From Paenarthrobacter nicotinovorans (GTDB lineage: Bacteria; Actinomycetota; Actinomycetes; Actinomycetales; Micrococcaceae): a DNA stretch of 64,000 nucleotides. Below the pieces are notes generated by a model. It ran no database searches. It was not told the DNA's origin and saw only the letters and a list, made by a program, of their open reading frames with translations. The stretch is from contig NZ_CP089293.1 of assembly GCF_021919345.1 (NCBI RefSeq), positions 1,178,001 through 1,242,000 of the forward strand, in the 5' to 3' direction. The translations under genes and the position numbers were made by a program. Shown here in pieces: positions 1 through 64,000 of this stretch. Numbering within the stretch: the first letter of the stretch is position 1; each line of letters opens with the position of its first letter.

Positions 1-1569
1 GGCGTCGCCATTGTTTCCACCGGCTCCACCGCCAAGAAGATTGCCGCCGCAGGCATCCCGGTCAAGGAAGTCGAAGAAGTCACCGGCTCCCCGGAAATGC
101 TGGACGGCCGGGTCAAGACCCTGCACCCCCGCGTGCACGGCGGCATCCTGGCCGACCGTCGCGTTCCGGCGCACATGGACACCCTTGCCGGCATGGAGAT
201 CGAAACCTTCGACCTCGTGGTGGTGAACCTGTACCCGTTCGTCGAGACCGTGAAGTCCGGCGCGGCGCAGGATGACGTCGTGGAGCAGATCGACATCGGA
301 GGCCCGGCCATGGTGCGTTCGGCCGCGAAGAACCACGCCGCCGTCGCCATCGTCACGGACCCGAACTTCTACGGTGCCGTTGTCGACGCCGCTGCGCACG
401 GCGGTTTCGACCTGAACACCCGTCGCCGCCTGGCTGCCAAGGCCTTCGCGCACACGGCCAGCTACGACAACGCTGTTGCCTCCTGGACCGCCAGCCAGTT
501 CCTGGACGAAGACGGCGACGGCGTCATTGACTGGCCCGCCTACGCCGGCTTGGCCTTGGAGCGCTCCGAGGTCCTCCGCTACGGCGAAAACCCGCACCAG
601 CAGGCTGCCCTCTACGTGGACAAGGCCGCTCCGGCGGGCATCGCCCAGGCCGACCAGCTGCACGGCAAGGCAATGAGCTACAACAACTTCGTCGACGCCG
701 ATGCCGCCCTCCGCGCAGCGTTCGACTTCGCCGAGCCCGCCGTTGCAGTGGTCAAGCACGCCAACCCGTGCGGTGTCGCCGTCGGTTCCGCTGACGCGGC
801 CGACCCGATCGCCGACGCCCACGCCAAGGCACACGCCTGCGACCCCGTCTCAGCTTTCGGTGGCGTCATCGCTGCCAACCGCACCGTGACTGCAGGCATG
901 GCCCGCACCGTTGCCGACATCTTCACCGAGGTCGTCATCGCACCTGACTTCGAGCCCGAAGCCGTGGAGATCCTCTCCAAGAAGAAGAACATCCGCCTGC
1001 TCGCCCTGCCCGAGGGCTATGGCCGCTACCCGTCCGAGATGCGCCAGGTTTCCGGTGGTGTCCTGGTCCAGATGAGCGACAAAGTGGACGCAGAGGGCGA
1101 CAACCCCGCCAACTGGACCCTTGCTGCCGGCGAAGCCGCTGACGCCGCCACCCTCGCGGACCTCGCATTTGCCTGGACTGCCTGCCGCGCTGCCAAGTCC
1201 AACGCCATCCTGATCGCCAACCACGGTGCTGCCGTGGGCATCGGCATGGGCCAGGTCAACCGCCTGGACTCCTGCCGCCTTGCCGTGGAGCGCGCCAACA
1301 CGCTGGGCGTCCAGGTGGAGTCCGACGTCGAAGGTGCCGGCGGCGCGTCCAACGCCAGCGGTGCCAACGCACCGGAACGGGCACGCGGCGCGGTTGCAGC
1401 CTCCGACGCGTTCTTCCCGTTCGCTGACGGCCTGCAGATCCTGATCGACGCCGGTGTCCGCGCCGTCGTCCAGCCCGGTGGCTCGGTCCGCGACGAGGAA
1501 GTCATCGCCGCAGCCAACGCTGCCGGCATCACGATGTACTTCACCGGCGCACGCCACTTCTTCCACTAG
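1..1569 (+). CDS. purH: Bifunctional AICAR formyltransferase / IMP cyclohydrolase PurH, 5'-truncated by the window edge
   Basis: Last two steps of IMP synthesis: formylation of AICAR (ZMP) with 10-formyl-THF, then ring closure; cytosolic. The frame is open from base 1, giving 522 residues; roughly the first 25-30 residues of the MGS-like cyclohydrolase domain lie outside the window. Visible are the cyclohydrolase segment ([19 protein letters not shown]), the transformylase signatures [13 protein letters not shown] and the catalytic KHANPCGVA, and the C-terminal [11 protein letters not shown] and [15 protein letters not shown]. The C-terminal domain has an Ala/Gly/Asn-rich insertion (about bases 1300-1390) before ASDAFFPF that E. 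coli PurH lacks. It consumes ZMP, the molecule class sensed by the riboswitch at about 30.9 kb. Confidence 0.97.
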
Positions 1570-1638
1570 TCCCCACCGCCGCCCTAACCTCGCTGCGCTT
1601 CGGCCAGGGAACCCGGGCGGCGTGGGCCCACAACGGAA

Positions 1639-1672
1639 ACGGCGGCCGCCCCCGGAAGGGGACGGCCGCCGT
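1639..1672. terminator. Hairpin between convergent purH and protease genes
   Basis: A 10-bp inverted repeat ACGGCGGCCG / CGGCCGCCGT (1639-1648 with 1663-1672) encloses a second CCCC/GGGG stem. It lies between the two converging stop codons. The T content on either side is low (TCGTTGTTA on plus, TTTCCGTT on minus), so it is a likely bidirectional terminator without a strong U-tract. Confidence 0.7.
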
Positions 1673-1700
1673 CGTTGTTAACAGGGACTTGCTACATCAG

Positions 1701-2702
1701 TTACGAAGCCGCAGCGGTGTTGTAGGTGGACTGGATTACGGTGCCCCAGTAAGGGCCGTACATGGTGCTGGAGTTGCTGCCGTAGCCGTAGCTGTTGACG
1801 GAGTTCTGGTAGCCGCTGGAGCTGTTGCCGATGAACCACGGACCGCCCGAGGAACCACCGGTCATGTTGCAGGGGATGCCCTGCGTGGCGAACTGCGGGT
1901 TGTAGGGATCGTTAGTGGCGGTGCCGGAGCAGCTCTTCAGCGATTCGCCGTTGAAGGGTGAGGCTGCCGGGTAGCCGAAGGACTTGTAGCTCAGGCCGCG
2001 GGCGGCGTTGAACTGGACACCGGAGGAGCCCACGACGTCGGCGAGCTTCTGGCCGTTGAGGGTGTTCATGACGGCGAAGGCGGTGTCGTACTGCATGTTG
2101 CCGTTCGATGCCCACTGGGTGGGGGCGTACAGCGCCTTTGCCGTCCACTTCCCGTAGGGTGCTGCACCGTTGAGGTAGGCGGGCACGAAGACGAAGTTGG
2201 TTGCGTAGGCGCCCGGACCTTCGTTGAGGCAGTGGCCGGCGGTGGACACTGTGCTCTTGTTGGCCGCTGTCACGGAGTTGCCGGAGCAGACGTAGTTGGA
2301 GCCGCCGAGGGTGAAGAAGATCTTGCCGATGTGCTTGACCGGGGTTTCGCTTTGGTTGACCTTCCGGTCGATCGTGGTGGAGTCGGTGGCCGCAGGCTGG
2401 CCGGCGATGCTGCTGATGGCGCCCGGGGCTTCGGTGGCTGGCGCTTTGCCCAGGTTGAGGAGCCGGCCGCGTTCCAGTGCCTTTGCGGCCAGGATGTCGC
2501 CGGACTTGGCGTTCTTCATGCGTTCCGGTGTCCAGTAATCTGCAGCGCCGGCGTCGGAGACTGCATGGCTGCTGACCGCTGCGCCGCTGGTGTCCGCGTC
2601 CTTTGACGGTGCTGCGTTGGCGCTGGTTGTTCCTACCAGCGCCAGGATTGCGGCAGCGGACAGACTCAGCAGGCTTGTGGCCAGGGTCTTGGTTTTTGTC
2701 AC
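1701..2702 (-). CDS. Secreted trypsin-like (S1/V8-type) serine protease
   Basis: A 333-residue protein with a Sec signal peptide (MTKTKT, hydrophobic stretch, likely cleavage after SANA, about residue 30), a propeptide-like segment to about residue 120, then a chymotrypsin-fold domain. The catalytic triad is readable: His157 in STAGHC, Asp206 in QYDTAFAVM, Ser285 in GGSSGGPW. Cys139/Cys158 and Cys258/Cys278 could form disulfides. Likely an extracellular endopeptidase; specificity cannot be read, although the family includes V8-like glutamyl endopeptidases. The gene is monocistronic, convergent with purH and divergent from icd. Confidence 0.88.
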   Translation of the reverse strand: MTKTKTLATSLLSLSAAAILALVGTTSANAAPSKDADTSGAAVSSHAVSDAGAADYWTPERMKNAKSGDILAAKALERGRLLNLGKAPATEAPGAISSIAGQPAATDSTTIDRKVNQSETPVKHIGKIFFTLGGSNYVCSGNSVTAANKSTVSTAGHCLNEGPGAYATNFVFVPAYLNGAAPYGKWTAKALYAPTQWASNGNMQYDTAFAVMNTLNGQKLADVVGSSGVQFNAARGLSYKSFGYPAASPFNGESLKSCSGTATNDPYNPQFATQGIPCNMTGGSSGGPWFIGNSSSGYQNSVNSYGYGSNSSTMYGPYWGTVIQSTYNTAAAS

Positions 2703-5243
<2,541 letters not shown>

Positions 5244-5251
5244 TCACTGCG

Positions 5252-5289
5252 AAAAGACCCCGCGAGCATCACGCTTGCGGGGTCTTTTT
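5252..5289 (+). terminator. Rho-independent terminator of icd
   Basis: The stem AAAAGACCCCGC (5252-5263) pairs with GCGGGGTCTTTT, followed by a T-run ending at 5289. It starts 9 bases after the icd stop: a classic GC hairpin with A-tract and U-tract. Confidence 0.92.
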
Positions 5290-5301
5290 CGTCCCCCCAT
5301 T

Positions 5302-5366
5302 GGAGTTTTTGTACACATTGCGCCCTTAAAAGCCCCTCTAAAGGGCATTAGGTGTACAAAAACTCC
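5302..5366. repeat. 65-base palindromic repeat, copy 1
   Basis: Perfect 15-base terminal inverted repeats GGAGTTTTTGTACAC (5302-5316) and GTGTACAAAAACTCC (5352-5366) enclose 35 bases with a nested GCCCTT/AAGGGC stem. The last base of the right arm is also the final base of the stop codon of the minus-strand oxidase at 5366. A second copy of the same length at 37237-37301 has identical arms and 22 of 35 matching core positions. It follows the icd terminator, so icd does not need it for termination. Confidence 0.9.
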
Positions 5367-6475
5367 TAGCGGTCGGCGAGGAACCGGTCAGGTGCCACGC
5401 CGCCGTCGACGATGTCCTTCAGCACCCGGCCAATGGCCGGCGTGAACTTGAAACCGTGCCCCGAGAATCCGGCGCCCACCACCAACGGGCCGAAACCGTC
5501 CAGGACGAAGTCCTCCGTGGGGGTGGTGGTGTAGGTGCAGCTGATGGGAACCGCAGTGGAAGGGTCGACGCCGGGGAGCCACTCTTCCGCGTACCGCACC
5601 AGGGCTTCGAGCTGCTGGGGGATGGGCTCAAACGTGCGCTCATCAGGGTCCATGACGGGCCCGACGCCGTGCCAGCCCGCCTTGACGCCCTCTCCGGGGG
5701 TGAGCATTCCGTAGACCGGGCTGAACCAGTATTCGTAGAGCTCGTTGTTCGGGTCGGGGTCCGGATTATGGTTGAAGCTCGGCCACACCAAGGTGTTATC
5801 GGTCGGGGTGAAGTGGGCGGGCTGCTCCTGGGTGACCACCAGTGCGGGCAGCTTGACGAGGCCCTTCAGGACTTTGGGGGTCCATGCTCCAGCCGTCACC
5901 ACCACGCGGTTGGCGGTGTACTCGGTTTCCTCCGTCACCACCACCACCGAATCGGCGCCGTCCACCCGGATGTCCCGGACCGGCGTCGAATACTTGAAGA
6001 CCGCGCCGTGCGACTCCGCCGATTTCCGCAGCGCCACCAAGGCGTCAGCCGAGCGGATCCGGCCGGATCCTGGCACAAAGAGGACATCGGTGGAGAAGTT
6101 CATGCCCCGCCAACGGTCCGCGGCCTCGTCGGCGGACATGAAGTAGCTCTCGATGCCGCGTTCCTGGTGTGCTTCCCGCACCAGTTCCAGCTTGGGGATG
6201 TTGCCATGGTTGGCCAAGCCCACGAGGTCCAGCAGCGGCGCCCCGTTTTCTGCCGCGAGCTCGTCCCAGAGGGTCTTGGACTCTGCGAGGAGGTCAAGGT
6301 AGTCGGCCTCGGCGTAGGCGGTGTTGAAGTTGCGGGTTGCTCCGTGGGAGGCGCCGATGTGGTGGCCGGCCTCGAACTGTTCCAGCAGGACCACCGAACG
6401 TCCGGAGCGGGACAACTGCCATGCAGCGGCCGATCCCATGGCTCCTCCGCCAACAACTACAACATCAACCTGCAT
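5366..6475 (-). CDS. MSOX/SolA-type FAD amine oxidase (sarcosine or N-methyl amino acid oxidase-like)
   Basis: A 369-residue DAO-superfamily flavoprotein; monomeric sarcosine oxidase and N-methyltryptophan oxidase are about 370-390 aa. The N-terminal dinucleotide fold VVVVGGGAMGSAAAW begins at the chosen ATG (6475), which has GGAG 5 bases upstream; an in-frame extension to 6529 has no such support. The Cys in SCTYTTTPTEDF matches the position of the covalent-FAD cysteine of SolA/MSOX. Expected reaction: oxidation of a secondary or primary amine with H2O2 release. It lies 106 bases downstream of phnE in the same orientation, so a role in aminophosphonate or N-methyl-amine use is plausible but inferred. 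Substrate unknown. Confidence 0.85.
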   Translation of the reverse strand: MQVDVVVVGGGAMGSAAAWQLSRSGRSVVLLEQFEAGHHIGASHGATRNFNTAYAEADYLDLLAESKTLWDELAAENGAPLLDLVGLANHGNIPKLELVREAHQERGIESYFMSADEAADRWRGMNFSTDVLFVPGSGRIRSADALVALRKSAESHGAVFKYSTPVRDIRVDGADSVVVVTEETEYTANRVVVTAGAWTPKVLKGLVKLPALVVTQEQPAHFTPTDNTLVWPSFNHNPDPDPNNELYEYWFSPVYGMLTPGEGVKAGWHGVGPVMDPDERTFEPIPQQLEALVRYAEEWLPGVDPSTAVPISCTYTTTPTEDFVLDGFGPLVVGAGFSGHGFKFTPAIGRVLKDIVDGGVAPDRFLADR

Positions 6476-6509
6476 GCCTGCTCCATCCACAACGTCCGCG
6501 AGACCAACC

Positions 6510-6529
6510 GTGGCTCCAAGAAGAGCCAC
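6510..6529 (-). other. Small hairpin between phnE and the SolA-like oxidase
   Basis: GTGGCTC (6510-6516) pairs with GAGCCAC (6523-6529) around a 6-base loop, in the leader just upstream of the oxidase. No U-tract follows on the minus strand. It could weaken read-through from the phn genes or be an mRNA processing structure; function uncertain. Confidence 0.4.
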
Positions 6530-6581
6530 CTCCCATTCTGCCCCCAGTTGGGTTGGAACGTGGATTGGGCCGGAATGCGGG

Positions 6582-7436
6582 TTACGCAGCCAACCGCCGG
6601 CGGATCCACGCGGAGAACTGGTCCACCACGACGATCAGCACCAGCACGATCAGGATGTGCGTGAGCATGGAATCGAACTGGAAGGACTTGATGGACTGGT
6701 TGATCAGCAACCCGATGCCACCGGCGCCCACCAGGCCAAGGACCAGTGAGGACCGCACGTTCACGTCGAAGCGGTACAGCAGCAGGCCCACGAATTGCGG
6801 GATCACCATGGGCAGCGTGGCATTGGCTACCTGCTGGATCCGGTTGGCGCCGGCGGTCCGCAGTGCCTCCTGCGGCCCGGCGTCGATCTCCTCCATGGAC
6901 TCGGCCCACAGCTTTCCCATGACACCGGTGTTGTGGCAGATCAACGCGAGGACGCCCGCGAACGGACCCAGGCCCACGGCGGTGACAAAGATCAGGGCAA
7001 ACACTATGTCCGGAACCGCCCTGAAGAAGGACAACACAGCCCGGGCAGCTTGGTACACCGAAGGATGCGGACTGGTGTTCCTTGCCGCAAGCGAGGCCAG
7101 GAGCAGGGCGAACGGCACGGAAAACGTGGTGCCGAGCAAGCCGATCCACAGGGTCACGAGCGTCGCTTCCAGCCCGGGCTTCACGGTCCGTTCCCAGCTC
7201 AGGTCCGGCGGGAAGGCATCACCGATGAACGCCGCCATGCCTTTCCAGCCGTCCACCAGCAACTCGGGTTTGAAGCCCGTCCCTTGGATGGCCACAGCGT
7301 GAAGTCCGACGACGACGGCCGCCCCTGCCGCCGTCGTGATCCACCGCAGGGGCTTCTTCGGGCGGACCAGAGCCACGCGGCTTTTGCTTGTTGAGTCCCG
7401 GCGCGCGACGGCGGGGGTCAAGGTATGGGGTGTCAT
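6582..7436 (-). CDS. phnE: Phosphonate ABC transporter permease PhnE
   Basis: Inner-membrane permease (284 aa, about six hydrophobic segments) of a phosphonate importer. The central region with VLSFFRAVPDIVFALIFVTAVGLGPFAGVLAL is a PhnE/BPD-type signature, and the motif-rich segment GQALL-like E-A-A loop corresponds to SMEEIDAGPQEALRTAGA. It overlaps the phnC stop codon in an ATGA junction (7433-7436), implying translational coupling. Partners are PhnC and PhnD immediately upstream. Substrate class is assigned from the neighbours. Confidence 0.9.
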   Translation of the reverse strand: MTPHTLTPAVARRDSTSKSRVALVRPKKPLRWITTAAGAAVVVGLHAVAIQGTGFKPELLVDGWKGMAAFIGDAFPPDLSWERTVKPGLEATLVTLWIGLLGTTFSVPFALLLASLAARNTSPHPSVYQAARAVLSFFRAVPDIVFALIFVTAVGLGPFAGVLALICHNTGVMGKLWAESMEEIDAGPQEALRTAGANRIQQVANATLPMVIPQFVGLLLYRFDVNVRSSLVLGLVGAGGIGLLINQSIKSFQFDSMLTHILIVLVLIVVVDQFSAWIRRRLAA

Positions 7437-8188
7437 GCTGCGATGTTCCTGTCCGGGGCATACAACGTGTTGAGGTGTTCGGCGGTGACTTCCGTGGAGG
7501 GAAGGTCGAAGTTCATGGAGCCGTGCAGCAGCCCGATGGACCTGTCCGCGTAACGCAGTGCAAGGTCCGGCTGGTGCAACACGGCCGCGACGGCGAGGCC
7601 TTCGGAGTGTGCGAGTTCGCGCAGCAGTGCCATGACTTGTTCAGCGGCGTGCGGGTCCAGTGCGGAGACCGGCTCGTCAGCGAGTACGACGTCGGCACGC
7701 TGGCACAGTGCCCGGGCTACTGCCACGCGTTGCTGCTGTCCGCCGGAAAGCCGGCCAACTCGCTCGAAGGCACGGTCCGCCATGCCAACGCGGTCCAGGC
7801 AGTCCAGGGCTTCCTGCTGGACTTCGGCGGGGAACAGCAGCGGAGTGAGGGAACGCACTGTGGGAATGCGTGCCAGGGCTCCGGCGCAGACGTTATCCAG
7901 GGCCGTGCGGCGCGGAACCAGGTGGATCTTCTGGAAGATCATGGCCATCCGCTGCCGCGCCTGCTGGAGCTCGCGGCCCTGGAGACGGTCCAGTGCCGTG
8001 CCGTCAATGCTGATGCTTCCGGCATCGGGAGCGGTGATGCCCATGACGCAACGCAGCGTGGTGGACTTGCCCGAGCCGTTGGCGCCGAGGAAGGCAACCA
8101 GTTCACCGGGGGCGACGGAGAAGTCGACACCCTGAAGGACGGTCCTGCCGTTGAAGGACTTACCCAGCCCTTGGACGGAGAGCGGCAT
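7433..8188 (-). CDS. phnC: Phosphonate ABC transporter ATP-binding protein PhnC
   Basis: ATPase (251 aa) that powers phosphonate uptake. It has Walker A GANGSGKST, a Q-loop near MIFQKIHLVPRRTALDN, the ABC signature LSGGQQQRVAVARAL and Walker B VVLADEPVSALD. The Q-loop sequence MIFQ-x-x-LVPR resembles PhnC proteins. Its start overlaps the phnD stop (TAATG at 8188) and its stop overlaps phnE, so the three transporter genes form one operon in the order D-C-E. Confidence 0.93.
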   Translation of the reverse strand: MPLSVQGLGKSFNGRTVLQGVDFSVAPGELVAFLGANGSGKSTTLRCVMGITAPDAGSISIDGTALDRLQGRELQQARQRMAMIFQKIHLVPRRTALDNVCAGALARIPTVRSLTPLLFPAEVQQEALDCLDRVGMADRAFERVGRLSGGQQQRVAVARALCQRADVVLADEPVSALDPHAAEQVMALLRELAHSEGLAVAAVLHQPDLALRYADRSIGLLHGSMNFDLPSTEVTAEHLNTLYAPDRNIAA

Positions 8189-9117
8189 TACAGATCCTTC
8201 TCCGTGAGGTGCATGGTCTTGGCGAGCTCGAACAGGGGCGTGTAGTTGTCCTTGGTGACCTCCAGCAACGGGCCTGGAGGGGTCACGTCCAGGAACTCTC
8301 CAACCTTGGCAACGTCGGCGGGCTCCAGTGACAGGAACGCCTCCTTGACGGCTTGTTTGAAGGCGGGATCGGCGTCGCCGCGAACGGTGATGGGATCGTT
8401 CGGGATGGGGTTGGACGTCCAGACCTGGCGGAAATCGTCCTTGGCGAAGGTTCCCGCGGCGATCGCCGTGGCCAGCGTCTGCGAGTTGATCTCGGCCGCG
8501 TCCACCTTCCCGTTGGTCAGGGCAAGGAGTGCCTCCGGGTGGCCGCCGGTGTAGTCCATGGTGAGGTCGGCGTCAGCGATGCCTGCCTCACGGAGACCGA
8601 ACCGGGGCAGGACATCGCCGCTGGTGGATCCGACGCTGCCCAGGGCCAGGGACTTGCCCTTGAGATCGCCGATTGCCTGGATGGGGCTGTCCTTGGGTAC
8701 CCAGATTCCGGCCGTGTAGCTGCTGAGCTCCTTTTCTGCCGTGCCGAATGAAACCAGTGGTTCTGCGCCTGCCTTGGTGTCGGCGAACACGTAGCCCAGC
8801 GGACCGAACTGCCCCAGGTCCAGCTTGCCGTTGCGCATGGCGAGGACTTCGGCTGCGTAGTCCTCCACCACCTGGACTGTGACCGGGCATTCGAGCTTTT
8901 TGGAAAGGGCAGCGGCCAGGACGTCGTAGGCGGGCTTCAGCTTGGCCGGGTCCTCGTAGGGCTCGATGCCGAACTTGATCCCGCCGTTGGGGCAGGTGGC
9001 CGACACCGTCCCGGGGGAGGACTGGTCTGGAGAGGACTGGGCTGAGCCGCCGCATGCGGTCAATGCCAAAGCAGCGGCGAGGGCAAGCGCGGAGCCGGTG
9101 AAGAGCGTGGTTTTCAT
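8188..9117 (-). CDS. phnD: Phosphonate-binding lipoprotein PhnD
   Basis: Extracytoplasmic solute-binding lipoprotein (309 aa). Signal peptide MKTTLFTGSALALAAALALTAC ends in the lipobox LTAC. Family features include the opening IKFGIEPYEDPAKLKPAYDVL, LGQFGPLGYVFADTKAG and GSTSGDVLPRFGLREAGI, which match the phosphonate/phosphite-binding PhnD fold. It captures phosphonate and delivers it to PhnE/PhnC. It lies 42 bases downstream of the FAD oxidase and is probably co-transcribed. Confidence 0.93.
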   Translation of the reverse strand: MKTTLFTGSALALAAALALTACGGSAQSSPDQSSPGTVSATCPNGGIKFGIEPYEDPAKLKPAYDVLAAALSKKLECPVTVQVVEDYAAEVLAMRNGKLDLGQFGPLGYVFADTKAGAEPLVSFGTAEKELSSYTAGIWVPKDSPIQAIGDLKGKSLALGSVGSTSGDVLPRFGLREAGIADADLTMDYTGGHPEALLALTNGKVDAAEINSQTLATAIAAGTFAKDDFRQVWTSNPIPNDPITVRGDADPAFKQAVKEAFLSLEPADVAKVGEFLDVTPPGPLLEVTKDNYTPLFELAKTMHLTEKDL

Positions 9118-9159
9118 GGGAATCCTTAGGCGAAGGGAGGGGTGGGGGAACGGAGGAAC

Positions 9160-10365
9160 TCAGGACAGACGCGACACATTGCGGTGTGCCAGGCCAAAGG
9201 ACAGGGTCATGCCGACGCCGGAGGTCACGGACACCACGGTGACGCCCGGTTGGATGTTGCGGACCAGGATCGGGGCAACGTCCGAGGACGCGTAAATGCC
9301 TTGCCAGCGTTCGATGATTTCCAGGGGCCGGCCGATCCTGCCGCTGATGTCGTTGTTCAGGGCGTCGGTGACTGCCTCGTCCAGGAACGGGTCGGCGGTG
9401 CGGTGGTAGTGGTGCGAGTCGCCCAGGATGATGGTGCCGTCCGGGCGTTGGGTGAACATGACGTTGGCGCCGATGTCCAACAGTTCCGGCTGCTTGGCTT
9501 TCACTTCGGAGCGCAGGGCCTCCGCCGCGGGCATATCGGTGAAAGCCGGGTAGCGGAGCATGGACGTTGCGGTGAGCACAGCCGGTGTGAAGCGGACTCC
9601 GGCTGGCCCGGCAGCCAATGACATCTGGAGCGCGCACCGCTGGATCCTGTGTTCCGCAGCGAGGTCCGGGAACAGGTAGTCGACATCGTGGCCCACGCAC
9701 ACGAACACTTGCTTCGCCTGCAGCGCGCCGCGCGATGTCTGCACGGTCACGCCGTCCGGCGATTGGCTGAAGCCCAGTGCCGCGGTGTTCCAGTGAAGTT
9801 CGACGCCGGGCTGCCGGCTCAGCCATTCGGCCAACTTTGCGACGGTGGTCCGGGGATCGACGCGGAGGTCGTCGCGGAGGAAGGCTCCACCGACCAGGCC
9901 GGGCCAATCGCCTTGGCGGGTGCCGCCGTCGGGCAGTCCGGCCGCAACCGGGTCCAGGCGCTCCCGTGTCGCGTCAGGGGAGAGCAGTTGCACTTGGCCG
10001 GGCTCCCGGGCTGCGGAGAGTTCGCGCAGGACAGCCATCTCTGCATCGGTACGGGCAAGGACCACTGCTCCGGATTCAACGGCCCAAAAACCTGCCTGCT
10101 CGGCGAACTCGAGCCAGTACTTCCGGGACGTCCTTGCGAGCTCGTACAGATCGCCGGACTGCGCCGTGATGCAGCAGTGGCCGAAGTTCCGTACCGAGGC
10201 GCCGGCGGCGTGGTGGTCGCGTTCGATGATGGTGACAGTCAGTCCGTTGGCAACAGCGTGAGCGGCATGTGCCAGGCCGATGATGCCGGCGCCGACGACG
10301 ACGACGTCGACGGCTTGGCCGGGGCTGTTGCCGGTGGCTGAGGTGGGGTTGCTTGCGTTGTTCAC
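9160..10365 (-). CDS. FAD-dependent oxidoreductase of phosphonate clusters (TIGR03364-like, amine oxidase fold)
   Basis: A 401-residue glycine-oxidase-like flavoprotein with an N-terminal FAD fold VVVVGAGIIGLAHA and the subfamily segment GASVRNFGHCC. This subfamily is known for recurring beside phosphonate genes; members are reported to oxidise 2-aminoethylphosphonate or its N-methyl form to phosphonoacetaldehyde. The GTG at 10365 is preferred: AAGG lies nine bases upstream, and the in-frame extension to 10401 runs back toward the operator without support. It is the first gene of the minus-strand operon and divergent from the GntR gene. Exact substrate is inferred from context. Confidence 0.85.
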   Translation of the reverse strand: MNNASNPTSATGNSPGQAVDVVVVGAGIIGLAHAAHAVANGLTVTIIERDHHAAGASVRNFGHCCITAQSGDLYELARTSRKYWLEFAEQAGFWAVESGAVVLARTDAEMAVLRELSAAREPGQVQLLSPDATRERLDPVAAGLPDGGTRQGDWPGLVGGAFLRDDLRVDPRTTVAKLAEWLSRQPGVELHWNTAALGFSQSPDGVTVQTSRGALQAKQVFVCVGHDVDYLFPDLAAEHRIQRCALQMSLAAGPAGVRFTPAVLTATSMLRYPAFTDMPAAEALRSEVKAKQPELLDIGANVMFTQRPDGTIILGDSHHYHRTADPFLDEAVTDALNNDISGRIGRPLEIIERWQGIYASSDVAPILVRNIQPGVTVVSVTSGVGMTLSFGLAHRNVSRLS

Positions 10366-10412
10366 ACTATCGACCTTGACGGCACGCAAGAGGTGAATCA
10401 AGCCACATTGCC

Positions 10413-10428
10413 ACTTGTATATACAAGT
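10413..10428. promoter_or_regulatory. Palindromic operator O1 for the phosphonate-locus GntR regulator
   Basis: ACTTGTATATACAAGT is a perfect 16-base palindrome, about 48 bases upstream of the oxidase GTG start and placed to overlap its core promoter. The TTGTAT half-site recurs in O2 at 10512. GntR/HutC-family dimers typically bind such sites. Confidence 0.75.
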
Positions 10429-10511
10429 TAATCAAAATTTAACCTCCGTTCATGTTTGTTCACGCCGGATTCATGTGGGATGCAGCGAAAGAGGCTCTTT
10501 TGATGCTGGCG

Positions 10512-10527
10512 ACTTGTATTATCAACT
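10512..10527 (+). promoter_or_regulatory. Operator O2 overlapping a leaderless-type promoter of the GntR gene
   Basis: ACTTGTATTATCAACT is an imperfect copy of O1: the left half is identical. It contains the -10-like hexamer TATTAT (10517-10522), which is followed by six bases and then the GTG start at 10529. A repressor bound here would block its own gene: a simple autoregulatory arrangement. Confidence 0.6.
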
Positions 10528-10528
10528 G

Positions 10529-11296
10529 GTGAGCACTCAGCAAAACGCACCCCTCCATGTCCGGCTCAGCGAGGAATTCATGCGCCGCATCACTGACGGC
10601 GAATGGCCGCCAGGTTTCCAGCTTCCAAGCGAGGCGGAGCTGTGCCGGGAGTTCGGAACCTCCCGCGGACCGATCCGCCAGGCGCTCGCCTTCCTCCGTT
10701 CCGAAGGCGCGGTTACAGGTGGCCGGGGCCGTCCCCCGATGGTCCGTTCGTCCGTGCCGTCGCAGTCGTTCTCCACCTTCAACTCGTTCACCGAGTGGGC
10801 GCTGGGGATCGGCAAGAAGCCCGGCCAGCGAACCCTGGAGGTGGCACGACGCGAAGCGAGCCCGGAAGCTGCGGAAGCGCTCGGACTGGTGCCGGGGACA
10901 ACGGTTGTGGAAGTCCTGCGGGTCCGCTATCTGGATGAAGCTCCGGCCATGATTGAGCGCACCACGTTCGTCCTGGACGTAGGCCGGAAACTGTTCGACT
11001 TCGACACCGACTCGGGATCCATTTTTGCGTTCCTCAAGGACCAAGGCGTGGATCTGCACAGCGCACGGCACACCATCGACGCAGTAGCGGCCAGCGACGA
11101 GGACGCAGAACTCCTGGAGCAACCCGAAGGAATTCCGCTCCTGCGCGAACGCCGCATCACCCGTTCCGGTGACGGCCAGCCCCTTGAATACTCAGAGGAC
11201 CGCTACCTGCCGGCCCTTACCAACTTCACCATCGACAACACCGTGGAGCGCAGGGCAGCCCTGGTCCGCATCCACACCGAAGGAGCCACCCCATGA
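10529..11296 (+). CDS. GntR/HutC-family transcriptional regulator of the phosphonate locus
   Basis: DNA-binding repressor-type protein (255 aa). The N-terminal winged HTH covers about residues 10-75 (ITDGEWPPGFQLPSEAELCREF, then TSRGPIRQALAFLRSEG); the C-terminal part, with VEVLRVRYLDEAPAMIERT and LEYSEDRYLP, is a UTRA ligand-binding domain. The GTG at 10529 is chosen because the upstream stretch to 10415 contains both operators and would add an atypical Cys-rich extension. It overlaps the next gene by four bases (ATGA). Likely ligand: a phosphonate or its catabolite; target: the divergent phn operon (inference). Confidence 0.9.
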   Translation: MSTQQNAPLHVRLSEEFMRRITDGEWPPGFQLPSEAELCREFGTSRGPIRQALAFLRSEGAVTGGRGRPPMVRSSVPSQSFSTFNSFTEWALGIGKKPGQRTLEVARREASPEAAEALGLVPGTTVVEVLRVRYLDEAPAMIERTTFVLDVGRKLFDFDTDSGSIFAFLKDQGVDLHSARHTIDAVAASDEDAELLEQPEGIPLLRERRITRSGDGQPLEYSEDRYLPALTNFTIDNTVERRAALVRIHTEGATP

Positions 11297-11964
11297 TCAA
11301 GCTCGTAGCCTGCGATATGGCCGGAACCACCATCGACGAACACGGTGACGTCTATGTTGCCCTGGCCCGCTGCGTCGAAGAAACCGGAGCCGCCACCAGC
11401 CCCGAGGCCGTCCAGGAGTGGATGGGTGCGGACAAAGTGGAGGCCATTACCGCTTTGATCGAAGCCGGGGGAGGAGCCGCAACGGAGGACGCAGTGACCG
11501 CAGCGTTCGCGCGGTTCAAGGAACTCCTGGGCGGGTTCTACGATGCCAACCCGCCGGTCCCGCTGGAGGGCGTGGAAGACGCGTTCCGCGAACTCCGCCG
11601 CCAGGGCGTCAAGGTGGCCCTGACGACAGGCTTTTCACGCGACGTCGCCCGGCCGCTTCTTGAGCGGCTGGGGTGGGGCGTCGGCGACGGCAACCTGCTG
11701 GACGCCGTCGTGTGCTCCGACGAAGTAGCCGCCGGGCGTCCGGCGCCGTTCATGATCCACCGCGCCATGGAGCTGACGGGAGTCCAGGATGTCCGCTCGG
11801 TCATGGCAGCAGGCGACACTGTCAACGACCTCGCTGCGGCCAACAACGCAGGGGTCCTGGCCGTCGGCGTACTCACCGGCAAGCTCGGGCGCGACGAGCT
11901 TGCCGCGCACCCGCATCACCACATCCTGGCCGGAGTGAAGGACATCCCGGCGCTGCTGTCCTAG
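11293..11964 (+). CDS. Phosphonatase-like HAD hydrolase (TIGR03351-like, PhnX-related)
   Basis: HAD-superfamily hydrolase (223 aa). The nucleophile motif DMAGTTID (Asp8), Lys48 in WMGADK at the place of the Schiff-base lysine of phosphonoacetaldehyde hydrolase, EVAAGRPAPFMIHRAMEL and AAGDTVNDLAAANNAG closely follow PhnX. Predicted reaction: P-C bond hydrolysis of phosphonoacetaldehyde to acetaldehyde and phosphate. Being coupled to the regulator and opposite an amine oxidase and PhnDCE, it would complete an aminoethylphosphonate pathway. The subfamily is distinct from true PhnX, so the substrate could be a close analogue. Confidence 0.85.
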   Translation: MIKLVACDMAGTTIDEHGDVYVALARCVEETGAATSPEAVQEWMGADKVEAITALIEAGGGAATEDAVTAAFARFKELLGGFYDANPPVPLEGVEDAFRELRRQGVKVALTTGFSRDVARPLLERLGWGVGDGNLLDAVVCSDEVAAGRPAPFMIHRAMELTGVQDVRSVMAAGDTVNDLAAANNAGVLAVGVLTGKLGRDELAAHPHHHILAGVKDIPALLS

Positions 11965-12033
11965 CTTCTCTTTCCAAGGTCGCCGGATTGCGGGCGTTTG
12001 GCCGGGAGCGCCGGGCATGGAAGATTGGACTGC

Positions 12034-12474
12034 GTGAAATTCCTTCACCCGTCACCCAAGTCCTCCGCCCATGGCGTCACGATCCTGCGCGTGGTCTTCG
12101 GCGCGCTCATCATGGTCCACGGCTTCCAGAAGTTCATGGCCGGCCATGCCGCGTTCGCAGCATCCGTTGCTGCCATGGGTGTGCAGAAGCCGGAAGTCGT
12201 TGCGTGGCTGGTGATCGCCGGTGAGCTGGGACTGGGGCTGCTGCTGGTCCTCGGAGCGCTGACCCGGGTGGCCGGATTCCTGTCGGCTTTGATGTTCGCC
12301 TCGATCTGGTTCGTGACGGAAGCGGGCAAGCCCCTGCTCACGGACAAAGCGGGCGTGACGGCGGAGCTGCTCATCATCTACTTCGCCGTGTCCGTGGCCT
12401 TCGTTTTCCTGGGCTCCGGGGCCTTCTCGCTGGACCGCAAACTGGCCAGGCAGCCAGGCCGCAAGGGGTCTTAA
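12034..12474 (+). CDS. DoxX-family membrane protein
   Basis: Small membrane protein (146 aa) with about four hydrophobic helices. The first contains ILRVVFGALIMVHGFQKF, the typical DoxX opening, and ELGLGLLLVLGALTRVAGF is the second signature. Family members include subunits of thiosulfate:quinone oxidoreductase and many redox-linked proteins of unknown role. The GTG at 12034 fits best: AAGATT plus seven bases precede it, resembling a leaderless promoter, and the upstream TTG-initiated extension is polar and unsupported. Convergent with the next gene. Confidence 0.8.
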   Translation: MKFLHPSPKSSAHGVTILRVVFGALIMVHGFQKFMAGHAAFAASVAAMGVQKPEVVAWLVIAGELGLGLLLVLGALTRVAGFLSALMFASIWFVTEAGKPLLTDKAGVTAELLIIYFAVSVAFVFLGSGAFSLDRKLARQPGRKGS

Positions 12475-12489
12475 CCCGTTCTGGTTAAA

Positions 12490-13560
12490 TCACCGGGCAT
12501 CATTGGGATAACGGACACCCAACTGTGAACGGACGCCGTCGAAGAGGCGCATCACATTGATGGAGTCTTCCAGCGGCATCACCGGGCTCTCGAGGAGTCC
12601 TTGCTGAACACAGCGGGTCACCTCGCGCAGTTCATAGGTGTAGCCGATGCCTGCAACGTCGAAGTGCTCGTGACGGGGCTCGTCCCAGCCGACCCTGACC
12701 AGCAGCTCACGCGGATTGTTTACCGATCCCACTGTCTGCAAGTAGCCAAGGCCGCCGGCAACGGTGGCTGTCCTTGGCCCATGGGCCATCAGGGACGACG
12801 TCAATTGCGCCTGTGCGCCCGTGTCATATCCCAGCGTCAGTGCGTTCTGCGTGTCCACGCCGTCCTCATTCAGCGATCCGATCGCCGTGACCGACTGCGG
12901 GAAGCCCAGCGTCCCCAAGGCCCAGAGCAAGGGATACACCGTGATGTCCAAGAGCGCTCCGCCGCCGTCGTTCAGGGCCCAGATGCGGGCCGAAGGATCG
13001 TACGGTGCCGGGAATCCGAGATCCGCGGTAACCCACTGGATTTGCCCCAGCTCACCGGACGCTGCGATCTCGAAAGCCCGCTGCATGCTCGGCAGGAAGC
13101 GGCTCCACACCGCCTCCATGAAGAACACGTTCTGCTCACGCGCGATCTTCACCAGTTCCATGGCCTCACGGGCATTGATGGTGAGGGCCTTCTCGCATAA
13201 GACGTGCTTCCCGGCCCGCAACGCCGCAGAGGCGATCTGGAAGTGCTGGGCGTGGGGTGTCGCCACGTAGACCACGTCCACCGCAGGATCGTCGAACAGA
13301 CGCTGGTAGCCGGGAACACCGGCGTCGTCCCCATATCCCTTGGCGAAACCCGAAGCGTTGGCGAAGGCATCCGCGGCAGCCTGGGTCCGGGAACTCACGG
13401 CGTGGAGTTCCGCGTCCTCCAAGAGGGCCAGGTCCTGGGAGACGCTCTTGGCGATATTGCCCGTGGACACCACGCCCCACCGCAAAGGCCGCCCGGTGGC
13501 AGCGCGAGGATCCTGGTTGTACTGGGTTGTGAGCCACGGCACGGCAATAGGAAGAGTCAT
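12490..13560 (-). CDS. Gfo/Idh/MocA-family NAD(P)-dependent oxidoreductase
   Basis: Cytosolic sugar or polyol dehydrogenase-like enzyme (356 aa). The N-terminal Rossmann fold has RWGVVSTGNIAKSVSQDL, and the motif LCEKALTINAREAMELV corresponds to the EKP segment with Pro replaced by Ala. A C-terminal alpha/beta domain includes GGALLDITVYPLLWALGT. The ATG at 13560 is taken because GAGAGGA lies about eight bases upstream. It lies 107 bases after the MacB-like ATPase on the same strand. Substrate unknown; the family includes inositol, glucose-fructose and dihydrodiol dehydrogenases. Confidence 0.87.
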   Translation of the reverse strand: MTLPIAVPWLTTQYNQDPRAATGRPLRWGVVSTGNIAKSVSQDLALLEDAELHAVSSRTQAAADAFANASGFAKGYGDDAGVPGYQRLFDDPAVDVVYVATPHAQHFQIASAALRAGKHVLCEKALTINAREAMELVKIAREQNVFFMEAVWSRFLPSMQRAFEIAASGELGQIQWVTADLGFPAPYDPSARIWALNDGGGALLDITVYPLLWALGTLGFPQSVTAIGSLNEDGVDTQNALTLGYDTGAQAQLTSSLMAHGPRTATVAGGLGYLQTVGSVNNPRELLVRVGWDEPRHEHFDVAGIGYTYELREVTRCVQQGLLESPVMPLEDSINVMRLFDGVRSQLGVRYPNDAR

Positions 13561-13667
13561 GCCAGCCATCCTCTCATTCCGCGCAGGTGTTGGCGGCCAA
13601 GGGCACAGCCGTCCTGTGGGCGCACTCGCCGGAGCCATTCCGGCGCTCGTGGCGGTGCGCGTCAAGG

Positions 13668-14360
13668 TCATCGACGCGATCCGGTTCTGAGCTCCTCGAT
13701 CAGCCGGCCCTGCTGGAGACGGAAGCAGCGTTCGGTTTTCTGAGCCAGGCTGCGGTCGTGCGTGACCACCAGGATGGTGGTGTTGTGGTCGCGGCTCAGG
13801 GAGCTCAGGAGTTCGATGATGTGCTCGCCGGTCTGCTCATCGAGGTTTCCGGTGGGCTCATCGGCGAGGATCAGCTTGGGCTCGTTGGCCAGCGCCCGGG
13901 CAATCGCCACACGCTGCTGCTCCCCACCGGACAACCGGTTGGTCCGCCGCGAATGCTTCTCCGGATCCAGCTGAACCTGCTCAAGCAGTTCCTTGGCCCG
14001 CTTCAGCCTGGCCGCTTTGCGGACTCCGGCGAACTCCATGGGCAGCATGACATTGTCCACGGCACTGAGGTTGGGGATCAGGTTGAATTGCTGGAAGACG
14101 AAACCGATGTCGCGGCGGCGGTACTCGGTCAGCTTGCCGTCCGGCAGCCCCGCCAGGCTCACGCCATCGACAACGACGTCCCCTGAGGTGGGCTTGTCCA
14201 ATGCGCCCAGGAGGGACAACAGTGTGCTCTTGCCGCTGCCGCTCTTGCCCACGATGGACGACAACGAACCCTTTTCGAGCTCGAAGCTCACGCCGTTGAC
14301 GGGCTTGATGGTCCGGTCACCGGACTTGAACTGACGGACCAGGTCCTTGACTTCAATCAC
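13668..14360 (-). CDS. MacB/LolD-type ABC transporter ATP-binding protein
   Basis: ATPase (230 aa) with Walker [11 protein letters not shown]-loop [17 protein letters not shown], signature [15 protein letters not shown] and Walker [13 protein letters not shown], all typical of the MacB/LolD/FtsE branch that works with FtsX-type permeases. It starts at a GTG (14360) with GAGGAGA upstream and lies directly after its permease. Likely a mechanotransmission-type exporter of a peptide, lipoprotein or drug; substrate unknown. Confidence 0.92.
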
Positions 14361-14362
14361 GG

Positions 14363-15814
14363 CTATTCTCCTCGGAGTACTTCGATGGGACGGATGCGGG
14401 CGGTCAGCAGCGCCGGAACCAGCGCACCGATGATGGCGACGGCGAACACCGCGGCGATGCCGGCCGCGAGGACGCCGGGGGAGACGCTGGCCGTGACGGA
14501 GCTGAGCAACTGTGAGGCCCCGCCAAACGGACCTCCCTGCCCGCCGCCGGGGAAGCCGCCACCACCGGGTACCGCCCCGTTTGGCATGGCGCCGGCAAGG
14601 CCGCCGCCGCGCTGGTTGGTGGGGGCCGCCGTCGTGGTTGTGTTTGAACTGATCAGTGCCGAGGCGATGCCGCCACTGGCGAACGATGCAATCACCGCGC
14701 CCACTACGCTGCCCATGGCAACGAGAACCAGGGACTCGAGGACAAATTGCAGGCCGATGGTGCGGTTGGGAGCACCGATGGCCTTCAGCACGCCGATTTC
14801 GCGGCGGCGTTCACGGATCAGCATGACCATGATGAGCAGGATGATGATCCCCGCCGTGGCGAGGGCCGCAATGAAGGCGACCATGGAAATGTTCTTCACG
14901 CTGTCCAAGGAGCTGACGGCTGTTTCAAGGTTGCGCTGGCCTTGGGTGACATCGGCTTTATCCGTGCCGAGAGCCGATTGGACGGCCGATTTGGTGCTGT
15001 CGACGTTCTCCATGCTGTTGACCGTGACGATCATGCTGGAGAGCTCGTCCGGTGTTGACGCCAGGGTCTGGGCTTCGGGGAGCGTCAGGTAGACGGCATT
15101 GTTGCCGAACGCGGTGCCGGCGTCGAAGATACCGGCCACTGTGAACGTCTTGTCCTGCACGGTGAAGGTGGACCCGACACTCAGGCTGTTCTTTTCTGCC
15201 AAGGACGTGCCTACCAGGGCCTTCCCACCGGCAGCCGTGTAATCGCCCAGCCCGGTGCCGCTGGTGATATTCAGTGCTTTGCCGGTGCTGTCGACCTCCG
15301 CACCGATGCCCGTTGCCGTGATCGGAAGGGCCCGGGCGGGCAGGGCGGTGGTGCCCGTTCCCGAATTTCCGTTGGCGTTGTTGCGGTTGCCCAGGGTGCC
15401 GGCGTCGATGGCCGCTGTCAGGTTGGTGCTGACCGTAGCCTGCTGGCCGCCAGGGCCGAAGCCGCCTCCAGGGCCCGCCTGCTGCGTGGTTCCTGTGGTT
15501 CCTGTCGTTGCAGTCTGCAGGCGCAGGGCCTTGGTTCCGACTACCGAGGTGACATTGGTGACCGACGCCACGGTCCCGGCTTCCGCCGTCGTGAGGGGTT
15601 CGCCGCCGCCTTCGAAGCCTTGCCCGCCCGCCGGGTTGACCGTCAGGGTAGTGCCTACGGAGGCGTTGAGCTCCTGCACTTTGGCGCCCACCGCCTGGTT
15701 GGCAACGAGCATGGCCAAAGCCAGCCCGATCGCTACGGCGAGGACGGCGACCACCGCCGCTGTTCTGATTTTGTTGCGGAAGGCATTGCCTACGCTTCGG
15801 GCAAGGACGCTCAC
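14363..15814 (-). CDS. MacB-like ABC transporter permease with Gly-rich extracellular and inter-helix insertions
   Basis: FtsX-type permease (483 aa). An N-terminal helix (about residues 15-45) is followed by an extracellular MacB_PCD domain, then three C-terminal helices. Unusual low-complexity tracts interrupt it: a Thr/Gly/Gln stretch with GPGGGFGPGG early in the extracellular domain, and a long Gly/Pro/Asn stretch (GGGLAGAMP to GGGQGGPFGG) in the loop before the last helix. The GTG at 15814 has AGAGGAGA just upstream and is preferred over the ATG at 15835. Works with the ATPase at 13668. Confidence 0.88.
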   Translation of the reverse strand: MSVLARSVGNAFRNKIRTAAVVAVLAVAIGLALAMLVANQAVGAKVQELNASVGTTLTVNPAGGQGFEGGGEPLTTAEAGTVASVTNVTSVVGTKALRLQTATTGTTGTTQQAGPGGGFGPGGQQATVSTNLTAAIDAGTLGNRNNANGNSGTGTTALPARALPITATGIGAEVDSTGKALNITSGTGLGDYTAAGGKALVGTSLAEKNSLSVGSTFTVQDKTFTVAGIFDAGTAFGNNAVYLTLPEAQTLASTPDELSSMIVTVNSMENVDSTKSAVQSALGTDKADVTQGQRNLETAVSSLDSVKNISMVAFIAALATAGIIILLIMVMLIRERRREIGVLKAIGAPNRTIGLQFVLESLVLVAMGSVVGAVIASFASGGIASALISSNTTTTAAPTNQRGGGLAGAMPNGAVPGGGGFPGGGQGGPFGGASQLLSSVTASVSPGVLAAGIAAVFAVAIIGALVPALLTARIRPIEVLRGE

Positions 15815-15941
15815 GTTTCTCCTCTGGACCTGCAAGTTCGTGGCCCACGGGACGCGGGCTGCAGGTCCAACATTGCTGAGCGCTGCTGTGCGGCACTCCA
15901 GCCGAAGCTATGTGTGGGCTGTGAAAGCCTGGGGTCACGAA

Positions 15942-16029
15942 TTCTGCTGGATCATTCACTTTCGCAGTTACCCGGAACCCCGAATTCCGGAGTTCTGGCC
16001 CGCCCCGGGGGCTCGATGATCCAGCAGAA
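15942..16029. repeat. Long-range inverted repeat between the MacB-like permease and the sugar-binding protein gene
   Basis: TTCTGCTGGATCAT (15942-15955) is exactly complementary to ATGATCCAGCAGAA (16016-16029), with a 60-base interior that itself contains CGGAACC/GGAGTTC-like pairing. It sits upstream of the permease and downstream of the sugar-binding protein gene, outside both coding regions. Could be an extended terminator or a palindromic intergenic element. Confidence 0.6.
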
Positions 16030-16042
16030 CCTGAGCAAGCGA

Positions 16043-16076
16043 AAGCCCCGGCCCGCCTGCTGGCGGACCGGGGCTT
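16043..16076 (-). terminator. Probable terminator of the sugar ABC transporter operon
   Basis: AAGCCCCGG (16043-16051) pairs with CCGGGGCTT (16068-16076), about 25 bases beyond the stop codon of the binding protein. GC-rich stem, weak U-tract on the minus strand (TCGCTTGCTC). Confidence 0.65.
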
Positions 16077-16100
16077 GCTGTAATACTTGGTGCTCGGGTG

Positions 16101-17198
16101 TTACTTGGTGATCGGGCCGAGTACCGGATCGTCGACGTAAGCCGTCTTGACGTTCTCAGCCGTAACGATCTGCGGCGGCAGGAGGAACGCAGGAACGGTC
16201 TTGACGCCGTTGTTGTAGGAGTCCTTGTCGTTGATCTCCAGCTGCTTGCCGGCCTGGAGGTCCTTCACCATGGTGATGGCGTGCTCAACGAGCTTGCGGG
16301 TGTCCTTATTGATGGTGGAGTACTGCTCGCCGGCCATGATGGACTTCACGGACTCAACTTCGGAGTCCTGGCCGGTGACCACGGGCAGCGGCTTGCCGGC
16401 GGCCTTGACGGACGTCAGCACCGCACGGGCCAGGGTGTCGTTCGGGGACAGGACGCCGTCGAGCGAAGCGGTGCCGTAGCTGCCGGTGAGCAGCGTGTCA
16501 GCGCGACGCTGAGCGTTCTCTGCCTTCCAGCCCTGGGTAACGGCCTGCTCGAAGGAGGTCTGGCCGGAGACAACCTTGAGGGTGCCGTCGTCGATCTTCG
16601 GCTTCAGGACGCTCATGGCGCCGTCGAAGAAGACCTTGGCGTTGGCGTCATCCGGGGAACCGGCGAAGAGCTCGATGTTGTACGGGCCGGAAGGCTTCTT
16701 GGCCTTCAGTCCGTCCAGCAACGCCTGGCCCTGCAGGACACCGACCTTGAAGTTGTCGTATGCCACGTAGTAGTCCACGTTGTCCGTGTTCAGGAGCAGA
16801 CGGTCGTAGGCGATAACGGTGGCGCCGGAGTCCTTGGCCTGCTGAAGCTGGGTACCCAGCTGGGCGCCGTCGATGGCTCCCACGATGATGACCTTGGCAC
16901 CCTTGGTGACCATGGCGCTGATCTGGTTCTGCTGCTCGGACACGCCGCCGTTGGCGAACTGGACGTCGGCCTTGAAGCCGGCGCCGGAGAGGCCATCGTT
17001 GAACAGCTTCTCCGCGAGGACCCAGTTTTCACTGGTCTTCTGCGGAAGTGCGACGCCGATCAGCGAGTCCTTGGGGAACGCTTCCCCGCCTGCCGTGCTG
17101 CTGCTTGAGCCGCTGTCAGTGCGGCCGCAGGCTGTCAGCGCCAGTGCCGCGATGGCAGCGACTGCTGCTGCCTTTCCTGCTTTACCAAACATTCGCAT
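16101..17198 (-). CDS. chvE: ChvE-type multiple-monosaccharide ABC transporter substrate-binding lipoprotein
   Basis: Sugar-binding lipoprotein (365 aa) of the periplasmic-binding-protein-1 fold. Signal peptide with lipobox ALTAC at about residue 25; then IGVALPQKTSENWVLAEKLF, VIIVGAIDGAQLGTQLQQAK, YVAYDNFKVGVLQGQALLDGL, GSYGTASLDGVLSPNDTLAR and VVTGQDSEVESVKSIM are ChvE/XylF-like. Last gene of the operon with mmsA/mmsB-like genes. Start is either ATG 17198 (chosen) or GTG 17210. Exact sugar (xylose, glucose, galactose or other) cannot be read from sequence. Confidence 0.9.
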   Translation of the reverse strand: MRMFGKAGKAAAVAAIAALALTACGRTDSGSSSSTAGGEAFPKDSLIGVALPQKTSENWVLAEKLFNDGLSGAGFKADVQFANGGVSEQQNQISAMVTKGAKVIIVGAIDGAQLGTQLQQAKDSGATVIAYDRLLLNTDNVDYYVAYDNFKVGVLQGQALLDGLKAKKPSGPYNIELFAGSPDDANAKVFFDGAMSVLKPKIDDGTLKVVSGQTSFEQAVTQGWKAENAQRRADTLLTGSYGTASLDGVLSPNDTLARAVLTSVKAAGKPLPVVTGQDSEVESVKSIMAGEQYSTINKDTRKLVEHAITMVKDLQAGKQLEINDKDSYNNGVKTVPAFLLPPQIVTAENVKTAYVDDPVLGPITK

Positions 17199-17252
17199 AT
17201 CTTGGTTCACTTTCTGTGTGGGTGGGGTGGAGCGAGTCGAGCGGAAGCGGGA

Positions 17253-18524
17253 TTACGCTTCCTTGGAGATGACCTCTTTGGTGGAGGTGGTTTCGTCGGG
17301 CTTGAGTTCGTTGTTGTTGCGCTGGAAGTTCTTCAGCAGCAAACCGGTGATCGAACGCTTGCCCTGGGACTTGTTGTAGACGTCGAAGGCAACTGCGGCC
17401 AGGAGCACCAGGCCCTTGATGATCTGGGTGAGGTCGGCGCCGACGCCCAGAAGCTGCAGGCCGTTGTTGAGGACGGCCATGACAAGGCCACCGACGATCG
17501 AGCCGATCACGGTACCGACGCCACCGGTAACGGCTGCGCCACCGATGAAGACGGCTGCGATGGCATCCAGTTCCCAGCCAACGCCATCGAACGGGCCCGA
17601 TGCCGTGGAGCGGCCAACGAAGATCATGCCGGCCAGGCCTGCCAGGACGGACATGTTCATCATGACCATGAAGTTGACCTTCTTGGACTGCACGCCGGAC
17701 AGCTCGGCTGCGTGGCGGTTGCCACCCACAGCGTAGACGTGGCGGCCAAGGACCGTCTTGTCTGCGATGAAACCGTAGATGAGGACCAGGACGGCCAGGA
17801 TCAGGCCGGGGATGGGGAAGGACGTTCCGGGGCGGCCGGTGGCGAACAAGTACGTGGCGTAGAGGATCGCTCCGCAGATGAGGACCAGCTTGGTGACCTC
17901 AACCCAGAGCTCGGGAACGTCTGCGCCCAAAGCCTTGTTGGCAGCGCGGGCACGCAGCGACATGATGACGACGAATGCCGCAGCAACGATGCCCAGGAGC
18001 AAGGTGAGGTTGTTGAAGCCGGTGTTCGGGCCGATCTCCGGAAGGTAGCCGGAACCGAGGTACTGGAAGTCCTTGGAGACCGGGATGGTGTTGGACTTGC
18101 CGACAAACTGGTTGAAGCCGCGGAACAGGAGCATGCCGGCCAACGTCACGATGAAAGCGGGTATGCCGACGTATGCCACCCAGAACCCTTGCCAGGCACC
18201 GATCACGGCACCAAGGAGCAGCCCGAAGAGCACACCGGCCCACCAGGGCAGGCCCCAGTCACGCATTGCGAGGGCCACGAACACGCCCACGAATGCTGCC
18301 ACGGATCCCACGGAGAGGTCGATGTGGCCGGCGATGATAACCAGGACCATGCCGATGGCCAGGATGAGGATGTAAGAGTTGCCGTTGAACAGGTTGATCA
18401 CGTTGCCGGGCGTCAACGTGCGGCCGTCCGTGAAGATCTGGAAGAAGACGATAAGTGCCACCAGGGCGAAGATCATGCCGAACTGGCGGGTATTGCCACC
18501 AAATAGCTTCTTGAGCGCGTTCAT
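17253..18524 (-). CDS. mmsB: Multiple-monosaccharide ABC transporter permease (MmsB/GguB type)
   Basis: Membrane permease (423 aa, about 11 hydrophobic helices) of the ribose/xylose class. It has LTPGNVINLFNGNSYILILAIG, GHIDLSVGSVAAFVGV and AVGGNRHAAELSGV, which are typical of XylH/GguB. At 423 residues it is longer than RbsC (about 320), which fits the multiple-sugar subgroup. It is preceded by the ATPase (45-base gap) and followed by the binding protein. The C-terminal tail is cytosolic, polar and Lys/Glu-rich. Confidence 0.92.
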   Translation of the reverse strand: MNALKKLFGGNTRQFGMIFALVALIVFFQIFTDGRTLTPGNVINLFNGNSYILILAIGMVLVIIAGHIDLSVGSVAAFVGVFVALAMRDWGLPWWAGVLFGLLLGAVIGAWQGFWVAYVGIPAFIVTLAGMLLFRGFNQFVGKSNTIPVSKDFQYLGSGYLPEIGPNTGFNNLTLLLGIVAAAFVVIMSLRARAANKALGADVPELWVEVTKLVLICGAILYATYLFATGRPGTSFPIPGLILAVLVLIYGFIADKTVLGRHVYAVGGNRHAAELSGVQSKKVNFMVMMNMSVLAGLAGMIFVGRSTASGPFDGVGWELDAIAAVFIGGAAVTGGVGTVIGSIVGGLVMAVLNNGLQLLGVGADLTQIIKGLVLLAAVAFDVYNKSQGKRSITGLLLKNFQRNNNELKPDETTSTKEVISKEA

Positions 18525-18569
18525 TGTTTTGGTCCTTGTGTCAGGAAGGGGCGGGGCTGGGCCAAAGGG

Positions 18570-20126
18570 TCAGGCTGCTTTGCGGGAGGAAGTCATCAGC
18601 TTCATGAGGCTTTCCTGGCTTGCTTCGTTCTTGTCCAGGACGCCGGTGATGGCGCCTTCGAAGATGGTGTAGATACGGTCGGACAGGCCCAGGAGCTCCG
18701 GAAGCTCCGAGGAAATGACAATCACTCCCTTGCCCTGGTCGGCCAGCCTCTGGATGATGCCGTAGATCTCGTATTTGGCGCCCACGTCAATGCCGCGGGT
18801 GGGTTCATCCAGGATCAGGAGGTCCGGGTCGGTGAACATCCACTTGGCCAGCACCACCTTTTGCTGGTTGCCACCGGAGAGTTTGGCTACGCCCTCTTCA
18901 ACCGATGGGGTCTTGGTCCGAAGCGACTTCCGGTATTCCTCCGCGACGCTGAACTCCTTGCGGTCATCAACTACGGTGTACTTGCTGATGGCGCGAAGGT
19001 TGGCCGCAACGGTGGTCGTCTTGATGTCGTCCAGCAGGTTCAGCCCGAGCGACTTCCGGTCTTCGGTCACGTAGCCGAGTCCGGCGTCGATCGCTGCCCT
19101 GACGCTGCGGAGCTGGATCGGCTTGCCGTCCTTGTAGATCTGGCCCTTGATGAACCGGCCGTAGGAGTGGCCGAAGACCGACCTGGCAAGTTCCGTGCGG
19201 CCGGCGCCCATAAGGCCCGCGAAGCCGACGATCTCACCGCGGCGTACAAAGAAATTGGATCCCTTGCAGATCAGGCGGTCCTGGATCTGGGGGTGACCCA
19301 CTGTCCAGTCCTTGACCTCGAAGAAGACTTCGCCGATTTTGGGCTCGTGGTCCGGGAAGCGGGACTCGAGCGTCCGGCCGACCATGCCTTTGATGATGCG
19401 GTCCTCATCCACGCCATCGCGTTTGACGTTCAGCGTTTCGATCGACTTGCCGTCGCGGATGATGGTGATCTCGTCCGCGATCTGTTCGATCTCGTTGAGC
19501 TTGTGGGAAATGATGATCGAGGTGATGCCGCGGCCTTTGAGGCCAAGGATCAGGTCCAGCAGGTGCTGGGAGTCCGATTCGTTCAGTGCTGCGGTGGGCT
19601 CGTCCAGGATCAGGAGCTTCACGGACTTGTTCAGCGCCTTGGCGATTTCCACCAGCTGCTGCTTGCCGACACCGATTTCCTTGATGGGGGTGTCCGGGTC
19701 TTCCCGGAGGCCTACCCGGGCAAGGAGTTCGAGGGACCGCTTACGGGCCTCGGCCCAGTCAATGACACCCCACTTCGTCGGTTCGTTGCCCAGGAAGATG
19801 TTCTCCATGATGGACAGTTCCGGGATCAGTGCCAGTTCCTGGTGGATGATCACGATGCCGGCCGCTTCACTGGCGCGGATGTCCTTGAACTGCTGCGTCT
19901 CGGCCTGGTACACGATGTCGCCGGTGTAGCTGCCGTAGGGGTAGACCCCGGACAGGACCTTCATCAGCGTGGATTTGCCTGCACCGTTCTCACCACAGAT
20001 TGCGTGGATCTCGCCGGCCATTACGCGCAGGCTTACGTTCGACAAGGCTTTCACTCCAGGGAATTCCTTGGTGATGGAGCGCATCTCCAAAAGGATGGGC
20101 TCGCCTTGCGTGTCGAGGGTTGTCAT
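18570..20126 (-). CDS. mmsA: Multiple-monosaccharide ABC transporter ATP-binding protein (MmsA/GguA type)
   Basis: Tandem-ABC ATPase (518 aa). The first domain has Walker [10 protein letters not shown] and Walker [13 protein letters not shown]; its signature region is [15 protein letters not shown]. The second domain has a degenerate P-loop [10 protein letters not shown], then a good signature [15 protein letters not shown] and [13 protein letters not shown]. This asymmetric arrangement is normal for sugar importers of the RbsA/XylG class. First gene of the transporter operon, with a promoter and a ROK-type operator about 90 bases upstream. Confidence 0.95.
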
Positions 20127-20216
20127 CAGCCCTTACGCCTCCAATGCATGACTTCGTTGTCGGCCCCGCAAACGGCGGAGCTGTCTGATGAAAAAGTAAA
20201 CTGGATCACCTATCTT

Positions 20217-20233
20217 GTCGTCAAGACTTGAAC
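20217..20233 (-). promoter_or_regulatory. Candidate ROK operator overlapping the -35 of the sugar transporter promoter
   Basis: On the minus strand the site reads GTTCAAGTCTTGACGAC. It contains the perfect palindrome TCAAG-A-CTTGA and the -35 hexamer TTGACG; TTTACT follows after 18 bases as a possible -10. It shares 14 of 17 positions with a site before the ROK gene (21477-21493), which argues for a common repressor. Confidence 0.6.
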
Positions 20234-20256
20234 GCATGATCCAGCTAACGATTTCG

Positions 20257-21447
20257 TTACCTACCAGTAATACCGGCGTGCTGGAACACCAAAGCGGCCG
20301 CTCCGAGGGCCTCTGCCCGGGCGCCGAGGGAGGACATTGCCAGGTGCGTCGTCTCGCCCACCACGGGCACGGCATGGCGTACCAGGCCCCTGCGGATGGG
20401 GTCCAGGAGCAGGTCGCCAAGACCAGCCAGCGGGCCACCGACAACGATGACCTCGGGGTTGATCAGGTTGGAAACGTTCCCCAGTGCACGTCCCACGGCC
20501 AGGCCGGCGTCGTCCACGACGCGCTGTGTCGCGGAGTCCCCGGCGAGGCAATTGCGCACGATGTCCTGGGGCGTCAGCAATGTCTCCTGGCCGCGGCCCA
20601 ACAGCTCGATCATGGTGGTGGTGGACGCTATCGTTTCCAGGCAACCCCGGTTCCCGCAGCGGCACACGAGGCCGTGTTCATGGATCGTCGCGTGGCCGAT
20701 TTCACCGGTGATGCCGACGTTGCCGTAGTACGGGAATCCGTTGAGGATCAGGCCGGCGCCAATGCCCGAACCGATCTTGAGGAACATGAGGTTGGAGACA
20801 CCGCTGTGCGGTCCCCAGGTCACTTCGGACAGCGCGCCAAGATTGGCGTCGTTGTCAACAAAGACGGGGCAATTCAGTGCTTCCTCCAGCCTGTGGAGGA
20901 TGTCGATGCCCACCCATTCGGGAAGGATGGCGCCTTGCGCGACGGTGCCGGACCTGCGGTCGATCGGGCCGGGAATGCCGGCTCCTGCTCCGACTACGGC
21001 CGTTCGGTCGATGCCGTTCTCCCGGAGCAGTTTCTCCAGCAGGCGGACCGCAGCGGCGATGCCCTCTTCCGCCTGGTGACCCAAGGGCAACTCGATGTAG
21101 TCCTCGGCAATAACGTGGTAGCCCAGCGAGGCCAGAACCACCCGCAGGTGGCGGCGTCCGAAGTCGATTCCGACGGCGACAGCCCCGTTGCTGTTCAGCC
21201 GTACGTTGGTTGCGCGGCGGCCGGAGCTCGTGGTCGGTTCGGTGGACACCAGGCCGGCGTCCTGCATGATTTTGACGATGTTCGAGATCGTGGCGGTGGA
21301 GAGGCCGGTCTGCCGCGAAAGCTCGGCTTGCGTGGACGGTCCGCTCAGCAAGCACTCGATGATGCGCTGCTGATTGAGGTGGCGGAGCGCGGACTGCGAG
21401 CCGGGTTTTCTTGGGTGGCTCTTCGTTGAGCGCTGCGTAGCGGGCAT
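20257..21447 (-). CDS. ROK-family transcriptional repressor of the sugar transporter operon
   Basis: XylR/NagC-like regulator (396 aa). The N-terminal winged HTH has STQAELSRQTGLSTATISNIV (about residues 38-60), followed by a sugar-kinase-fold ROK domain with VGIDFGRRHLRVVLAS, GIPGPIDRRSGTVAQG and the zinc-binding CRCGNRGCLETIAS. It binds DNA and releases it on binding a sugar. It lies upstream of, and in the same direction as, the transporter genes but with its own promoter (TTGACT, 18 bases, CAATCT, then ATG after seven bases). Role inferred from position. Confidence 0.9.
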   Translation of the reverse strand: MPATQRSTKSHPRKPGSQSALRHLNQQRIIECLLSGPSTQAELSRQTGLSTATISNIVKIMQDAGLVSTEPTTSSGRRATNVRLNSNGAVAVGIDFGRRHLRVVLASLGYHVIAEDYIELPLGHQAEEGIAAAVRLLEKLLRENGIDRTAVVGAGAGIPGPIDRRSGTVAQGAILPEWVGIDILHRLEEALNCPVFVDNDANLGALSEVTWGPHSGVSNLMFLKIGSGIGAGLILNGFPYYGNVGITGEIGHATIHEHGLVCRCGNRGCLETIASTTTMIELLGRGQETLLTPQDIVRNCLAGDSATQRVVDDAGLAVGRALGNVSNLINPEVIVVGGPLAGLGDLLLDPIRRGLVRHAVPVVGETTHLAMSSLGARAEALGAAALVFQHAGITGR

Positions 21448-21753
21448 GACAAGAAGATTGCCCCAGAAGATGCGTTGTAGTCAAGAAGTGAACACAGCGA
21501 GTCAAGTATCGCTGACATACTCCAACGCAAGGACACTCTCTAAGTACCCCCTGTGAGGCCCGATATGCGCCCTATCCCCAACTTTTTAGGCGCAGAGCGA
21601 ACCCCGCAACAGGGGAGGCGCGTGCAATGCGTCCCGGGTTCGCGGCCCGCAGGTCCAATTGCATCGCCGCATGCAACGGAGCGAAGCCTAGGCTTGAACC
21701 AAGAAGATGTCCCATGCCCACGGACGGCAGGGATCAGGTGAAACAAGGTGGTA
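21448..21753. other. Intergenic region between the ROK gene and davA (306 bases)
   Basis: The left part holds the ROK promoter. The right part holds the davA leader: a perfect 12-base palindrome AAGCCTAGGCTT (21684-21695) contains a -10-like TAGGCT (21689-21694), about 60 bases before davA; no good -35 is visible. The palindrome may be an operator. AAGGTGG (21745-21751) is the davA ribosome-binding site. No other gene is supported. Confidence 0.45.
21477..21493 (-). promoter_or_regulatory. Candidate ROK autoregulatory operator and -35
   Basis: On the minus strand this reads GTTCACTTCTTGACTAC and includes the -35 TTGACT of the ROK promoter. It matches the transporter-operon site at 14 of 17 positions. 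A further TTGACT lies 19 bases upstream on the minus strand, so there may be tandem half-sites. Confidence 0.55.
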
Positions 21754-22599
21754 ATGATGCTGCTCGCAATCCTGCAGGCGAACGCCTCCGTCATGGACGT
21801 GGACGCCAACCTGCGCACAATCGAGGACGCAGCCCAGCGTGCTTCCAGCGCGGGAGCTGCTCTGCTGCTCACCCCGGAGCTGTTCCCTGTTGGTTACGCG
21901 CCACTGCGCCTGCATGCCGAGTTGGACCCCGCCACTTTGCCGGCAGTTCGCGAACGCTTGGCCGGGATCGCGCGCACTCACGGCATTGGCTTGGTCTACA
22001 GCCTGCCGGCCGTCGCCCCCAAGGAGGCAGCACACGACGACGCCGCGCAGCCGGCTTTGGCCGGCGACGCCTGGCACATCACGGCCACTTTGCTGGACGC
22101 TTCGGGCGATGAAATCCTCAATTACGCCAAGGTCCACCTCTTCGGTCCGGAGGAACACAAGGCGTTCGTCGGCGCCCAGGTACCTCCCGCCGTCGTGGAT
22201 TTCAACGGAATCCGCACGTCGATGCTGATCTGCTACGACGTCGAGTTCCCTGAAGCAGTGCGTGCCGCGGCCACCCGCGGTGCTGAACTCCTGCTGGTGC
22301 CGACAGCCCTTTCCGCCGGGTTCGAGAACGTGCCGCAAGTCCTCATCCGCGCCAGAGCGTTGGAAAGCCAGCTCAACGTGGCCTACGCCAACCATTCCGG
22401 CCACGAGGACATCTACAACTTCCTGGGCGGCAGCGTGGTGGCCGGTCCTGACGGTTCGCTGCTCGCCGCCGCGGGGGAGGGCGCAGCGTTGTTGTTCGCG
22501 GAGGTCGGTACGGAAACGGTCAAGGCCGCCCGTGACGAAGTCCCGTACCTGCGCGAACGCAGGCCGGAACTGTACAGCGAGTGGGAGCAGCAGGCCTAG
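21754..22599 (+). CDS. davA: Nitrilase-superfamily amidase, probable 5-aminovaleramide amidase (DavA)
   Basis: C-N hydrolase (281 aa) with the Glu-Lys-Cys triad: Glu42 in LTPELF, Lys126 in NYAKVHLFGPEE, Cys160 in MLICYDVEFPEA. The family opens amides. DavA of Pseudomonas converts 5-aminovaleramide, the product of lysine 2-monooxygenase, to 5-aminovalerate; a strong davB homologue 4.4 kb away makes this the best assignment. ATG 21754 or 21757 both follow AAGGTGG. The stop codon TAG overlaps the stop codon of the convergent PucR gene within CTAG (22596-22599). Other amide substrates remain possible. Confidence 0.8.
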   Translation: MMLLAILQANASVMDVDANLRTIEDAAQRASSAGAALLLTPELFPVGYAPLRLHAELDPATLPAVRERLAGIARTHGIGLVYSLPAVAPKEAAHDDAAQPALAGDAWHITATLLDASGDEILNYAKVHLFGPEEHKAFVGAQVPPAVVDFNGIRTSMLICYDVEFPEAVRAAATRGAELLLVPTALSAGFENVPQVLIRARALESQLNVAYANHSGHEDIYNFLGGSVVAGPDGSLLAAAGEGAALLFAEVGTETVKAARDEVPYLRERRPELYSEWEQQA

Positions 22600-24203
22600 G
22601 CAGTGGCCTCCCGGTCCGCCGTCACCAATCCGTCCACGTACTGCAGCGCGAACCACAACTCTGCCCGTACCTGCGCCTGGTTGAGGTCCATGTCCAGCAG
22701 CTCCCCGAGGACGCCGATCTGCCGGCGCACACTGTTCCGGTGCAGGCCGAGCAATTTGGCGGAGCCGTCCCAACTTCCGTTTTCGCTGAGCCATCCCCGC
22801 AGCACGGACAGCAGCGGATCCCTGCGGTCCGGTTCCAACGCCAGCACGGGCGCCAGAAGCCGCTCGGCCAGCATGGTCCCCGCTTCGCGTCCCAGAAGGC
22901 CGGTGACCGACCACGTCACCTCGTCCACGCGTGCGCTCATGCCACTGGAGACAACCCGGGACCGCAGGGAGCTTGCCCGCTGGTAGGCCGCTGAGAGCCC
23001 GTGAAGTTCCGTCGGTTCGCCAATCACCAGGCGCCAGCCCAGTTTTTCGATGTCGGCCAGCAGCGAATCATCGACCCTCAAACGGGTGATCGCCGCGAAA
23101 CCGTACTCGGTGATCTCCACCAGCTTGGTGTCGAGCAGACGCCGCCATTGGAGCACCTCGCGGACGGGACCGTCGTCGGCCGCCCCATCCACCCGGACAC
23201 CCTGCACCACCCGCATCTGCGCCGACCTGGTGGACGACAAACTCTGTGCCAGCAGGTCCTTGAGGCCGTTGACGTGCTTGGTCCCGCCGGTAGCCAGGGA
23301 GTCCGGATGAAGCAACACCGCGGTGGCGAGCTGGCTCGGAGCCAGGGATCCGCTGGTTCGTTGCCGCACCAGCAGTTCCAGCAATCCCACGGCCGACTGC
23401 ACCACGTTGTTCTGCGCAGGTGTCAGCGGCGCGTCCGAACCGAGGATCAACGCGCCAAGGTTCGCGTCTTTGGTACTCCGCAGGGGGTGCCCAAACACCA
23501 GCGCCGATCCCGGCTGCTCAAAGCCGTCCATCTCCACGCGGGGACCGCTGCCGGACAGCAGCCGCTCCAGCATCGGTGCCAGCAGTGAATGCTCGACGCC
23601 GTTGCTGCCGCCGGCATTGTGCCCGCGTGCCCTGACCCGCCCGTCCGCCCCCACCAGCAGCGCCCACACCGGTACGCGCTGGACGAGGGCTGCCAGCAGT
23701 TCGTGTTCCGGCCTGGGGGAGAGGACCGCGCGCATGAGCTGCCGGTTGGTCTCGGCGAGCTGCCGGAAAACGCGTGCGTTGTCTGTCTCCAGAAGCTGCG
23801 AGAATTCAAGACCGATCGCGGCGAACGGGACGGACTCCGGTACCTCGAAAAGGGTGAGGTCGTGGGTGCGGCACGCTTCGACCAAGGCCTCAGGTACGGC
23901 GTCGAAGTAGGGCCTGATGCCGAACCCCAGTGCAGCGACCTTGGCGTCCACGAGCCGGCGGACGTAGGCGTCAACCTTCGCCGCCGTGCCGCCCTCCCCA
24001 AGGAAGGGCAGCCCGGCGGTGAGGAGGAATTCGCCCTCGGGCAGGTAGGGCGTGGGGTCTTCGAGCTCACTGGGTTCCACCCACCGCAGCAGCGAGCCGC
24101 CGCTGCCGCCGTCGTGAATCATTTTCAACTCGGGCGGCAGCTGCTCCAGGAACTGCTCAAGCGTGACGAAGCTCAGGCGGGCGGTGGCGGGTTCAGGCGA
24201 CAT
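22596..24203 (-). CDS. PucR-family transcriptional regulator of the lysine cluster
   Basis: A 535-residue regulator with the N-terminal PucR sensing domain (LEDPTPYLPEGEFLLTAGLPF, VAALGFGIRPYFDAVPEALVEAC) and a C-terminal PucR-type HTH (LGLHRNSVRRQIGVLGELLDMDL). The ATG at 24203 overlaps the alr stop by 11 bases and has AAGG close upstream; the in-frame extension to 24410 lies inside alr and is rejected. Probably an activator responding to an amino acid or its catabolite and acting on davA, alr and the permease-davB unit (inference from location). Confidence 0.85.
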   Translation of the reverse strand: MSPEPATARLSFVTLEQFLEQLPPELKMIHDGGSGGSLLRWVEPSELEDPTPYLPEGEFLLTAGLPFLGEGGTAAKVDAYVRRLVDAKVAALGFGIRPYFDAVPEALVEACRTHDLTLFEVPESVPFAAIGLEFSQLLETDNARVFRQLAETNRQLMRAVLSPRPEHELLAALVQRVPVWALLVGADGRVRARGHNAGGSNGVEHSLLAPMLERLLSGSGPRVEMDGFEQPGSALVFGHPLRSTKDANLGALILGSDAPLTPAQNNVVQSAVGLLELLVRQRTSGSLAPSQLATAVLLHPDSLATGGTKHVNGLKDLLAQSLSSTRSAQMRVVQGVRVDGAADDGPVREVLQWRRLLDTKLVEITEYGFAAITRLRVDDSLLADIEKLGWRLVIGEPTELHGLSAAYQRASSLRSRVVSSGMSARVDEVTWSVTGLLGREAGTMLAERLLAPVLALEPDRRDPLLSVLRGWLSENGSWDGSAKLLGLHRNSVRRQIGVLGELLDMDLNQAQVRAELWFALQYVDGLVTADREATA

Positions 24204-25425
24204 TGCCTTGCCCGGCGGCTGCCGGCTCCTGGTAGTCGGGGCATTGGTAGGCGGTAGTCGAGTAGGCACGGGGGAGGCGCGGTGCGATCCTGTTGATGAT
24301 CTCGTCTCCATGGCTGCCGATCGCGGCACCCCAGTCGTCGGCGCTCGCCGCTCCGCTGGAGGGATCGCCGAACAGCACGGCGGTGTCTCCCACTGCGATT
24401 CCGGACGCATCCGGCCCGAGGTCCACCATGAACTGGTCCATGCAGACCTTGCCGATTACCGGCACGCTGCGGCCAGCGATGTTCACCACCGAGCGTCCGC
24501 TGATGCCCTTGGGAATGCCGTCCGCGTAACCGAGCGGGATGAGCCCCAGATACCGGGGTTCGTAGGTGATGGCCTGGTGTTCGTAGCTGACCCCGGTGCC
24601 CGCTGGGACCTTTTTCACCATGACCAGCGGCGCAGTCACGCTCAGCGCCGGGCGCAGCCCGAAGTCCGCCGGGTTGAGGTGGTCCGCCGGAGCGAGGCCA
24701 TAGATTGCCAGCCCTGCGCGGACCATGTCGAAGTGGAATTCGGGGCGGTCCAGGATGTTGGCGGAGCTGGAAACGTGCCGCAGTTCCGGGGTCAGCCCGG
24801 CGTCACGGGCTTCACGGACGGCGTCCTCGAACTCGGCGACGGCGGCTGCGTTGCCAGGGTGTGCCGGGACATCGGCCCAGGCCAGGTGGGTCCAGAGGCC
24901 GCGGACGCGGAGGGTTCCGTCGATTTCGGCTTGCCGCGCGTGCGCCACGAGTTCCGCCCAGTCTTCCTTGCGCGCGCCGCCACGGCTGAGGCCGCTGTCC
25001 AGTTCGAGATGGACGACGGCGGGGCGGCCAAGGCGGCCGGCGATACCCGCCAGGACCTCCAGTTGGCCAACGCTCCCGAGGGACACGTCGATGTCGTTTT
25101 CCAGCGCCTCGAGAATGGTGGCACTTGTCTGGGATGCCAGATAGAGCCAGGAAAGGATGGGCAGGGTGATGCCTGCTTTGCGGAGGGCGATGGCTTCCGT
25201 GAGTTGGGCTGTTCCCAACCAATCGGCCCCGGCATCGGCAGCAGTTCGGGCCACTTCCACCAGGCCGTGCCCATAGGCGTTGCCCTTCACCACGGCCATG
25301 AAGAACGGCGCCTCGGTGCGCTGTTTCAGGGCCTTGACGTTGTCTGAAATGGCGGACAGGTCAACGGTGACCTGTCCGGAGAGGGCCGCTGGGGCAGCCT
25401 CTTGATAGTGTGCATTACGTCTCAT
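24193..25425 (-). CDS. Alanine racemase-fold PLP enzyme (amino acid racemase, possibly for lysine)
   Basis: Fold-type III PLP racemase (410 aa). The PLP lysine is Lys47 in VVKGNAYGHG, where the usual motif is VVKANAYGHG; the second catalytic residue is Tyr281 in GTGVSYEHQ; HFDMVRAGLAIYG and IGKVCMDQFMVDLG are further signatures. It is not next to cell-wall genes but is coupled to the PucR gene and divergent from a lysine-type permease. Interconverting D- and L-lysine (or alanine) to feed DavB is plausible. The Ala-to-Gly change beside the lysine and the SSSANIL segment (usually ANSAA) hint at altered specificity. Confidence 0.85.
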   Translation of the reverse strand: MRRNAHYQEAAPAALSGQVTVDLSAISDNVKALKQRTEAPFFMAVVKGNAYGHGLVEVARTAADAGADWLGTAQLTEAIALRKAGITLPILSWLYLASQTSATILEALENDIDVSLGSVGQLEVLAGIAGRLGRPAVVHLELDSGLSRGGARKEDWAELVAHARQAEIDGTLRVRGLWTHLAWADVPAHPGNAAAVAEFEDAVREARDAGLTPELRHVSSSANILDRPEFHFDMVRAGLAIYGLAPADHLNPADFGLRPALSVTAPLVMVKKVPAGTGVSYEHQAITYEPRYLGLIPLGYADGIPKGISGRSVVNIAGRSVPVIGKVCMDQFMVDLGPDASGIAVGDTAVLFGDPSSGAASADDWGAAIGSHGDEIINRIAPRLPRAYSTTAYQCPDYQEPAAAGQGNVA

Positions 25426-25456
25426 GGTTGAACACTATAGGTCATTTTGCACCGTG

Positions 25457-25472
25457 GTGAGAGGTGGCTCAC
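25457..25472. promoter_or_regulatory. Inverted repeat in the alr / permease divergent promoter
   Basis: GTGAG-N6-CTCAC lies between the two divergent starts. On the minus strand TATAGT (25434-25439) is a -10 for alr eight bases before its ATG, and this repeat overlaps the matching -35 zone. Candidate binding site for the PucR regulator. Confidence 0.45.
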
Positions 25473-25523
25473 ATGCCAGTCTTGTGGAGGGGAAATCGAA
25501 ACTACTTTGAAGGGACGTCAAGG

Positions 25524-27050
25524 GTGACTGTGCCTGTGAACACCGAAAATCCAGCGGCGGTGGGCGCTGCGAGGCCGAGCCTCGGAGCCCAGTTGCTGCG
25601 CCGAAAGCCCATTGGGCAGATGGTCAGCGAGTCCGGCAGCGGCGAAGGCGGCACTCCGCTGGTCCGCAGCTTCGGCGTGCTGCAGCTGACCATGATCAGC
25701 GTTGGTGCCACGCTCGGCACCGGCATCCTCGTCATTCTCGGCGAATCCGTTCCGCTGGCAGGTCCGGCCATCTGGATCTCCTTTGTCATCGCGGGTCTGG
25801 CTGCGCTGCTCTCTGCTGTGTCGTACGCGGAGATGGCCGGGCTGGTCCCGGTGGCAGGCTCCAGTTACTCCTATTCCTACGCCACCATGGGCGAGGGCAT
25901 GGCGTGGATCTGCGGCTGGTGCCTGGTGCTGGAGTATGCCGTCTCCGTGGCAGCAGTTGCCGTCGGCGCCGGACAGTACGTCAATGAGACCCTGGCCGCC
26001 TTTGGGCAGGTCCTTCCGGACGCGTTGTCCCAACCTCCGGGGGATGGCGGCCTGGTCAACATACCGGCCGTGGTGATCGTGGTCTTCGCCATGATCCTGC
26101 TGGTCAGGGGCGCCCGCGAGAGTGCGTGGATCAACACAGCGATTGTCATCATCAAGGTGGGCATCCTGATCTTCTTCTGCGCAGTGGCTTTCACGGCTTT
26201 CAATGCCGGCAACTTCGAGCCCCTGCTGCCCATGGGCGCCGCAGGTGTTTCGGCAGCCGCCTCCAGCGTCTTCTTCTCCTACATCGGCTTTGACGCCGCC
26301 TCCACGGCAGGGGAAGAGGCCAGGAACCCTAAGCGTGACCTTCCCAGGGCCATCATGCTGTCCATGGTGATCGTCACCAGCATCTACGTCCTCGTATCCG
26401 TGGCCGCCATCGGCGCCCGCCCGTGGGGATGGTTCGACGGTACAGAAGCTGCCCTGGTGCAGATCCTGCACGAGATCACCGGCCAGCCCTGGATCGCCCT
26501 GGTCTTCTCCATCGGTGCTGTGCTCGCCATCGCCAGCATCGTCCTGACGGTCCTCTACGGCCAGACGCGCATCATGCTGTCCATGTCCCGCGACGGCATG
26601 GTGCCCAAAATCTTCGGCCGCGTCTCCCCGCGGACCGGCACTCCGGTGGCGGGAACGCTCATCATCGGCACCGCCGTCGCCCTCACTGCGGGCCTTGTCC
26701 CGCTGGGCGCGCTGGCGGACGCCACCAGCATCGGCACGCTGTTTGCCTTTGCCCTGGTCAATGTCGCCGTGATCTACCTGCGACGCAACCGCCCGGACCT
26801 CGAGCGAAGCTTCCGCGTTCCCCTATACCCGGTCACGCCGATCCTCGGCGCCCTGATGTGCGCCTACCTGATGCTCAACCTCGGCGCAGATACCTGGATC
26901 ACCTTTGGGGTGTGGATGCTGGTGGGCATCGCCGTCTACTTCGGCTATGGACGCCGGAACTCCAAGGTAGCCGCGCTCAGCGAGCAGGACTACCGTGAAA
27001 TGACCACCAGGGCCATGAGCCCGGAACCTGTGAAAGCAGCAAAACCATGA
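25524..27050 (+). CDS. APC-superfamily cationic amino acid transporter, probable lysine permease
   Basis: Membrane transporter (508 aa) with about 12-14 hydrophobic helices. It opens with LLRRKPIGQMV and the APC signature LTMISVGATLGTGILVILG, then SYIGFDAASTAGEEARNPKRDLPRAI, a motif of the cationic amino acid transporter (CAT) group. The GTG at 25524 is chosen since AAGGGA lies eight bases upstream; the longer form adds a polar tail. The stop overlaps the davB start (ATGA, 27047-27050), so uptake and oxidation are translationally coupled. Lysine as substrate is inferred from this coupling. Confidence 0.85.
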   Translation: MTVPVNTENPAAVGAARPSLGAQLLRRKPIGQMVSESGSGEGGTPLVRSFGVLQLTMISVGATLGTGILVILGESVPLAGPAIWISFVIAGLAALLSAVSYAEMAGLVPVAGSSYSYSYATMGEGMAWICGWCLVLEYAVSVAAVAVGAGQYVNETLAAFGQVLPDALSQPPGDGGLVNIPAVVIVVFAMILLVRGARESAWINTAIVIIKVGILIFFCAVAFTAFNAGNFEPLLPMGAAGVSAAASSVFFSYIGFDAASTAGEEARNPKRDLPRAIMLSMVIVTSIYVLVSVAAIGARPWGWFDGTEAALVQILHEITGQPWIALVFSIGAVLAIASIVLTVLYGQTRIMLSMSRDGMVPKIFGRVSPRTGTPVAGTLIIGTAVALTAGLVPLGALADATSIGTLFAFALVNVAVIYLRRNRPDLERSFRVPLYPVTPILGALMCAYLMLNLGADTWITFGVWMLVGIAVYFGYGRRNSKVAALSEQDYREMTTRAMSPEPVKAAKP

Positions 27051-28750
27051 CCATCGCCACCGAACTTCCCGTCGCCGGGGAACCCGCAGCACCCGGCGCT
27101 AGTGAAGCGCCGATCACCATGCTGAACCCGGACTTCCCCTTCAGCTACGACCACTACCTGGCACACCCGGACGGGCTTGGCTCCGTCCCGGAGGAAATGT
27201 ACGGCACCGAAGTCGCCGTCATCGGTGCGGGCCTCTCCGGACTCGTGACCGCCTACGAACTCATGAAGCTTGGCCTCAAACCGGTCATTTACGAGGCCGA
27301 CCAGATCGGTGGCCGGCTCCGGACCGCGAGCTTCCCGTCCGCGCCCGGCGTCGTAGCCGACCTCGGCGGCATGCGCTTCCCGGTTTCCGGCAAGGCGTTC
27401 TACCACTACGTGGACCTCCTGGGGCTGGACACCAACGAATTCCCCAACCCCATGGCACCGGCAACATCCAGCACTGTGATCGAGCTCGCGGGCAAGAAGC
27501 ATTACGCCACCACCGCCGAAGAACTGCCCGTGTTCTTCCGCGAAGTTGCCGACGCCTGGAAAGCCGCGATCAACGACGGCGCAGCCTTCGCGGAGATGCA
27601 GGAAGCCATCAAGGCCCGTGACACCAAGCGGATCAAGGAACTGTGGAACGCGCTCCTGCCCGAACTCGACGAGCAGACCTTCTACGGCTTCATCGCTGCC
27701 AGCAAGTCGTTCAAGGAAGCCGGCTTCGCCCACCGCGAGGCATTCGGCCAGGTCGGCTTCGGCACGGGCGGTTGGGACACCGACTTCCCCAACTCCATCC
27801 TCGAGATCCTGCGCGTCGTGTACACCGACGCCGACGACCAGCACCGCTCCATTTCGGGAGGCGCGCAAAGGCTCCCGGAGGCACTTTGGAACCACGCGCC
27901 GTCGGGCCTGAAGCACTGGCCGGAAGGAACCTCTCTGGCCTCCCTGCACTCAGGTTCGCCGCGCGGGGCCGTGGACAACATCCGCCGGGCAGAGAACGGC
28001 GACCTCGTGGTGCGGGAAAACTGGGGACGCGAAGCCAGCTACCAGGCCGTGGTCACCACATGCCAGTCGTGGCTGCTCTCCACCCGTATCCACACCGAAG
28101 AGGCACTGTTCCCCGCGGAGATGTGGACCGCGATCGAACGCTCGCACTACATGCAGTCGTCCAAGACCTTCGTGATGGTGGACCGGCCGTTCTGGAAGGA
28201 CAACGACCCGGAGACCGGGCGTGAAGTCTTGTCCATGACCCTCACCGACCGCCTCAACCGGGCAACGTACTTGCTCGACGACGGCCCGGACAAGCCCGCC
28301 GTCATCCTCTTGTCCTACACGTGGAACGACGACGCCCTGAAGTGGCTCGCCCTCACTGCGGAGGAGCGCGTCAAGTTGATGCTCCACTCGCTGGAGCAGA
28401 TCTATCCGGGCGTTGACATCGCGAGCCACATTGTGGGGCAGCCGATCACCGTCTCTTGGGAAGCGGACCCCAACTTCATGGGGGCCTTCAAGGCCAACCT
28501 GCCCGGACACTACCGCTACCAGCAGCGGCTGTTCACGCACTTCAAGCAGGACAAGTTGCCCGGGAACCAGCGCGGCATCTTCCTCGCCGGTGATGACGTG
28601 TCCTTCACCGCCGGCTGGGCCGAGGGCGCCGTCACCACGGGCCTGAATGCCGTCTGGGGCGTGGTGAACCACCTGGGTGGCTCGTCCGCCGCCGGAAACC
28701 CCGGCCCGGGTGACCTGCTGGACGAGCTCGGCCCGATCAGCTTGGACTAG
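27047..28750 (+). CDS. davB: L-lysine 2-monooxygenase DavB (flavin amine oxidase fold)
   Basis: FAD enzyme (567 aa) converting L-lysine and O2 to 5-aminovaleramide, CO2 and water. The N-terminal FAD motif is VIGAGLSGLVTAYELMKLG. Long stretches agree with Pseudomonas DavB as I recall it, including LGGMRFPVSGKAFYHYVDLL, GQVGFGTGGWDTDFPNS, YMQSSKTFVMVDRPFWKD, ITVSWEADPNFMGAFKANLP and GIFLAGDDVSFTAGWAEGAV, and the length is the same. Related tryptophan 2-monooxygenases (IaaM) match less well, and the amidase partner nearby is nitrilase-type, as in DavA. Coupled to the permease upstream; a hairpin follows. Confidence 0.92.
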   Translation: MTIATELPVAGEPAAPGASEAPITMLNPDFPFSYDHYLAHPDGLGSVPEEMYGTEVAVIGAGLSGLVTAYELMKLGLKPVIYEADQIGGRLRTASFPSAPGVVADLGGMRFPVSGKAFYHYVDLLGLDTNEFPNPMAPATSSTVIELAGKKHYATTAEELPVFFREVADAWKAAINDGAAFAEMQEAIKARDTKRIKELWNALLPELDEQTFYGFIAASKSFKEAGFAHREAFGQVGFGTGGWDTDFPNSILEILRVVYTDADDQHRSISGGAQRLPEALWNHAPSGLKHWPEGTSLASLHSGSPRGAVDNIRRAENGDLVVRENWGREASYQAVVTTCQSWLLSTRIHTEEALFPAEMWTAIERSHYMQSSKTFVMVDRPFWKDNDPETGREVLSMTLTDRLNRATYLLDDGPDKPAVILLSYTWNDDALKWLALTAEERVKLMLHSLEQIYPGVDIASHIVGQPITVSWEADPNFMGAFKANLPGHYRYQQRLFTHFKQDKLPGNQRGIFLAGDDVSFTAGWAEGAVTTGLNAVWGVVNHLGGSSAAGNPGPGDLLDELGPISLD

Positions 28751-28763
28751 TCCCTTTTGCATT

Positions 28764-28818
28764 GCGAGGCCCGCTCTACGCCCCAAACCCACCGCAGGGG
28801 ACGCAGAGCGGGCCTCGC
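28764..28818. terminator. Long hairpin between convergent davB and gamma carbonic anhydrase
   Basis: GCGAGGCCCGCTCT (28764-28777) pairs perfectly with AGAGCGGGCCTCGC (28805-28818), with a 27-base loop. It fills the 76-base gap between the two stop codons. Symmetric and without a U-tract; probable bidirectional terminator. Confidence 0.7.
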
Positions 28819-28826
28819 ATTCGGCG

Positions 28827-29345
28827 TTAAGCGTGCATGTCCCGGTGCGCCGCTGCGAGTTCCTTGTAGTGGGCGGCGTTGTGCTTCACGCCCTCCAATT
28901 CTTCGTCCGTCAATTCGCGGCGGACTTTGGCAGGAACGCCCGCTACGAGGGAGCGCGGGGGAATGACGGTGCCTTCCAACACGACGGCGCCGGCAGCAAT
29001 GAGGGAACCCGTGCCGATCACCGCGCCGTTGAGGATGGTGGCACTCATGCCGATGAGACAGTCGTCCTCCACTGTGCAGCCGTGGACCACAGCGCTGTGC
29101 CCGACGGAGACGCGCTCGCCGACAGTGCACGGGAAACCGGGGTCGGCGTGGAGAACTACGTTGTCCTGCAGGTTGGAGCCTGCGCCTACGCTGATCGCAG
29201 CTGTATCCGCGCGGACGGAGACCCCGTAGAAGGCGCTGGAGTCCTCAGCCAACGTTGCCTTCCCAATAATGGACGCAGTGGGTGCCACGAAGGCGGTTTC
29301 ATGGATGGCCGGGGTGTCCCCGGCGAAAGTGTAAGAAGGAGCCAT
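28827..29345 (-). CDS. Gamma-class carbonic anhydrase family protein
   Basis: Left-handed beta-helix hexapeptide-repeat protein (172 aa). Putative metal-binding His residues appear in VVLHAD and VGHSAVVHG, and the repeat pattern continues with GMSATILNGAVIGTGSLIAAGAVV and LVAGVPAKVRREL. Family members (CaiE/YrdA/Cam types) may hydrate CO2 or bind zinc with unknown function. The ATG follows TAGGCT plus six bases, a leaderless-type promoter (29352-29357 on the minus strand). Confidence 0.88.
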   Translation of the reverse strand: MAPSYTFAGDTPAIHETAFVAPTASIIGKATLAEDSSAFYGVSVRADTAAISVGAGSNLQDNVVLHADPGFPCTVGERVSVGHSAVVHGCTVEDDCLIGMSATILNGAVIGTGSLIAAGAVVLEGTVIPPRSLVAGVPAKVRRELTDEELEGVKHNAAHYKELAAAHRDMHA

Positions 29346-29354
29346 GGGCCCAGC

Positions 29355-30014
29355 CTAGTTGGGTGAAGGGGTGCGGAGCAGCAGGAATTGGTAGTGCTGC
29401 ACCCAGTTGCCCGCGCCGGGGCCGGACTCCACGCCCACACCTTCCGGCCACGTTCGGAAATGCTCCACCACGCCGTGTTCCCCAAAAATCCGCCGCACGG
29501 TTTCGTCACTGCGGCGGCTGAAGAAACGCCGCGGTTCTTCCAGGTCCTCCGGGTTCAGAACTTCGTCGTCGTCACCGGACCAGAGTCCGACGGCGATTGG
29601 CGCACCCGGTGCGGTGACCCGCACGAGTTCGCGGACGACGTCGTGAATTCCGCTGTTGGGGACATGTAACAGCGTGCTCATGGTCCACGCCGCTTCGAAG
29701 GCCGAATCCGCAAACGGCAGGTCCCGCCCGCTCGCAACCGAGGCGTCGAGTCCTGCGGCGCGGGCCACGTGGACGCTCTCCGGCGACAGGTCCACACCCG
29801 TGTAGTGCAGCCCGGCGCGGACGAACTCCACGCCTTCAACACCGGTGCCACAGCCGAGCTCCAGCAAGGAACGACGGTGTTCGGACTTGAGTAGCCGGAT
29901 GAACCACTCCCGGCACTCAACCCGGTGGGGAGTCAGCGAGCGGGTATTCCGTGCGGCGGCATGGCGGTCGTAATAGACAGCGAGGTCGCGCTCCGGATCA
30001 GGAAGGCCCTGCAT
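29355..30014 (-). CDS. Class I SAM-dependent methyltransferase
   Basis: Rossmann-fold methyltransferase (219 aa). Motif I is SLLELGCGTGVEGVEFV, followed by YTGVDLSPESVHVARAAGL and the post-motif GRDLPFADSAFEAAWTMSTLLHV. Substrate unknown; small-molecule or protein methylation are both possible. The ATG at 30014 follows TAAGCT plus six bases (leaderless type). Ten bases separate it from the carbonic anhydrase start, so the downstream promoter lies at its 3' edge. Confidence 0.87.
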   Translation of the reverse strand: MQGLPDPERDLAVYYDRHAAARNTRSLTPHRVECREWFIRLLKSEHRRSLLELGCGTGVEGVEFVRAGLHYTGVDLSPESVHVARAAGLDASVASGRDLPFADSAFEAAWTMSTLLHVPNSGIHDVVRELVRVTAPGAPIAVGLWSGDDDEVLNPEDLEEPRRFFSRRSDETVRRIFGEHGVVEHFRTWPEGVGVESGPGAGNWVQHYQFLLLRTPSPN

Positions 30015-30035
30015 ACCCCCAGCTTAGGAGTGGTG

Positions 30036-30887
30036 TTAGTTGAACACCACGGTCCGGGTGCCATCCAGGAGGACGCGGTGCTCGGCGTGCCACTGCACTG
30101 CCTGGGCCAGCGTGCGGCCCTCCACGTCTCGGCCCATCTGGACGAACTGGGCCGCCGTGCGCGCATGGTCCACTCGGATGACCTCCTGTTCGATGATCGG
30201 TCCCTCATCCAGGTCTGCGGTCACATAATGCGCCGTGGCGCCGATGATCTTCACGCCGCGGGCGTGCGCCTGGTGGTATGGCTTTGCGCCCTTGAAAGAG
30301 GGGAGGAACGAGTGGTGGATGTTGATGGCTTTGCCGTTCAACTCCGTGCAGAGATCGTTGGAGAGGACCTGCATGTACCGGGCCAGGACGGTCAATTCGA
30401 CGTCATGCTCGGCGACCAGCTTCAGGAGCTCAGCCTCGGCCTGCGGCTTGGTTTCCGGTGTTACGGGGATGTGGTGGAACGGGATGCCGTAGAAGTTGGC
30501 CAGTTCCTCCAGGTCGCGGTGGTTGGAGACGATGGCCGGAACCTCGATGGGCAGGGTGCCTGTGCGCTGCTGGAACAGCAGGTCATTGAGGCAGTGGGCG
30601 TCCTTGGAGCACAGGATGATGGTGCGCACCTTCCGGCCAACGGGGTTGATCTGCCACGTCATGCCGAAGGTATCGGCCACCGGCTGCAAGGCGGCGGCCA
30701 GTTCCGCCTGGGTGCTCGACGTCGTCGCCTCCACGCGCATGAAGAAGTTGCCGGTGGTGGGGCTTCCGTATTGTTGCGAATCGGCGATATTGCACCCGGC
30801 GTCAAGGAGTGCGCCGGCAACAGCGTGCACGATGCCGGGGCGGTCGGGGCAGGAGAGGGTCACAACAAAAGCGGTGGAGTCAGTCAC
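30036..30887 (-). CDS. purU: Formyltetrahydrofolate deformylase PurU
   Basis: Hydrolyses 10-formyl-THF to THF and formate, balancing the one-carbon pool. It is 283 aa (E. coli 280). An N-terminal ACT domain (VVTLSCPDRPGIVHAVAGAL) precedes the formyltransferase domain with SNHRDLEELA, PFHHIPV, INIHHSFLPSFKGAKPYHQA and TAHYVTADLDEGPII, which carry the catalytic Asn/His/Asp set. The GTG at 30887 is exactly seven bases after TAGGCT (minus strand, 30895-30900), a leaderless signature. Divergent from the riboswitch-led glyA. Confidence 0.95.
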   Translation of the reverse strand: MTDSTAFVVTLSCPDRPGIVHAVAGALLDAGCNIADSQQYGSPTTGNFFMRVEATTSSTQAELAAALQPVADTFGMTWQINPVGRKVRTIILCSKDAHCLNDLLFQQRTGTLPIEVPAIVSNHRDLEELANFYGIPFHHIPVTPETKPQAEAELLKLVAEHDVELTVLARYMQVLSNDLCTELNGKAINIHHSFLPSFKGAKPYHQAHARGVKIIGATAHYVTADLDEGPIIEQEVIRVDHARTAAQFVQMGRDVEGRTLAQAVQWHAEHRVLLDGTRTVVFN

Positions 30888-30917
30888 ACGGACAAGCCTA
30901 CCGGTGCTGCCTTGTTG

Positions 30918-31002
30918 TACTGTTAACGGGTCGCAACTGGCGTTGGGTGGACTACCACCAGGGAGCGGCAATCACGAAGACCACGGATCGTACGCCTGGG
31001 CC
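30918..31002 (+). promoter_or_regulatory. ZTP (pfl) riboswitch with its promoter, upstream of glyA
   Basis: A -10-like TACTGT (30918-30923) precedes an RNA with the pfl consensus parts in order: GGGTCGCAACTGGCG (30928-30942), a GGTGG/CCACC pairing, ACCACCAGGGAGCG (30953-30966), a variable linker, then CGCCTGGGCC (30993-31002). These are the conserved segments that form the ZTP/ZMP pocket. The class typically controls glyA, folD and purine genes. About 120 bases of leader separate it from the glyA start; no U-tract terminator is evident, so control may be at translation or by Rho. Confidence 0.9.
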
Positions 31003-31124
31003 GAGGGTCATGTCTTACCGTCGCACGCAAGTGACCGATGCCTCCTGTCATCAAGGGGACGCGGGAATGCTGCTGCCGGTAGCCTGACCTGTAGCACCAC
31101 CCGTTCCCTAGCCAGGAGATCTCC

Positions 31125-32423
31125 GTGACTACCACCACTTCAGCGTCTGTCAGCAACCAGTCGCTCGCCGAACTCGATCCCGAGATCGCAGCAGTCCTCG
31201 ACCAGGAGCTTGGCCGCCAGCGCGGCACCCTGGAAATGATTGCCTCCGAAAACTTCGCCCCCCGCGCTGTGATGGAAGCCCAGGGCTCCGTCCTGACCAA
31301 CAAGTATGCCGAGGGTTACCCGGGCCGCCGCTACTACGGCGGTTGTGAATACGTCGACGTCGCTGAGCAGCTCGCCATCGACCGGGTCAAGGAACTCTTC
31401 GGCGCCGAATACGCCAATGTCCAGCCCCACTCCGGTGCCCAGGCAAACGCTGCAGCACTGTCCGCCATGATCAACCCGGGCGACAAGATCCTCGGCCTGT
31501 CCCTGGCACACGGCGGACACCTGACCCACGGCATGAAGCTCAACTTCTCCGGCAAGCTCTACAACGTAGCGGCTTACCAGGTGGAAGAGGACAACTTCCG
31601 CATCGACATGGACAAGCTCCGCGAGCAGGCCATCGCCGAGAAGCCGCAGGTCATCATCGCAGGCTGGTCCGCCTACCCGCGCCACCTCGATTTCGCAGCT
31701 TTCCGTTCCATCGCCGACGAAGTCGGTGCGCTCCTGTGGACCGACATGGCGCACTTCGCAGGTCTTGTAGCAGCAGGACTGCACCCGAGCCCGGTGCCGC
31801 ACTCCGACGTCGTCACCTCCACGGTCCACAAGACCCTGGCAGGTCCGCGTTCCGGCGTGATCCTGGGCAAGCAGGAGTGGGCCAAGAAGCTCAACTCCAG
31901 CGTCTTCCCGGGCCAGCAGGGCGGCCCGCTCATGCACGTCATCGCAGCCAAGGCCGTTGCCTTCAAGATCGCCGGCGGCGAAGAGTTCAAGGAACGCCAG
32001 GAGCGTGTCCTTGAGGGCGCCAAGATCATCGCTGACCGTCTCAACCAGGCCGACGTCGCCGAAGCCGGCGTCTCGGTCCTGACCGGCGGCACCGACGTCC
32101 ACCTGGTCCTGGTTGACCTGCGCAACTCCCAGTTGGACGGCCAGCAGGCCGAAGACCTCCTGCACTCGGTGGGCATCACCGTGAACCGGAACTCTGTTCC
32201 GTTCGACCCCCGCCCGCCGATGGTCACCTCCGGCCTCCGCATCGGTACGCCCGCCCTGGCTACCCGCGGTTTCGGTGCCGACGAGTTCACCGAGGTTGCC
32301 GACATCATCGCCACCGCACTCGTAAAGGGCGCCGCCGGCAGCGTTGATGCAGAGGCCCTCCAGGCACGCGTCGACAAGCTCGCCGACAACTTCCCGCTGT
32401 ACCCGCAGCACGAGCAGTGGTAA
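31125..32423 (+). CDS. glyA: Serine hydroxymethyltransferase
   Basis: PLP enzyme (432 aa) converting serine and THF to glycine and 5,10-methylene-THF. PLP lysine in [17 protein letters not shown]; other signatures are [34 protein letters not shown] and [13 protein letters not shown]. The GTG start has AGGAGA five bases upstream. Under control of the ZTP riboswitch and followed by folD across a large hairpin. Confidence 0.97.
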
Positions 32424-32480
32424 CCAGCGGTTCCTGCGACAACAAGCGCTGAACACGCATTACCCCGGCACTGAACCGGA

Positions 32481-32526
32481 GCCAACGGGATCCGCCGCCA
32501 CACCTACGGCGGCGGGTCCCGTTGGC
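32481..32526 (+). other. Very stable intercistronic hairpin between glyA and folD
   Basis: A 19-bp stem (32481-32499 with 32508-32526; one G-U pair, otherwise perfect) has an 8-base loop. No U-run follows. It ends 30 bases before the folD start. Could be a partial terminator, RNase stop or mRNA-stability element that sets the glyA:folD ratio. Confidence 0.7.
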
Positions 32527-32556
32527 ATGAGCCTCCCAGCAGAAAGAGCAGATGGA

Positions 32557-33450
32557 ATGACACAGTCCACCGCACAGATCCTCGACGGCAAGGCCACCGC
32601 CGCTGCCATCAAGGCAGAACTGACCACCCGCGTTTCTGCCCTTGCCGCCAAGGGCATCGTCCCCGGCCTGGGCACCATCCTGGTGGGCTCCGACCCCGGC
32701 AGCACCTGGTATGTCGGCGGCAAGCACAAGGACTGCGCAGAGGTGGGCATCCAGTCCATCCGCCGCGACCTCCCCGAGGACATCTCCCAGGAAGACCTCC
32801 TGAAGGTCGTCCAGGAACTCAACGAGAACCCCGAGTGCACCGGCTACATCGTCCAGCTCCCGCTTCCCAAGCACATCGACCAGGACGTCATCCTGGAAGC
32901 CATGGACCCGGAGAAGGACGCCGACGGCCTGCACCCCATGAACCTTGGCCGCCTGGTGGCCAACGTGAACGGTGAAATGAAGTCGCCGCTGCCCTGCACG
33001 CCCAAGGGCTGTGTGGAGCTGCTTCGCCGCCACGACATCGACCTCAAGGGCAAGCGCGTCCTGGTGGTTGGCCGCGGCGTGACCATCGGCCGTCCCATCG
33101 GACTGCTGCTGACCCGCAAGGAAGTCAACGCAACGGTGATCCTGGCCCACACCGGAACCGTGGACCTGCCCGCGGAACTCAAGCAGGCCGACGTCGTGAT
33201 TGCCGCCGCTGGCGTGCCGCACATGATCAAGGCAGAAGACCTCAAGCCGGGCGCAATCGTGCTCGACGTCGGCGTCAGCCGCGTGGACGACGGCAACGGC
33301 AAGGCTGTTGTCACTGGCGATGTGGACCCGGCAGCTGCCGACGTCGCCGCCTGGTTGTCCCCGAACCCGGGCGGCGTGGGTCCGATGACCCGCGCCATGC
33401 TGCTTGCCAACGTCGTGGAGAGCGCCGAACGCCAGGCCGGCATCGCGTAA
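32557..33450 (+). CDS. folD: Methylenetetrahydrofolate dehydrogenase / methenyl-THF cyclohydrolase FolD
   Basis: Bifunctional NADP enzyme (297 aa) interconverting methylene-, methenyl- and 10-formyl-THF. The active-site region is [17 protein letters not shown] (Tyr and Lys of the Y-x3-K motif), the substrate loop is [11 protein letters not shown], the NADP fold [13 protein letters not shown], and the C-terminal [18 protein letters not shown]. The ATG at 32557 follows AGAAAGAGCAGATGGA; an upstream in-frame extension runs through the hairpin and glyA and is rejected. Receives methylene-THF made by GlyA; its product feeds PurH. Confidence 0.96.
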
Positions 33451-33465
33451 CCTCGCTGAATGCTG

Positions 33466-33502
33466 AAAGGGCGCCCGCTCCGTTTGGGAGCAGGCGCCCT
33501 TT
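33466..33502. terminator. Bidirectional terminator between folD and aquaporin
   Basis: AAAGGGCGCC (33466-33475) pairs with GGCGCCCTTT (33493-33502), with an inner GCTCC/GGAGC stem. A-rich on the left and T-rich on the right, so it can work in both directions between the convergent genes. Confidence 0.85.
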
Positions 33503-33536
33503 TCCGTCCCGCGGGGAGCGCCCTAGTGGACCTCGG

Positions 33537-34316
33537 TCATGGTGTTTTCGCTGCGAATACGACGCGGTACAGGGCGGCTGCAGCGATGGCTCCGGCGATG
33601 GGGGCAACGATGAAGACCCAGAGCTGGCCCAGCGCCCAGTTGTCGGCATACAGGGCCGTGGCGATGGAACGGGCCGGGTTCACCGAGGTGTTGGTCACGG
33701 GAATGCTGATGAGGTGGATGAGGGTCAGGCTGAACCCGATGGCAAGTGCGGCGAATCCGGCCTGTGCACGCCGGTCAGTGACGCCAAGGATGACCAGGAC
33801 GAAGACAGCGGTCAGGACGAATTCGGTCATCAGCGCCGAACCAAGGCCAAAGCCCCCGGGGGAGTGGTCGCCGAAACCATTGGAGGCGAATCCGGCTGCC
33901 CGGGCGGCAGTGAAGAAGCCGTCGGAGCCGCCGGCAGCGATGACGGCCAGCACGCTGGAGCCTGCCGCGCCGCCCACAAGCTGCGCCCCAATGTAGGCCG
34001 CTATGTCCTTGGCCGGAAAACGCCCGGCGACTGCCAGGCCGATCGTCACCGCAGGGTTGAAGTGCCCGCCTGAGACGTGACCGAAAGCGTAGGCACCGGC
34101 GACGACCGTCAGTCCGAAAGCCAGGGACACGCCCAGGAATCCAACCCCCACGGCGTTAGCGGGATCCGGGAAGCTTGCTGCGAACAGCGCAGTTCCCACG
34201 CCACCGAAAACCAAAATAAATGTGCCCAAAGCTTCAGCGCCGAGCCTGGAGACCAAAGCCGGGCCGGCACCGGGATCCGTGGGTCGTGGGATGGTCTTGG
34301 TATTGCGGCTGGCCAT
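33537..34316 (-). CDS. aqpZ: MIP-family aquaporin (AqpZ-like)
   Basis: Six-helix water channel (259 aa). Both NPA boxes are present: HFNPAVTIG and [12 protein letters not shown], with the ar/R arginine directly after the second. [19 protein letters not shown] is the typical first helix. It has no extended aspartate loop expected of glycerol facilitators, so water conductance is more likely. The ATG at 34316 has GAAAGG eight bases upstream; the longer in-frame form (to 34538) is unsupported. Confidence 0.92.
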
Positions 34317-34532
34317 GCTGAGCCTTTCAGTTTTGGAGGTTGTTTGCGTTGGGGGCGGTTCACCCCAAGAACGTCGTGCGGCTGCTCCCGCGTTTGTGAC
34401 GCGATTCCGGGCCTGTCTTTCGGAAAGGACAGCTGGTTGCGGGCGCAGGTCCCCGGTGCCTGCATCGGCTAAATCCAGAAAGTTGCGGAACACATCTTTC
34501 ACATGTCGGCGGGCGCTACTAGTCTGCTGAGG

Positions 34533-35558
34533 GTGCACAATGAAGCAATCCGCTCCCCGTCACCGTCTCCAACACCGTCATCGACACCGTCACCAACACA
34601 GTCAGAATCACAGCAACCCGGCTTCGACATGAACCGACCCACCGTCATCAGTGCCCGGAACCTCACCAAGGCCTTCGGTGACCTCACCGCCGTCGACAAC
34701 ATCTCCTTCGACGTTCCGGCGGGGGAGTCCTTCGGCCTGCTCGGGCCCAACGGTGCAGGCAAGTCCACCACCATGAAAATGATCGGTGGCGTCTCCCAGC
34801 GCACGTCGGGCTCGCTGAGCATCATGGGCCTGGACCCCGAGACCCACGGCCCCGAGGTACGGGCGCATCTGGGCGTGGTGCCGCAGCAGGACAACCTGGA
34901 CGAAGAACTCAAAGTCCGCGAGAACCTGATCGTGTACGGCCGCTATTTCGGCCTGCCCCTGCGCTACTTGCGTCCGAAGGCGGACGAGTTGCTCGAGTTC
35001 GCGCAATTGACCGACAAAGCCAGTTCCAAGGTGGACGCGCTCTCAGGCGGCATGAAGCGGCGATTGACCATCGCCCGCTCGCTGATCAACGAGCCCCGCA
35101 TACTCCTCCTGGACGAACCCACCACCGGCCTTGATCCGCAGGCCCGCCACATCCTCTGGGACCGGCTGTTCCGGCTCAAGGAAAGCGGCGTCACCCTCAT
35201 CCTGACCACCCACTACATGGACGAGGCGGAGCAACTCTGTGACCGTCTGATCGTGGTGGACAAGGGCCGGATCATGGCGGAGGGTTCGCCTGCCAACCTC
35301 ATCCGCGAGCACTCCTCGCGCGAAGTACTCGAGCTCAGGTTCGGGTCCGAGCGGAACGCGACCATCGGCGTCGAACTTGAAGGCATCGGTGAGCGGCTGG
35401 AGACCCTCCCGGACCGCGTACTGATCTACGCGCACGACGGCGAGGCCGCGCTGGAGCAGGTGTCCGCCCGCGGGCTGCGGCCCATGACCTCGCTGGTCCG
35501 CCGCTCATCGCTGGAGGACGTGTTCCTCCGGTTGACCGGCAGGAGCCTCGTTGACTGA
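34533..35558 (+). CDS. DrrA-type ABC transporter ATP-binding protein
   Basis: ATPase (341 aa from GTG 34533, or 309 from ATG 34629) of the daunorubicin-exporter class. Walker [10 protein letters not shown], signature [15 protein letters not shown], Walker [17 protein letters not shown], and a C-terminal DUF4162-like tail. The GTG lies seven bases after TAGTCT (34520-34525), a leaderless-type promoter, while ATG 34629 has no ribosome-binding site. The extra N-terminus is a Ser/Pro/Thr tract encoded by a 12-base tandem repeat. Forms an operon with two overlapping permease genes. Exports a hydrophobic compound; substrate unknown. Confidence 0.9.
34561..34620 (+). repeat. 12-base tandem repeat in the DrrA-like N-terminus
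   Basis: Five consecutive 12-mers begin CACCGTCTCCAA, CACCGTCATCGA, CACCGTCACCAA, CACAGTCAGAAT and CACAGCAACCCG. The period is a multiple of three, so copy-number change would keep the frame. Encodes T-P-S-like repeats if the GTG at 34533 is the true start; otherwise it is the 5' leader. Confidence 0.75.
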
Positions 35559-36405
35559 GAAGCAAACCACGACGACGGAGCAGCCTTTGCGGGCCCACTC
35601 GCCGCAGGTTTCGGCCGCCAGGGCTCGCCGCTGGGGTTCCTTCTACTATGCGGAGCAAGTCCTCCGCGTGATGCGCAACTACGGCTGGTCCGTGGTCCTC
35701 TACAGCGTGGGGCAGCCCGTTGCGTACTTGTTCGCCATGGGAGTCGGGCTGGCCACGTTGGTGGACGCCAACAGCGCGTCGGCGTTCGGCGGCGTCAGCT
35801 ACCTGGAATTCGTTGCGCCGGCGCTGCTGGTCTCCGCAGCGGTGATGACGGCGTCCGGTGAGTTCTCGTACCCCGTCATGGATGGCTTCAAATGGCGCCG
35901 GGTGTTCTATGGCCCGCACGCCTCGCCGTTGATTCCGCAGCAGATCGCCAGCGGGCACATCATGGCGAGCTCCCTGCGCTTCCTCCTCCAATCAGTGGTC
36001 TACTTCGCGGTAGTGGCCATCTTTGGAGCTTCACCGAGTCCGTGGGGCTGGGTCTCTGCGCTGGTGGCGACCGTGGCGGCGCTGTCCTTTGGCCTGCCCC
36101 TGATGGCCTATGCGGCAAGCATCACCCAGGACAAAGGGCAGTTCGCGCTGGTGCAGCGGTTCATTGTGATGCCCTTGTTCCTGTTCTCCGGGACCTTCTT
36201 CCCGCTGGATACCCTGCCCTTGGCTGTCCGCTGGATCGGCTGGATTTCGCCGGTCTGGCATGGAACCGAGCTGGGCAGGGTGTTCACGTACGGACTGGAT
36301 GAACCGCCGTTGCTCACCATTACCCACGTGGTGTTCCTGGTGGCGGCTGCCGTTGGGGGCTGGGTGCTCGTGCGCCGGCAGTTCGTGAAAAGGATGGGTT
36401 CATGA
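35551..36405 (+). CDS. ABC-2 type permease (DrrB-like), first of two
   Basis: Membrane permease (284 aa, about six helices) starting at TTG 35551, eight bases inside the ATPase gene, with AGGAG five bases upstream. Typical ABC-2 features: an N-terminal amphipathic region, GVSYLEFVAPALLVSAAVM, MDGFKWRRVFYGPHASPL and FPLDTLPLAVRWIGWISPVWHGTE. It likely pairs with the second permease as a heterodimer with two ATPase copies. Confidence 0.88.
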   Translation: MTEKQTTTTEQPLRAHSPQVSAARARRWGSFYYAEQVLRVMRNYGWSVVLYSVGQPVAYLFAMGVGLATLVDANSASAFGGVSYLEFVAPALLVSAAVMTASGEFSYPVMDGFKWRRVFYGPHASPLIPQQIASGHIMASSLRFLLQSVVYFAVVAIFGASPSPWGWVSALVATVAALSFGLPLMAYAASITQDKGQFALVQRFIVMPLFLFSGTFFPLDTLPLAVRWIGWISPVWHGTELGRVFTYGLDEPPLLTITHVVFLVAAAVGGWVLVRRQFVKRMGS

Positions 36406-37235
36406 GTGTCCTCACGGGTGGCCACAGCGCCACCGACCATGCCCGCGAACGCAAGTTTGGTTCCCTGTACTCCCGCAACGCAAGGGCTGTTGTGGGCCGT
36501 GGTCTGATGGCGGCCAAGAGCAGTACCTGGCTGGTCCTGGTGTCCGGGTTCTTTGAGCCCGTGCTGTTCCTGCTGGCCATGGGCGTGGGCATGGGCTCGA
36601 TCGTCGGAACAGTCGAAGGCCCAGGCGGCCAGGAAATCAGTTACGCGGCCTACATCGCACCGGCGCTCCTCGCCGTGTCCGCCATGAACGGCGCCATTTA
36701 CGACTCCACCTGGAACGTCTTCTTCAAGATGAACTTCGCAAAGCTCTACCAGGGGATGCTCTACACCTCCTTGGGGCCGCTGGATGTCGCCATTGGCGAG
36801 ATCTTCCTGGCGTTGCTGCGGGGACTTCTCTATGCCACCGGGTTCACCGCGGTCATGGGTGTCATGGGCCTGCTCACCAGTTGGTGGTCCCTCCTGGTCA
36901 TCCCGGCGTCGGTGCTGATCGCCTTCGGATTCGCAAGCTTCGGCATGGGCATCACCAGCTTCATGAAGACGTTCCAGCAAATGGACTGGATCAACTTCTT
37001 CCTGCTGCCCATGTTCCTGTTCAGCGCCACGTTCTACCCGCTCAGCGTCTACCCGCAGGTCATCCAGTGGTTTATCCAGGCCATGCCGTTGTGGCACGGT
37101 GTGGAGTTGCTGCGGCAGATCAGCGTGGGGTCTTTCAGCCCGGCCACGGCCATCCATGTGGGCTACTACGTCGTGATGATTGCGCTCGGCATCATGCTGA
37201 CCACCGGAAGGCTGCGCCGGCTGTTCCTCAAGTGA
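36402..37235 (+). CDS. ABC-2 type permease (DrrB-like), second of two
   Basis: Paralogue of the preceding permease (277 aa, about six helices), overlapping it by ATGA. Shares the segments SYAAYIAPALLAVSAMNGAIYD, FPLSVYPQVIQW-like FYPLSVYPQVIQWFIQAMPLW and GVELLRQISVG. Last gene of the exporter operon. Its stop codon lies one base before the 65-base palindromic repeat (37237), which may act as the operon end. Confidence 0.88.
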   Translation: MSVLTGGHSATDHARERKFGSLYSRNARAVVGRGLMAAKSSTWLVLVSGFFEPVLFLLAMGVGMGSIVGTVEGPGGQEISYAAYIAPALLAVSAMNGAIYDSTWNVFFKMNFAKLYQGMLYTSLGPLDVAIGEIFLALLRGLLYATGFTAVMGVMGLLTSWWSLLVIPASVLIAFGFASFGMGITSFMKTFQQMDWINFFLLPMFLFSATFYPLSVYPQVIQWFIQAMPLWHGVELLRQISVGSFSPATAIHVGYYVVMIALGIMLTTGRLRRLFLK

Positions 37236-37236
37236 T

Positions 37237-37301
37237 GGAGTTTTTGTACACCTCCTGCCCGTAAAAGGGCGTGTTGAGGGCATCTGGTGTACAAAAACTC
37301 C
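37237..37301. repeat. 65-base palindromic repeat, copy 2
   Basis: Arms GGAGTTTTTGTACAC (37237-37251) and GTGTACAAAAACTCC (37287-37301) are identical to copy 1 at 5302-5366, and the element has the same 65-base length. The core keeps GCCC-x-TAAAAG and AGGGCAT. It starts one base after the permease stop codon. No other terminator is visible for the exporter operon. Confidence 0.9.
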
Positions 37302-37374
37302 CACGGAAGGGGGCTCGTGTTCGCCGTCCGTGGAAGAGTCCCGGGCACCTTTCGGGGTTTGAGAGAATGGGCTC

Positions 37375-37941
37375 ATGCAATCTCTCGGTGACCCGCACCC
37401 GTCCACGTCCCCCGCCGGCAAAGGCATGTTCAAGGGCTTCCGCATCGGCGGCCTGGGCATGACCGTTGTCATCATCGCTTTCCTGGTGGCCGTCATCTTC
37501 GCGGCAAACCAGAACGACGTGGTGGGCTGGGTAGTTGCCGTCGTCGCCTTCGGTTGGCTGGCCCTTGCCACCTTCGTCGTGTTGAGCATCCGCAGGGCTG
37601 CACAGCGGGCCGGGGCAAAGCTGAGCGAAGCCCAAGCCGCCTTCAACTCGGCAACCGGTCGCGCGCCGTCGTCGAACGTTGCGGACAACGGTGGCACGCG
37701 GGTGGTGGCCGAGCGCAGCCAGGCCGATGAGGTTCGTGACCTCAAGCTGGACCACTCGTTCAAGATCGTGCAGGTGCAGGTGCGCGTGGTTGACGGGGAG
37801 CGTGCAAAGGGCGCTGCCGCGGACCAGGACACCATCAACCGTGCGCTGGAAACCATTGCCATTACGGCCACCAACGCCAGGGATATGATCAAGTCTTCCG
37901 GCGGCTCGGACGAGCCCGTTGCCGGCACCATCATCGACTAG
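37375..37941 (+). CDS. Membrane-anchored protein of unknown function
   Basis: A 188-residue protein with two adjacent hydrophobic segments (GMTVVIIAFLVAVIFAA and VVGWVVAVVAFGWLALATFVVL, about residues 28-70), followed by a basic patch (SIRRAAQRAGAKL) and a polar cytosolic-type tail with a mixed alpha/beta look (SFKIVQVQVRVVDGERAK). I do not recognise the family. The ATG follows GAGAAT plus six bases. It ends 10 bases before xthA. Confidence 0.7.
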   Translation: MQSLGDPHPSTSPAGKGMFKGFRIGGLGMTVVIIAFLVAVIFAANQNDVVGWVVAVVAFGWLALATFVVLSIRRAAQRAGAKLSEAQAAFNSATGRAPSSNVADNGGTRVVAERSQADEVRDLKLDHSFKIVQVQVRVVDGERAKGAAADQDTINRALETIAITATNARDMIKSSGGSDEPVAGTIID

Positions 37942-37951
37942 AGTAGAGCGG

Positions 37952-39915
<1,964 letters not shown>

Positions 39916-39948
39916 CTCCATGTGCTCTGCTGGCCAGCTCAACGTCAA

Positions 39949-40027
39949 GACCGACACCCGTAAGGGTGTTGGTCCTGACGACTCTCGCCAGCCTGCTGTC
40001 ACCGGCGCCGACTGCGGCGCCGGTGAC
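39949..40027 (+). other. Two consecutive hairpins downstream of trpS
   Basis: Hairpin A: GACCGACACCC (39949-39959) with GGGTGTTGGTC (39964-39974), loop GTAA. Hairpin B: GTCACCGGCGCC (39998-40009) with GGCGCCGGTGAC (40016-40027), loop of six. They fill the gap before ATG 40031 and suggest it is non-coding. Possible trpS terminator pair, lacking U-runs. Confidence 0.65.
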
Positions 40028-40030
40028 GCC

Positions 40031-40597
40031 ATGTGCGTTGGAGTGATCCTTGGCTTCCCCCCGGAGATAGCCCGCGAACTCCAGCAATGGCGGGCTTCCT
40101 TCGGCGATCCCATGGCCGAAGTCATCCCGGCCCACATCACCTTGATCACCACCACTCCCACCCAGGACTGGGACGCCACCCGGGAACACGTCAGGGAAGT
40201 AGCCCGCACACAGGAGCCGTTCCACATTACGATTTCCGGCACTGGTTCGTTCCGTCCGGTGTCGCCGGTAGTGTTCGTCAACGTCGAACAAGGCTTTGAA
40301 GAATGCGTGCAGTTGCACGAGAAACTTCAAACCGGTCCCCTCGAGCGGCGGCTGCCCTTCCCCTATCACCCGCACGTCACTGTGGCTCACGATGTCGCCC
40401 AGGAAAATCTTGATGAGGCCGAAACGGTCCTCAGAGATTACCGGGCCACCTTCCCTGTGGTTAGCATGGGACTTTACGAGCACGACACCAACGGAATATG
40501 GCAGCTACGGGAAGAGCTCGACTTTGGCGGCGATACTGACGAAGAACAGCAAGCGGATTCAGGCCACGGAGGCGGACACTCCTCCACTGCCAACTGA
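40031..40597 (+). CDS. 2H phosphoesterase / 2'-5' RNA ligase-like protein
   Basis: Protein of 188 aa with the two His-x-Thr motifs of the 2H superfamily: AHITLI (about residue 34) and PHVTVA (about residue 111). Family members open cyclic phosphates or ligate RNA; substrate unknown. The start is uncertain: GTG 39896 and ATG 39920 are in frame, but the region between contains two strong hairpins, so ATG 40031, where the fold begins (CVGVILGFPPEIA), is preferred. The 3' end overlaps the next gene. Confidence 0.75.
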   Translation: MCVGVILGFPPEIARELQQWRASFGDPMAEVIPAHITLITTTPTQDWDATREHVREVARTQEPFHITISGTGSFRPVSPVVFVNVEQGFEECVQLHEKLQTGPLERRLPFPYHPHVTVAHDVAQENLDEAETVLRDYRATFPVVSMGLYEHDTNGIWQLREELDFGGDTDEEQQADSGHGGGHSSTAN

Positions 40598-41609
40598 GCT
40601 GGCAAAGCTCAAGCTTGAGCTGCTCCGGAAGCGGCAGGACTGGGGCCATGCCAAGCGTGCCGGCGACGGCGCACTGAAGAAGGCCGGCGCCTTCTTTGCG
40701 TTGTTCATGGCGCGGCTGAACACCAATCGCGTCATGCGCTCCTTCCAGCACTACACCCGACAGCACGGGCCCCTGTTGAGTGCGGGCATCGGTTTCAACA
40801 TGTTCTTCTCGGTGACAGGTTTGCTCACCACGGGCTTTGCCGTCGCAGGGATTGTCCTGGGCGGAAATCCGATTTTGGAGGACGCCGTGATCGGCAGCGT
40901 TGCCTCCGCGGCGCCCGGCTTGCTTCAGGTCAATGGCGGTGAGGGCTTGGTGGATCCGCAGTCCCTGCTGAACCCCTCCGGCCTGGGCTGGACCGCGGTC
41001 ATCGCCGCCGCCGTCACGATCTTCACGTCGCTGGGCTGGATCGCAAGCGTCAGGGAGGGGCTGCGCGGAGTCATGGGTTTGGGCCCCTTGGTCCGCAACG
41101 CCATCCTTCAAAAACTCATCGACGCCGGAACCCTGCTGCTCCTTGGCGTGATCCTGGTGGTCAGCGCCGGGGCATCCCTGATTTTCGGCACCGCGGCCGA
41201 CTGGTTCTTCGACCTCCTGAAGCTCGACGAAACCGTCGCGGCCCCCATCGCGGCGGTCGTCAAGATCGTCGTCCCCCTCCTTCTGAACTGCGCGACGGCG
41301 GCCGTCCTGTTCCGCGTCGCCGGCAGCCTGGCGTTGACGCGCCGGGCGTTCCTCGAAGGCGTGGTGCTGGCCGGCGTCGGGACAACGGTTCTGCAATTCT
41401 TCAGTACGGAACTTCTGGCCCGCTCCGGCAACAACCCTGTCCTGGCTTCGTTCGCCATCATCATCGGCCTGCTGATCTGGTTCAACCTGGTGAGCCAGGT
41501 CTACCTCGTCTCAGCGTCCTGGTCAGCCATCCGCGAGGCCGACCTCGCATCGGGGGAGACCCCGCGCAAGAAAGTCCTCGGTTCGCGTCGCGTAGCACCG
41601 CGCACCTGA
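40524..41609 (+). CDS. YihY/virulence-factor-BrkB-family membrane protein (YhjD-like)
   Basis: Inner-membrane protein (about 361 aa) with six or so helices. The opening FQHYTRQHGPLLSAGIGFNMFFSV and the segment SLGWIASVREGLRGVMGL fit the YihY family, whose function is not settled. No ATG or GTG exists before the fold begins; TTG 40524, with GGGAAGAG eight bases upstream, is the most likely start, giving a 74-base overlap with the 2H gene. CTG 40536 is an alternative. Confidence 0.78.
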   Translation: MAAILTKNSKRIQATEADTPPLPTELAKLKLELLRKRQDWGHAKRAGDGALKKAGAFFALFMARLNTNRVMRSFQHYTRQHGPLLSAGIGFNMFFSVTGLLTTGFAVAGIVLGGNPILEDAVIGSVASAAPGLLQVNGGEGLVDPQSLLNPSGLGWTAVIAAAVTIFTSLGWIASVREGLRGVMGLGPLVRNAILQKLIDAGTLLLLGVILVVSAGASLIFGTAADWFFDLLKLDETVAAPIAAVVKIVVPLLLNCATAAVLFRVAGSLALTRRAFLEGVVLAGVGTTVLQFFSTELLARSGNNPVLASFAIIIGLLIWFNLVSQVYLVSASWSAIREADLASGETPRKKVLGSRRVAPRT

Positions 41610-41627
41610 GCATCCAGTGGAGGCGCA

Positions 41628-41780
41628 ATGAACAATCAGCTGTGGATCGCCTGCCTCCTGGGCGCTGCCGCGGGCTTGATAACAGGGCAGCTGATCTTCA
41701 ATTCGCCTTTCCTGGGCATCCTGATCGGCGTTGGCCTCGGAGCGCTCGTGGGCGCAGCAGTGGGCCCCCGCCGCGGTTAG
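41628..41780 (+). CDS. Small hydrophobic membrane protein (50 aa)
   Basis: ATG 41628 is preceded by a near-perfect ribosome-binding site GGAGG (41619-41623). The product begins MNNQLWIACLLGAAAG and is almost wholly hydrophobic and Gly/Ala-rich: two helices of 15-18 residues with GxxxG spacing (ILIGVGLGALVGAAVG), ending in PRRG. It lies 18 bases after the YihY gene and is likely co-transcribed. It resembles glycine-zipper mini-proteins; function unknown. Confidence 0.75.
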   Translation: MNNQLWIACLLGAAAGLITGQLIFNSPFLGILIGVGLGALVGAAVGPRRG

Positions 41781-41796
41781 GAGCAGTGCCCTCCAG

Positions 41797-44700
41797 CTAG
41801 GGCGATTGCACCAGCCCTTCCCACGCCACGGTCCAGTCTTCGGGGAACCCGGGAGCGTTCCGCCCGGGTCCCTTGTCCCAGCCGGCCGCCATCAGTGCCA
41901 CAGCGGCCAGGAGACCGCCGTTGCCCGGCAAGTACAGCGGCAACGAATCAGTCTGGCGGTTGTGGCCGTTGGGAAGCACGGTGTTCTTTCCCGCATCAAA
42001 CAGCAGCGCCTCCACCGCGGCCTCGGGATCTCCCAAGCGCGCAGCGGTCATCGCCATCACTGGATAGTCCCACCCCCAGGTACTCGCCCAGTCCCAATCC
42101 GCCAGCACGTCCTTCAAGGTGGCCCGCATGATGTCAGGATCGATCAGCTCGGTCTTGGGGAGGACACCCAGTGCGCACAGCATTGACGGGTGGTCTGTGC
42201 GGATGGTGAAGGGTTCCACGTCGATGGCTGCGTAGACGCCGTCCATCACCCTGGGTTTCACCATCGCCTTCGCTACGACAGACCATTCCTCCACAGGGTC
42301 CAATCCCAGCCGTTCGCGCCAGGCAGCAGCTGTTTCCAGGCCCCATTGCCAGTACGCCAGCTCAAAAGTTGGGTTGGTGACCGATGCCCTGATGGAGCCG
42401 TAACTCTCCTGTGCCGGGATCAGGGGTGGACCCAGCTCGAAGCCCCGCTGGGTCGGGTGTGCGAAGCCGGCCATGAACGCGGCCGACTCGAACACGATCT
42501 CCGCGAACTCCTCCAGCACATCACGGCTGGGATTGGCCCGGTACACCAGTTCGGCAAGGTAGATCGGATGCGGCTGCTGCCAGATCAGGAAGGTGCCGAT
42601 CGGGCTGGGGCTCTCCCGCCCGTCCGGACCTACCTGCTTGGGCCAGCGGACGCCGTCGAATCCTTGTGCCTTGGCGGTTTGCCGCGACACCTCCAGGATG
42701 CTTGCGTACCAGCGCAGGGAAGGCAGAAGCAGCTCCACCCGGTTCCAGTGTGCGAAATGCGCCGCATGCCACCAGTGCATTTCCAGGTGGAAGCGGCCGC
42801 GCCAGGAATTACAGACGAGTCCCGTCTCCTGCGGCGGCAGCGAACCCGAACAGTTGATCGCCGTCAGGTACTGGGACAGCACGATCCTGCGTTCCAGCTC
42901 CTTGGCCCGTGGATCCTCCGTGGCATGGAGTTCCACGGCACCTCCCGTGGACCAGAAGCCGGGCCAATGGGCCGAGGAGGCCGCGGCAATGCTGCTGCCC
43001 GGAGAAAGCACGACGCCGGTACGTGCCGTGGCGGCGCCGCCCGGGTCCGGCGCACGGTCACCGGAGCTGTGGTCACCCCGCGGAAGGCAGTCGCCGTCGC
43101 CGGAAGAGCGGAAGGAGATGCTGAAGTCGAGGACGCCGTTGGTGACGGGGTGGGCTGGACTTCCCGGGAGCACGCGCAGCCGGTGCTCCTCCGTTTGCTC
43201 CACCGTGAGGTCCGGGCCGGTGATCAGGACCTGGTAGCGCGATTCGTCCAGCTCACGGTCAGCCGTCCAGACAGTGGAACCAGCATGTAGATCGGATGGC
43301 GTCCCACCAGCTAGGACGGTCCGGTGTGCCCCCGGGTTGTTCCAATCGGCCGCGTCATGCCATGCACCCGAGCCGTAAGGGAAGGCGACGCCCACCACCA
43401 AACCGGCCCCGAGGGCAGGCGACTCCACACGGAAGCCGAGCTCGTCGCGGTCCGGGTGGCACGCCGTCGTGACCTTGACGGGGTGCCCGGCGAGGAAGAA
43501 GCGGCTGGTGACCACTCCGGTCCACAGGTCCAGCGTCTGCACGGTAGGGGTGAGTTCCCCGGGCTGTACCTCGCGCTCCACACCGTTCTCGAGCCAGCGG
43601 AGGCTGATGCGGCCCAGATCTAGCCTGTGGGAGTTGGCACGGAGCCAATCTTCGGCTGCGGATGTGTTGGTCTCGCGGTCGTTGACGATGTCGCCCACCA
43701 TGTCGACGTAAGGGACGGGCCCGCGCGGCGAATCGTAGAGGACGGTGGACCCGGCGAGGTCGTAGGGTTCCGCCGGCGGAATGGTGTGCCAGCCCCACTG
43801 CGATTGGGTGCCCAGTAGGGTGCCCGCCGGAAGGTTATCGCGGGAAGCAACCGGGTAGGCATCGGGCAGCGTCTGGAAACCGGTGAGGTCCATGGTGAAG
43901 GCAAATTCGCCGTTGCCCACGGATACGGGGCTCCGGGGATCCAGTTCCTGTTGGTGGACGTTATGGCGCCGCACGAGTGATTTCCGGTCGATACCGCCGG
44001 GGGAGTGCGGCCCACCCGCCGGCTCCAGCACCACTGTGTTTTCCAGTTCCCGCAGCGGGAAGAACGCCGCCCGTTCGTGGGGGCTCTTGTTGGGCTGGTG
44101 CAATGTCAGGAACAGGCTGCCGTCCAGTTTCCGGCCGATCATGCCGTGGCCGCCGTCGGTGCTCCACAGGGGTTCCACCTCCTGGATCCAGGGGCCAAGG
44201 ACGGTCCCGGATTCGCTGCGCGCGATGCCCATGGCATATCCGTTGTGGGCAAAGCTGGACCACAACATGATGAGCTTGCCGGTGGCGAGCCTGTGGAGGA
44301 ACGGACCGTCGGTGACGTACACGGGGCCGTCCTTGGCTGCGCCGGATGCCTGCTCCAAGGCTCGCGACCATGGAGCCTCGGAGGCGGTGAACAGCACCAC
44401 CGGTTCTCCCTCGGATGTACGCAGGTCCGGGCTGAGGCGTTGGGCGACCATCCCGCCGTCGTTGACCTGCTTCCATTCGTGGCAGAAAACCATCCAGGGG
44501 ACGCCGTCGTCATCAACATGAAGCGTCCCGTCGAGGCACTCCCAATCCCGGGGCGTGACGGGGCCGTCGCTCCATGGTTCATAGGGTCCGTGCGGGGCCG
44601 CAGCCGACAGTATTTGGGTCCCACGGGTGTGACCCGGAGCGGTGAAGGTGGCGAACATGAAGTAGCGGCCCTTGTACTCATGGACTTCCGGCGCCCAGTA

Positions 44701-44913
44701 CTGCTCCTTGCTCCAGAAGTCCGGAGCAGGACGGAAAGCCGGGTACGGGCCCTCCCAGTCCACGAGGTTGCTGCTTCGGTAACAGTCGAACCCGGTAGCT
44801 GGTCCGGACCAGATGTTCCGGTCCGTGCTGCCGAAGAGCAGATACTCCTGCGAGCCGGGCAGCGTCAGGACGTAGGGATCCCGGATCTGGATCTGTTCCA
44901 AGGGCTGTGACAC
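41797..44913 (-). CDS. Two-domain glycoside hydrolase: GH43-like beta-propeller fused to a six-hairpin (GH65/GH95-like) glycosidase
   Basis: A single 1038-aa frame. Residues about 5-310 look like a five-bladed GH43 propeller: catalytic Asp in IRDPYVL, WAPEVHEYKGRYFMFAT and CLDGTLHVDDDGVPWMVFCHEW. Residues about 320-1038 begin PVSVGNGEFAFTMDLTGFQT and contain FHLEMHWWHAAHFAHWNRVE, typical of alpha/alpha-barrel glycosidases. No signal peptide, so cytosolic. GTG 44913 has AGAGGAG six bases upstream and is preferred over TTG 44949. Divergent from a sugar-binding lipoprotein, probably sharing one substrate, which I cannot name. Confidence 0.75.
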   Translation of the reverse strand: MSQPLEQIQIRDPYVLTLPGSQEYLLFGSTDRNIWSGPATGFDCYRSSNLVDWEGPYPAFRPAPDFWSKEQYWAPEVHEYKGRYFMFATFTAPGHTRGTQILSAAAPHGPYEPWSDGPVTPRDWECLDGTLHVDDDGVPWMVFCHEWKQVNDGGMVAQRLSPDLRTSEGEPVVLFTASEAPWSRALEQASGAAKDGPVYVTDGPFLHRLATGKLIMLWSSFAHNGYAMGIARSESGTVLGPWIQEVEPLWSTDGGHGMIGRKLDGSLFLTLHQPNKSPHERAAFFPLRELENTVVLEPAGGPHSPGGIDRKSLVRRHNVHQQELDPRSPVSVGNGEFAFTMDLTGFQTLPDAYPVASRDNLPAGTLLGTQSQWGWHTIPPAEPYDLAGSTVLYDSPRGPVPYVDMVGDIVNDRETNTSAAEDWLRANSHRLDLGRISLRWLENGVEREVQPGELTPTVQTLDLWTGVVTSRFFLAGHPVKVTTACHPDRDELGFRVESPALGAGLVVGVAFPYGSGAWHDAADWNNPGAHRTVLAGGTPSDLHAGSTVWTADRELDESRYQVLITGPDLTVEQTEEHRLRVLPGSPAHPVTNGVLDFSISFRSSGDGDCLPRGDHSSGDRAPDPGGAATARTGVVLSPGSSIAAASSAHWPGFWSTGGAVELHATEDPRAKELERRIVLSQYLTAINCSGSLPPQETGLVCNSWRGRFHLEMHWWHAAHFAHWNRVELLLPSLRWYASILEVSRQTAKAQGFDGVRWPKQVGPDGRESPSPIGTFLIWQQPHPIYLAELVYRANPSRDVLEEFAEIVFESAAFMAGFAHPTQRGFELGPPLIPAQESYGSIRASVTNPTFELAYWQWGLETAAAWRERLGLDPVEEWSVVAKAMVKPRVMDGVYAAIDVEPFTIRTDHPSMLCALGVLPKTELIDPDIMRATLKDVLADWDWASTWGWDYPVMAMTAARLGDPEAAVEALLFDAGKNTVLPNGHNRQTDSLPLYLPGNGGLLAAVALMAAGWDKGPGRNAPGFPEDWTVAWEGLVQSP

Positions 44914-44954
44914 GGCGGGCTCCTCTGGGAATGAATAGTTCAAGCTCAAAACTA

Positions 44955-44986
44955 TTGACGAATATACACCGCCTTGATACGTTTCA
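44955..44986 (+). promoter_or_regulatory. Promoter of the sugar-binding lipoprotein with a LacI-type operator on the -10
   Basis: -35 TTGACG (44955-44960), 17-base spacer, -10 TACGTT (44978-44983). TGATACGTTTCA (44975-44986), a near-palindrome around a central CG as in LacI-family operators, covers the -10. No LacI gene is nearby, so the repressor must be encoded elsewhere. Confidence 0.65.
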
Positions 44987-45022
44987 GGAACCGTTTTCTC
45001 AAGGTTGAAAGAAGCTTACCCA

Positions 45023-46324
45023 ATGACGCGTAAATCCCTCCGAAGTATTCGCAAATCCCTGGCCTTCGTGACGGCCGTGGGCATGCTGGGCCTGACCGCG
45101 GCCTGCTCCAGCCCCTCATCAAACCAGCCCGAGGACGGGCCCGTGGAGATCCGCTTTTCGTGGTGGGGCAATGCGTCCCGCGCCGAACTGACCAACAAGG
45201 CAATCCAGGAATTCGAGGCCGCCAACCCCAATATCAAGGTCAAGCCCGAATACGGCGACATCAGTGGCTACTTCGACAAACTGGCCACGCAAGTGGCTGC
45301 CAACGATGCTCCCGATGTGATCACCATGGGTGGTGCCTACCCGGCCGAATACGCCAACCGGGGTGCTCTCCTGGATCTGTCAAAGGTCCAAGGCTCGCTG
45401 GATCTGTCGAAGCTGGACCAAGGCGCCCTGGAAAACGGCCAGGTCCAGGGCAAGCAGTACGGTGTCTCCACAGGTGCCAACGCGCTGGCGGTTGTAGTGA
45501 ATCCTGCTGTCTTCCAGGCAGCCGGCGTAGCCGTCCCGGATGACAGCAGCTGGTCCTGGGACGACTTCGCCAAGACCGCCTCGGAAGTGACGGCTAAAAG
45601 TCCCAAGGGAACGTACGGCACGGCCACCGTCCTCACGCACGACTCCCTGGACGCCTTCGCCCGTCAACGCGGCAAGTCCCTGTACACCCAGGATGGCCAG
45701 CTGGGGCTCGACAAGGACACTGTGCAGGACTACTTCGACTTCTCGCTGAAGCTCAGCGAGTCCGGCGCGGCCCCCAGCGCTTCGGAGACCGTGGAGAAGC
45801 TCAATGTCAGCACGGAGCAGACGCTGATGGGCATGGGGCAGGCTGGCATGATGCTTACCTGGAGCAACTCCCTTTCAGCACTGAGCAAGGCTTCCGGCGC
45901 GGAGCTGAAGCTGCTCAAGCTCCCGGGCGAAGCTCCCACCGCGGGCATCTGGCTCCAGTCTTCGCAGTTCTACACGATTTCGGCCCGCAGCAAGCACACT
46001 GATGCCGCCGCCAAACTGGTGAGCTTCCTGGTCAACAACGAGGCCGCCGCCAAGATCATCCAGAGCGACCGCGGGGTGCCCAGCAACCCGGGCATGCGCA
46101 CGGCCATCCAGGACCTGCTCACTCCCCAAGGCAAGGTTGAGGCCGCCTACATTGACCAGATCGGCAAGATGGACTTCGCGCCGACGTTCATCGGCCCCAC
46201 CGGTTCCACGGCGGTTTCGGAGATCACTGCGCGCATCAACACCGATGTCCTGTTCAAACGCCTGACTCCTGAGAAGGCTGCCGAGCAGTGGCTCAGCGAG
46301 AGCAAAGCGGCCATCGGCAAGTAG
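45023..46324 (+). CDS. Family-1 extracellular solute-binding lipoprotein (sugar ABC transporter)
   Basis: Lipoprotein (433 aa) with signal peptide and lipobox ending at Cys28 (LTAAC). The mature part has EIRFSWWGNASRAELTNKAIQEF, PDVITMGGAYPAEYANRGALLDL, and later MGMGQAGMMLTWSNSLSAL, typical of carbohydrate-uptake (CUT1) binding proteins for di/oligosaccharides. ATG 45023 follows GAAAGAAG. There are no permease genes next to it: the following gene is a hydrolase on the other strand. It must use permeases encoded elsewhere or be a leftover of a rearranged operon. Confidence 0.9.
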   Translation: MTRKSLRSIRKSLAFVTAVGMLGLTAACSSPSSNQPEDGPVEIRFSWWGNASRAELTNKAIQEFEAANPNIKVKPEYGDISGYFDKLATQVAANDAPDVITMGGAYPAEYANRGALLDLSKVQGSLDLSKLDQGALENGQVQGKQYGVSTGANALAVVVNPAVFQAAGVAVPDDSSWSWDDFAKTASEVTAKSPKGTYGTATVLTHDSLDAFARQRGKSLYTQDGQLGLDKDTVQDYFDFSLKLSESGAAPSASETVEKLNVSTEQTLMGMGQAGMMLTWSNSLSALSKASGAELKLLKLPGEAPTAGIWLQSSQFYTISARSKHTDAAAKLVSFLVNNEAAAKIIQSDRGVPSNPGMRTAIQDLLTPQGKVEAAYIDQIGKMDFAPTFIGPTGSTAVSEITARINTDVLFKRLTPEKAAEQWLSESKAAIGK

Positions 46325-46329
46325 CCAGG

Positions 46330-46396
46330 AGCAACGCGGGGTCACTTTTGGCCCGTCCAGGGGTGGAACATGGGCCACAAGTGACCCCGCGTTGCT
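46330..46396. terminator. Long palindrome between convergent binding protein and hydrolase genes
   Basis: An 18-bp perfect stem (AGCAACGCGGGGTCACTT, 46330-46347, with 46379-46396) continues into a GGCCC/GGGCC inner stem. The right arm ends on the base next to the hydrolase stop codon (46397). No U-tract. Probable bidirectional terminator or palindromic intergenic repeat. Confidence 0.75.
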
Positions 46397-47164
46397 TTAG
46401 GAGACTTCCAGGTAGGGGTCGGCCCACGCGCCGATGATCCGCGCCACGCGCGCAGCCTGGCCCTTCCCCGTGAGGAGGTGCTCGCTGCCCTCCAGGGAGA
46501 TGAAACTCCGCGGGTGCCGGGCGGTTTGGAAGATCTCGCTGGCGTTGTCGATACCCACCGTATTGTCCGTGGGGGAGTGCATCACCATCAGCGGCTTGTG
46601 AAGCGTCCGGATGCAGTCGCGCAGGTCAGCGCTTTCGACGTCCTCCACAAAGTGGCGGCGAACCTCCATCGGACGCCCTCCCAGGTCAACCACGGCGCTG
46701 CCGTCGCGCAGGATGGAGTCGATCTCAGTGTCGAACATGTGCTCCACGTGCTTGGGCTCGTAGGGCGCCGCCACGGTCACGACAGCGTTGAGGCCGGGGA
46801 TGTCGCGGGCAGCGGCGAGGACGGCTGCGCCACCGAAGGAATGACCCACCAGCAGGGAAATCGCGCGTCCCTGCTCACGCATGAAGGCTGCGGCCAGGAT
46901 CGTGTCGGCCACCTTGACGCTGAATGAGCCGGCGGACCATTCGCCACCCGAGCCGCCAAGGCCGAGGTTGTCGAACCGGAGCATCCCTACTCCCTGCTCA
47001 GCCAGGCCCTTGCAGATCCGTGAAGCGGCCGGGCTGTCCTTACCCAGGGTAAGACCATGCGAGTAGAGGCCCCAGCCGCGTACCGGTCCCTCGGGCACGT
47101 CCACGATTCCGGCCAGCGTATCGCCGGTGCTTCCCGTGAAGGTGATCTTCTCAGAGCGTGACAC
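46397..47164 (-). CDS. Alpha/beta hydrolase
   Basis: Serine hydrolase (255 aa) of the alpha/beta fold. Nucleophile Ser109 in VGHSFGGAA; acid in MHSPTDNTVGI and His in LEGSEHLL. The start GWGLYSHGLTLGKDSPAASRI and LRFDNLGLGGSGG fit small esterase/acyl-hydrolase or OsmC-associated hydrolase groups; no OsmC domain is fused here. GTG 47164 has AAGGAGA just upstream. Substrate unknown. Convergent with the binding protein and upstream of the sdh terminator. Confidence 0.88.
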   Translation of the reverse strand: MSRSEKITFTGSTGDTLAGIVDVPEGPVRGWGLYSHGLTLGKDSPAASRICKGLAEQGVGMLRFDNLGLGGSGGEWSAGSFSVKVADTILAAAFMREQGRAISLLVGHSFGGAAVLAAARDIPGLNAVVTVAAPYEPKHVEHMFDTEIDSILRDGSAVVDLGGRPMEVRRHFVEDVESADLRDCIRTLHKPLMVMHSPTDNTVGIDNASEIFQTARHPRSFISLEGSEHLLTGKGQAARVARIIGAWADPYLEVS

Positions 47165-47213
47165 GCTGGTCTCCTTGCGTTGCGATGTGTGGTTGCGGGA
47201 GTTGATTAACGAC

Positions 47214-47251
47214 GACGGCGCCCCTCACCTGCAGAGGTGAGCGGCGCCGTC
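47214..47251 (-). terminator. Terminator hairpin of the sdhCDAB operon
   Basis: GACGGCGCC-C-CTCACCT (47214-47230) pairs with AGGTGAG-C-GGCGCCGTC (47235-47251), one C-C mismatch, tetraloop GCAG. It lies 29 bases past the sdhB stop. On the minus strand TCGTTAATC-like sequence follows. Confidence 0.8.
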
Positions 47252-47279
47252 GACGTGCTGTTCTTCGAGGAACGGCTGG

Positions 47280-48062
47280 TTAGATCTTGCGGGCCAGGAT
47301 GGCTTGCTTGACCTCAGCGATTGCCTTGGTCACCTGGATGCCGCGGGGGCATGCTTCCGAGCAGTTGAAGGTGGTGCGGCAGCGCCACACGCCTTCTTTG
47401 TCGTTGAGGATCTCAAGGCGCATGTCGCCGGCGTCATCACGGGAATCGAAGATGAAGCGGTGTGCGTTGACGATTGCTGCCGGGCCGAAGTACTGGCCAT
47501 CGGTCCAGAAGACCGGGCAGGACGAGGTGCAGGCTGCGCAGAGGATGCACTTGGTGGTGTCGTCAAAACGCTCACGGTCCTCAACGGACTGCAGGCGCTC
47601 CTTGGTGGGCTCGTGGCCCTTGTTGATCAGGAAGGGCATGACCTCGCGGAAGGACTGGAAGAAGGGTTCCATGTCCACGATCAGGTCCTTCTCCACCGGG
47701 AGGCCCTTGATCGGCTCGACGGTGATGGGCTTGGACGTGTCCAGGTCCTTCAGCAGCGTCTTGCAGGCGAGGCGGTTGCGGCCGTTGATGCGCATGGCGT
47801 CGGATCCACAGACGCCGTGGGCGCAGGAGCGACGGAAGGAGACGCTGCCGTCGATTTCCCACTTGACCTTGTGCAGGGCGTCCAGCACACGGTCCGTGCC
47901 GTACATGGTCAGCTTGTAGTCGTCCCAGCGCGCTTCTTCCGAGATCTCGGGGTCGTAGCGGCGCACGCGGAGCGTGATGTGGAACGTGGGAATTTCACCG
48001 TCGCCGGCAACACTCGCCGGAAGCTCGATCTTTGATGCGGGCTCTGCCATTTCGGTCGTCAT
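47280..48062 (-). CDS. sdhB: Succinate dehydrogenase iron-sulfur subunit
   Basis: Electron-transfer subunit of complex II (260 aa). [2Fe-2S] ligands in RRSCAHGVCGSDAMRINGRNRLAC, [4Fe-4S] in CILCAACTSSCPVFW, and [3Fe-4S] in CRTTFNCSEACPRGI. The order and spacing are standard. Start codon overlaps the sdhA stop (TAATG at 48062). Last gene of sdhCDAB, followed by a strong hairpin. Confidence 0.98.
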   Translation of the reverse strand: MTTEMAEPASKIELPASVAGDGEIPTFHITLRVRRYDPEISEEARWDDYKLTMYGTDRVLDALHKVKWEIDGSVSFRRSCAHGVCGSDAMRINGRNRLACKTLLKDLDTSKPITVEPIKGLPVEKDLIVDMEPFFQSFREVMPFLINKGHEPTKERLQSVEDRERFDDTTKCILCAACTSSCPVFWTDGQYFGPAAIVNAHRFIFDSRDDAGDMRLEILNDKEGVWRCRTTFNCSEACPRGIQVTKAIAEVKQAILARKI

Positions 48063-49861
48063 TAGTACTTACGCTCCATCGGCTCGTAACGGGTGAAGAT
48101 CACGGGCTTCGTCTCCAGACGGATGCCCGCAACGGATTCCGCCGAGGAGGCGGCAGTGACGGACGTGTCCAGGTAAGCCATGGAGTGCTTCATGAACTTC
48201 TCGTCGTCGCGGTCCGGGAAGTCCTCGCGGTAGTGGCCACCGCGGGACTCTTCACGGTGCAGAGCACCGACGGTCATGACCTTGGCCATGTCCAGCAGGA
48301 AGCCCAGCTCCACTGCTTCCAGGAGGTCCAGGTTGAAGCGCTTGCCCTTGTCCTGGACGGTGACGTTCTTGTACCGCTCTTCGAAGGATGCGATGTCGCG
48401 AAGGACCTGCTCCAGGGATTCCTTGGTACGGAACACCTGCATGTTGGCGTCCATGGTGTCCTGCAGTTCCTTGCGGATCTGGGCAACACGCTCGGTGCCG
48501 GTGCCGCTGAGCAGGCCATCCAGGATGCCGCGGGTCATTGCTTCCGGGTCCTCGGGCAGCTCGACGAAGTCGGCCGTCTTGGAGTACTCGGCAGCTGCAA
48601 TGCCTGCACGCTTGCCGAAGACATTGATGTCCAGGAGCGAGTTGGTGCCAAGGCGGTTGGAGCCGTGCACGGAAACACAGGCAACCTCACCGGCGGCGTA
48701 CAGTCCGGGAACGATCGTGTCGTTGTCTTGGAGTACCTCGGTGGTGATGTTGGTGGGAATGCCGCCCATGGCGTAGTGCGCTGTGGGGAACACGGGGACG
48801 GGATCGGTGAACGGTTCCACACCCAGGTAGGTGCGGGCGAACTCCGTGATGTCCGGGAGCTTGGCTTCGATGTGGGCCGGCTCGAGGTGGGTCAGGTCCA
48901 GGAGGACGTAGTCCTTGTTCGGACCACAACCGCGGCCCTCACGCACCTCGTTGGCCATGGCGCGGGCCACGATGTCACGGGGAGCGAGGTCCTTGATGGT
49001 GGGGGCGTAGCGCTCCATGAAGCGCTCACCTTCCGAGTTACGCAGGATGGCACCTTCACCGCGTGCACCTTCGGTGAGGAGGATGCCCAGGCCTGCAAGA
49101 CCTGTCGGGTGGAACTGGAAGAACTCCATGTCTTCCAGCGGAATGCCGCGGCGGAAGGCGATGCCCATGCCGTCGCCCGTGAGGGTGTGTGCGTTGGATG
49201 TGGTCTTGAAGACCTTGCCCGCGCCACCGGAGGCAAACACCACGGACTTGGCCTGGAAGACGTGCAGCTCGCCCGAGGCGAGGTCGTAGGAGACCACACC
49301 GGCGACACGCTTCTGCTTGTACGGCGTGCCGTCTTCGCGGACGGCGTCTTCCTCGACGATCAGCAGGTCAAGGACGTAGTACTCGTTGTAGAACTCAACG
49401 TTGTGCTTGACGCAGTTTTGGTACAGGGTCTGCAGGATCATGTGGCCCGTGCGGTCGGCTGCATAGCAAGCGCGACGGACAGGAGCCTTGCCGTGGTCAC
49501 GGGTGTGGCCACCGAAGCGGCGCTGGTCGATGCGCCCTTCAGGCGTGCGGTTGAATGGCAGACCCATCTTTTCCAGGTCCAGCACGGCGTCAATGGCTTC
49601 CTTCGCCATGACCTCGGCTGCGTCCTGGTCAACCAGGTAGTCGCCACCCTTGATGGTGTCGAAGGTGTGCCATTCCCAGTTGTCTTCTTCGACGTTGGCC
49701 AGTGCTGCGCACATACCACCCTGGGCCGCACCGGTGTGCGAGCGGGTGGGGTAGAGCTTGGTCAGTACCGCTGTGCGTGCACGCTGACCGGACTCGATCG
49801 CGGCGCGCATGCCGGCGCCACCTGCACCGACAATGACGACGTCGTACTTATGGACCTGCAT
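48062..49861 (-). CDS. sdhA: Succinate dehydrogenase flavoprotein subunit
   Basis: Catalytic subunit (599 aa) oxidising succinate to fumarate. FAD fold [18 protein letters not shown], the covalent-FAD His in [48 protein letters not shown] and the catalytic [10 protein letters not shown] region are present. The ATG at 49861 (MQVHKYDVV) has GAAAGAGAGAG upstream; seven-residue-longer alternative unsupported. It follows sdhD after about 100 bases that contain a GC hairpin near 49925-49940. Confidence 0.98.
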
Positions 49862-49961
49862 ACCAGATGCTCTCTCTTTCAAAAATTCAGATGGTCGGCG
49901 GAGGCTGCTCCGCTACGTCAGGCGGGCCGGCAAGCCGGCCACGCCAATGCGGCACGGGCCG

Positions 49962-50423
49962 CTACGGGGCCGGGCAGAATCCGCCAGGAAGCTGAACGCC
50001 GTCGACGACGGGGCACGGGTTGAACGTGAAGATCACCAGGGTGCCGAGGATGATGATGACCAGCGTGGCTGCGTAGAGAACCATCTTGAGCCAGAAGCGC
50101 GTGGAATCCTTCTCGGCGTAGTCGTTGATGATGGTGCGGACACCGTTGGTGCCGTGCAGCATGGCAAGCCACAGCATGGCCAGGTCCCAGAACTGCCAGA
50201 AGGGATCGGCCCACTTACCGGCGACGAAACCGAAATCGATGGCGTGGATGCCTTCGCCTACCAGCAGGTTAACGAAGAGGTGGCCGAAGATCAGCACTAC
50301 CAGGACGATGCCGGAGAGGCGCATGAAGAGCCAGGCGATCATCTCGAAGTTGCCACGGCTGGAGCCGGTGCGGTTGTACTTCGGGGCGATCTTTCCGCTG
50401 CGCGGAGATTCGATGGTTGTCAT
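49962..50423 (-). CDS. sdhD: Succinate dehydrogenase membrane anchor subunit
   Basis: Membrane subunit (153 aa) with three helices: IAWLFMRLSGIVLVVLIFGHL, the AMLWLAMLHGTNGVRTII segment, which carries a probable haem-b His, and WLKMVLYAATLVIIILGTLVI. An N-terminal polar stretch and a Cys/Pro tail flank them. Anchors SdhAB and helps bind quinone. Start lies four bases after the sdhC stop. Confidence 0.93.
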   Translation of the reverse strand: MTTIESPRSGKIAPKYNRTGSSRGNFEMIAWLFMRLSGIVLVVLIFGHLFVNLLVGEGIHAIDFGFVAGKWADPFWQFWDLAMLWLAMLHGTNGVRTIINDYAEKDSTRFWLKMVLYAATLVIIILGTLVIFTFNPCPVVDGVQLPGGFCPAP

Positions 50424-50426
50424 GGC

Positions 50427-50807
50427 TTAGTGGCCTCCCAGCGCGAGGGAAAGGTGGCGGATGGCGAAGCCGGCGAACGTGACCAGCCACAGCGCAAGCA
50501 CGACCCAGAGCATCTGGCGCTGGTACTTTGCGCCCTTCTTCCAGAAGTCGATCGCGATCACACGCAGGCCATTGAAGGCGTGGAAGATGATCGCGGCGAC
50601 CAGGCCCGTTTCCCCCAGGGCCATGAGGGGGTTCTTGTAAGCACCAATGACGGCCGTGTAGGCCTCAGGGGACACGCGCACCAATGAGGTGTCCAACACA
50701 TGGACCAACAAGAAGAAAAAGATCACTACACCGGTAATACGATGTCCAACCCAGGACCACATGCCTTCACGGCCGCGGTACAAGGTGCCAGCTGGTTTTG
50801 TCGGCAC
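50427..50807 (-). CDS. sdhC: Succinate dehydrogenase cytochrome b556 subunit
   Basis: Three-helix membrane subunit (126 aa): GHRITGVVIFFFLLVHVLDTSL, then GLVAAIIFHAFNGLRVIAI with the likely haem-ligand His, then LWVVLALWLVTFAGFAI. First gene of the operon. A good promoter lies 90 bases upstream. Confidence 0.93.
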   Translation of the reverse strand: MPTKPAGTLYRGREGMWSWVGHRITGVVIFFFLLVHVLDTSLVRVSPEAYTAVIGAYKNPLMALGETGLVAAIIFHAFNGLRVIAIDFWKKGAKYQRQMLWVVLALWLVTFAGFAIRHLSLALGGH

Positions 50808-50896
50808 TGATTAAACCTTCCTGCAACACAGCGGCGCTGGCATGGGATCCACGCGGGGGGAACGCCTGCTGCGAGAGCACTCGTAGCTCACGCCTA

Positions 50897-50925
50897 AATC
50901 TAGGCTTCGCTCACAGCATATTCAA
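50897..50925 (-). promoter_or_regulatory. Promoter of sdhCDAB
   Basis: On the minus strand, TTGAAT (50925-50920), a 17-base spacer and TAGATT (50902-50897) form a clear -35/-10 pair. Transcription would start near 50890 and leave a leader of about 80 bases before sdhC. Confidence 0.65.
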
Positions 50926-51060
50926 TTTAGGACGGGCTTCTCTGCGTGTTAATTCCATGTTTCCTGCCCGGATTCAGGCGATTTTGGATACTGTCTGAGA
51001 CGAACGCCACATGCGTGGCGTTCTGCGGAGCTTACCGCTTGCGTCGGATAAAGTGTTGCG

Positions 51061-52194
51061 GTGAGTACAGAAGACGCGAAATACCCGGAATCGCCCATGA
51101 ACCGCTTCCATGCGGTTATTCCGGCGGGCGGTGTGGGGACCCGGCTATGGCCGCTCTCGCGTGCCGCCGCGCCTAAGTTCCTGCACGACCTGACCGGGTC
51201 CGGCAGCACCTTGTTGAGGGCTACCTACGACCGCCTGGAGCCACTGGCCGGCGAACGCGTACTGGTAGTGACGGGCGAGGCCCACCGTGCGGCTGTCTGC
51301 CGCCAGCTCCCGGAAGTTGGGGACGACGAATTGGTGCTCGAAAGCGAGCCCAAGGATTCAGGTGCGGCGATCGGTCTGGCCGCTGCCATCCTTTACCGCC
51401 GCGATCCGGAGACCATCATGGGGTCCTTCGCCGCTGACCACGTGATCAGCCCCGACGACCTGTTCCAGGAGACTGTCCGGGAGGCGATCTACACCGCAGC
51501 CACGGGCAAGATTGTCACCATCGGCATCAAGCCCACCCACGCCTCCACGGGCTTCGGCTACATCCGTTCGGGCGCTGCGCTCAACGTTGACGGCGCTCCG
51601 AACGCGCTGGCGGTGGCCGAATTCGTGGAGAAGCCCAGCCAGGAAGTTGCCAACAAGTACGTCGAAGCAGGCGACTACGTTTGGAACGCGGGCATGTTCG
51701 TGGCTCCCGTCGCGTTGATGCTCAAGCACCTTGAAGCCAACCAGCCCGTACTCTTCGCCGGCCTCCAGGAGATCGCCGAGGCCTGGGACACCCCGCAGCG
51801 GGCTGAGGTTACCGCCCGTGTGTGGCCCACCCTGCCCAAGATTGCGATTGACTATGCAGTAGCCGAGCCCGCAGCGGCAGCCGGCGACGTCGCCGTCGTG
51901 CCTGGCACCTTCCGCTGGGACGACGTTGGCGACTTTGCCGCGATCGGTCGCCTGAACAACGCCGGCGACGTCGACGAAGTGACGGTTCTCGGCGAGGGCG
52001 CACGCGTGTTCGCGGAGGATGCCAGCGGTGTGGTGGTCTCGGACACCAAGCGTGTGATCGCCCTGATCGGTATCAAAGACGTGGTCATCGTGGACACCCC
52101 GGATGCCCTGCTGGTCACCACGAAAGAGCATGCCCAACTGGTGAAAGGCACCGTTGACGCCCTGAAAGCCAGCGGCGACACGGACGTCCTGTAG
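51061..52194 (+). CDS. manC: Mannose-1-phosphate guanylyltransferase
   Basis: Makes GDP-mannose from mannose-1-phosphate and GTP, for glycolipids or glycans. Nucleotidyltransferase (377 aa) with IPAGGVGTRLWPLSR, SFAADHVISPDDLF, EFVEKPSQEVANKYVEAGDYVWNAGMF and GTFRWDDVGDF. It lacks the C-terminal isomerase domain of bifunctional ManC, as is usual for short actinobacterial enzymes. The GTG at 51061 is six bases after TAAAGT (51049-51054), a leaderless-type start; ATG 51097 is the alternative. Confidence 0.92.
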   Translation: MSTEDAKYPESPMNRFHAVIPAGGVGTRLWPLSRAAAPKFLHDLTGSGSTLLRATYDRLEPLAGERVLVVTGEAHRAAVCRQLPEVGDDELVLESEPKDSGAAIGLAAAILYRRDPETIMGSFAADHVISPDDLFQETVREAIYTAATGKIVTIGIKPTHASTGFGYIRSGAALNVDGAPNALAVAEFVEKPSQEVANKYVEAGDYVWNAGMFVAPVALMLKHLEANQPVLFAGLQEIAEAWDTPQRAEVTARVWPTLPKIAIDYAVAEPAAAAGDVAVVPGTFRWDDVGDFAAIGRLNNAGDVDEVTVLGEGARVFAEDASGVVVSDTKRVIALIGIKDVVIVDTPDALLVTTKEHAQLVKGTVDALKASGDTDVL

Positions 52195-52212
52195 CCCGAG
52201 CCTTATACCGTG

Positions 52213-52265
52213 AGCCACCTCTTTGCTTGTCCTGCGTCTGAACGCGGCGTAACCAAGAGGTGGCT
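52213..52265 (+). terminator. Hairpin downstream of manC
   Basis: AGCCACCTCTT (52213-52223) pairs with AAGAGGTGGCT (52255-52265), then TTCGGTCTT follows. Loop of 31 bases with some inner pairing. It lies 19 bases past the manC stop: probable terminator. Confidence 0.65.
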
Positions 52266-52303
52266 TTCGGTCTTCAGGAGCCCCGGATGGCTAGAGTTGT
52301 GAC

Positions 52304-53509
52304 GTGCGCAATTACACGACTGAAACCGAGCCCGCCCCCGTTGTGAGTCCCTGGGTTGATGAGCTGCTCCCCGGGCTCATTGAGTTCCGCCGGGACCTCC
52401 ATGCGCACCCGGAACTGTCGTTCAAGGAATTCCGCACCACGGACAAACTGGTGGAGCGGCTCGAAGCAGCCGGACTCAAGCCGCGCCGGCTCGAAGGAAC
52501 CGGGCTCACCGTCGACGTGGGGGAGGGTCCCATCGCCACGGCTCTTCGCGGGGACATTGACGCTTTGCCGATCATCGAGGAAACCGGCCTGCCGTTCGCC
52601 TCCAAGAACCACGGCGTGACGCATGCCTGCGGACATGATGTCCACACCACTGCGATGCTGGGCATTGCCCTGACACTCCAGCGGATGCACAAGAACAACC
52701 CGCTGGGCGGCACTGTGCGGATCATTTTCCAGCCCGCCGAGGAAACGATGCCAGGCGGCGCGTTGTCCTGCATCGAGCAGGGGGTGCTTGAGGGCGTGCC
52801 GCGCATCCTGGCACTGCACTGCGACCCGAGGATCAACGTGGGCCAGATCGGCACGCGCATCGGCGCCATCACGTCAGCGTCGGACACCATCAAAATCGAG
52901 CTCTCCGGCCGCGGCGGACACACCTCCAGGCCGCACCTGACCGAGGACCTGGTGTTCGCGTTGGCCCAGATAGCGGTGAATGTTCCCGCAGTGCTGTCCC
53001 GCCGGGTGGACGTCCGCAGTGGCGTCTCCGTGGTGTGGGGACAGATTTCGGCAGGTTCGGCGCCGAACGCCATTCCCGGTACGGGCTACATGGCCGGCAC
53101 CATGCGTTGCCTGGACCGCGATGCCTGGCACAGTGCGGGCGAGTTGCTGGACGACGTCGTCAGGCAGGTCGCTGCGCCCTACGGCGTGGACGTGCACCTG
53201 GAGCACACCCGCGGCGTGCCTCCCGTGGTGAACTCCGAGCATGAGACGGCCCTCATCGAAGCCTCTGCCCGCGCGGAACTGGGGGAGAACGCTGTTGTGC
53301 TCACCCCGCAGTCCATGGGCGGCGAAGACTTTGCGTGGTTCCTGGCGGACCTGCCCGGCGCCATGATGCGCCTGGGTACGCACACCCCCGGCGGCGAGGA
53401 ATACGATCTTCACCGCGGCGACTTCATCGTTGATGAGCGCGCCCTTGGCTACGCTGTCCGCGTCCTCACTGCGGCTGCACTCCGTACCATCCGCGACCTT
53501 CCCCAGTAG
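52304..53509 (+). CDS. M20-family amidohydrolase (hippurate hydrolase/IAA-amino acid hydrolase type)
   Basis: Metal-dependent hydrolase (401 aa). Metal ligands in THACGHDVHTTAML and FQPAEETMPGGAL, substrate region RRDLHAHPELSFKE, the lid domain SGRGGHTSRPHLTEDLVFALAQI, and a C-terminal SMGGEDFAWFL. The family cleaves N-acyl amino acids. GTG 52304 is six bases after TAGAGT (52292-52297). Monocistronic between two hairpins. Exact substrate unknown. Confidence 0.9.
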   Translation: MRNYTTETEPAPVVSPWVDELLPGLIEFRRDLHAHPELSFKEFRTTDKLVERLEAAGLKPRRLEGTGLTVDVGEGPIATALRGDIDALPIIEETGLPFASKNHGVTHACGHDVHTTAMLGIALTLQRMHKNNPLGGTVRIIFQPAEETMPGGALSCIEQGVLEGVPRILALHCDPRINVGQIGTRIGAITSASDTIKIELSGRGGHTSRPHLTEDLVFALAQIAVNVPAVLSRRVDVRSGVSVVWGQISAGSAPNAIPGTGYMAGTMRCLDRDAWHSAGELLDDVVRQVAAPYGVDVHLEHTRGVPPVVNSEHETALIEASARAELGENAVVLTPQSMGGEDFAWFLADLPGAMMRLGTHTPGGEEYDLHRGDFIVDERALGYAVRVLTAAALRTIRDLPQ

Positions 53510-53518
53510 TCCAACCGG

Positions 53519-53566
53519 GGGACAGCAGATGTCCCGTTGAGCCCTCTTTGGAGCATTCGCTGTCCC
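53519..53566 (+). terminator. Hairpin downstream of the amidohydrolase
   Basis: GGGACAGC (53519-53526) pairs with GCTGTCCC (53559-53566), with partial extra pairing of AGATG and CATTC inside. No U-tract. It lies 10 bases after the stop codon. Confidence 0.6.
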
Positions 53567-53596
53567 TTGCTTGGGCAGCCTGCCTCCAATTGAGTT

Positions 53597-53617
53597 GTGC
53601 ACAATTGAATTGTGCAC
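53597..53617 (+). promoter_or_regulatory. OhrR operator upstream of ohrR
   Basis: GTGCACAAT-TGA-ATTGTGCAC is a perfect 9+3+9 palindrome that ends at the -10-like TATCGT (53618-53623), with the ATG seven bases farther on. Position and AT-rich core fit an OhrR autoregulatory site. Confidence 0.8.
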
Positions 53618-53630
53618 TATCGTTTTATCC

Positions 53631-54065
53631 ATGAGTGATGCACCCCGCCTCCGCCACCAGGTCTGCTTTGCGCTGTACTCGGCATCAAAGGCCGCGACGG
53701 CGGTCTACCGCCCCGTCCTCGACGACCTCGGCCTGACCTACCCGCAGTACCTGGTGATGCTGGTGTTGTGGGAGCAGGAGCCGCGAAGTGTCCGGGAACT
53801 CGGTGCCGAACTGGGGCTGGACTCCGGAACATTGTCGCCGTTGCTAAAACGGCTTGAAGGCCTGGGGCTCGTTGAGCGGAAACGCTCCGCCGAGGACGAA
53901 CGCCGCGTGGATGTGGTCCTGACCGCCGCCGGAACAGCGCTGAGCGCCAAGGCCCAGGCGGTGCCCCAACGGTTGGCCGACGCTGCCGGACTCTCCGCAG
54001 CCGAAATCGAGCAGCTCCACGCAACTCTCGGCAAGCTCACCGCAGCCCTGAACAGCTCACTTTGA
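53631..54065 (+). CDS. ohrR: MarR-family organic peroxide sensor OhrR
   Basis: Repressor (144 aa) inactivated by organic hydroperoxides. The reactive cysteine is Cys12 in HQVCFALYSAS, the OhrR signature; wHTH with RELGAELGLDSGTLSPLLKRL and the wing ERKRSAEDERRVDVVLT. It is followed by ohr in the same direction, the usual pairing. ATG 53631 lies seven bases after TATCGT, so the mRNA may be leaderless. The last codons are part of a 21-base tandem duplication. Confidence 0.93.
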   Translation: MSDAPRLRHQVCFALYSASKAATAVYRPVLDDLGLTYPQYLVMLVLWEQEPRSVRELGAELGLDSGTLSPLLKRLEGLGLVERKRSAEDERRVDVVLTAAGTALSAKAQAVPQRLADAAGLSAAEIEQLHATLGKLTAALNSSL

Positions 54066-54087
54066 GGCCCTGAACAGCTCACTCTGA
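54045..54087 (+). repeat. 21-base tandem duplication across the ohrR stop codon
   Basis: GCCCTGAACAGCTCACTTTGA (54045-54065) recurs at 54067-54087 with one change (T to C), separated by a single G. The first copy includes the ohrR stop; the second lies in the gap before ohr. A recent slippage duplication is likely. Confidence 0.9.
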
Positions 54088-54130
54088 ATTTTTCCAAGCC
54101 ATCCCATTCCCGAAGAGAAACGGAAACACC

Positions 54131-54562
54131 ATGAAGACTCTCTACACAGCGGAGGCGCTTGCCTCCGGCGAAGGCCGTGACGGCAACGCCCGCACCAAGG
54201 ACGGCAAGCTGGATGTAGCCCTCGCCAGCCCGGTGGAACTCGGTGGCAACGGCCAGGGAACCAACCCCGAGCAGCTTTTCGCAGCCGGCTATGCAGCCTG
54301 CTTCCACTCGGCGCTGCGGCTGGTTGGCCGCAAGGAGCGTGCCGACGTCAGCGACTCCGCCGTTGCGGCGAAGATCCACTTTGGCGCGCTGACCGACAGC
54401 GAAGGCTACGGCCTCGCTGCCGAACTCGAGATCGCCTTGCCTGCCCTGGACCGCGAAACCGCCGAAGCCCTGATGGCCAAGGCGCACCAGATCTGCCCCT
54501 ACTCCAACGCCACCCGCGGCAACATGAACGTTGACCTCAAGCTCGTGGAGTTCGCAGCATGA
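54131..54562 (+). CDS. ohr: Organic hydroperoxide resistance protein Ohr
   Basis: OsmC-fold thiol peroxidase (143 aa) reducing organic and fatty-acid hydroperoxides. The two redox cysteines are Cys57 in GYAACFHSAL and Cys122 in HQICPYSNATRGN. Opening LYTAEALASGEGRDG is typical. GAAGAGAAA lies upstream of the ATG. Overlaps the next gene by ATGA, so the reductase is probably co-expressed under OhrR. Confidence 0.96.
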   Translation: MKTLYTAEALASGEGRDGNARTKDGKLDVALASPVELGGNGQGTNPEQLFAAGYAACFHSALRLVGRKERADVSDSAVAAKIHFGALTDSEGYGLAAELEIALPALDRETAEALMAKAHQICPYSNATRGNMNVDLKLVEFAA

Positions 54563-55581
54563 GCGCCGTAGCAGGCACCCCGGTGCAGACCCGCGAAATC
54601 CACCTTGCCTCCCGCCCCGTCGGCCGTCCGGCGCCGGAGAACTTCCGTCTGGCACAGGCTGAACTGCCGGAGCTCGCTGAAGGCCAGCTCCTGGTGAAGA
54701 ACCAGTTCATGTCCGTGGATCCTTACATGCGCGGCCGGATGAACGACGTCAAGTCGTACTCGGCGCCGTTCCGCCTCGATGCAGCGCTCGACGGCGGTGC
54801 CGTAGGTGAGGTGATCGCGTCCCGTTCGGACGCGCACAAGGTGGGTGACGTCGTCGTGCATCAACTGGGGTGGCGCGAACACGCGGTGGTTGACGCTGCG
54901 GCCACCACGCCGGTGCCGGGCGGACTCGCTCCCACCTCGGCCTTCCTCGGCGCGCTGGGCATGACCGGCCTCACGGCCTATGCCGGCCTGCTGAAGGTTG
55001 CCGAGTTCAAAGAGGGCGACGTCGTGTTCGTCTCCGGAGCGGCCGGTGCAGTCGGTTCCATGGTGGGCCAGATTGCCAAGGCCATGGGCGCCTCCAAGGT
55101 CATCGGCAGCGCCGGTTCGCCGGAAAAGGTCGCACGGCTGCTGGAACTGGGCTTCGACTCCGCGTTCAACTACAACGATGGTCCCGTCCTCGAGCAGCTC
55201 CAGGAAGCTGCAGGGGAGCGCGGCATCGATGTGTACTTCGACAACGTTGGCGGGGAACACCTCGAGGCCGCCCTGGCAACGCTCACGGTAGGCGGACGCG
55301 TGGCAATGTGCGGTGCGATCGCCCAGTACAACTCCACTGAACCTCCGGCAGCGCCGCGGAACATGGCAGTGGCGATCGGCAAGCAGCTGACCCTTCGCGG
55401 GTTCCTCGTCGGCGGGCAGCGCCAGCATGCTGCCGAGTTTGCCCAAAAGATGGCCGGATGGCTTGCCGACGGCACCATCAGCTACGACGAGACGATCGTC
55501 GACGGCTTGGAAAATGCGCCCCAGGCGTTCATTGATTTGCTGGATGGAGCGAACACAGGAAAGATGCTCGTCCGCCTGTGA
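54559..55581 (+). CDS. NADP-dependent medium-chain (zinc-free) oxidoreductase
   Basis: Leukotriene-B4-dehydrogenase/curcumin-reductase-like enzyme (340 aa). N-terminal GroES-like domain with LLVKNQFMSVDPYMRGRMND, nucleotide fold FVSGAAGAVGSMVGQIAKAMGA, then GIDVYFDNVGGEHLEAAL and MCGAIAQYN. No catalytic-zinc cysteines. It reduces alkenals or similar electrophiles; linkage to ohr suggests a role in clearing lipid-peroxidation products (inference). Ends in a clear hairpin. Confidence 0.92.
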   Translation: MSAVAGTPVQTREIHLASRPVGRPAPENFRLAQAELPELAEGQLLVKNQFMSVDPYMRGRMNDVKSYSAPFRLDAALDGGAVGEVIASRSDAHKVGDVVVHQLGWREHAVVDAAATTPVPGGLAPTSAFLGALGMTGLTAYAGLLKVAEFKEGDVVFVSGAAGAVGSMVGQIAKAMGASKVIGSAGSPEKVARLLELGFDSAFNYNDGPVLEQLQEAAGERGIDVYFDNVGGEHLEAALATLTVGGRVAMCGAIAQYNSTEPPAAPRNMAVAIGKQLTLRGFLVGGQRQHAAEFAQKMAGWLADGTISYDETIVDGLENAPQAFIDLLDGANTGKMLVRL

Positions 55582-55586
55582 TGCGA

Positions 55587-55621
55587 CAGTAGCCGGGTGT
55601 GACTTGCACACCCGGCTACTG
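55587..55621 (+). terminator. Terminator hairpin of the ohrR-ohr-reductase unit
   Basis: CAGTAGCCGGGTGTG (55587-55601) pairs perfectly with CACACCCGGCTACTG (55607-55621) around ACTTG: 15 bp with no mismatch. It starts six bases after the stop codon. Confidence 0.8.
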
Positions 55622-55824
55622 CTTGGTAACAAAAAGTCAACAATCTGAGCGGCAGGCCGCCTTTGTGCTATCCGGGTGTGTTCCAGGCCACTAGGGTGGT
55701 GTCATCAATGCGCTTCGGCGCAGCTGCGAGCATCAGTGAAAACAGAATTTCTGCCTCAGGTATAGGAAACGGACACTCATTGACCATCCGTCGTAGCGCC
55801 AATCACTTTCTTCCTGGAGGAAAA

Positions 55825-56931
55825 TTGAAGAAACCACTGCGTGCCACCCTGAAGCGCGGTTCAATGGCCGGTGTTGCAACCGTCGGCGCAGCAGCGCTCC
55901 TGCTGACCGGCTGTGGCCAGGCCCCCGACGCCGGATCCGGCGCCGCCACCAAGAGCGACTTCCTCGGATGCATCGTTTCCGACTCCGGCGGATTCGACGA
56001 CCAGTCGTTTAACCAGTCCTCCTTCGAGGGACTGAAGAAGGCCGAAGCAGATCTGGGCATCCAGACCAAGTCGGCCGAATCCAAGGCGAACAGCGACTTT
56101 GAGACCAACCTCAACGGCATGGTCTCCGCAGGCTGCAACCTGACTGTCACGGTGGGCTTCCTCTTGGGCGACGCCACCAAGGCCGCTGCCGAAAAGAACA
56201 CCGACAAGCACTTCGCGATCATCGACTTCGCGTACGACGCCCCGATCGCCAACGTCAAGCCCGTCGTGTACGACACCGCCCAGGCTGCATACCTTGCGGG
56301 CTACGCCGCTGCTGCAACCACCAAGACCGGCAAGGTGGGAACCTTCGGCGGCATCAAGATCCCCACGGTGACGATCTTCATGGATGGTTTCTACGACGGC
56401 GTCCAGGCCTACAACAAGGCCAAGAACAAGAACGTCCAGGTTGTCGGCTGGGACAAGAACACCCAGGACGGCTCCTTCACCGGCGACTTCGAGAAGCAGG
56501 ACACCGGCAAGCAGGTCACCATCAACCTCCTGGACCAGGGCGCGGACATCGTCATGCCCGTCGCCGGTCCGGTTGGCAAGGGTGCCGGTGCCGCGCTTAA
56601 GGAAGCCAAAGCCGCCGGTAAGGACGTCAAGCTGATCTGGGTTGACTCCGACGGCTACCTGACGGCTCCCGAATACAAGGACCTCATGCTGACCTCCGTG
56701 GTCAAGCAGATGGGCGAGGCCGTCGAAACCGTGGTGAAGGACGACAAGGACGGCAAGTTCAGCAACAAAGCCTACGTTGGCACGTTGGAGAACGACGGCG
56801 TGGCCATTGCCCCGTTCCACGATCTCGACTCGGCTGTTTCTGCAGAAACCAAGTCCGAACTTGACGCTCTGAAGGCGGATATCGTCTCCGGCAAGCTCGT
56901 GGTCGAATCGAAGGCAAGCCCCAAGAAGTAA
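55825..56931 (+). CDS. BMP-family nucleoside-binding lipoprotein (PnrA-like)
   Basis: Extracytoplasmic receptor (368 aa) of a nucleoside ABC importer. TTG 55825 is chosen because GGAGGAAAA lies directly upstream; signal peptide with lipobox LLTGC. BMP signatures include GCIVSDSGGFDDQSFNQSSFEGL, FAIIDFAYDAPIANVKPVVY, AGYAAAATTKTGKVGTFGG and DIVMPVAGPVGKGAGAAL. It is separated from the ATPase by a strong terminator, which would make the receptor the most abundant product. Confidence 0.93.
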   Translation: MKKPLRATLKRGSMAGVATVGAAALLLTGCGQAPDAGSGAATKSDFLGCIVSDSGGFDDQSFNQSSFEGLKKAEADLGIQTKSAESKANSDFETNLNGMVSAGCNLTVTVGFLLGDATKAAAEKNTDKHFAIIDFAYDAPIANVKPVVYDTAQAAYLAGYAAAATTKTGKVGTFGGIKIPTVTIFMDGFYDGVQAYNKAKNKNVQVVGWDKNTQDGSFTGDFEKQDTGKQVTINLLDQGADIVMPVAGPVGKGAGAALKEAKAAGKDVKLIWVDSDGYLTAPEYKDLMLTSVVKQMGEAVETVVKDDKDGKFSNKAYVGTLENDGVAIAPFHDLDSAVSAETKSELDALKADIVSGKLVVESKASPKK

Positions 56932-56942
56932 GCAATTCCTGG

Positions 56943-56985
56943 ACGCGCCGCCAGTACCGAGCCCCGGTACTGGCGGCGCGTTTTT
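56943..56985 (+). terminator. Strong intrinsic terminator after the BMP lipoprotein gene
   Basis: A 17-bp stem (56943-56959 with 56965-56981) followed by TTTTT, 12 bases past the stop. It lies inside the nucleoside cluster, 80 bases before the ATPase start. Confidence 0.93.
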
Positions 56986-57064
56986 GCCCTGACTAGGCTG
57001 AACCCAAAGCTCGTTGCTTTGGAGCTGTTCAGCTGTCCCTCGGACTCACAGAACGGTGGGAGTT

Positions 57065-58585
57065 GTGAAACTCGAATTGAAGGGGATCTCGAAAGCCTTC
57101 GGGACCTTCTACGCCAACCAAGACATCGACCTCGTGGTCGAATCCGGCCAGATCCACTGCCTTCTAGGCGAAAACGGTGCCGGCAAATCAACCCTCATGA
57201 ACGTGCTGTACGGGCTCTACGAGCCCACCGCCGGCCAGATCCTGGTAGATGACCAACCCGTCAACTTCCGCGGCCCCGGCGATGCCATGGCGGCGGGCAT
57301 CGGCATGGTGCACCAGCACTTCATGCTGGTCCCGGTCTTCACGGTCGCCGAGAACGTTGCGCTCGGTGCTGAACCGACGTCGTTCGGCGGTGTCCTCAGC
57401 ATCGATGAAACCCGGAAGAAGATCCGGGAAATCTCCGACAAGTACGGCTTCGACGTCGATCCCGATGCCCTGGTGGAGGACCTCCCCGTGGGCGTCCAGC
57501 AGCGCGTGGAGATCATCAAGGCGCTGGTACGGGAAGCCAAGGTCCTCATCTTGGACGAGCCCACAGCCGTGCTCACCCCGCAGGAAACCGATGAGCTCCT
57601 GGACATCATGCGCCAGCTCAGAGCCGGCGGCACGTCCATCGTCTTCATTTCGCACAAGCTGCGGGAAGTGAAGGCTGTTTCCGACGTCATTACCGTGGTC
57701 CGCCGCGGCAAAGTGGTAGGCGACGCCCCTCCTACGGCATCGGCCACGGAGCTTGCTTCCATGATGGTGGGCCGGCCGGTCAGCCTGAGCCTGAACAAGG
57801 CTGCCGCGCAGCCGAAGGAAACCACGTTCGTCGTCGAAAACCTCACTGTCCGCGCCGCAAACGGCACCAACGTCGTGGACGGCATCAGCTTCGATATCGC
57901 CCAAGGTGAGATCCTCGCCGTCGCCGGTGTCCAGGGCAACGGCCAAACGGAACTGACGGAAGCCATCCTCGGCATCCAGGAACATGTCACAGGTTCGGTG
58001 GTCCTGGACGGGAAGCAGCTTCTCGGACTGCCCGTCAAGGAAGTCCTGCGTTCCGGCGTCGGCTTCGTTCCTGAAGACCGTACCGTGGACGGCCTGGTGG
58101 GCCCGTTCTCCGTGGCCGAAAACCTGGTGCTTGACCTCTACGACCAAGCACCGTTTGCCAGCGGCATCAGCATGAAGCCTGCCAAGGTTGCAGAGCATGC
58201 CAAGGCCAAGATCGCGGAATTCGATATCCGTACCCCCTCCGCGGGGTCGGCTGCGGGGACCCTGTCCGGCGGTAACCAGCAAAAAGTGGTCATGGCCAGG
58301 GAGCTTTCGCGTCCGCTGCGGTTGTTCATTGCAAGCCAACCCACACGCGGTGTGGACGTCGGTTCCATCGAGTTCCTGCATAAGCGCATCGTCGCCGAGC
58401 GGGATGTCGGAACGCCGGTCATGATCGTTTCCACAGAGCTTGATGAAGTCATTGAGCTCGCAGACAGGATAGCCGTGCTCTATAAGGGCAAACTCGTGGG
58501 CATCGTCCCGGCGGGAACACCACGCGACACGCTCGGCTTGATGATGGCCGGCGTCGGCCCCGAAGGAGGCTCCGATGACCAGTAG
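57065..58585 (+). CDS. Nucleoside ABC transporter ATP-binding protein
   Basis: Tandem-ABC ATPase (506 aa). First domain: Walker [43 protein letters not shown]. Second domain: degenerate P-loop AGVQGNGQTE, signature [15 protein letters not shown], and IASQPTRGVDVG in place of a canonical Walker B Asp-Glu. This asymmetry fits the NupA/YufO group. GTG 57065 has GGTGGGAG just upstream. Overlaps the first permease by 11 bases. Confidence 0.93.
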   Translation: MKLELKGISKAFGTFYANQDIDLVVESGQIHCLLGENGAGKSTLMNVLYGLYEPTAGQILVDDQPVNFRGPGDAMAAGIGMVHQHFMLVPVFTVAENVALGAEPTSFGGVLSIDETRKKIREISDKYGFDVDPDALVEDLPVGVQQRVEIIKALVREAKVLILDEPTAVLTPQETDELLDIMRQLRAGGTSIVFISHKLREVKAVSDVITVVRRGKVVGDAPPTASATELASMMVGRPVSLSLNKAAAQPKETTFVVENLTVRAANGTNVVDGISFDIAQGEILAVAGVQGNGQTELTEAILGIQEHVTGSVVLDGKQLLGLPVKEVLRSGVGFVPEDRTVDGLVGPFSVAENLVLDLYDQAPFASGISMKPAKVAEHAKAKIAEFDIRTPSAGSAAGTLSGGNQQKVVMARELSRPLRLFIASQPTRGVDVGSIEFLHKRIVAERDVGTPVMIVSTELDEVIELADRIAVLYKGKLVGIVPAGTPRDTLGLMMAGVGPEGGSDDQ

Positions 58586-59924
58586 CAGCGACGGGTCCGC
58601 CAAGGACCAGAGACCTGAAGAATCCACAGCGGAAGTCCGGGCAGCTGACGTTGCCTTGGATACTGCCGGCGGCGCGTTGGAGCCGTCCATCGTTCCTGTC
58701 TCCTCCCAGAGCGGCGAACCGGGGCACCAACAGGGCAACGTCATGCGTCGGATCGTGATGGGCAATGGCTTCGTTTCGGTCCTGGCCGTGATCGTGGCCC
58801 TTTTCCTCGGTGGACTGCTGATTGCCAGTACGGACACCCAGGTAGCCAAGACCGCAGGGTACCTGTTCGCCCGCCCCAGCGACTTCCTGAGTGCGCTGTG
58901 GTCTGCCATGACGGACAGCTACGTGGCCCTCTTCCAAGGTGCGGTGTTCAACAGCCGCCAGGGGTTCGCTCCGCTGCTTGAAACCATGACAGTGGCGACG
59001 CCGCTCATTTGCGCGGGCCTGGGCGTGGCCCTGGCGTTCCGCGCAGGCCTGTTCAACATCGGGGCGCAGGGGCAGATCATCATCAGTGCCACCCTGGCCG
59101 CCTATGTTGGTTTCACCTGGCACCTGCCGTTTGGCCTGCACCTCCTCCTGGTGATCATCATGGGTGTCCTCGGTGGCGCCGCATGGGGCGCAATCGTTGG
59201 GATCCTTAAGGCCAGGACCGGCGCGCACGAGGTCATCGTGACCATCATGCTGAACTACGTGGCGCTGTTCCTGCTGGACTTCCTCCTGAACACCGCCGCC
59301 TTCCGGCGCCCTGGGGACAACAGCCCCATTTCGCCGCGTCTGGATGAATCGGCCACCTATCCGGTGCTGATCCCGGGATCCCGGCTCCACCTGGGCTTCC
59401 TGGTGGCCATCGCGCTGACCTATGGCGTGTGGTGGCTGCTGAACCGCTCCACCATCGGTTTCGAATTCCGTGCCGTCGGCGCCAACCCCGTGGCCGCGCG
59501 TACGGCCGGGGTGAAGGTGCCACGCGCCACCATCATGGTGATGGCTTTGGCCGGTGCCCTGGCGGCGTTTGGCGGTGTCGCACAGGTTGCGGGCACGGAG
59601 AAAGTCCTCACCGGCGGCGTGGCTGCACAGATCGGATTCGACTCCATCACTGTTGCCCTGCTGGGCCGCAGTACACCGTGGGGCACTTTCTTCGCCGGAC
59701 TGTTGTTCGGGGCTTTCCGTGCCGGTGCCGTGCAGATGCAGATCCAGACGGGAACCCCCATCGACATCGTGCTCGTGGTCCAATCCCTGATCGTCCTGTT
59801 CATCGCCGCACCGCCCCTGATCAGGTCGATCTTCCGGCTCGAGGGCAAGAAAAAGAAGAAGAACAAGACACCGAAGGCGGCTCCTGAAGCTGCCCTTGCC
59901 AATGCCACCGGAGGTGCCAAATGA
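58575..59924 (+). CDS. Nucleoside ABC transporter permease 1
   Basis: Membrane permease (449 aa, about ten helices). A long polar N-terminus (about 60 residues) precedes FVSVLAVIVALFLGGLLIAS; further on are TVATPLICAGLGVALAFRAGLFNIGAQGQ, a YufP-type motif, and GFEFRAVGANPVAARTAGV. A Lys-rich cytosolic tail ends it. GAAGGAGG is the ribosome-binding site. Overlaps permease 2 by ATGA. Confidence 0.92.
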   Translation: MTSSSDGSAKDQRPEESTAEVRAADVALDTAGGALEPSIVPVSSQSGEPGHQQGNVMRRIVMGNGFVSVLAVIVALFLGGLLIASTDTQVAKTAGYLFARPSDFLSALWSAMTDSYVALFQGAVFNSRQGFAPLLETMTVATPLICAGLGVALAFRAGLFNIGAQGQIIISATLAAYVGFTWHLPFGLHLLLVIIMGVLGGAAWGAIVGILKARTGAHEVIVTIMLNYVALFLLDFLLNTAAFRRPGDNSPISPRLDESATYPVLIPGSRLHLGFLVAIALTYGVWWLLNRSTIGFEFRAVGANPVAARTAGVKVPRATIMVMALAGALAAFGGVAQVAGTEKVLTGGVAAQIGFDSITVALLGRSTPWGTFFAGLLFGAFRAGAVQMQIQTGTPIDIVLVVQSLIVLFIAAPPLIRSIFRLEGKKKKKNKTPKAAPEAALANATGGAK

Positions 59925-61210
59925 GCGCGACAACCACCGCTCCAACGCCCGGGTCCACGGCCCTGCCGGGGTTCCGGCCCTCACTGAAGGTTCCGGTTTC
60001 GCTGGGCGTCCTCGCCCTCATCGCGCTGGTGTTCTTCGGCTTCCTGGGCTCGGACAAGACCGCGGAGATGAAAATCAGCGACGCCGGTGACGCCGTTGCC
60101 GTTCCTGCCCTCATGATTCCGGGACAGGTGGGCGGCATTGTCTTCGGCATCCTGCTGCTGGCCATGGCTGCCTACTCGATCTACCTCTGGACGCAGGGGG
60201 AAAAATCGCCGAAGTGGCTCCCCATTGCCTTTGCCGTGGTCTTTGTCTTCGCCCTCCTGGTGTGGATCGTGGCCGGGGCCCGCCAGCCATCCATCTCATT
60301 GGCGGGCCTGGTCGCCGGGTCGGTGACCCTCGCCGTTCCGTTGGTTTTCGGCTCGCTGTCCGGTGTTTTGTGTGAGCGCGTCGGCGTCGTCAACATCGCC
60401 ATCGAAGGCCAGCTTCTGGGCGGCGCTTTCACGGCGGCGCTCGTAGCCACCATGACCGGCAGCCCGTACATCGGCCTGATTGCGGCTGCTGCCGCCGGCG
60501 CGGTGGTGTCCATGGTCCTCGCGGTCTTCAGCATCAAGTACCTCGTCAACCAGATCATCGTCGGCGTGGTGCTCAACGTCCTGGTCTCGGGCCTCACGGG
60601 CTTCCTGTACGGCACCCTCATGGTTCCCAACAAGGAGCAGTTCAACACCCCGGGCCGCCTGGACATCCTGCCGATCCCGCTGCTCTCGGATATCCCCATC
60701 ATCGGGCCCATCCTGTTCGAGCAGTCCATCGCGGGCTACCTCATGTACATCGCAGTGGCCGTGGTGTGGTTCGGCTTGTTCAAGACCCGCTGGGGCTTGC
60801 GCGTCCGCGCTGTCGGTGAGCACCCCCAAGCGGCCGATACCCTGGGCATCAACGTCAACGCCACCCGATTCTGGAATGTCACCCTGGGCGGTGCGATCGC
60901 CGGTATCGGCGGGGCTGTGTTCACCCTGGTGACCATCGATTCCTTCACCAAGGACATCTCTGGTGGCCGCGGCTTCATTGCCCTCGCTGCCCTGATCTTT
61001 GGCCGTTGGAATCCGATCGGCGCGTTCCTGGCGTCGCTGCTCTTTGGTTTCGCGTACAACCTGCAGTCGATCCTGGGCATCATCGGTACCCCGGTGCCCA
61101 GCCAGTTCATGGCCATGCTGCCGTACCTGGTGACCATCTTCGCCGTCGCCGGTTTGGTGGGTAAGTCGCGGCCACCGGCCGCAAGCGGCATACCGTACGT
61201 GAAGGGTTGA
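59921..61210 (+). CDS. Nucleoside ABC transporter permease 2
   Basis: Second permease (429 aa, about ten helices). Signatures: LVFGSLSGVLCERVGVVNIAIEGQLL, TRWGLRVRAVGEHPQAADTLGINV and SGGRGFIALAALIFGRWNPIGAFLASLLFG, all typical of the YufQ/RbsC-like nucleoside group. Four extra helices at the N-terminus extend it beyond the usual 320 residues. The cytidine deaminase gene follows after two bases. Confidence 0.92.
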   Translation: MSATTTAPTPGSTALPGFRPSLKVPVSLGVLALIALVFFGFLGSDKTAEMKISDAGDAVAVPALMIPGQVGGIVFGILLLAMAAYSIYLWTQGEKSPKWLPIAFAVVFVFALLVWIVAGARQPSISLAGLVAGSVTLAVPLVFGSLSGVLCERVGVVNIAIEGQLLGGAFTAALVATMTGSPYIGLIAAAAAGAVVSMVLAVFSIKYLVNQIIVGVVLNVLVSGLTGFLYGTLMVPNKEQFNTPGRLDILPIPLLSDIPIIGPILFEQSIAGYLMYIAVAVVWFGLFKTRWGLRVRAVGEHPQAADTLGINVNATRFWNVTLGGAIAGIGGAVFTLVTIDSFTKDISGGRGFIALAALIFGRWNPIGAFLASLLFGFAYNLQSILGIIGTPVPSQFMAMLPYLVTIFAVAGLVGKSRPPAASGIPYVKG

Positions 61211-61212
61211 CG

Positions 61213-61617
61213 ATGCCGGAAAACGACGTCGACTGGCCCGCCCTGGAAGCAGCCGCGAAACAGGCCATGGAAAACGCCTACGCTCCGTACTCGAAGTTCC
61301 CGGTGGGGGCTGCTGCCCTCACCGACGACGGCAGGATCGTCAGCGGCTGCAACGTCGAGAACGCCAGCTACGGGCTGACCCTCTGTGCCGAGTGCGCGCT
61401 GGTGGGCCAACTCCACATGACCGGTGGCGGAAGGCTTGCCGCGTTCTATTGCGTGGACGGGCAAGGCAACATCCTCATGCCGTGTGGCCGCTGCCGCCAG
61501 TTGCTCTATGAATTCAGGGCCCCCGGCATGCAGCTCATGACCACCCAAGGCATCAAAACCATGGACCAGGTACTGCCCGACGCCTTTGGTCCGGAACACC
61601 TGGAGGAAACCACGTGA
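61213..61617 (+). CDS. cdd: Cytidine deaminase
   Basis: Zinc enzyme (134 aa) deaminating cytidine and deoxycytidine to uridine forms. Zinc and catalytic residues in NVENASYGLTLCAECALV and MPCGRCRQLLYEF. Opening ENAYAPYSKFPVGAA is standard. ATG 61213 follows AAGGGTTG. Overlaps deoA by GTGA, so imported nucleosides are deaminated and then cleaved. Confidence 0.96.
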   Translation: MPENDVDWPALEAAAKQAMENAYAPYSKFPVGAAALTDDGRIVSGCNVENASYGLTLCAECALVGQLHMTGGGRLAAFYCVDGQGNILMPCGRCRQLLYEFRAPGMQLMTTQGIKTMDQVLPDAFGPEHLEETT

Positions 61618-62924
61618 CCAGTACCGAAGCGTTCGACGCCGTTCAGATCATCACCATCAAGCGGGACAAGGGCACGCTCACGCCTGAGCAGATCGATTGG
61701 ACCATCGACGCGTACACCCGTGGCGTGATCGCCGAGGAACAGATGGCAGCGCTCAACATGGCCATCCTCCTCAACGGCATGGACCGCGCCGAAATATCGC
61801 GGTGGACTTCCGCCATGATCGCCTCGGGCGAGCGGATGGACTTTTCGTCCCTCACAAGGCCCGACGGCGGCATGAAAGCTACGAGCGACAAGCACTCCAC
61901 CGGCGGGGTCGGGGACAAGATCACGCTGCCGCTGGCACCTCTCGTGGCCGTCTTCGGCGTCGCGGTACCGCAGTTGTCGGGCCGCGGACTTGGCCACACC
62001 GGCGGGACCCTGGACAAGCTTGAGGCCATTCCCGGATGGCGGGCCAACCTCAGCAATGACGAGATCATGTCCCAGCTCCAGGACGTGGGAGCGGTCATTT
62101 GCGCGGCAGGTTCGGGGCTGGCGCCTGCGGACAAGAAGCTGTACGCACTCCGCGACGTCACCGGAACGGTGGAGGCGATTCCGCTGATTGCTTCCTCGAT
62201 CATGAGCAAGAAGATCGCGGAGGGCACGGGATCGCTGGTGTTGGACGTCAAGGTTGGTTCGGGTGCTTTCATGAAGGATGAAGCCCGGGCCCGGGAGCTT
62301 GCCGAAACCATGGTGGCCCTGGGCAAGGACGCCGGCGTGCACACCGTGGCGCTGATAACGGACATGTCCACCCCGCTCGGATTGACGGCCGGAAACGCCA
62401 TCGAGGTAGAGGAATCCGTGGAGGTCCTGGCCGGCGGCGGTCCGGAAGACGTCGTCGAACTGACGGTCCGCCTGGCTGAGGAAATGCTGGCCGGTGCCGG
62501 TATCCACGATGCTGATCCGGCAGCGGCGCTGAAGGACGGCAGGGCCATGGATGTCTGGAACCGGATGATCGAAGCCCAGGGCGGCGATCCCCGGGCCGCA
62601 CTGCCGGTAGCCAAGGAATCCGAGGTTGTCTACGCCCCGGCAGATGGGGTCCTGGTGGAACTGGACGCTCTTTCCGTGGGCGTCGCAGCCTGGCGCTTGG
62701 GCGCCGGCAGGGCACGTAAAGAGGACCAGGTCCAGGCCGGGGCGGGCGTGCGCATGCACGCCAAGCCCGGCGCTTTGGTCCGCGCCGGCGAGCCGCTCAT
62801 GACGCTCCTGACGGACACTCCGGAGAAGTTTGATCGTGCCAAGGAAGCCCTGCAGGACGCGGTGGTCATTGCCCCTGAGGGTTCACGTCCCGCCCGTCAG
62901 CTAATTATCAGCCGCATCGCCTAG
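61614..62924 (+). CDS. deoA: Thymidine / pyrimidine-nucleoside phosphorylase
   Basis: Cleaves thymidine (and deoxyuridine or uridine in pyrimidine-type enzymes) with phosphate to base and sugar-1-phosphate. 436 aa. Family motif SGRGLGHTGGTLDKLEAIPG, phosphate site KHSTGGVGDKITLPLAP, and VLDVKVGSGAFMKD. GTG start overlapping cdd. Last gene of the operon, followed by a hairpin. Confidence 0.95.
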   Translation: MTSTEAFDAVQIITIKRDKGTLTPEQIDWTIDAYTRGVIAEEQMAALNMAILLNGMDRAEISRWTSAMIASGERMDFSSLTRPDGGMKATSDKHSTGGVGDKITLPLAPLVAVFGVAVPQLSGRGLGHTGGTLDKLEAIPGWRANLSNDEIMSQLQDVGAVICAAGSGLAPADKKLYALRDVTGTVEAIPLIASSIMSKKIAEGTGSLVLDVKVGSGAFMKDEARARELAETMVALGKDAGVHTVALITDMSTPLGLTAGNAIEVEESVEVLAGGGPEDVVELTVRLAEEMLAGAGIHDADPAAALKDGRAMDVWNRMIEAQGGDPRAALPVAKESEVVYAPADGVLVELDALSVGVAAWRLGAGRARKEDQVQAGAGVRMHAKPGALVRAGEPLMTLLTDTPEKFDRAKEALQDAVVIAPEGSRPARQLIISRIA

Positions 62925-62928
62925 GCTG

Positions 62929-62967
62929 GATTATTCCGGGCCGTCCTGCGGATGGCCCGGAATAATC
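62929..62967 (+). terminator. Terminator hairpin after deoA
   Basis: GATTATTCCGGGCC (62929-62942) pairs perfectly with GGCCCGGAATAATC (62954-62967), loop of 11 bases. It begins five bases after the stop codon; no long U-run. Confidence 0.75.
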
Positions 62968-63009
62968 GTCGTCCGGCGCCTGTGGGGGAGCCGCTACTCG
63001 AAGGAAACC

Positions 63010-63660
63010 GTGCAGGGCATCAACGACTTCATCCTCGCCGCGGCGGAACAGCCGTGGGTGTTGTTCCTGGTGCTCGCCTGTTGCCTCATTGACGGCTTTT
63101 TCCCACCGATCCCCAGTGAGTCCGTGGTGGTGGGCCTGAGCGCGGTCTCGGGCAGCAGCGGTTCGCCGAATATCTGGCTGCTGGGCTTGATGGCGGCACT
63201 GGGGGCTTTCGCCGGCGACAACATTGCCTACATCATCGGCCAGCGGATCGGCACGCAGCGCTGGCGCTGGATGCGGAGGCAACGGATGCAGGGCGCCTTC
63301 CGCTGGGCCGGCAAGGAACTGCGCAGGCGTGCTGCTTCGCTCATCATGGTCGCCAGGTTCATTCCCATCGGCAGGGTGGCGGTCAACCTCACCGCCGGAG
63401 CCACGCATTTCAATCACCGCCGCTTCGTTCTCCTGACCGCAGCCTCGGCAGTTCTCTGGGCCAGCTACTCAGTGGTGCTCGGATACTTCTTCGGCGTCTG
63501 GTTCGAGCACAACCATCTGCTGGGTGCCGTTATAGCGATTGTGGTGGCAGTGATCCTCGGCATCATCATTGACCGCATCATCAGCCGGGTGCGCGGATCC
63601 GTGCCCCTGGACGGCAAGAACATTCCCGGGCAGGACGTCCCGCCTCCACCCACGGTATGA
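63010..63660 (+). CDS. DedA-family membrane protein, copy 1
   Basis: VTT/DedA-fold protein (216 aa) with about five helices. Typical motifs: FFPPIPSESVVVGLSAVSG, GAFAGDNIAYIIGQRIG and FIPIGRVAVNLTAGATHFNHRRF, with the acidic/basic residues conserved in proton-coupled lipid scramblases. Likely a lipid-carrier or phospholipid flippase-type protein. GTG 63010 has AAGGAA upstream. A second DedA gene follows. Confidence 0.9.
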   Translation: MQGINDFILAAAEQPWVLFLVLACCLIDGFFPPIPSESVVVGLSAVSGSSGSPNIWLLGLMAALGAFAGDNIAYIIGQRIGTQRWRWMRRQRMQGAFRWAGKELRRRAASLIMVARFIPIGRVAVNLTAGATHFNHRRFVLLTAASAVLWASYSVVLGYFFGVWFEHNHLLGAVIAIVVAVILGIIIDRIISRVRGSVPLDGKNIPGQDVPPPPTV

Positions 63661-63691
63661 CACTCACGGCCTCCCAAGATCAGTCCGCCGG

Positions 63692-63721
63692 TTGACGCCT
63701 CCACGAAGCGTGACCGATAGC
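63692..63721 (+). promoter_or_regulatory. Possible promoter of the second DedA gene
   Basis: TTGACG (63692-63697), 18-base spacer, GATAGC (63716-63721). It would give a leader of about 105 bases with a small GTCCC/GGGAC hairpin before the GTG at 63835. Confidence 0.4.
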
Positions 63722-63834
63722 GTTAAGCGTGTGATCCCGGGGCTGGGGCGTAGCGAACGACGTCCCGGCCATGGGACACTAAGAGCGACTTCGGTCACAC
63801 TGTCAAGTCATATTCATCTAGGAGCTACCGCCGC

Positions 63835-64000
63835 GTGGAGTTTTTGAACCAAATGCTCGAGCATGCAGCCGGGCAGCCCTGGATATATCCGGTCCTTCTG
63901 GTCTTTTTCTTCATCGACGGATTTGCCACCATCCTTCCCAGCGAAACAGCCATCGTTGGCCTCTCGGCGCTGTCCCTTCACAGCGGAGAGCCCAACCTAT
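63835..64000 (+). CDS. DedA-family membrane protein, copy 2 (3'-truncated by the window edge)
   Basis: First 55 residues of a second DedA protein. GTG 63835 has AGGAG (63820-63824) ten bases upstream. The segment FFFIDGFATILPSETAIVGLSALS parallels CCLIDGFFPPIPSESVVVGLSAVS of copy 1, so the two are tandem paralogues. The rest lies outside the window. Confidence 0.85.
   Translation, partial: MEFLNQMLEHAAGQPWIYPVLLVFFFIDGFATILPSETAIVGLSALSLHSGEPNL

Follow-up and report, generated by a model that had tools for sequence, protein, structure and literature searches.

L-arginine 2-monooxygenase is classified as EC 1.13.12.1. In Streptomyces, arginine is described as being converted by arginine monooxygenase to 4-guanidinobutyramide, which a hydrolase turns into 4-guanidinobutyrate (PMC5082578, PMC10322714), both enzymes belonging to the azalomycin starter pathway (PMC5082578). 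The L-amino acid oxidase/monooxygenase (L-AAO/MOG) of Pseudomonas sp. AIU 813 binds lysine, ornithine and arginine through Asp238, the residue reported to hold the terminal positive group, and as a lysine enzyme is weak on arginine (6% relative oxidase activity); wider pockets in enzymes for larger substrates are attributed to replacement of Trp235 by Phe and of Ala515 by Gly (PMC5832979). Arthrobacter sp. KUJ 8602 has a known guanidinobutyrase (cited in PMC11271267). Among the titles and abstracts found in the open-access literature, none reports an arginine oxygenase gene from Arthrobacter, and older biochemical work may fall outside them.

The window, a stretch of 64,000 nucleotides from the chromosome of Paenarthrobacter nicotinovorans, holds a five-gene locus that an earlier note had read as a lysine-to-5-aminovalerate cluster. 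Judging from its sequence, we put at roughly three in four the probability that this locus serves the import and breakdown of L-arginine through the guanidinobutyramide (arginine oxygenase) route. The pathway itself is of a known type, and its genes are easily misnamed. All five genes lie where the earlier note had placed them and have intact frames in this Paenarthrobacter-like chromosome:

21754..22599, plus strand: amidase of the nitrilase superfamily, probable 4-guanidinobutyramide amidohydrolase, called DavA-like in the earlier note (PF00795, motifs, co-occurrence)
22596..24203, minus strand: PucR-family transcriptional regulator (PF07905 and PF13556; the open frame extends to 24410)
24193..25425, minus strand: alanine-racemase-type PLP enzyme, optional at the locus (TIGR00492, PDB matches)
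25464..27050, plus strand: amino acid permease of the APC superfamily, cationic or branched-chain group (PF13520; GTG start uncertain)
27047..28750, plus strand: flavin amino-acid 2-monooxygenase, probable L-arginine 2-monooxygenase, called DavB in the earlier note (identity to the AIU 813 enzyme, residues)

The Pfam scores of all five proteins are far above the curated cut-offs. The permease stop overlaps the flavoenzyme start in an ATGA at 27047-27050, this being the pair that the earlier note called translationally coupled. The amidase and pucR genes meet tail to tail with an overlap of 4 bp; ATG 21754 is a possible amidase start, as proposed before, and so is GTG 21748. For pucR, the most likely start is ATG 24203, inferred from the 11-bp overlap that it gives with the racemase stop.

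Related loci were fetched by the flavoenzyme, and the best 80 of 168 found come from Arthrobacter, Paenarthrobacter and Pseudarthrobacter, one being listed only as Micrococcaceae. In these best 80 loci the permease is kept in 79, pucR in 78 and the amidase, within the roughly 8 kb read, in 67; thus, the gene arrangement is not due to chance. The racemase is found in 33 of the same 80 loci, with one of the 80 too short to tell. Among 37 genus members, the monooxygenase and the amidase occur in the same 33 (amidase in 33/33 members with the monooxygenase and 0/4 without it), which bears out both the enzyme class and the monooxygenase/amidase pairing proposed earlier. An apparent absence of the amidase from G012 and G022 was dropped, since a whole-genome search placed it 8-9 kb from the monooxygenase. 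The reaction class is probably amino acid to amide to acid. We found that a PF00795-type amidase is situated directly upstream of the flavoenzyme in 11/11 Streptomyces-like loci, whereas the Paenarthrobacter amidase is convergent and set apart by pucR and the racemase gene. The regulators differ as well: Paenarthrobacter has PucR, whereas 7 of 14 compared loci contain an Lrp/AsnC-type gene (one scanned).

The flavoenzyme of 567 residues (Amino_oxidase, 175.3 bits) has the AIU 813 L-AAO/MOG as its best solved relative, with 817 bits over 551 residues and 60.8% identity, and the alignment (61% identity) is free of gaps near the pocket. The two proteins share the fold family, Asp238 and residues R102, W235, Y416, W418, F473 and W516, the retention of Trp235 counting against the arginine reading. 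This identity and the kept Asp238 are in line with the earlier proposal, by which DavB and DavA would convert L-lysine to 5-aminovalerate and GabT/GabD-like enzymes would finish the route as DavT/DavD. So is the pairing with a PF00795 amidase, a neighbour by which published genome mining tells lysine from tryptophan enzymes (PMC12462448). Yet, we regard this proposal as unlikely, and the substrate is probably not lysine. At positions 237, 254, 258 and 515 the AIU 813 enzyme has S, C, Q and A, and the window flavoenzyme carries the changes S237T, C254A, Q258H and A515G, so that in place of the lysine-type pocket region (S237, Q258, A515) it shows T237, H258 and G515. T237, A254, H258 and G515, together with Asp238, are present in 80/80 named loci (the best 80 of 168), and these five positions are identical in all 120 listed of 3,526 Streptomyces-type homologues. 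The pattern T237/A254/H258/G515 also recurs in four of the five homologues found beside ureohydrolases, the exception being G211 (A237, F254, Q258). Seven alphaproteobacterial homologues and G263 possess S237, L or F254, Q258 and A515. Gly515 is not specific, as a tryptophan-type outgroup and an Asn238 type carry it too, and the pocket-region residues follow the tree and may therefore reflect descent rather than function. The Streptomyces label of the G genomes rests on the database names of 82-90% identical proteins, and the Streptomyces-type sequences are tied to the enzyme tested in print by genus and family, not by sequence match. Some database records call relatives of the locus proteins lysine 2-monooxygenase, tryptophan 2-monooxygenase or 5-aminopentanamidase.

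The gene context of the relatives bears on the substrate as well. A PF00491 ureohydrolase is located near the monooxygenase in 5 of 27 loci that are not of the window's type (Tsukamurella, G042, G049, G361 and G211), while in 11/11 Streptomyces-like loci and in the window it lies outside the locus. Ureohydrolases are useful for guanidino compounds and have no evident use for 5-aminovalerate, which favours arginine; it is these neighbours, along with the pocket residues, that speak against the lysine assignment. In Tsukamurella and G361 the PF01593-PF00795 pairing itself stands beside ureohydrolases and is therefore not specific to lysine. The sister locus, in genome G361, clusters an amidase, a monooxygenase, a guanidinobutyrase-type ureohydrolase, a TPP enzyme that scores best in NCBIfam, though below cut-off, with 5-guanidino-2-oxopentanoate decarboxylase, two SSADH-like aldehyde dehydrogenases (below cut-off) and a GABA transaminase present only in part; it looks like a near-complete arginine-to-succinate set. 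Homologues of these pathway genes are found elsewhere in the P. nicotinovorans genome, including a ureohydrolase-TPP enzyme pair as in G361, with a 4-bp overlap.

An enzyme able to act on both L-lysine and L-arginine, and perhaps on ornithine, homoarginine or canavanine, would be a broad basic-amino-acid 2-monooxygenase served by a permissive amidase. It would agree with the binding of Lys, Orn and Arg through Asp238 in AIU 813, with Gly515, whose wider pocket would still admit lysine, and with the scoring of the permease as cationic or branched-chain type; the weak arginine activity reported for the lysine enzyme (PMC5832979) would likewise allow dual use. However, the ureohydrolase linkage in relatives suggests that selection acts on the use of a guanidino substrate, and we consider such breadth even less probable than a lysine route.

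The genome's own PF00491 ureohydrolase (C1:1038668-1039789) is 68% identical to that of G361 and closest to guanidinobutyrase 3nio (278 bits), while its NCBIfam name, above cut-off, is agmatinase. The Zn-guanidinobutyrase/D-arginase of Arthrobacter sp. KUJ 8602 (cited in PMC11271267) is another known enzyme of this kind. The candidate gene of this genome lies about 160 kb from the locus. Among 396 sampled genomes, such a ureohydrolase is present in 16/16 with the monooxygenase versus 52/380 others, with 11 of the 16 belonging to one genus. Within the genus its presence is uninformative as a test, since 36/37 members have a guanidinobutyrase, including the four without monooxygenase. G013, G015, G018 and G024 carry the ureohydrolase without the monooxygenase, and G033 has monooxygenase and amidase with no ureohydrolase match at E 1e-70. 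A weak ureohydrolase match (42%) accompanies G263 too, the genome with lysine-type residues. For the later steps, gabT (C1 about 3.195 Mb) and aldehyde dehydrogenase genes are present and indistinguishable from DavT/DavD, which would suit lysine degradation as well. CsiD, the one glutarate gene looked for and the start of one of two known glutarate routes, was not found in this genome, a slight point against lysine that covers this one route.

In the arginine route that we favour, the permease would import a cationic amino acid, and the FAD enzyme would use O2 to oxidize and decarboxylate L-arginine, with 4-guanidinobutyramide, CO2 and water as products. The amidase would then release ammonia to give 4-guanidinobutyrate, the guanidinobutyrase-type enzyme would split this into GABA and urea, and GabT with a dehydrogenase would turn the GABA into succinate. 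The operon of permease and monooxygenase is probably under PucR control. The genes, their overlaps and residues, their conservation and co-occurrence, and the clustering with guanidino-compound genes in relatives are observed; from these we infer the substrate, the products, the regulation and which dehydrogenase acts last.

The amidase matches CN_hydrolase (PF00795) with 136.6 bits, and its best PDB match is a named aliphatic amidase (219.7 bits). Its motifs TPEL, AKVHLF and ICYDVEF, which we take to be the Glu-Lys-Cys catalytic triad motifs of the family, align with those of 15 relatives, in keeping with the intact triad described earlier. Its closest relative is the G361 amidase (50%); it is about equally distant from the Streptomyces-like (39-43%), type II (42-43%), Tsukamurella (39%) and alphaproteobacterial (34-41%) amidases, and by itself is not enough to settle the substrate.

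The permease (AA_permease_2, PF13520, 202.3 bits) scores below all specific cut-offs (BcaP, 500 of 690; TIGR00909, 495 of 556.8; cationic TIGR00906, 311 of 681.7) and shows 60-62% identity to the permeases of five Streptomyces-like loci, or 59-62% when that of the Tsukamurella locus is included. Both PucR domains, PF07905 (68.9 bits) and PF13556 (HTH_30, 46.6 bits), are above cut-off. In the same genome, PucR genes also stand beside gabT/aldehyde-dehydrogenase genes, and another is next to a transporter and a second ureohydrolase; the PucR pairing, held to be unusual before, thus recurs at related loci.

By its matches, the racemase is of the alanine racemase type (Ala_racemase_N, 211.5 bits; Ala_racemase_C, 118.8 bits; TIGR00492, 287 bits versus a cut-off of 168) and an optional member of the locus. 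Its best solved relatives are alanine racemases (324.7 bits), much nearer than lysine racemase (85 bits) or the lysine/broad-specificity racemases taken together (85 to 104 bits). In an alignment of the three racemase copies of the genome, its AVVKGNAYGHG (PLP-lysine) and GVSY (tyrosine) motifs line up with those of the copy that adjoins tsaE at C1 2.988 Mb. Co-occurrence with the monooxygenase among the 37 genus members is not significant (14/33 versus 0/4, p 0.28). The suggested feeding of D-lysine finds no support in an enzyme of this type that is missing from most loci; possibly, it interconverts D- and L-arginine.

A second locus type (type II), with Asn238 and Gly515, was detected in three genus members (L055-L057), where its cluster also encodes an enzyme of the hydantoinase/carbamoylase family and a transporter resembling asparagine permeases. 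It may act on citrulline, which would pass through 4-ureidobutyramide and 4-ureidobutyrate to GABA, CO2 and ammonia. A speculative view, which we hold to be less likely than not, is that the monooxygenase/nitrilase module has diverged into substrate types that two pocket residues reveal: lysine (Asp238, Ala515), arginine (Asp238, Gly515, ureohydrolase end; the window's type) and an undescribed type for neutral substrates (Asn238, Gly515). All would lead to omega-amino acids, the last as a citrulline 2-monooxygenase route, and the TPP enzyme linked to the ureohydrolase would salvage 2-ketoarginine formed in an oxidase side reaction. Against the citrulline proposal, the D238N mutant of AIU 813 is reported inactive on the substrates tested (PMC5832979). 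The titles and abstracts found in the open-access literature, outside which older biochemical work may fall, report no citrulline 2-monooxygenase.

If the arginine reading is true, a PF00795 neighbour does not separate lysine from arginine enzymes in actinobacteria, and those who screen such genes for a source of the nylon precursor 5-aminovalerate would choose the wrong enzyme. The locus would then represent an arginine-using route that is widespread among soil bacteria of the Arthrobacter type.

The feature consists of five intact genes, lying in the window (genome G000, contig C1, 1178001-1242000) as follows:

21754-22599, + strand: nitrilase-type amidase
22596-24203, - strand: pucR regulator
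24193-25425, - strand: racemase
25464-27050, + strand: permease
27047-28750, + strand: flavin amino-acid 2-monooxygenase (flavoenzyme)

Two pairs of genes overlap, permease with flavoenzyme in an ATGA and racemase with pucR over 11 bp; the amidase and pucR genes converge, with their 3' ends meeting. A ROK gene and ABC transporter genes flank the feature on the left, and genes for a gamma-carbonic-anhydrase-like protein, a methyltransferase, PurU and serine hydroxymethyltransferase on the right. The five-gene cluster described in the earlier note is real: a catabolic locus that is conserved and of an ordinary kind.

Our flavoenzyme search of named genomes yielded 168 loci, of which the best 80 were retained, Paenarthrobacter loci being the closest among them. 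With a gene counted as kept at 45% identity and 60% coverage, and eight of the 80 loci short, these best 80 of 168 keep the permease in 79 cases, pucR in 78 and the racemase in 33, and the amidase turned up inside the ~8 kb read in 67; locus L079 is too short to reveal pucR or racemase. Among 37 genus members searched, 33 carry the flavoenzyme and the same 33 the amidase, while neither was found in G013, G015, G018 and G024 (Fisher 1.5e-5, kinship uncorrected); the two therefore behave as one pair. Racemase orthologues (at least 66% identity) occur in 14 of the 37, every one with the flavoenzyme, and this patchiness in both samples marks the racemase as accessory. Locus L121 holds, near position 6002, a racemase remnant (75% identity over a fifth of the gene) and no intact copy, which suggests loss of the gene. 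In genome G030 (92% completeness, 6% contamination) the monooxygenase lies in three pieces (C1:982299-983946), by sequencing errors or decay. A 93% identical monooxygenase is found on a 1.35-Mb Arthrobacter record of the plasmid collection (NZ_AP024648.1, 877897-879600); the record could be either part of a chromosome or a replicon of very large size.

The substrate, read earlier as lysine, was probably misread, as judged from the pocket residues T237/A254/H258/G515 and from the ureohydrolases in relatives' loci. The flavoenzyme is 60.8% identical to the Pseudomonas AIU 813 lysine oxidase/monooxygenase (L-AAO/MOG), whose numbering is used here. According to PMC5832979, Asp238 of that enzyme binds the positively charged end of Lys, Orn or Arg, Gln258 makes a water-mediated contact with the alpha-group, and Cys254 influences the oxidase/monooxygenase ratio, whereas enzymes acting on larger substrates have wider pockets, with Phe in place of Trp235 and Gly in place of Ala515. 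The window enzyme retains Asp238 and Trp235 and has T237, A254, H258 and G515 instead of the lysine-enzyme residues. This pattern recurs in all 80 named loci (best 80 of 168), in 11/11 Streptomyces-like loci and in the 120 Streptomyces-type proteins listed from the 3,526 that a database search gave. S237, C/L/F at 254, Q258 and A515 characterize AIU 813, G263 and seven homologues from alphaproteobacterial plasmids, a set in which a measured substrate was found for AIU 813 only. Gly515 on its own is non-diagnostic, since the tryptophan-type outgroup and the Asn238 type carry it too. A family tree built without these pocket columns (SH-aLRT support only, root unsure) has three groups: one of Streptomyces-like and Tsukamurella sequences, one of lysine type, and one made up of the window, G361, G049, G042 and the Asn238 type.

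Outside the window's own type, 27 loci were compared: 19 by translated search, Tsukamurella by translated search and annotation, and seven alphaproteobacterial loci by annotation tables only (the PLSDB tables being incomplete). Five of them (Tsukamurella, G042, G049, G361 and G211) include a PF00491 ureohydrolase. It adjoins the flavoenzyme in G042, its match stops ~24 bases ahead of the flavoenzyme match in G049, and in Tsukamurella the row reads ureohydrolase, permease, amidase, flavoenzyme. All five linked flavoenzymes have Gly515 and Asp238, and four show the full window pattern, the exception being G211 (A237, F254, Q258). In G211 (L184) an amidase-signature enzyme (PF01425) occupies the nitrilase-type slot beside ureohydrolase and monooxygenase; the G042, G049 and G263 stretches yielded no amidase of the nitrilase type. 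Within the stretches read, no ureohydrolase was found in eight Ala515, three Asn238 and 11 Streptomyces-like loci; all 11 Streptomyces-like genomes carry one elsewhere.

In the route we propose, the permease would import L-arginine, the flavoenzyme would convert it to 4-guanidinobutyramide and the amidase would yield 4-guanidinobutyrate, which a guanidinobutyrase would split into GABA and urea, with GabT and a dehydrogenase leading to succinate. The steps from arginine to 4-guanidinobutyrate are known in Streptomyces (PMC5082578, PMC10322714). Arthrobacter sp. KUJ 8602 has a Zn-guanidinobutyrase, also a D-arginase by a title cited in PMC11271267, an activity that might account for the racemase.

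G000 has three PF00491 genes, one being HutG (above cut-off, ~3 kb from hutH) and the other two both below the arginase cut-off. The ureohydrolase at C1:1038668-1039789, named agmatinase by NCBIfam above cut-off, has guanidinobutyrase 3nio as its best match (278 bits, against 266 for guanidinopropionase and 235 for agmatinase) and shares 68.5% and 63% identity with the linked G042 and Tsukamurella enzymes. Its gene overlaps by 4 bp that of a thiamine-diphosphate (TPP) enzyme (L186 5669-8493, C1 ~1.0387-1.0415 Mb), which scores 323 as 5-guanidino-2-oxopentanoate decarboxylase, below cut-off, an unnamed subfamily ranking first (348). This pairing points to a 2-ketoarginine branch, in which the TPP enzyme could turn 2-ketoarginine into the same acid if the flavoenzyme leaks oxidase product. 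A gabT gene (816 bits, above cut-off) is grouped with an aminobutyraldehyde-dehydrogenase-type gene (above cut-off) and a PucR gene; a search of the genome found no CsiD. At C1 ~4.13 Mb (L185 2905-6942), a PucR gene diverges from an MFS transporter and the second ureohydrolase, 56% identical to the first.

Of 396 genomes sampled from the phylum (cut-offs E 1e-60 for flavoenzyme, 1e-70 for ureohydrolase), 16 have the flavoenzyme, and every one of these has a ureohydrolase, which is present in 68 overall (p = 1e-13, kinship ignored, 11 of the 16 being of one genus); the matches are weak in G211 (46%) and G263 (42%). The within-genus test says little because 36 of 37 members, all except G033, carry the ureohydrolase.

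Locus L174 of G361, sister to the window's type, contains:

amidase, 49%
flavoenzyme, 74%
cupin regulator
two unassigned open frames
ureohydrolase, guanidinobutyrase-type, 68%
TPP enzyme, 60%; best NCBIfam match 5-guanidino-2-oxopentanoate decarboxylase (341.5 bits, missing the cut-off of 500)
two SSADH-like dehydrogenases, below SSADH cut-offs
GABA transaminase (gabT), partial, running off the end of the stretch

It is a candidate near-complete arginine-to-succinate cluster.

In the Asn238 type (type II; L055, L056 and L057 in G012, G022 and G019, respectively), the monooxygenase is 66-68% identical to the window's, with Asn replacing Asp238. It has a separate nitrilase-type amidase as a neighbor, together with an M20 enzyme of the hydantoinase/carbamoylase family, an HTH_30 regulator and an amino acid permease, which in L055 resembles asparagine permeases with a score below cut-off. 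Of eight genomes examined, exactly these three gave a hit for the M20 gene (E 1e-60). Type II is possibly a citrulline 2-monooxygenase route, and this Asn238 locus is a more interesting lead than the window locus.
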